From positions 1 to 18,560 of the forward strand of contig JAIQGG010000011.1 of the NCBI GenBank assembly GCA_020072785.1: DNA of 18,560 bases, read 5' to 3'. Origin of the DNA: Terriglobia bacterium. Lineage in GTDB: Bacteria; Acidobacteriota; Terriglobia; Acidiferrales; UBA7541. The position numbers and the translations under genes are program-made. Each line of letters begins with the position of its first letter. The first letter of the stretch is position 1. The notes under the pieces were generated by a model that searched no databases, was not told the origin of the DNA, and saw only the letters and a program-made list of their open reading frames with translations. Positions 1-18,560 of the stretch are shown in pieces.

Positions 1-54
1 TTGTAATCTAGCTGTGCGTTTGTTGCTCTTGTTTTACCTTTTGACTCGTTCAAG

Positions 55-88
55 GGGCCGCAAGGACAAACTTGCAGGCCCTTTTTTT
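55..88 (+). terminator. Rho-independent terminator hairpin with T tract
   Basis: The arm GGGCC-GCAAG pairs with CTTGC-A-GGCCC: ten base pairs with one bulged A and a GACAAA loop. Seven T follow directly (82-88). This is a textbook intrinsic terminator on the plus strand, presumably ending a gene upstream of the window. It lies about 90 bp before the cold-shock gene, so a leader or attenuator role for that gene is possible but less likely. Confidence 0.8.
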
Positions 89-124
89 GCGGGCTGGAGG
101 CCGCCAAACGCCGGGCATACCTGG

Positions 125-153
125 TTGTCGGGCACAAGAGAGGCAAATAGATT
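125..153 (+). promoter_or_regulatory. Possible promoter of the cold-shock gene
   Basis: TTGTCG (125-130) and TAGATT (148-153) are separated by 17 nt. Each matches the sigma-70 consensus at four of six positions. The predicted transcript would start near 160, leaving a very short leader with the AGGATGAGG ribosome binding site. Many cspA-type genes have long leaders, so the true promoter could lie further upstream. Confidence 0.3.
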
Positions 154-176
154 TCAGAAGGATGAGGAAATAAGCA

Positions 177-380
177 GTGAAAGAACAAGGAACAGTCAAG
201 TGGTTCAATGCTTCGAAGGGCTTTGGGTTCATCCAGCGCCAGACCGGGGAGGATGTGTTCGTGCATTTCTCCGCGATTCAGATGGACGGTTACAAGTCCC
301 TGAACGAGGGTCAGGCGGTGGAGTTCGAAGTGAAGAAGGGCCCCAAGGGCCTTCAGGCAGAGAACGTCACTAGCTTCTAG
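177..380 (+). CDS. Cold-shock domain protein (CspA family)
   Basis: Small single-stranded RNA/DNA-binding protein, 67 residues, made entirely of one cold-shock domain, the usual length for the family. The start is GTG, chosen because AGGATGAGG lies at the right distance upstream and the N-terminus then matches the family ([10 protein letters not shown]). RNP1 is KGFGFI (14-19) and RNP2 is VFVHFS (27-32). In the family these proteins melt RNA secondary structure in the cytoplasm and act as RNA chaperones or transcription antiterminators, during cold shock or constitutively. The sequence does not show which paralogue type this is. A strong hairpin follows the stop codon. It appears to be a single-gene unit. 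Confidence 0.95.
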
Positions 381-390
381 CCTGTGATTG

Positions 391-418
391 GGGCGTCCCG
401 GTCAGGACCGGGACGCCC
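391..418 (+). terminator. Perfect hairpin after the cold-shock gene, no T tract
   Basis: GGGCGTCCCGGT pairs perfectly with ACCGGGACGCCC around a CAGG tetraloop, 10 nt after the stop codon. No T run follows, so it is either a non-canonical terminator or a 3' end-stabilising structure left after processing. Confidence 0.6.
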
Positions 419-485
419 ACCTCAAGCGGTGCTCCACCCTCGGCGAGTGATCCTGAACCGGTAAAGAAGATCCAAGGAGGATATT

Positions 486-728
486 GTGCAAGTTTTGAAA
501 GAAGGGCAGACCATCAAGCATGAAGTTTACGGTCTCGGCGTCGTGAGCACCTCGGATAGCGAGCGCACCGCGGTGGAGTTCGACGATTACGGCTCAAAAC
601 TCTTTGTGACTGGCATTATGACCGCCGAACTGATCGGCGAAGCGCCGGAACACCCGGTGAAGCCCAAGCGGCGCCGCAAGCCGTCCACAGCCGCCAAGAT
701 GGCCAAAAAGGCAGCCGCCGCCCGCTAG
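486..728 (+). CDS. Small Tudor/SH3-like protein with basic tail (DUF3553-like)
   Basis: An 80-residue protein of unknown function. It starts at GTG, fixed by a strong AAGGAGG site a few bases upstream. Residues 6-50 carry a pattern of the form G-x-x-I-x-H-x-x-Y-G-x-G-x-V, then alternating hydrophobic strands (VEFDDYG, LFVTGIM). This resembles the Tudor/SH3-like barrel at the C-terminus of UvrD-type helicases, DUF3553, and the N-terminal domain of CarD. Residues 57-80 form a lysine/arginine/alanine-rich tail with KRRRK and AKKAAAAR, typical of nucleic-acid contact. Seen: the motif and charge pattern. Inferred: binding to DNA, RNA or RNA polymerase. The gene stands alone between the cold-shock gene and a small membrane protein gene. 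Confidence 0.75.
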   Translation: MQVLKEGQTIKHEVYGLGVVSTSDSERTAVEFDDYGSKLFVTGIMTAELIGEAPEHPVKPKRRRKPSTAAKMAKKAAAAR

Positions 729-914
729 CTCGCCTTCTCCGGAAAATATCGAAAGCCCCCGCGCCAGAAGGGTGCTGGGGTGTGTCTGCGCATCCTGCCG
801 GCCGTCCTCCGACCGGCCTCCAATCGTGCTCCAACTGGGGTCTAACTCCCAGCTTCTGGGCGGTAGGGCGCAACAGCGGAACTGTGATAAGGTCAGGCGC
901 AATCGGAGGTGCAC

Positions 915-1142
915 ATGCGCAAAGGACTGGTCATTCTCGGTGTGGTCCTGCTCCTGCTCGGTCTGGCGGCGCTCCTCCATCCCAACATCACTTACAGCAA
1001 ACGCGACGAAGTCATGAAGGTCGGCCCCATCCAGGCCACGGTGGAAAAGCAGGAAAACGTGCAGGTGCCCGTGGGCGTGGCGGCGCTGCTGCTCATCGCG
1101 GGAATCGGCCTAGTGGTGATCGGCGCGCAGGTCAAGCGCTGA
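915..1142 (+). CDS. Small two-helix membrane protein, unknown function
   Basis: A 75-residue protein with two hydrophobic helices, about residues 4-22 and 52-71. They are joined by a ~30-residue polar linker (YSKRDEVMKVGPIQATVEKQ) and the protein ends in a basic KR. ATG at 915 is preferred over GTG at 909 because GGAGG (905-909) lies 5 nt before the ATG and overlaps the GTG. The arrangement suggests a hairpin inner-membrane protein. Short proteins with a helix, a KVGPIxxxxEKxxxV-like linker and a second helix are known in many bacteria as uncharacterised membrane proteins, but I cannot name a characterised homologue. It is convergent with lipA. Confidence 0.75.
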   Translation: MRKGLVILGVVLLLLGLAALLHPNITYSKRDEVMKVGPIQATVEKQENVQVPVGVAALLLIAGIGLVVIGAQVKR

Positions 1143-1216
1143 GCGCGCGCCGCTGCAGGCTCCCCAACAACCTTCCTTGCCATGCGTGACAGCAAAGCAG
1201 TCAACAACGTGTGAAC

Positions 1217-2134
1217 TTACTTACAGGCGGATTCGGTCTGCTCGAAGGCGTGGTAGGAGGAGCGGACAAGGGGGCCAGCTTCGATGTGCTTGAAGCCCAT
1301 GGCTTCGCCGAGGATCTTGTATTCGGCGAATTCGTCGGGATGCAGGTAGCGGACGATGGGCAAGTGGTCGCGCGTTGGCTGGAGGTACTGGCCGAGGGTG
1401 AGGATGTCGGTGCCCTGCGCGGCGAGCTCCTGCAGGGTGTGCAGGACCTCCTGCTTTTCTTCGCCGAGGCCCAGCATCAGGCCGGTCTTGGTGGGGATCT
1501 CCGGGTGCAATTCCTTGGAGCGGCGCAGCAGTTCGAGGGAGCGCTCGTAGAGGGCGCCCTTGCGCACCTGGCGGTAGAGCCGCGGCACGGTCTCGGTATT
1601 GTGGTTGAGCACGTCGGGGCGCGCGGCGAGCACGACCTCCAGAGCATCCCAGTCACCGCGAAAATCGGGGATGAGCAGCTCGATCTTGCAGGCCGGAACG
1701 CGCCGGCGAATCTCCTGGATGGTGCGGGCGAAGATATGCGCGCCGCCGTCGGGCTGGTCGTCGCGGTTCACCGAAGTAACCACGGTGTAGCGCAGGCCCA
1801 TGCGCGCGGCGGCTTCGGCCACGCGGCGGGGCTCGTCCTCATCGGGCGGCCCGGCGGGCCTGCCGGAGGGCACGGCGCAGAAGCCGCAGGCGCGCGTGCA
1901 GATGTCGCCGAGGATCATGAAGGTGGCAGTGCGGTGCTCCCAGCACTCGCCCATGTTGGGGCAGCGCGCGCTCTCGCAAACGGTGTTCAGCCCGAGCGTG
2001 CGCATGATGCCCTTGAGCTCCTGGTAGTTTTCCCCGCCCAGAAACTTCACGCGCAGCCAGTCCGGGCGCGGATGGGCTTGCGGGGAAGGAACGCCGGAGC
2101 CGGGCGAGTTAACGATGTGAAAGGGCGAGGTCAT
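1217..2134 (-). CDS. lipA: Lipoyl synthase
   Basis: Radical SAM enzyme that inserts two sulfurs into octanoyl groups on lipoyl domains of 2-oxoacid dehydrogenases and the glycine cleavage H protein. The 305 residues match family length. The auxiliary cluster ligands lie in [12 protein letters not shown] (Cys53, Cys58, Cys64). The radical SAM motif is CTRACGFC (Cys79, Cys83, Cys86). The C-terminal RSSYHA (291-296) supplies the conserved serine that ligates the auxiliary cluster. All key residues are present. The ATG at 2134 has no clear ribosome binding site, so the exact start is less certain than the identity. No lipB is adjacent. The gene stands apart and is convergent with the small membrane protein gene. 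Confidence 0.97.
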
Positions 2135-2334
2135 AGAACGTGCTCGAAGCTTTCATTTTACGCGCTTCGCGCGAGAGGTACAAACGGCCGCGCCGGGGAG
2201 TCCTGGGTTCCTTTCCGGTAAGGGGCCATTCTCAGCTAGCGCACAGTTTGCTGGTGATAACGTCTGTGATCAACAGCGCTGGCCTGACAGGCAGCGGAAG
2301 AAGCGCCCTGCCGTGCCGGTTACTGGAAAACTTG

Positions 2335-3633
2335 TCACACTGTCCTCGTTTTCGCCACCAGTGCTTTCTCCGCGTTGTGCCTTTTCATACGGTATAAGGC
2401 CTGGTCCGCTGCGCTCAGAAGTTTTTCGATTGTTTCTCCGTCTTGCGGGTAGACGGCAAAACCCGTGCTAATCGAAATCGGAGGCGTTCCCCCATCTTGC
2501 GCTACGCAGTCGCAGATGCGGAGCGCCACTTCTTCGGCTCCTTGCGCGGCAGTTTCGGGCAAGACGAGGGCGAACTCGTCTCCCCCATGGCGCGCGCTCG
2601 TGTCGATGGCGCGGGAATGAGCGCGGAGGACCGCGGCCACCCGGCAAAGCGCCCGAGTCCCCGCAGGGTGCCCGAACTGATCATTGATTTTCTTCAGCCT
2701 GTCCAAGTCAAAGAGCACCAGAGCAAAATTTCTTCCGGTGCGCTTGGCGCGTTCGATCTCAGCGTCCAGCACCTCCATCAGCCGCCGGTAGTTGGCGAGG
2801 CCGGTCAAGGAATCGGTTACGGCCAACAGGCGAACGCTCTCGAATAGCTGAATGTCGTCGAGCAACGTGCCCCCCAGCAGCAGCACATAACTGCTGAACT
2901 GAAGGATTCCCGCAAAGGCGAAAGTACTGTCGAGTTGGCGTTCCGACTGACTAGCGGCAAGAGAGCACCAGAAATTGAGGGTTGCGGCAAAGTAGAGGGA
3001 AAGGTCAAACGGAGAAGATGCATGTCTCAGACGCCGGTGATATCCGATGGTCGCCAGGAAGAAGAGTCCCGCTGGAACCAGATTTCCGGGCCTCGGAAAA
3101 GCTGCTCCAGAATGAATCACAAGGCCGGCCGGCAAGCGCACATGGGCGGCGCTGAAGAGAAACGCCGAGAGAACAACCAGAATCAGAGCCGCGATAAGCT
3201 CCCGGCCGGGGTGGCGCGCTCTCGGAAGGCGCCGTTCCACGACCAAGGCTGAAACGAGAAGCATGCCCAGCAAAGTCCGGCCAAGTACCCAGGTCATCGG
3301 GTCGCGCAAGCTCAAGTTGGACTCTGCATCCGAGAGACGAAAAGAAAAAAAGCTGGAACTAGCCAGCGTAAGGCCAACGATTACGAACCCACTGGCCAGG
3401 ATGAGAGGGAGACGTTCGCGCGTTCCCCGGAACCGCACCAATGCGGCGGCTGCAAAAGTGATCGCCAGTATTCCACTCGTGAATTGCAGCTGGGTGAAAA
3501 GCAGGAGATCAAAAGTCGGGGAGAAACTCCGCAGCCACCAGCTCAGTGCGAAAACACCACCACCCAACCCAAACGACAACCAGAGCCCACCGGGTCCTTC
3601 GACAAAATTCCAAGCACTCGGAGTCTTGTTCAT
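2335..3633 (-). CDS. Membrane-anchored diguanylate cyclase (GGDEF)
   Basis: A 432-residue protein. Residues ~15-257 hold seven or eight hydrophobic segments forming a membrane sensor region that I cannot assign to a named MASE family. A GGDEF domain spans ~270-425. It contains TDSLTGLAN (273-281), the metal-binding FDLD (308-311), KKIND (N317) and an intact GGDEF (350-354). An inhibitory I-site RAID (341-344) lies exactly five residues before GGDEF. The domain should therefore make cyclic di-GMP from two GTP and be product-inhibited. There is no EAL domain. The gene is divergent from the DUF218 gene, and both are less GC-rich than the rest of the window (29 of 60 bases are G/C at 3301-3360, counted by hand). 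The signal sensed is unknown. Confidence 0.93.
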   Translation of the reverse strand: MNKTPSAWNFVEGPGGLWLSFGLGGGVFALSWWLRSFSPTFDLLLFTQLQFTSGILAITFAAAALVRFRGTRERLPLILASGFVIVGLTLASSSFFSFRLSDAESNLSLRDPMTWVLGRTLLGMLLVSALVVERRLPRARHPGRELIAALILVVLSAFLFSAAHVRLPAGLVIHSGAAFPRPGNLVPAGLFFLATIGYHRRLRHASSPFDLSLYFAATLNFWCSLAASQSERQLDSTFAFAGILQFSSYVLLLGGTLLDDIQLFESVRLLAVTDSLTGLANYRRLMEVLDAEIERAKRTGRNFALVLFDLDRLKKINDQFGHPAGTRALCRVAAVLRAHSRAIDTSARHGGDEFALVLPETAAQGAEEVALRICDCVAQDGGTPPISISTGFAVYPQDGETIEKLLSAADQALYRMKRHNAEKALVAKTRTV

Positions 3634-3728
3634 TCCAGCTTCCCGGGCCGGCCGCTTCTAAGATAGAGTTTACCTCGAATTGCTTTCTTACTTGCTTCAG
3701 ATGGTACTAGAATCGCCGGTCACGTATC

Positions 3729-4415
3729 TTGACAGCAGAGTCCAAAAGGCGCACGGGGGGAAACTGGCGCCGGTCCCTGGCCTCCCAGCATGTTTTGCTT
3801 TGGGTGACGACGGGGATAAGCGTGACCGTAATATTTGTCGCGATATCCGGTTACGGGTTTCTTGCGGTAAACAATCCGGTCGGGGAGGGAGTCCTGGTGG
3901 TGGAAGGCTGGATCCCTGCGAAGACTCTGGCTGAATCCGCACACGTCTTCGATTCCGGGCATTATCGTTACCTTGTCCTTGTGGGTGGCCCGATGCAGGG
4001 AAGTGGCAGCGAATCCAATGATCCCACGACGTACGCCGACTTGGCCGCGGGCAGGCTCGAGAAGCTCGGATTCGACACGAAGAAGCTTGTAAAGGTAAGC
4101 GTCCCGGCCGTGTTGTCTGACCGCACCCTTGCGGGGGCCACGGCGGTTAAGCGCTGGCTCGGCAGTTCGGGGATCTCGGTCTGTTGTGTCGATGTTTTCA
4201 CTGCGGGAGTGCATGCAAGAAAGAGTTGGATTCTTTCCCGGTACGCGCTCGGCGACAGTTATCGGGTCGGAATCATCGCAGGATCCGAGGTTTCTTTCGA
4301 TCCGCGGTATTGGCTCGTCTCAAGAAGAGGCGTCTGGATCGTCGTTCGCAACCTGGCAGGCTATGCGTACTCGAAGTTCTGGATTTTGTTTCACGGGAAA
4401 GTGTTACCAAGCTAA
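3729..4415 (+). CDS. YdcF/SanA-type DUF218 membrane protein
   Basis: A 228-residue protein with one transmembrane segment near the N-terminus (about 21-45) and a soluble domain after it. VLVVEGWIP (55-63), YLVLVGGP (81-88), LSDRTLAGA (129-137) and the block TAGVHARKSWILSRYALGD (158-176) match the ElyC/SanA/YdcF (DUF218) pattern. Family members sit in the inner membrane and have been linked to envelope polysaccharide metabolism, but the reaction is not established. An in-frame stop at 3708 leaves TTG 3729 as the only start keeping the transmembrane segment whole, and no clear ribosome binding site precedes it. GC content is lower than in neighbouring genes. A polysaccharide role linked to the adjacent c-di-GMP synthase is inference only. 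Confidence 0.75.
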   Translation: MTAESKRRTGGNWRRSLASQHVLLWVTTGISVTVIFVAISGYGFLAVNNPVGEGVLVVEGWIPAKTLAESAHVFDSGHYRYLVLVGGPMQGSGSESNDPTTYADLAAGRLEKLGFDTKKLVKVSVPAVLSDRTLAGATAVKRWLGSSGISVCCVDVFTAGVHARKSWILSRYALGDSYRVGIIAGSEVSFDPRYWLVSRRGVWIVVRNLAGYAYSKFWILFHGKVLPS

Positions 4416-4486
4416 GTGTCTTTTTTCCAGCCGAAAAGAAGGGCGGACCTAGCCCGGCCCATGCACAACCAGGAAGTGGCCATCGC

Positions 4487-4858
4487 CTAGCGCGGCTGGC
4501 GGGAGACCAGGAGGAAATCGCGCAGCGCGGAGACGTTGGGGCCGTAGGCGCCGATGCGTCCGGCATCCACGGGCAGGCCGAGGCGCTCGGCTAGCTCCAG
4601 GTTGATCCCGGCATCGTCCAGCTCGGAGAGGCTGAAGCCCGCGGCGGGCTGCACGCGATGAATCCCCGTGGGATAGACGGGGCGCGGAGGCCGCATGTGC
4701 TTACCCGGGCGGCGCGCCGCTTCGTAGAAGAGGCGCCAGTCGCGTTTTTGCCAGGTGGTCATGGTCGCTTGCTCGGTACTGTCTTCCCCCCATTCGATGC
4801 CCGAAGCGTCCGGAAGGTTCGCTGCTATTTTCGCGTCGTTTTGTGGCCTGATCGGCAT
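4487..4858 (-). CDS. eL13-like protein (ribosomal protein L13e domain) in a bacterial context
   Basis: A 123-residue protein if started at ATG 4858. That ATG has AGGAG (4867-4871) 8 nt upstream and a promoter about 40 nt upstream. A second ATG at 4762 would give 91 residues without a good ribosome binding site. Residues ~70-115 read RVQPAAGFSLSELDDAG..., ...LAERLGLPVD...NVSALRDFL. This follows the eL13 pattern R-x-G-x-GFS-x-x-EL-x-x-AG-(I/L)-x-x-x-x-A-x-x-(I/L)G-(I/L)-x-VD-x-R...NV-x-x-L(K/R). The segment before it (WQKRDWRLFYEAARRPGKHMRPPRP) also recalls the eL13 N-terminus, with HxDWQRR and a basic proline-rich stretch. eL13 is a large-subunit protein of archaea and eukaryotes and is not part of the standard bacterial ribosome. 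A role in bacterial RNA or ribosome biology is plausible but unproven. The first ~32 residues match nothing I know. Confidence 0.72.
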   Translation of the reverse strand: MPIRPQNDAKIAANLPDASGIEWGEDSTEQATMTTWQKRDWRLFYEAARRPGKHMRPPRPVYPTGIHRVQPAAGFSLSELDDAGINLELAERLGLPVDAGRIGAYGPNVSALRDFLLVSRQPR

Positions 4859-4876
4859 AGCGCGTACTCCTGTATC

Positions 4877-4928
4877 CGTGACCGCAAAGCGGCCAACGAT
4901 ATGCGTGACCGCAAAGCGGTCAACATAT
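4877..4928. repeat. Two tandem palindrome-containing repeats
   Basis: Copy one (4877-4902) and copy two (4904-4928) share CGTGACCGCAAAGCGG, then CCAACGATAT or TCAACATAT, with a 27-bp period. Copy two contains a perfect palindrome GACCGC-AAA-GCGGTC; copy one has one mismatch in it. The repeats lie just upstream of the ribosome binding site of the eL13-like gene and overlap its predicted promoter. This is the layout expected of a dimeric repressor or activator with two operators. A dispersed intergenic repeat is the alternative. Confidence 0.75.
4896..4923 (-). promoter_or_regulatory. Probable promoter of the eL13-like gene
   Basis: On the minus strand, TTGACC (4918-4923) and TATCGT (4896-4901) are separated by 16 nt. 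Transcription would start near 4889, giving a leader of about 30 nt carrying AGGAG. The -35 element overlaps one palindromic repeat, and the other sits downstream of the -10. An alternative pair, TTGTTG and TATATG with 17 nt spacing, lies slightly upstream. Confidence 0.45.
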
Positions 4929-5057
4929 ACTGCAGAATCGGCCGGGCAACAACTATTCTTCGCGTACTGTTGCAAAGCCGTAACGAGGCGGCGCGCCCGG
5001 GGCGGACCCGGCCGCCGCTGCGGGGGCGAGGCAAACGAAGGGCCGTGCGCGCGCGGC

Positions 5058-5066
5058 TGGTATACT
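5058..5066 (+). promoter_or_regulatory. Extended -10 element before thiI
   Basis: TGG-TATACT has the TGn extension joined to a -10 hexamer with five of six consensus bases. No good -35 is visible at the expected distance, as is common for extended -10 promoters. Transcription would begin near 5073, leaving a leader of about 29 nt before ATG 5102. Confidence 0.45.
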
Positions 5067-5101
5067 AGAAAGGTCAGGGTTTTTCCACCGAGCACACATT
5101 C

Positions 5102-6343
5102 ATGGCTGCCGCGAACATCGTCGTCCATTACCACGAGCTCTGGCTCAAAGGGGGGAACCGCGATTTCTTCCTGAGCAAGCTGCGCCTGGCCATGCGCCGG
5201 GCGCTGGACGGGCTGCGCATCGCGCGCATCACCGAGCCCGGCGACCGCTACGTCATCGAACTGCTGGACGAGGCCGAACTGCCGGAAACGCTGCGGCGGC
5301 TGGCGCGTGTTTCGGGGATCGCCAATCTGGCGGTGGCGCGCGCGGTGGAGCGCGACCTGGAAAATCCGCTCGGACCGCTGTGCGCCGCGGCCTGGGAAGA
5401 GGTCCGCAACGAATCCTTCGCCAGCTTCGCGGTGCGCGCCAAGCGCAGCGACAAGCGTTTCCCGATCAACGCCCTGACCATCGAGCGGGAAGTCGGCGGC
5501 TACCTGCACGACCAGTTGCAGGGCGCCGGACGCAGCTTCCGCGTGGACCTGCGCAATCCCGAACTCACCTGCCGCATCGAAATCACGCCGGGACCGGTGC
5601 TGGTCTATGCGCGGCGCATCCCCGGGGCGGGCGGCCTGCCGGCGAACACCGCGGGGCGGCTCACCTGCCTGCTCTCGGGCGGGTTCGATTCCTCGGTGGC
5701 GGCGTGGAAAATGATGAGGCGCGGCGCGCACGTCAACTTCGTGCATTTCTGGGGAGGCGGGGCGAAGCCGGGGGAGTCCTCGGTGCACGTGGCGCGCGAG
5801 CTGGTGAAGCGGCTGGTGCCATGGCAATTCACCGCCAAGCTGTACCTGGTACCCTTCGAGCCGCTGCAGCGCGAGATCATGCGGGAGGCGCCGGAGCAGT
5901 ACCGCATCCTGCTCTATCGCCGGCTGATGCTGCGCATTGCCGAGCGCGTGGCCCGCGGCGGGCGCTCCCTGGGCCTGGTGACCGGCGACAGCCTGGCCCA
6001 AGTGGCGTCGCAGACCCTGCAGAACATGGCCGCCGTCGGCGCCGCCACCCACATGCCGCTCTACCGCCCGCTGGTGGGCGACGACAAGCTGGAGATTCTG
6101 GAAATAGCCAAGAAGATCGGTACGCATGACATTTCCGCGGAGCCCTTTCACGACTGCTGCCCGGTGTTTCTGCCCAAGGCGCCGGCGCTGTTCGCCACGG
6201 CGCAGGAACTGGAGGCGGCCGAGGCCGCGCTGAATGTGGAGGAGATGGTACGCAGCGGGCTGCAGACGCTGAGCGTCGAACGCTACCGCTATACGCAAGG
6301 GCGCGTGATCCAGGTGGAATCGCTGCGAGAGGCTACTGCGTAG
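5102..6343 (+). CDS. thiI: tRNA 4-thiouridine synthetase ThiI
   Basis: ATP-dependent sulfur transferase that adenylates U8 of tRNA to make 4-thiouridine; in some bacteria it also supplies sulfur for thiamine thiazole synthesis. At 413 residues it has an N-terminal ferredoxin-like and THUMP region (~1-170), then a PP-loop ATPase domain with SGGFDS (192-197). DCCPVFLPKAP (351-361) holds the acceptor cysteine, and the sequence here resembles the short Bacillus-type enzyme. There is no C-terminal rhodanese domain, unlike E. coli ThiI, so sulfur must come from a separate cysteine desulfurase or rhodanese. SSVA replaces the usual SPVA after the PP-loop. The ATG at 5102 has only a weak ribosome binding site. 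The gene stands alone. Confidence 0.96.
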   Translation: MAAANIVVHYHELWLKGGNRDFFLSKLRLAMRRALDGLRIARITEPGDRYVIELLDEAELPETLRRLARVSGIANLAVARAVERDLENPLGPLCAAAWEEVRNESFASFAVRAKRSDKRFPINALTIEREVGGYLHDQLQGAGRSFRVDLRNPELTCRIEITPGPVLVYARRIPGAGGLPANTAGRLTCLLSGGFDSSVAAWKMMRRGAHVNFVHFWGGGAKPGESSVHVARELVKRLVPWQFTAKLYLVPFEPLQREIMREAPEQYRILLYRRLMLRIAERVARGGRSLGLVTGDSLAQVASQTLQNMAAVGAATHMPLYRPLVGDDKLEILEIAKKIGTHDISAEPFHDCCPVFLPKAPALFATAQELEAAEAALNVEEMVRSGLQTLSVERYRYTQGRVIQVESLREATA

Positions 6344-6344
6344 G

Positions 6345-6368
6345 GGGGGCGGAGCACACGCCGCCCCC
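6345..6368. terminator. GC-rich hairpin between convergent thiI and the RRM gene
   Basis: GGGGGCGG pairs perfectly with CCGCCCCC around an 8-nt loop, starting 2 nt after the thiI stop. It lies between two convergent genes and could serve both, but no T tract follows on the plus strand. Confidence 0.5.
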
Positions 6369-6407
6369 GATCCTGCAAGGTAGGAACGAAAAGAGGTACG
6401 AAGGGCT

Positions 6408-6791
6408 TTACCAGCGGTTGCCGCGATCGCCGCGGTCGCCGCGATCTCCGCCGCGCCCGCGTCCGCCGCCGCCACCGCCGCCATGCCCGCGCCCGCCGCC
6501 GCCGCCGCCGAAGCCGCGTCCGCCGCCGCCACCGCCACGCTCGGTCTGCGGCCGGGCTTCGTTGACAACGAGGTTGCGCCCGCCGAAGTTCTGGCCGTTG
6601 AGCGACTGCACGGCGCGATCGGCTTCTTCATCGTTGGCAATTTCCACGAACGCAAAGCCGCGCGACTGTCCCGTGAAACGGTCGCGAATGAGATTGATGG
6701 CTGAGGGATTGCAGCCTGCCTGCGTGAACCACTCTTGAAGCTGCTCCTCCGTTGCGGTAAACGGAAGATTTCCGATATAGAGCTTCTTCAC
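6408..6791 (-). CDS. Glycine-rich RRM RNA-binding protein
   Basis: A 127-residue protein with one RNA recognition motif (1-80) and a glycine/arginine-rich tail (85-127). RNP2 is LYIGNL (4-9) and RNP1 is RGFAFVEI (44-51); the aromatic residues that stack on RNA bases are present. The tail alternates GGGGGG with RG and RGG, then GDRGDRGDRGNRW. The GTG start at 6791 is supported by AAGGAG (6799-6804) seven bases upstream. Such RRM-Gly proteins occur in cyanobacteria and several other phyla and resemble plant glycine-rich proteins; in cyanobacteria some are cold-induced. They bind single-stranded RNA and probably act as RNA chaperones. RGG-type tails can drive condensation, but that is not shown here. 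The gene is divergent from the acyl-CoA synthetase. Confidence 0.95.
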   Translation of the reverse strand: MKKLYIGNLPFTATEEQLQEWFTQAGCNPSAINLIRDRFTGQSRGFAFVEIANDEEADRAVQSLNGQNFGGRNLVVNEARPQTERGGGGGGRGFGGGGGGRGHGGGGGGGRGRGGDRGDRGDRGNRW

Positions 6792-7008
6792 CTGCTTACT
6801 CCTTCTGCCTAGAACCCGATTGCGAGCCGAGGCACACTGAAGAGTTCGAGTTCGGTCACGGGCAGTCCGAGAAAAGCCAGGCCCCCGCGGGCGCGAGACT
6901 GCACTTCAGCGATCACCTGAATACTCTCGAAAAATTACTCACTTTGCAACCGGAAAGAACCGCGGCCCCGGAGTGCGCTCGGGAGCGCGCGTCCTGCGCC
7001 CGGATTAG

Positions 7009-7017
7009 TGGTAGGAT
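7009..7017 (+). promoter_or_regulatory. Possible extended -10 element before the acyl-CoA synthetase
   Basis: TGG-TAGGAT has the TGn extension and four of six -10 matches, the same architecture as the element before thiI. No clear -35 is seen. The start codon lies about 30 nt downstream. Confidence 0.3.
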
Positions 7018-7047
7018 GCGCGGCATTGCCGGATTCCGGGGGTGGTC

Positions 7048-8670
7048 ATGCGCGGCACAATGATGGATTTTCCCCTGACGCTGCCGACGCTGCTGGAGCG
7101 CGCCGGAAAGCTCTTTCCGCGCGTCGAGGTGGTCTCGCGGCGGCCGGACAAGACCGTCCTGCGCACATCCTACGGAGAATTCTACCGGCGCGCGCGGCGC
7201 CTGGCTGCCGCGCTCACCCGGCTGGGGCTGCGCCCCGGGGAGCGCGTTGCCAGCATGATGTGGAATCACTCCGGACACCTCGAGACGTTCTTCGGGGTCC
7301 CCTGCGCCGGCGGCATCCTGCATACCCTCAACCTGCGCCTGCACCCGCACGAGATCGCCGCCATCGCGCGGCACGCCGGCGACCGCTTTTTGATCATCGA
7401 CGACGTGCTGCTGCCAACGCTGGAGAAGTTTTGCGAGGAGGCCCCGTTCGAGCGCGTCATCGTCGTGCCCTACGGCAGCGGCAGCGCCAGCGTGCCGGAA
7501 GGCTTCCTGAACTACGAGGAGCTGCTGGCCGAAGGCGGCGACGACTTCCGCTATCCGGCGATCGAGGAAAACGACGGCGCGTCCATGTGCTACACCTCGG
7601 GCACCACCGGGGATTCCAAGGGGGTCATTTATTCGCACCGCGCGCTGGTCCTGCACTCCTTCGCCACGGGGCTCGAGGAGTCGTTCGCGCTGAGCTTCCG
7701 TGAAACCATGATGCCGCTTTCGCCGATGTTTCACGCCAACGCCTGGGGCATGCCCTTCGGCTGCGTCCTGCTGGGCACGCGCCTGGTGCTCCCCGGCCCC
7801 CACATGGACCCGGAGAGCGTGTTGGACCTGATGGCGGCCGAGGGCGTGAGCAGATCCTGCGGCGTGCCCACGGTGTGGATCGGGATTCTCGACGCCCTGG
7901 AGAAAAATCCCGGGCGCTGGAAACTGCATGGGCCGGTACATGTGGTCTGTGGCGGCACTGCGCCGCCCATCGAGCTGATGCGCAAGCTGGACCGCTTCGG
8001 CATTCACATCAAACACCTGTGGGGCATGACCGAAACCACGCCGATCGGCACCTGCAGCGGCCTCCGGCCACACATGCAGAAGTGGCCGGAAGAGAAGCAA
8101 TACGAGATGCGCGCCAAGCAGGGCTGGGCGGCGCCGTTCGTGGAGCTGCGCATCATGGGCGAAGAGGGCGAGGCCCCCTGGGACGGCCAGACCCCCGGCG
8201 AGCTGGAAGTTCGCGGGCCGTGGATCGCCGGCCAGTATTACGATGCGCCGGATCAGGCGGGGCGCTGGACCGCTGACGGCTGGTTCAAGACCGGCGACGT
8301 GGCCGTTATTGATGGCGAAGGCTATGTGAAGCTGGTGGACCGCGCCAAGGACCTGGTGAAGTCCGGCGGGGAATGGATCAGCTCGGTGGATTTGGAGAAT
8401 ACTCTGATGGGCCACCCGGCGGTGAAGGAAGCGGCGGTGATCGGTATCCCGCATCCGAAATGGCAGGAACGGCCGCTGGCCGCGGTGGTGCTAAAGGAGG
8501 GCGCGCAGGCCACGGAGCAGGAACTGCGCGCGTATCTCGGGCAGTCCTTCGCGAAGTGGCAACTGCCGGACGCCATCGTGTTCCTCGAAGCGATCCCGCG
8601 GACCTCGGTGGGAAAATTTAAGAAGACAGCGCTGCGCGAGCAGTTTGCCAATTGGAAGTGGGAATCGTAG
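7048..8670 (+). CDS. Medium/long-chain acyl-CoA synthetase (AMP-binding, AlkK/FadD-like)
   Basis: Adenylate-forming ligase that activates a carboxylic acid with ATP and joins it to coenzyme A. At 540 residues it covers the full family length. The P-loop is YTSGTTGDSK (182-191). GMTET (326-330), GWFKTGD (411-417), the hinge DRAKDLVKSGGEW (431-443) and the C-terminal catalytic lysine in SVGKFKK (Lys523) are all present. LSPMFHANAW (224-233) is typical of medium- to long-chain fatty acyl-CoA ligases of the AlkK type. Exact chain length cannot be read from sequence. ATG 7048 follows a G-rich stretch (GGGGGTGG) that could serve as the ribosome binding site; GTG 7042 and ATG 7060 are alternatives. 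It is a single gene, convergent with argJ. Confidence 0.92.
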   Translation: MRGTMMDFPLTLPTLLERAGKLFPRVEVVSRRPDKTVLRTSYGEFYRRARRLAAALTRLGLRPGERVASMMWNHSGHLETFFGVPCAGGILHTLNLRLHPHEIAAIARHAGDRFLIIDDVLLPTLEKFCEEAPFERVIVVPYGSGSASVPEGFLNYEELLAEGGDDFRYPAIEENDGASMCYTSGTTGDSKGVIYSHRALVLHSFATGLEESFALSFRETMMPLSPMFHANAWGMPFGCVLLGTRLVLPGPHMDPESVLDLMAAEGVSRSCGVPTVWIGILDALEKNPGRWKLHGPVHVVCGGTAPPIELMRKLDRFGIHIKHLWGMTETTPIGTCSGLRPHMQKWPEEKQYEMRAKQGWAAPFVELRIMGEEGEAPWDGQTPGELEVRGPWIAGQYYDAPDQAGRWTADGWFKTGDVAVIDGEGYVKLVDRAKDLVKSGGEWISSVDLENTLMGHPAVKEAAVIGIPHPKWQERPLAAVVLKEGAQATEQELRAYLGQSFAKWQLPDAIVFLEAIPRTSVGKFKKTALREQFANWKWES

Positions 8671-8690
8671 GGGCACCCTAGTGTGCCCCT
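8669..8690. terminator. Hairpin overlapping the acyl-CoA synthetase stop codon
   Basis: AGGGGCAC pairs perfectly with GTGCCCCT around a CCTAGT loop. The stem begins inside the TAG stop codon. No T tract follows. It sits between convergent genes and may end transcription from either side. Confidence 0.5.
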
Positions 8691-8731
8691 GCAAGATAGG
8701 CCGGTTCCGTGCGGCAGCCGCTCCGTACCGG

Positions 8732-9946
8732 TCAGGTGCGGTAGCTGGCGTTGATGCGCACGTACTCCGCGGTGAAGTCGCAGGTCCAGTAGCGGGCTAC
8801 GGCCGGGCCCGCGTGCAGATCCACGATGATGTGCACGTGCTTGCCAAGCAGGCGCCTGTTGGCAGCGCGCTCGTTGAAATTGAGAGGCTGGCCGCGGCGC
8901 AGCACGGGAATGCCGGCCATGGCGATATCCACGAGAGCGGGGTCGAAGCGCACGCCGGAGCGACCGGCGGCGGCAAAGATGCGGCCCCAGTTGGGATCGC
9001 CGCCGGCAAAGGCGGTTTTCACCAGGGGGGAGGTGGCGATGGTCTCGGCGATGCGCCGCGCGGCTGCTTCCCTCTTCGCGTGGCGCACTTCGATCTCGAT
9101 CACGCGCTGCGCGCCCTCGCCGTCGGCCACGATCTGAAGCGCCAGGGAGCGGCAGACCTCCTCGAGCGCCGCGGTGAAGGCGTGGTGTGCGGCGCTGCCG
9201 GCGCGGATCGCGGGCGCGCCCGATGCGCCATTGGCCAGGACCAGCAGGGTGTCGTTGGTGGAGGTGTCGCCGTCGATGCTGATGGCGTTGAAGGTACGCC
9301 CGGTGACTTCGCGCAGGGTCTTCTGCAGCAGCGAGGGCGCGATGGCCGCATCGGTGACGACGAAGGCCAGCGTGGTGGCCATATTGGGATGAATCATTCC
9401 CGCGCCTTTGGCGCAGCCGGCCAGGTGCACGCGTTTTCCAGACATGCGGAAGGTGGCCGCGGCGGTCTTCGGCCGGGTATCTGTGGTGCAGATGGCCAGC
9501 GAGAGTTCGGCAAAGGAGCGCGCCGAGGGGCGGCGGTTGCGCGAGAGCTGCGGCAGCGCGCGCAAGATCTTCTCCACCGGCAGGGGCACGCCGATGACGC
9601 CGGTCGAGCAGACGAAGAGTTCCTGAGGGCTGCAGCCGAGGCGCTTGGCCGCTTCCGCAACAGTCCCGAGCGAGGCCGCAAAGCCACGCGCGCCCGTAGC
9701 GCAGTTGGCGTTCCCGGCATTGACGACGACGCCGCGCATGCGGCCCTTCGACAGGCGCAAGTTTTCCTTGGAAACCACGACGGGAGCCGCGACCACCAGA
9801 TTCTGCGTGAAGACGGCGGCCGCCGAGGCGGGCACGTCGCTGGAAAGCAGAGCCAGATCGAGCGCGCCGGTCTTCTTCAAGCCGCAGGCGGTGGCGGCAA
9901 AGCGGAAGCCGCGGGGAAGCGCGGCCTCGGAGAGAGCCTGCTTCAT
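8732..9946 (-). CDS. argJ: Glutamate N-acetyltransferase / ornithine acetyltransferase
   Basis: Transfers the acetyl group of N-acetylornithine to glutamate, releasing ornithine and regenerating acetylglutamate. Some members also use acetyl-CoA for the first step. At 404 residues it is full length. The self-cleavage site is KGAGMIHPNMA|TTL, so Thr191 becomes the nucleophile of the beta chain. STGVIG (114-119), DGDTSTNDT (225-233), GDPNWGRI (316-323) and the terminal YVRINASYRT are all conserved. ATG 9946 begins MKQALSEAALPRGF, a normal family start. An in-frame TTG at 10018 with AGGAG nearby could add 24 residues. It is the last gene of the arginine operon, and its presence makes an ArgE deacetylase unnecessary. 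An arginine-rich small ORF ends 7 nt before its start. Confidence 0.96.
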   Translation of the reverse strand: MKQALSEAALPRGFRFAATACGLKKTGALDLALLSSDVPASAAAVFTQNLVVAAPVVVSKENLRLSKGRMRGVVVNAGNANCATGARGFAASLGTVAEAAKRLGCSPQELFVCSTGVIGVPLPVEKILRALPQLSRNRRPSARSFAELSLAICTTDTRPKTAAATFRMSGKRVHLAGCAKGAGMIHPNMATTLAFVVTDAAIAPSLLQKTLREVTGRTFNAISIDGDTSTNDTLLVLANGASGAPAIRAGSAAHHAFTAALEEVCRSLALQIVADGEGAQRVIEIEVRHAKREAAARRIAETIATSPLVKTAFAGGDPNWGRIFAAAGRSGVRFDPALVDIAMAGIPVLRRGQPLNFNERAANRRLLGKHVHIIVDLHAGPAVARYWTCDFTAEYVRINASYRT

Positions 9947-9953
9947 GACCTGT

Positions 9954-10052
9954 TCACCGGTACCGTGGGCGCGGCGTTCCCGGAAGGAACCCCCGGTCCT
10001 CCACGACGTGGACGACAATTCTCTCCTGGCTCCTTGGCTGTTTGCGTTTCAT
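9954..10052 (-). CDS. Candidate 32-residue arginine-rich small ORF between argH and argJ
   Basis: The ATG overlaps the argH stop codon as ATGA. It is preceded by a strong AGGAG (10060-10064) at 7 nt spacing, a better site than either flanking arg gene has. The frame starts MKRKQPRSQERIVVHVVEDR and ends PRPRYR before a TGA that lies 7 nt upstream of the argJ ATG. Seven of 32 residues are arginine and two are lysine. It includes AGG and AGA codons that look uncommon in this GC-rich window. It could couple argJ translation to argH, or act as an arginine-sensing leader. It may equally be a chance frame, since open frames this short are frequent in GC-rich DNA. I know no homologue. Confidence 0.3.
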   Translation of the reverse strand: MKRKQPRSQERIVVHVVEDRGFLPGTPRPRYR

Positions 10053-11458
10053 GCGGACGCTCCTCGTTTGGATAGACGGTTCTGCAATTCGATGATGGCG
10101 GCGCGCACGGCCTCGGGCGAAGTTCCGCCGGGAACATTCTTGGCGGCCAGCGCCGCTTCCACGTTCAATCCCTTGGAAAAATCGGCGGCGAAAGCCGGCG
10201 AAATCTTCTGCAACTCTTCGAGCGGCAGCGCGGTCCAGGAGATGCCGCGGCGCTCGGCTTCGCGCAGCACCTTGCCGACCAGGTCGTGGGCCTGGCGGAA
10301 GGGCACGCCCTTGTGCACCAGGTAGTCCGCGACTTCGGTGGCCAGCAGTGCGGGATTGGCGGCCGCGGCGCGCAGGCGTTCTTCGTTGAAGCGGGTCGCG
10401 CGGATGGCGCCCGCGGCGATTTCGGTCATGGCCGCCACCTGATCGTGCGCGGCGAAGAGCGGCTCCTTGTCTTCCTGCAGGTCGCGCTGATAGCTGGTGG
10501 GCAGCCCTTTCAGGGTAGTAAAGAGGGCGAAGAGCGCGGCGGTGATGCGCCCGGTCTTTCCGCGGATGAGTTCCCAGGCGTCGGGGTTCTTCTTCTGCGG
10601 CATCAGGCTACTGCCGGTGGCGTATTCGTCGGGGAGGATGGCGTAGGCAAACTCCTGCGAGGCAAAGAGCACGGAATCCTCGGCCAGGCGCGAGAGATGC
10701 GTGGCGATGCCGCCGAGGGCGAAGAGATAGTCGAGAGCGAAGTCGCGGTCGCTGACGGCGTCCAAACTGTTGGCGGTGATGCGCGAAAAGCCCAGCTCGC
10801 GGGCGATGGCCTGGCGGTCGATGGCGAAGGAACAGCCGGATAGCGCGCCCGAGCCCATCACGCAGGCGTCGGCGGATTCCGCGGCGTGGCGCAGGCGCGC
10901 GAGGTCGCGGGTGAAGGCTTCGGCGTGCGCCAGCAGAAAATGGGAGAGCAGGATGGGCTGCGCGTGCTGCATGTGGGTCATGCCGGCCATGGGCACGCCG
11001 AGCTGCGCCCGGGCTTGCTCGGCGAGCGCGGTGGCCAGGGCCGTGACGCGGCGCTGCATGGCCGCGGCGGATTCCATCACATAGAGGCGGAAATCGGTGG
11101 CCACCAGCTCGTTGCGGCTGCGCCCGGTGTGCACCTTCCAGCCCAGCGGGCCAAGCTCTTCGACCAGGGCTTTTTCCGTGAAGTGGTGCAGGTCTTCGGC
11201 GTCGGACTTCTCCACCCATTCCGGATTCGTCTGGATCTGATCATCGATGCGGTCGAGCGCCTGGTGCACCTGCTCCACCTCGTCGGCGGTGAGGATGCCG
11301 GCGCGTTGGAGCGCGCGGGTCCACGCGCGGTTGACGGCCAGCTCGTAGGGCAGCAGGCGACAGTCAAAGGAAAAGGAGCGTTGAAACTCGTCGAAGACGC
11401 GGTCCGGCCCGCGGTCGAAGCGCCCGCCCCACAGCTTGTCGTCTTTTCTCTCGCTCAT
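10049..11458 (-). CDS. argH: Argininosuccinate lyase
   Basis: Final step of arginine synthesis: splits argininosuccinate into arginine and fumarate. The 469 residues match the aspartase/fumarase superfamily enzyme. The signature loop GSSLMPQKKNPD (282-293) contains the catalytic serine. THMQHAQP (161-168) carries the conserved histidine, and HTGRSRNE (110-117) is the N-terminal substrate loop. That loop more often reads RSRND-Q; here it is NE-L, a mild variation. GALSGCSFAID (204-214) matches the C1-type region. The ATG at 11458 has only a weak GCAGG-like site. The upstream gap to argG is 94 bp and contains a hairpin. The argH stop overlaps the small ORF that leads into argJ. Confidence 0.97.
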   Translation of the reverse strand: MSERKDDKLWGGRFDRGPDRVFDEFQRSFSFDCRLLPYELAVNRAWTRALQRAGILTADEVEQVHQALDRIDDQIQTNPEWVEKSDAEDLHHFTEKALVEELGPLGWKVHTGRSRNELVATDFRLYVMESAAAMQRRVTALATALAEQARAQLGVPMAGMTHMQHAQPILLSHFLLAHAEAFTRDLARLRHAAESADACVMGSGALSGCSFAIDRQAIARELGFSRITANSLDAVSDRDFALDYLFALGGIATHLSRLAEDSVLFASQEFAYAILPDEYATGSSLMPQKKNPDAWELIRGKTGRITAALFALFTTLKGLPTSYQRDLQEDKEPLFAAHDQVAAMTEIAAGAIRATRFNEERLRAAAANPALLATEVADYLVHKGVPFRQAHDLVGKVLREAERRGISWTALPLEELQKISPAFAADFSKGLNVEAALAAKNVPGGTSPEAVRAAIIELQNRLSKRGASA

Positions 11459-11483
11459 GCGCCTGCGCCCGTCCCTCGACAGC

Positions 11484-11507
11484 CCCCGTGCAAAAACTGT
11501 GCAGGGG
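11484..11507. other. Imperfect hairpin in the argG-argH gap
   Basis: CCCC-G-TGCA pairs with TGCA-GGGG around an AAAACTG loop: eight base pairs with one bulged G. It lies within the 94-bp intercistronic region and could affect RNA processing or relative expression. There is no T tract after it, so it is not a canonical terminator. Confidence 0.35.
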
Positions 11508-11552
11508 CAGGCTTCCGCCCGCCCTTGCGGTTGATCGGAAAAGCTGCCTTCG

Positions 11553-12806
<1,254 letters not shown>

Positions 12807-12911
12807 ATTTCACCTTGCGCCGCAGCATGGCCTACAAACCGGCGGAAACGGTTCGAGCCGGCCTTCCCGACCCTGGGCATGAGACACCACAGAAGTTTCG
12901 CACACCGGGAA

Positions 12912-13856
12912 TCAAAAGAGCATATGCAGAATGGCCTTCTGCACGTACATGCGGTTTTCGGACTGGTCGAGGACGACCGATTGCCTGCCGTCGAGCACTT
13001 CCGCGGTGACTTCCAGGCCGCGGTGGGCCGGAAGGCAGTGCAGGAAGACGGCCTTCGGCGCAGCACAGGCCATCAACTCCCGATTGACCTGATACGGCTG
13101 GAACAGGGCGTTGCGCACTTTCTCCTCGGCTTCAAAGCCCATGCTGGTCCACGAGTCGGTGTAAACGCCCTGCGCGCCGCTGACCGCCTCGCAGGGATCG
13201 GTAAACAGCTCGATCTTGGCCCGGGTCTCGCGGGCCACGCGCTTGGCCTCCGCAACGACCTCCGCGGCCGGCTCATAATTCGGCGGCGTGGCCACCCGCA
13301 GGTGGACGCCGAGGCGCGCGGCAAGAAAGATCAGCGAATGGCAGACGTTGTTGCCGTCCCCGACATAGGCCAGCTTGAAACCGCGCAGCGAACCAAACTT
13401 TTCCTCGAGGGTGAAGTAATCCGCGAGCGCCTGGCAGGGATGAAAGCGGTCCGAGAGCGCGTTGATCACCGGTATGTCCGCGTTCGCCGCCAACTCTTCG
13501 AGGACCTTCTGATCGTACACGCGCGCGACGATGCCCTGCACCCAGCGCTCGAGGTTGCGCGCCACGTCGGCGATCGATTCGCGTTCGCCGAGCCGCGCCT
13601 GCGAGTGGTCGAGGAAGACCACCGAGCCGCCCATGCTCTGGATGCCCACCTCGAAGGTGACGCGCGTGCGCAGCGACGGCTTCTCGAAGATCAGGGCGAT
13701 GAATTTGCCCTGCAGCGTGGAAGCATAGCGCCCGGGCCGCGCCTTGATATCGGCGGTGAGCTGGAGCAGTGCGCGCGTGCCCGCGGGATTCCATTCCGCT
13801 CCCGTGAGCAGGTCATTGGAAAACAGCATGGGCGCCGGAAGTGCGGATGCAGTCAT
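12912..13856 (-). CDS. argF: Ornithine carbamoyltransferase
   Basis: Makes citrulline from ornithine and carbamoyl phosphate. It has 314 residues from ATG 13856, which has GAGG five bases upstream. GTG 13862 would overlap the argD stop as GTGA and is the alternative. The carbamoyl phosphate loop reads SLRTR (61-65); the commonest form in the family is STRTR. HPCQ (139-142), DSWTSMG (234-240) and HCLPAHRG (273-280) are the ornithine-binding and catalytic motifs. The DxxxSMG loop favours plain ornithine over acetyl- or succinyl-ornithine, in keeping with an ArgJ pathway. No carAB is in the window, so carbamoyl phosphate comes from elsewhere. Confidence 0.96.
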   Translation of the reverse strand: MTASALPAPMLFSNDLLTGAEWNPAGTRALLQLTADIKARPGRYASTLQGKFIALIFEKPSLRTRVTFEVGIQSMGGSVVFLDHSQARLGERESIADVARNLERWVQGIVARVYDQKVLEELAANADIPVINALSDRFHPCQALADYFTLEEKFGSLRGFKLAYVGDGNNVCHSLIFLAARLGVHLRVATPPNYEPAAEVVAEAKRVARETRAKIELFTDPCEAVSGAQGVYTDSWTSMGFEAEEKVRNALFQPYQVNRELMACAAPKAVFLHCLPAHRGLEVTAEVLDGRQSVVLDQSENRMYVQKAILHMLF

Positions 13857-13858
13857 GT

Positions 13859-15202
13859 TCACCTCGCCGCGGCCTGGGCCTGCGGAGTCCGCTCCGCCGT
13901 CGCGGCGGATGCGGACCCGGAGGTGGCTCGCGGGGTATGGGTCAGAACAGCTTCAAACAAACGGAGAAATTCGCGCACCTGCGCCGCGCTCACGATGTAC
14001 GGGGGGAGCAGGCGCAAGGTGTGGTCGTGCGTGCAGTTGATGAGCAAGCCGCGGCGCAGCGCTTCGGTGACGAAGGGCGCGCCTTCGGCGCTCAGCTCGA
14101 TGCCCAGCATCAGGCCTTCGCCGCGCACCTCGCGGATCAAAGGAAACTTCTTGGCCAGTGCGGCGATTCCGGCGCGGAGCTGCTCGCCGCGCGCGCGGAT
14201 GTTCTCGAGCAGCGCGCTATCTTCCACGGTGCGCAGAAATTCCAGGGCCACGGCGCAGGCCAGCGGCCCGCCGCCAAACGTCGTGCCGTGCAGCCCGGGG
14301 GAAATAGCCGCGGCCACGCGCTCGTTGGTCAGGATCGCGCCCAGCGGCAGGCCCGCGGCCAGCGGCTTGGCCACCAGCGCGATATCCGGCTTGGCGGAAA
14401 ATTTTTGGTAGGCGAAATGGCGGCCCGTGCGGCCCAGCCCGCACTGGATCTCGTCGGCGATGAGCACTGCGCCGTGCTGCGTGGCCAGGGCCCGCGCGCG
14501 GTTCCAGAAGGCTTCGCTGACCGGGTAGATCCCGCCCTCGCCCTGCACCGTTTCCAGCACGATGCCGCAGACGGTGGCGTCGAATTTCGCTTCCAAATCG
14601 GCCACGTCGTTGAAGCGCACGAACTCCACGCCGGGGACCAGGGGTGCGAAGGGCAGGCGGTATTTTTCCGTGGAGGTCACGCTCAGCGCGCCAAACGTCC
14701 GCCCGTGAAAGGAATTCTCCAGCGCCAGAATGCGCGTCTTCGCCGCGCCGGTGTCTTCTTCGGAGTGCGCCTTATGGGCCAGCAGGCGCGCCAGCTTCAG
14801 CGCGCCGTCCATCGCTTCCGTGCCGCTGTTGGTGAAAAAGACGCGGTCCAGCCCGGACCACTCCGCCAGCTTGCGCGCCAGCGGCCCTTGATAGCTGTTG
14901 TGGTAGAGATTCGAGAGATGGATGGCGCGCGCCGCTTCGCGCCGCAGGACGCGCACGATGCGCGGGTGCGCGTGGCCCAGCGCGTTCACCGCGATGCCGC
15001 CCAGAAAATCAAGATACTTCTTCCCCTGCGCGTCGAAGACCAGCGCGCCCCGTCCGTGCGTGAAGAGCACGTCCGGACGCTTGTAGGTGGGCAGGAGAAA
15101 CGTCTCCGCATCGCGGATCGCCGCGGCGGCAGCCGCGCCGCGGGAGTTTGCCGGCTGGGCCGGTTTTTTCTTCGCCATTCTTTTTTCTCTCGTCCGCCTC
15201 AT
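13859..15202 (-). CDS. argD: Acetylornithine aminotransferase
   Basis: PLP enzyme converting N-acetylglutamate semialdehyde to N-acetylornithine with glutamate as amino donor. Its 447 residues are longer than the usual ~400 because of a lysine/alanine-rich N-terminus (1-30) and an alanine/serine/threonine-rich tail (~421-447). NSGTEA (125-130) binds phosphate, DE (250-251) supports the PLP ring, Lys279 in LVAKPLAAGLP is the PLP lysine and TTFGG is at 307-311. The lysine motif differs from the usual AKGLGGGFP. ATG 15202 overlaps the argB stop as ATGA, suggesting translational coupling. ATG 15178 is a possible alternative that trims eight residues. Some ArgD enzymes also act in lysine synthesis; this cannot be decided here. 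Confidence 0.96.
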   Translation of the reverse strand: MRRTREKRMAKKKPAQPANSRGAAAAAAIRDAETFLLPTYKRPDVLFTHGRGALVFDAQGKKYLDFLGGIAVNALGHAHPRIVRVLRREAARAIHLSNLYHNSYQGPLARKLAEWSGLDRVFFTNSGTEAMDGALKLARLLAHKAHSEEDTGAAKTRILALENSFHGRTFGALSVTSTEKYRLPFAPLVPGVEFVRFNDVADLEAKFDATVCGIVLETVQGEGGIYPVSEAFWNRARALATQHGAVLIADEIQCGLGRTGRHFAYQKFSAKPDIALVAKPLAAGLPLGAILTNERVAAAISPGLHGTTFGGGPLACAVALEFLRTVEDSALLENIRARGEQLRAGIAALAKKFPLIREVRGEGLMLGIELSAEGAPFVTEALRRGLLINCTHDHTLRLLPPYIVSAAQVREFLRLFEAVLTHTPRATSGSASAATAERTPQAQAAAR

Positions 15203-16047
15203 ACCGCGCTCAGCGCCGCCGCTTTCGCCGCGAATGGCCCTAGAGTCACCAAGGTGCCCGGAGCGTCCGGTGTCTTGCCCGTGTGCAGCCCGGCCGCGGC
15301 GGCGGCGTCCAGCAGCGCTTCCGGCGAGGTGCCGCCGACGATGCGCACGCCGCCCACGCCGCCTTCCAGCGCGCGCTTCGCCGCTTCCAGCTTCAGCACC
15401 ATGCCTCCGGAAACCACGCGGCTCTCCACCAGCGCGCCGACTTCCTCGCAGGAAACGGCCGGGAGGAGTTTCTCCCCGTGCAGCACGCCGGCCACGTCGG
15501 TCAGATAGATCAGAGCGTCGGCGCGGAGATATTCGGCGCAGGCCGCGGCCATGTGATCGGCATTAATGTTGTAGAGCTCGCCGTCGGGGCCCAGGCCCAG
15601 GCACGGCGCCACGGGCAGCAGCCCCGCGTGCCACAGCGATTCCAGGAATTCCACGTTCACGCCGGTGAGATAGCCGACGAAGCCCAGCCCGCCCGCCACG
15701 TCGTTGTGCACCAGCGGTTCGGCGGTGAAGCACTGCGCATCCGCGGCGGAGATGCCCACGGCAGGCTGGCCCTCGGCGGAAATGGCCGCGGCCAGACGCT
15801 TGTTGAGCAATCCAGCGAAAACCATCACGGCGGCATCGCGCGTCTCGCGGTCGGTGACGCGCAGGCCGGCCACGAAGCGGCTCTCCAGCCCCATGCGCTT
15901 GAGCGTGGCGGTGAAGAGGCGCCCGCCTCCGTGCACCACCAGGATCTGGTGTCCCGCGCGCGCCAGCGCCGCAACCTGTTTGGTGAGCGACGCGACAGCG
16001 TCGGCGTCTTCCAGCAATGCTCCGGCAAATTTGATGACGAGTCTCAT
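15199..16047 (-). CDS. argB: Acetylglutamate kinase
   Basis: Phosphorylates N-acetylglutamate. It has 282 residues from ATG 16047, which overlaps the argC stop as ATGA. The frame stays open far upstream over argC, but that extension is an antisense-type shadow. VHGGG (38-42), NINAD (160-164), YLTDVAGVL (181-189) and SGGMVLKLEAA (213-223) match the amino acid kinase fold. The first loop reads KFAG instead of K-x-GG. The protein begins directly at the first strand, with no N-terminal helix. Arginine-inhibited hexameric enzymes have that helix, so this one is predicted to be arginine-insensitive, as in E. coli. The ~30 residues after VGGT include an extra C-terminal segment. Confidence 0.95.
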   Translation of the reverse strand: MRLVIKFAGALLEDADAVASLTKQVAALARAGHQILVVHGGGRLFTATLKRMGLESRFVAGLRVTDRETRDAAVMVFAGLLNKRLAAAISAEGQPAVGISAADAQCFTAEPLVHNDVAGGLGFVGYLTGVNVEFLESLWHAGLLPVAPCLGLGPDGELYNINADHMAAACAEYLRADALIYLTDVAGVLHGEKLLPAVSCEEVGALVESRVVSGGMVLKLEAAKRALEGGVGGVRIVGGTSPEALLDAAAAAGLHTGKTPDAPGTLVTLGPFAAKAAALSAV

Positions 16048-17075
16048 TGGAGTGCGGTCTGCTCCTCGATGCCCAGCATGTGATTGAAATTCTGTACGGC
16101 CTGGCCCGCTGCGCCCTTGCCCAGATTGTCCAGGCAGGAGACGACGATCAGCCGCTCCCCGCCGGAATCCAGCGCGAATCCCAGGTCGCAGAAATTCGTG
16201 TGCGCAACGTGCTGCAGCTCCGGCAGCTGCCCCGCCGGCCAGAGGCGCACCATCGGACGCCCGGCGTAGAACTTCCGGTAGAGCTCTTCGATCTGCGCCG
16301 CCTGCTTCGGCGCATCCAGCCAGACGTACATCGTCGAGAGGATGCCGCGCGCCAGCGGCAGCAGGTGCGTCGAAAACATGACCTGCGGACCGGCCAGGCC
16401 GGTGTGCTCGAGAATCTCCGGCGTGTGGCGGTGCGCGAACAGGCCATAGGCGCGGAAATTTTCGTCCACCTCGACGAACTGCAGATCGCGCCGCAGCTCC
16501 TTGCCTGCTCCGCTCGCTCCCGACTTGCAGTCGCAGATCACGCCGCGCCCGGCGGCAATCCAGCCGGCTTTGGCGAGCGGGCGCAGCGCCAGAATCACGC
16601 TGGTCGCGTAGCAGCCGGGATTGGCGACCAGTTGGGCCCCGGAAATGTCGCTGCGGTAGAGTTCCGGCAGGCCGTAGACGGCCCGCTCGAGCCACGCCGC
16701 GGGCGCCGCCGGCTGCTTGTACCAGGAGGTGAAAGTCTCCCCCGCGCGGAAGCGGAAGGCCCCGCTCAAATCCACGACGCGCAGCCCCGCTTCGGTGAGC
16801 GCCGGGGCCAGCTCCCGCGAAGCCTCGTGCGGCGTCGCCAGGAACGCAGTACCTGCGCCGCTCTCAACGATGGCCTCCGCGGATAGCGCGCGCACCGGGG
16901 CATCGCTCCAGCCGCGGAACTGCGGAAAAAGCTCGCCCAGGCACTTGGCCCCGGCCGTGTCGCGCAGGTAGAAGACCGGCTGGCGCACGGCGGGGTGGCG
17001 CAGCAGAATGCGCGCCAGCTCCAGGCCGGTGTAGCCGGACACCCCCGCGACCGCGACTTGGTGCGGGTCTCTCAT
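16044..17075 (-). CDS. argC: N-acetyl-gamma-glutamyl-phosphate reductase
   Basis: NADPH-dependent reduction of acetylglutamyl phosphate to the semialdehyde. The 343 residues match the long-type family. GVSGYTGLEL (11-20) is the dinucleotide-binding loop, Cys155 in NPGCYAT is the catalytic nucleophile and AHRHTPE (214-220) holds the catalytic histidine. ATG 17075 overlaps the argR stop as ATGA, and its own stop overlaps argB as ATGA. Expression is thus tightly coupled to its neighbours. Confidence 0.97.
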   Translation of the reverse strand: MRDPHQVAVAGVSGYTGLELARILLRHPAVRQPVFYLRDTAGAKCLGELFPQFRGWSDAPVRALSAEAIVESGAGTAFLATPHEASRELAPALTEAGLRVVDLSGAFRFRAGETFTSWYKQPAAPAAWLERAVYGLPELYRSDISGAQLVANPGCYATSVILALRPLAKAGWIAAGRGVICDCKSGASGAGKELRRDLQFVEVDENFRAYGLFAHRHTPEILEHTGLAGPQVMFSTHLLPLARGILSTMYVWLDAPKQAAQIEELYRKFYAGRPMVRLWPAGQLPELQHVAHTNFCDLGFALDSGGERLIVVSCLDNLGKGAAGQAVQNFNHMLGIEEQTALQ

Positions 17076-17551
17076 TTCGTCATCTGCGCTTCAATCTTTT
17101 TCTGCAGCGACTCGCGCGTCTTGCGCTTGGCGGTGATGATCAGGACGGTGTCGTCGCCGGCGATGGTGCCGGCCACTTCCGGGAATTTCGCGCTGTCCAT
17201 GGCGGCGGCCAAGGCCTGGGCCCCGCCCGGCGGCGTCTTCAGCACCAGGAGGTTTTCGGCGGGGCGGAGGTCCACGAGGAATTCGCGCAGGGCATGGGAA
17301 AGCGGCGGCAGGGGCACGCTCTCCTCGGCCAGGGCGGCGGCCTGCTTGTAACCTTCCGGGGTCTTCACCAGTTTGAGTTCCTGGAGATCGCGGGAAAGCG
17401 TGGCTTGGGTGACACGGAGCTTGCGATGCGCGAGGAGGCGGCGCAGTTCATCCTGGCTGGCGACCGGCTCGGTCGCGACGACGTTCAGGATCTGCCCGTG
17501 GCGGAACTTTTTTCCGGCGTTGATCGGCATCGGTAAAATATGCAAAGCCAT
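17072..17551 (-). CDS. argR: Arginine repressor ArgR
   Basis: Arginine-responsive transcription regulator, usually a hexamer. At 159 residues it has an N-terminal winged helix with the recognition segment VTQATLSRDLQELK (47-60). The C-terminal oligomerisation and arginine-binding domain carries GTIAGDDT (128-135), the conserved DD loop. It is the first gene of the operon and overlaps argC by 4 nt. The ATG at 17551 coincides with the transcription start predicted from the promoter, implying a leaderless mRNA. The second ATG, at 17530 (MPINAGKK), would give 152 residues and a ~20-nt leader without a ribosome binding site. A palindrome resembling an ARG box overlaps the promoter, so autorepression of the whole operon is likely. 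Confidence 0.96.
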   Translation of the reverse strand: MALHILPMPINAGKKFRHGQILNVVATEPVASQDELRRLLAHRKLRVTQATLSRDLQELKLVKTPEGYKQAAALAEESVPLPPLSHALREFLVDLRPAENLLVLKTPPGGAQALAAAMDSAKFPEVAGTIAGDDTVLIITAKRKTRESLQKKIEAQMTK

Positions 17552-17559
17552 GCATATTT
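17536..17559. promoter_or_regulatory. Probable ARG box (ArgR operator)
   Basis: AAATATGCA and TGCATATTT form a perfect 9+9 bp palindrome with a 6-nt spacer. Its TGCAT half-sites resemble ARG boxes known from actinomycetes; E. coli boxes carry TGAAT. It overlaps the -10 element and the argR start codon, where a bound repressor would block RNA polymerase. I found only one such site, although ArgR operators are often paired. Confidence 0.65.
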
Positions 17560-17585
17560 ATACGGTCTGCCGGGCGAAGTGTCAA
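17557..17585 (-). promoter_or_regulatory. Sigma-70 promoter of the arg operon
   Basis: On the minus strand, a perfect TTGACA (17580-17585) and TATAAA (17557-17562) are separated by 17 nt, the best promoter in the window. Transcription should begin near 17549-17551, at or next to the argR ATG. Confidence 0.8.
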
Positions 17586-17668
17586 TTCTTTTTTACCCGG
17601 GCGTGCGCCGCAAAGCACATCCTGCGCCGGGGCCACTGCCCGGCGCGCTCCCTCATTCGAAGTTGGGG

Positions 17669-17674
17669 TATGAT
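17669..17674 (+). promoter_or_regulatory. Possible -10 element before the PLP enzyme gene
   Basis: TATGAT matches five of six -10 consensus bases and lies about 80 nt before the start codon. No matching -35 is seen at 16-18 nt, and the element lacks the TGn extension, so support is weak. Confidence 0.25.
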
Positions 17675-17755
17675 AGGGCCGCTGCCGTAAATGACCCACC
17701 CGTTCGCCGGGGCTCGATTCGCCTCTCGCGGGTTCCTACTTCAAAGGAGCCGACC

Positions 17756-18560
17756 ATGTCCGCAGAACGCACACCGAAAAAACCGCGCGAAGAGTACCAC
17801 CTGCGCACGCGCCTGATCCACGGAAGCTTTGCCACCGGGCGCTGGGACTACGATCACCACGTCGTGCCGCCGCAGTCCAGTTCCGCCACCTACCGGCTTT
17901 CCTCGGTGCATCGCGGCGCGCAGGGCTTTATCGAATTCGCCACGCCCGAATCGCGGCGCGCGCCCATCTATATCTACGACCGGCTGGACGAGCCGAGCCG
18001 GGGCATGCTCGAGGAAAACCTGGCGGCTGCCGAAGGCGGGGAGATGGCGGTTACCTTTGCCACCGGCATGGCCGCGGTCAGCGCCGCGCTGGGCATCCTC
18101 ACCGCGGCGGGCGAGCAGATCGTCGCGCACCACATCCTGTACGGCTCGACGCACAGCCTGATGACCAGCTGGCTGCCGCGTTACAAGGTGCGCACGGACT
18201 TCTGCGACCTCGGCGACCCCGAATCGTTGCTGCGCGTGGCCACCCAGGATTGCCGCGTGGTCTATTTCGAGACGCCCGTCAATCCCACCATGGAGCTGAT
18301 TGACCTGGCGGCAGTGCGCCATGTCGTGGACCGCCTGAACGCCGGGCGGTCCGCTGCGGAGCGCATCCACATCGTCGTGGACAACACCTTCGCCACGCCC
18401 TATTGCCAGCGTCCGCTGGCACACGGCGTGGATCTGGTGGTGCACAGCCTGACCAAGGACATCTGCGGCTTCGGCACGGAGATGGGCGGCGCGGTCATCG
18501 GCGCCAACAGCTACTACAACCACCTGATGCTTTACCGCAAGGATTTCGGCGGGGTGCTCT
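17756..18560 (+). CDS. Cys/Met metabolism PLP-dependent enzyme (cystathionine gamma-synthase/lyase family), 3' end outside the window
   Basis: The first 268 residues of a trans-sulfuration-family PLP enzyme; the frame is still open at the window edge. ATG 17756 has AAAGGAG (17743-17749) six bases upstream. YDR (74-76) corresponds to the neighbouring-subunit Y-x-R that holds the PLP phosphate. FATGMAAVSA (101-110), LYGST (128-132), VVDNTFATP (207-215) and the PLP lysine Lys234 in HSLTKDICGFG follow in the family order. Members include cystathionine synthase, cystathionine lyases, methionine gamma-lyase and O-acetylhomoserine sulfhydrylase. The motifs visible here do not separate them. The NPT after Y-x-R is changed to DEPS, and an insertion-like segment (~50-70) precedes it. 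It is divergent from the arg operon with no obvious functional link. Confidence 0.9.
   Translation, partial: MSAERTPKKPREEYHLRTRLIHGSFATGRWDYDHHVVPPQSSSATYRLSSVHRGAQGFIEFATPESRRAPIYIYDRLDEPSRGMLEENLAAAEGGEMAVTFATGMAAVSAALGILTAAGEQIVAHHILYGSTHSLMTSWLPRYKVRTDFCDLGDPESLLRVATQDCRVVYFETPVNPTMELIDLAAVRHVVDRLNAGRSAAERIHIVVDNTFATPYCQRPLAHGVDLVVHSLTKDICGFGTEMGGAVIGANSYYNHLMLYRKDFGGVL

Follow-up and report, generated by a model that had tools for sequence, protein, structure and literature searches.

The window, by which we mean the whole 18,560-nt stretch of DNA that was analyzed, carries on its minus strand a gene for an eL13-like protein of 91 aa (4487..4762, with the ATG at 4762 and the stop codon at 4487-4489). 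The gene comprises a basic N-terminal arm (residues 1-41; 4640..4762, minus strand) and a core eL13-type domain, GFSLSELDDAGINLELAERLGLPVDAGRIGAYGPNVSALRDFL (residues 42-84; 4511..4639, minus strand), and it sits outside any ribosomal protein operon. The initial annotation had proposed a coding ORF spanning 4487-4858. This ORF is real on the minus strand, the plus strand of the same interval being broken by an internal stop, but its start at 4858 was rejected in favor of ATG 4762 because nothing is conserved upstream of M33 of the longer ORF. When related loci were compared, a start equivalent to M33 was common to the relatives' proteins, the more divergent of which open with MW.RRDW. The in-frame upstream extension (4763..4858, minus strand) is unconserved in relatives and under little constraint, with a dN/dS of about 0.55, compared with about 0.1 for the gene, in the single pair that could be aligned. 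Residues 1-32 of the 4858-start ORF thus probably lie outside the gene, and 4763..4858 is probably 5' untranslated sequence.

Neighboring genes and the upstream region

Three neighbors recur around the gene. The thiI gene (5102..6343, plus strand; PF02568, E 9e-56) is its divergent neighbor in most genera, a gene for an RRM-type RNA-binding protein (6408..6791, minus strand; PF00076, E 1e-20) is likewise conserved nearby, and lipA (1217..2134, minus strand) often flanks the gene on its opposite side in genomes of the same genus. Within the window's genus, most genomes have lost thiI and retained the eL13-like gene, which argues that the latter has a function of its own and is not functionally bound to thiI. 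We rejected a functional tie between the two, given that the gene occurs without thiI in this genus and thiI without the gene in genus g216.

Some 100-250 nt ahead of the ATG lies a block that is conserved among the relatives compared, including those without thiI. In the window it lies at approximately 4922..5015 on the minus strand (CGTTACG..., TTGCAACA..., GTATAT) and is probably the promoter region. At 4873..4924 (no strand assigned), the palindrome GTGACCGCAAAGCGGTCAAC is present as two 25-nt copies 27 nt apart. It probably lies behind the 'own regulated promoter' proposed in the initial annotation, which has only weak support: conservation of a short upstream block speaks for it, but the palindrome is dispersed through the genome. 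The sequence TTGACCGCNNNGCGGTCA has 193 exact copies genome-wide (G000), compared with 0 for a control pattern, and a gene-specific operator was rejected because the palindrome belongs to this 193-copy family. The repeat is often arranged in tandem at 27-nt spacing, and is either a REP-like element or a global binding site.

Similarity to archaeal and eukaryotic eL13

An eL13 signature in the C-terminal part of the protein had been noted from the sequence, and it is borne out by NCBIfam, PDB, shuffling and fold results. The 91-aa protein matches the NCBIfam archaeal L13e model NF008914/PRK12277 with an E-value of 4.7e-11 and 42.2 bits, under the equivalog cut-off of 96 bits (E 9.9e-11 for the longer ORF), and the same model matches 18/18 relatives. 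The L13e profile search proposed as a check was therefore significant, with no unrelated family preferred. Pfam L13e (PF01294) gave E-values of 1e-4 to 2e-4 at 21.8-22.6 bits, under its gathering score of 24.9. A search of the PDB returned crenarchaeal eL13 (9e6q), with E 8.6e-9 for the longer ORF alone and 9.8e-10 for the family profile, and residues 37-84 aligned with a eukaryotic eL13 profile in hhalign (E 1.2e-7, probability 94%). Against a small eL13 profile built from four archaeal/eukaryotic sequences the protein scored 33.4 bits, as against at most 14.3 bits for 20,000 shuffles and -1.9 bits for the reversed sequence. The shared pattern is a GFS...LG(L/I)xVD...NVxxL domain, and by these sequence comparisons residues ~24-84 are homologous to eL13.

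Chance or convergent similarity would make the protein a member of an unrelated helical family that happens to share the common GFSxxELxxAG helix cap. This motif makes archaeal eL13 match DotG decapeptide repeats, and PF25296 (Decapeptide) appears here, though as no more than a weak match. The similarity to eL13, however, spans about 60 residues through LGLPVDxxR and NVxxLR, it exceeds that of 20,000/20,000 shuffles, and the 50 structure matches listed in each of two rankings are all eL13, so that we consider such an origin very improbable.

The structural rankings come from an AlphaFold2 model of medium confidence (mean pLDDT 76.9; the five models were uneven and ranged from 76.9 to 45.0). 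The predicted elements are a helix at residues 6-16, a beta hairpin at 29-39 and helices at 45-51, 55-61 and 76-87, the last three corresponding in order to H2-H3-H4 of eL13. Among the structure matches listed, the top 50 from Foldseek and the top 50 from VIA-align are eL13 chains throughout, with Pyrobaculum eL13 ranked first (Z 8.3, rmsd 2.2 A over 67 residues; 39-40% identity over 67-69 residues). Superposition of a predicted structure on eL13, also proposed at the outset, hence points the same way as the profiles, with an eL13-like fold predicted for the window protein.

Support for homology does not extend over the whole arm, which carries the predicted helix 6-16, an RPPRP stretch and the hairpin 29-39. 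Its residues 24-41 align with archaeal eL13, and residues 1-23 have no significant alignment. The predicted N-terminal helix is placed like H1 of eukaryotic eL13, and structural alignments begin at residue 15-24. The earlier impression that the N-terminal half also recalls eL13 lacked statistical support (hhalign E 0.074), and the same holds for homology to H1. The arm (residues 1-41) is strongly positive, with a net charge of +7 and a pI of 11.6 (overall range +5 to +7, pI about 11.5), and the domain is mildly acidic.

Human eL13 is built in the order helix H1, beta hairpin B1, H2, H3, H4, long loop and H7, and contacts 28S rRNA via H1, hairpin B1 and H7 (PMC10665555). The predicted order in the window protein, helix, hairpin, two helices, helix, equals human H1-B1-H2-H3-H4 and ends at H4; its chain stops 7 residues past the domain and so has no C-terminal H7 as in human eL13. 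The window protein is thus a partial eL13 in which the mid loop and the rRNA-binding C-terminal helix are absent. Compared with eukaryotic eL13 (RPL13, PF01294), whose elements follow the same order as those predicted here, it lacks the mid loop and H7 that bind expansion segments ES7L/ES9L there, and its domain is acidic where the eukaryotic one is basic, most of the eukaryotic basic residues having gone (VDxRR has become VDAGR). Archaeal eL13, as in the Pyrobaculum calidifontis 50S subunit (PDB 9e6q chain AH), has the same GFS-helix-helix-LGLPVD-R-NVxxLR-helix domain with the preceding hairpin, and its domain is near neutral. The window protein differs from it in being bacterial, in having an extra 23-residue N-terminal arm with a predicted helix, and in missing the second half of the 157-aa Pyrobaculum chain.

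Distribution, selection and 23S rRNA in the family

By a class-wide profile search, the gene is present in 77/89 genomes of the window's family (Acidobacteriota Gp2 / Acidoferrales-type) and in 12/13 of its genera. It is essentially single copy, the exception being G481 with a second, broken copy. A dN/dS of about 0.02-0.2, comparable to that of lipA, indicates strong purifying selection, and mean column identity over arm and domain is 82%. The 37 named relatives are all Acidobacteriota MAGs, labeled Gp2, Ca. Acidiferrum typicum, Acidoferrales, Terriglobia or plain Acidobacteria, and viral contigs and plasmids yielded no relatives. Two further matches were treated as chance, namely the sole other one in the class (G580; marginal at E 6e-4, in an 844-aa frame) and one in G384 (33% over residues 6-71, containing a stop).

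Twelve of the 89 family genomes lack the gene. In G469 and G599 a contig ends where the gene would be expected, several other assemblies are incomplete, and the genus g216 (n=5) is without it in 5/5 genomes, in which thiI is kept with another ORF beside it. In a 23S tree, g216 is sister to the four other members of the family that were sampled, so that either a gain after the g216 split or a loss in g216 would be possible. The slot divergent from thiI in g216 holds a different conserved small ORF of about 92-106 aa (L166-L168; L167:2580-2900, minus strand), which looks HTH-like by eye and has no Pfam match.

It had been suggested that the gene reflects an old transfer or, alternatively, the recruitment of an RNA-binding module. 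That 12/13 genera have it at a conserved position speaks for a single old acquisition with vertical inheritance thereafter, and both ideas are plausible. A domain tree of about 50 columns is too weak to name a donor or decide descent; we infer transfer in preference to some other origin of the gene.

We located 23S genes by a conserved 23S pattern, and found no insertion tracking presence of the gene in a comparison that included only two complete 23S sequences from g216. A 10-nt difference near E. coli 1141-1200 was rejected as a marker because it does not separate genomes with the gene from those without. The survey also turned up 23S genes interrupted by some 560-630 nt at about E. coli position 1923-1931 (L120 and L119, from G523 and G502; L130, from G481), the inserts possibly being group I introns. 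The 23S of G481 looks foreign to the family in the 23S tree, and in G555 (C8 and C65) the 3' pattern recurs at exactly 3589-nt spacing on two contigs, as tandem copies or an assembly artefact.

Other bacterial L13e domains and possible roles of the protein

We searched 396 Acidobacteriota with the archaeal L13e model and found that in other families the L13e-type domain forms the C-terminal tail of proteins of 700-1400 aa (L181:755-3163, L182:5327-7453, L183:3630-7703, L184:7805-11695 and L185:7245-11471, with others at L175, L176 and L178). A gene for a DruE-like helicase, of the DEAD type, comes next in 8/8 tail loci, beginning at or near the stop of the tail, and these loci are Druantia-like. 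Two tails pass the Pfam PF01294 gathering score (28.9 and 38.6 bits), and in genus g76 the tailed protein also has sigma-70 regions 2-4. In L185, the region beyond the tail and its DruE-like partner (L185:11211-14384) contains ORFs that resemble ZorA- and ZorB-type genes by eye, which suggests a putative defence island. The Druantia literature examined does not mention L13e. Separately, G009 (L002/L089), which lies outside the window's class, has an 83-aa stand-alone L13e-like protein (L002:1450-1698) encoded behind a FAD-binding (CoxM-like) gene; the protein is sporadic in its order.

The tails at loci L181-L185 resemble the window protein in that a PF01294-type domain occurs in a bacterium, but they belong to large proteins of defence-like loci, whereas the window gene is a stand-alone core gene. 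One could nevertheless suppose that the tail of a defence protein associated with DruE was domesticated to give the window protein, which would have an antiphage or DNA-related role. Domain and phylum are shared, and the G392 and G256 tails outscore the window protein on the L13e model. Set against this, the gene is family-wide and vertically kept among housekeeping neighbors (lipA, thiI, RRM), so that the locus does not qualify as Druantia-type; the protein has no PADLOC match, no relative of it was found among viral contigs and plasmids, and it is not grouped with the tails in the weak domain tree. We regard a descent of this kind as improbable.

As far as their sequences tell, the tails do show that the L13e domain can serve non-ribosomal roles in bacteria, and they support the main alternative for the window protein, in which the eL13 domain would have been recruited as a stand-alone module for a non-ribosomal target, which could be a protein or an RNA of regulatory or tRNA-related kind. 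There is a precedent in YbxF/OapC of the Bacillota, likewise a small bacterial protein from a family (L7Ae) of archaeal/eukaryotic ribosomal proteins, put to other bacterial RNAs, namely kink turns and OLE RNA (PMC9723947). The L7Ae fold is unrelated to eL13, and YbxF/OapC has a known RNA partner, whereas RNA binding by the window protein is suggested by charge and fold. The RNA-related neighbors (thiI, RRM) and the acidic domain surface, unlike that of eukaryotic eL13, also agree with recruitment. Neither neighbor is obligatory, however, thiI having been lost in most of the window's genus, so that no partner is indicated, and conservation extends over both arm and domain, as expected of a large fixed binding surface, though other partners could suffice. 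Recruitment thus represents a substantial possibility, if one short of an even chance.

The explanation that we favor, and to which we give an even chance, is that the gene encodes a lineage-specific accessory protein whose basic N-terminal arm would attach it to the large ribosomal subunit. A lineage possessing an eL13-type protein would have supplied the gene once, early in the history of the acidobacterial family, and vertical inheritance would have maintained it since. The arm, with its predicted helix, Pro/Arg stretch and hairpin, would run along 23S rRNA, which we infer to be the likeliest RNA for it to bind, and the compact three-helix domain may dock beside it like the N-terminal half of eL13. 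Association with the 50S subunit is favored because eL13 is the one family indicated by sequence and fold alike, because the order of predicted elements equals that of the human protein up to H4, and because positive charge is concentrated in the arm, the near-neutral Pyrobaculum domain being comparable in this respect. It is favored further by the single-copy occurrence of the gene in most of the family under purifying selection, with or without thiI, and by the existence in bacteria of lineage-specific ribosomal proteins missed by annotation: bL38/bS22 of Borrelia and bL38 of Flavobacterium are small and were unannotated until ribosomes were examined (PMC10618245). Those proteins are not relatives of eL13 and were demonstrated to be ribosome-bound, whereas the evidence on the window protein is entirely computational and its ribosome binding is proposed. 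Weakening the 50S association are the lack of a 23S insertion separating the compared genomes with and without the gene, the loss of most basic residues of eukaryotic eL13, the location outside a ribosomal protein operon, and the use of the domain elsewhere as a tail of large proteins. A broader reading, in which an eL13 fragment became a fixed 50S protein in one bacterial clade and the domain was separately adopted as a DruE-linked antiphage tail, we put forward tentatively and with some doubt.

Some bacterial L13e-domain proteins exist as database entries, which makes earlier 'L13e' annotation of single proteins likely. No functional description of a bacterial L13e was found in the full-text PMC literature, subscription papers being outside this scope. 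A 2011 survey counted zero bacterial members of PF01294 (PMC3056875), and L13e has been treated as archaeal and eukaryotic, with its origin placed in Cren-, Thaum- and Korarchaeota (PMC3353972). A group of soil Acidobacteria thus has a conserved single-copy core gene whose product is built around a piece of eL13, a ribosomal protein that elsewhere has been described from archaea and eukaryotes alone, which raises the question of whether a bacterial ribosome took up an archaeal-type protein late or whether the eL13 domain has an older, general binding role. If the broader reading above is true, this would be the first eL13 on a bacterial ribosome, and eL13 would serve bacteria as a mobile module that docks on ribosomes or RNA.
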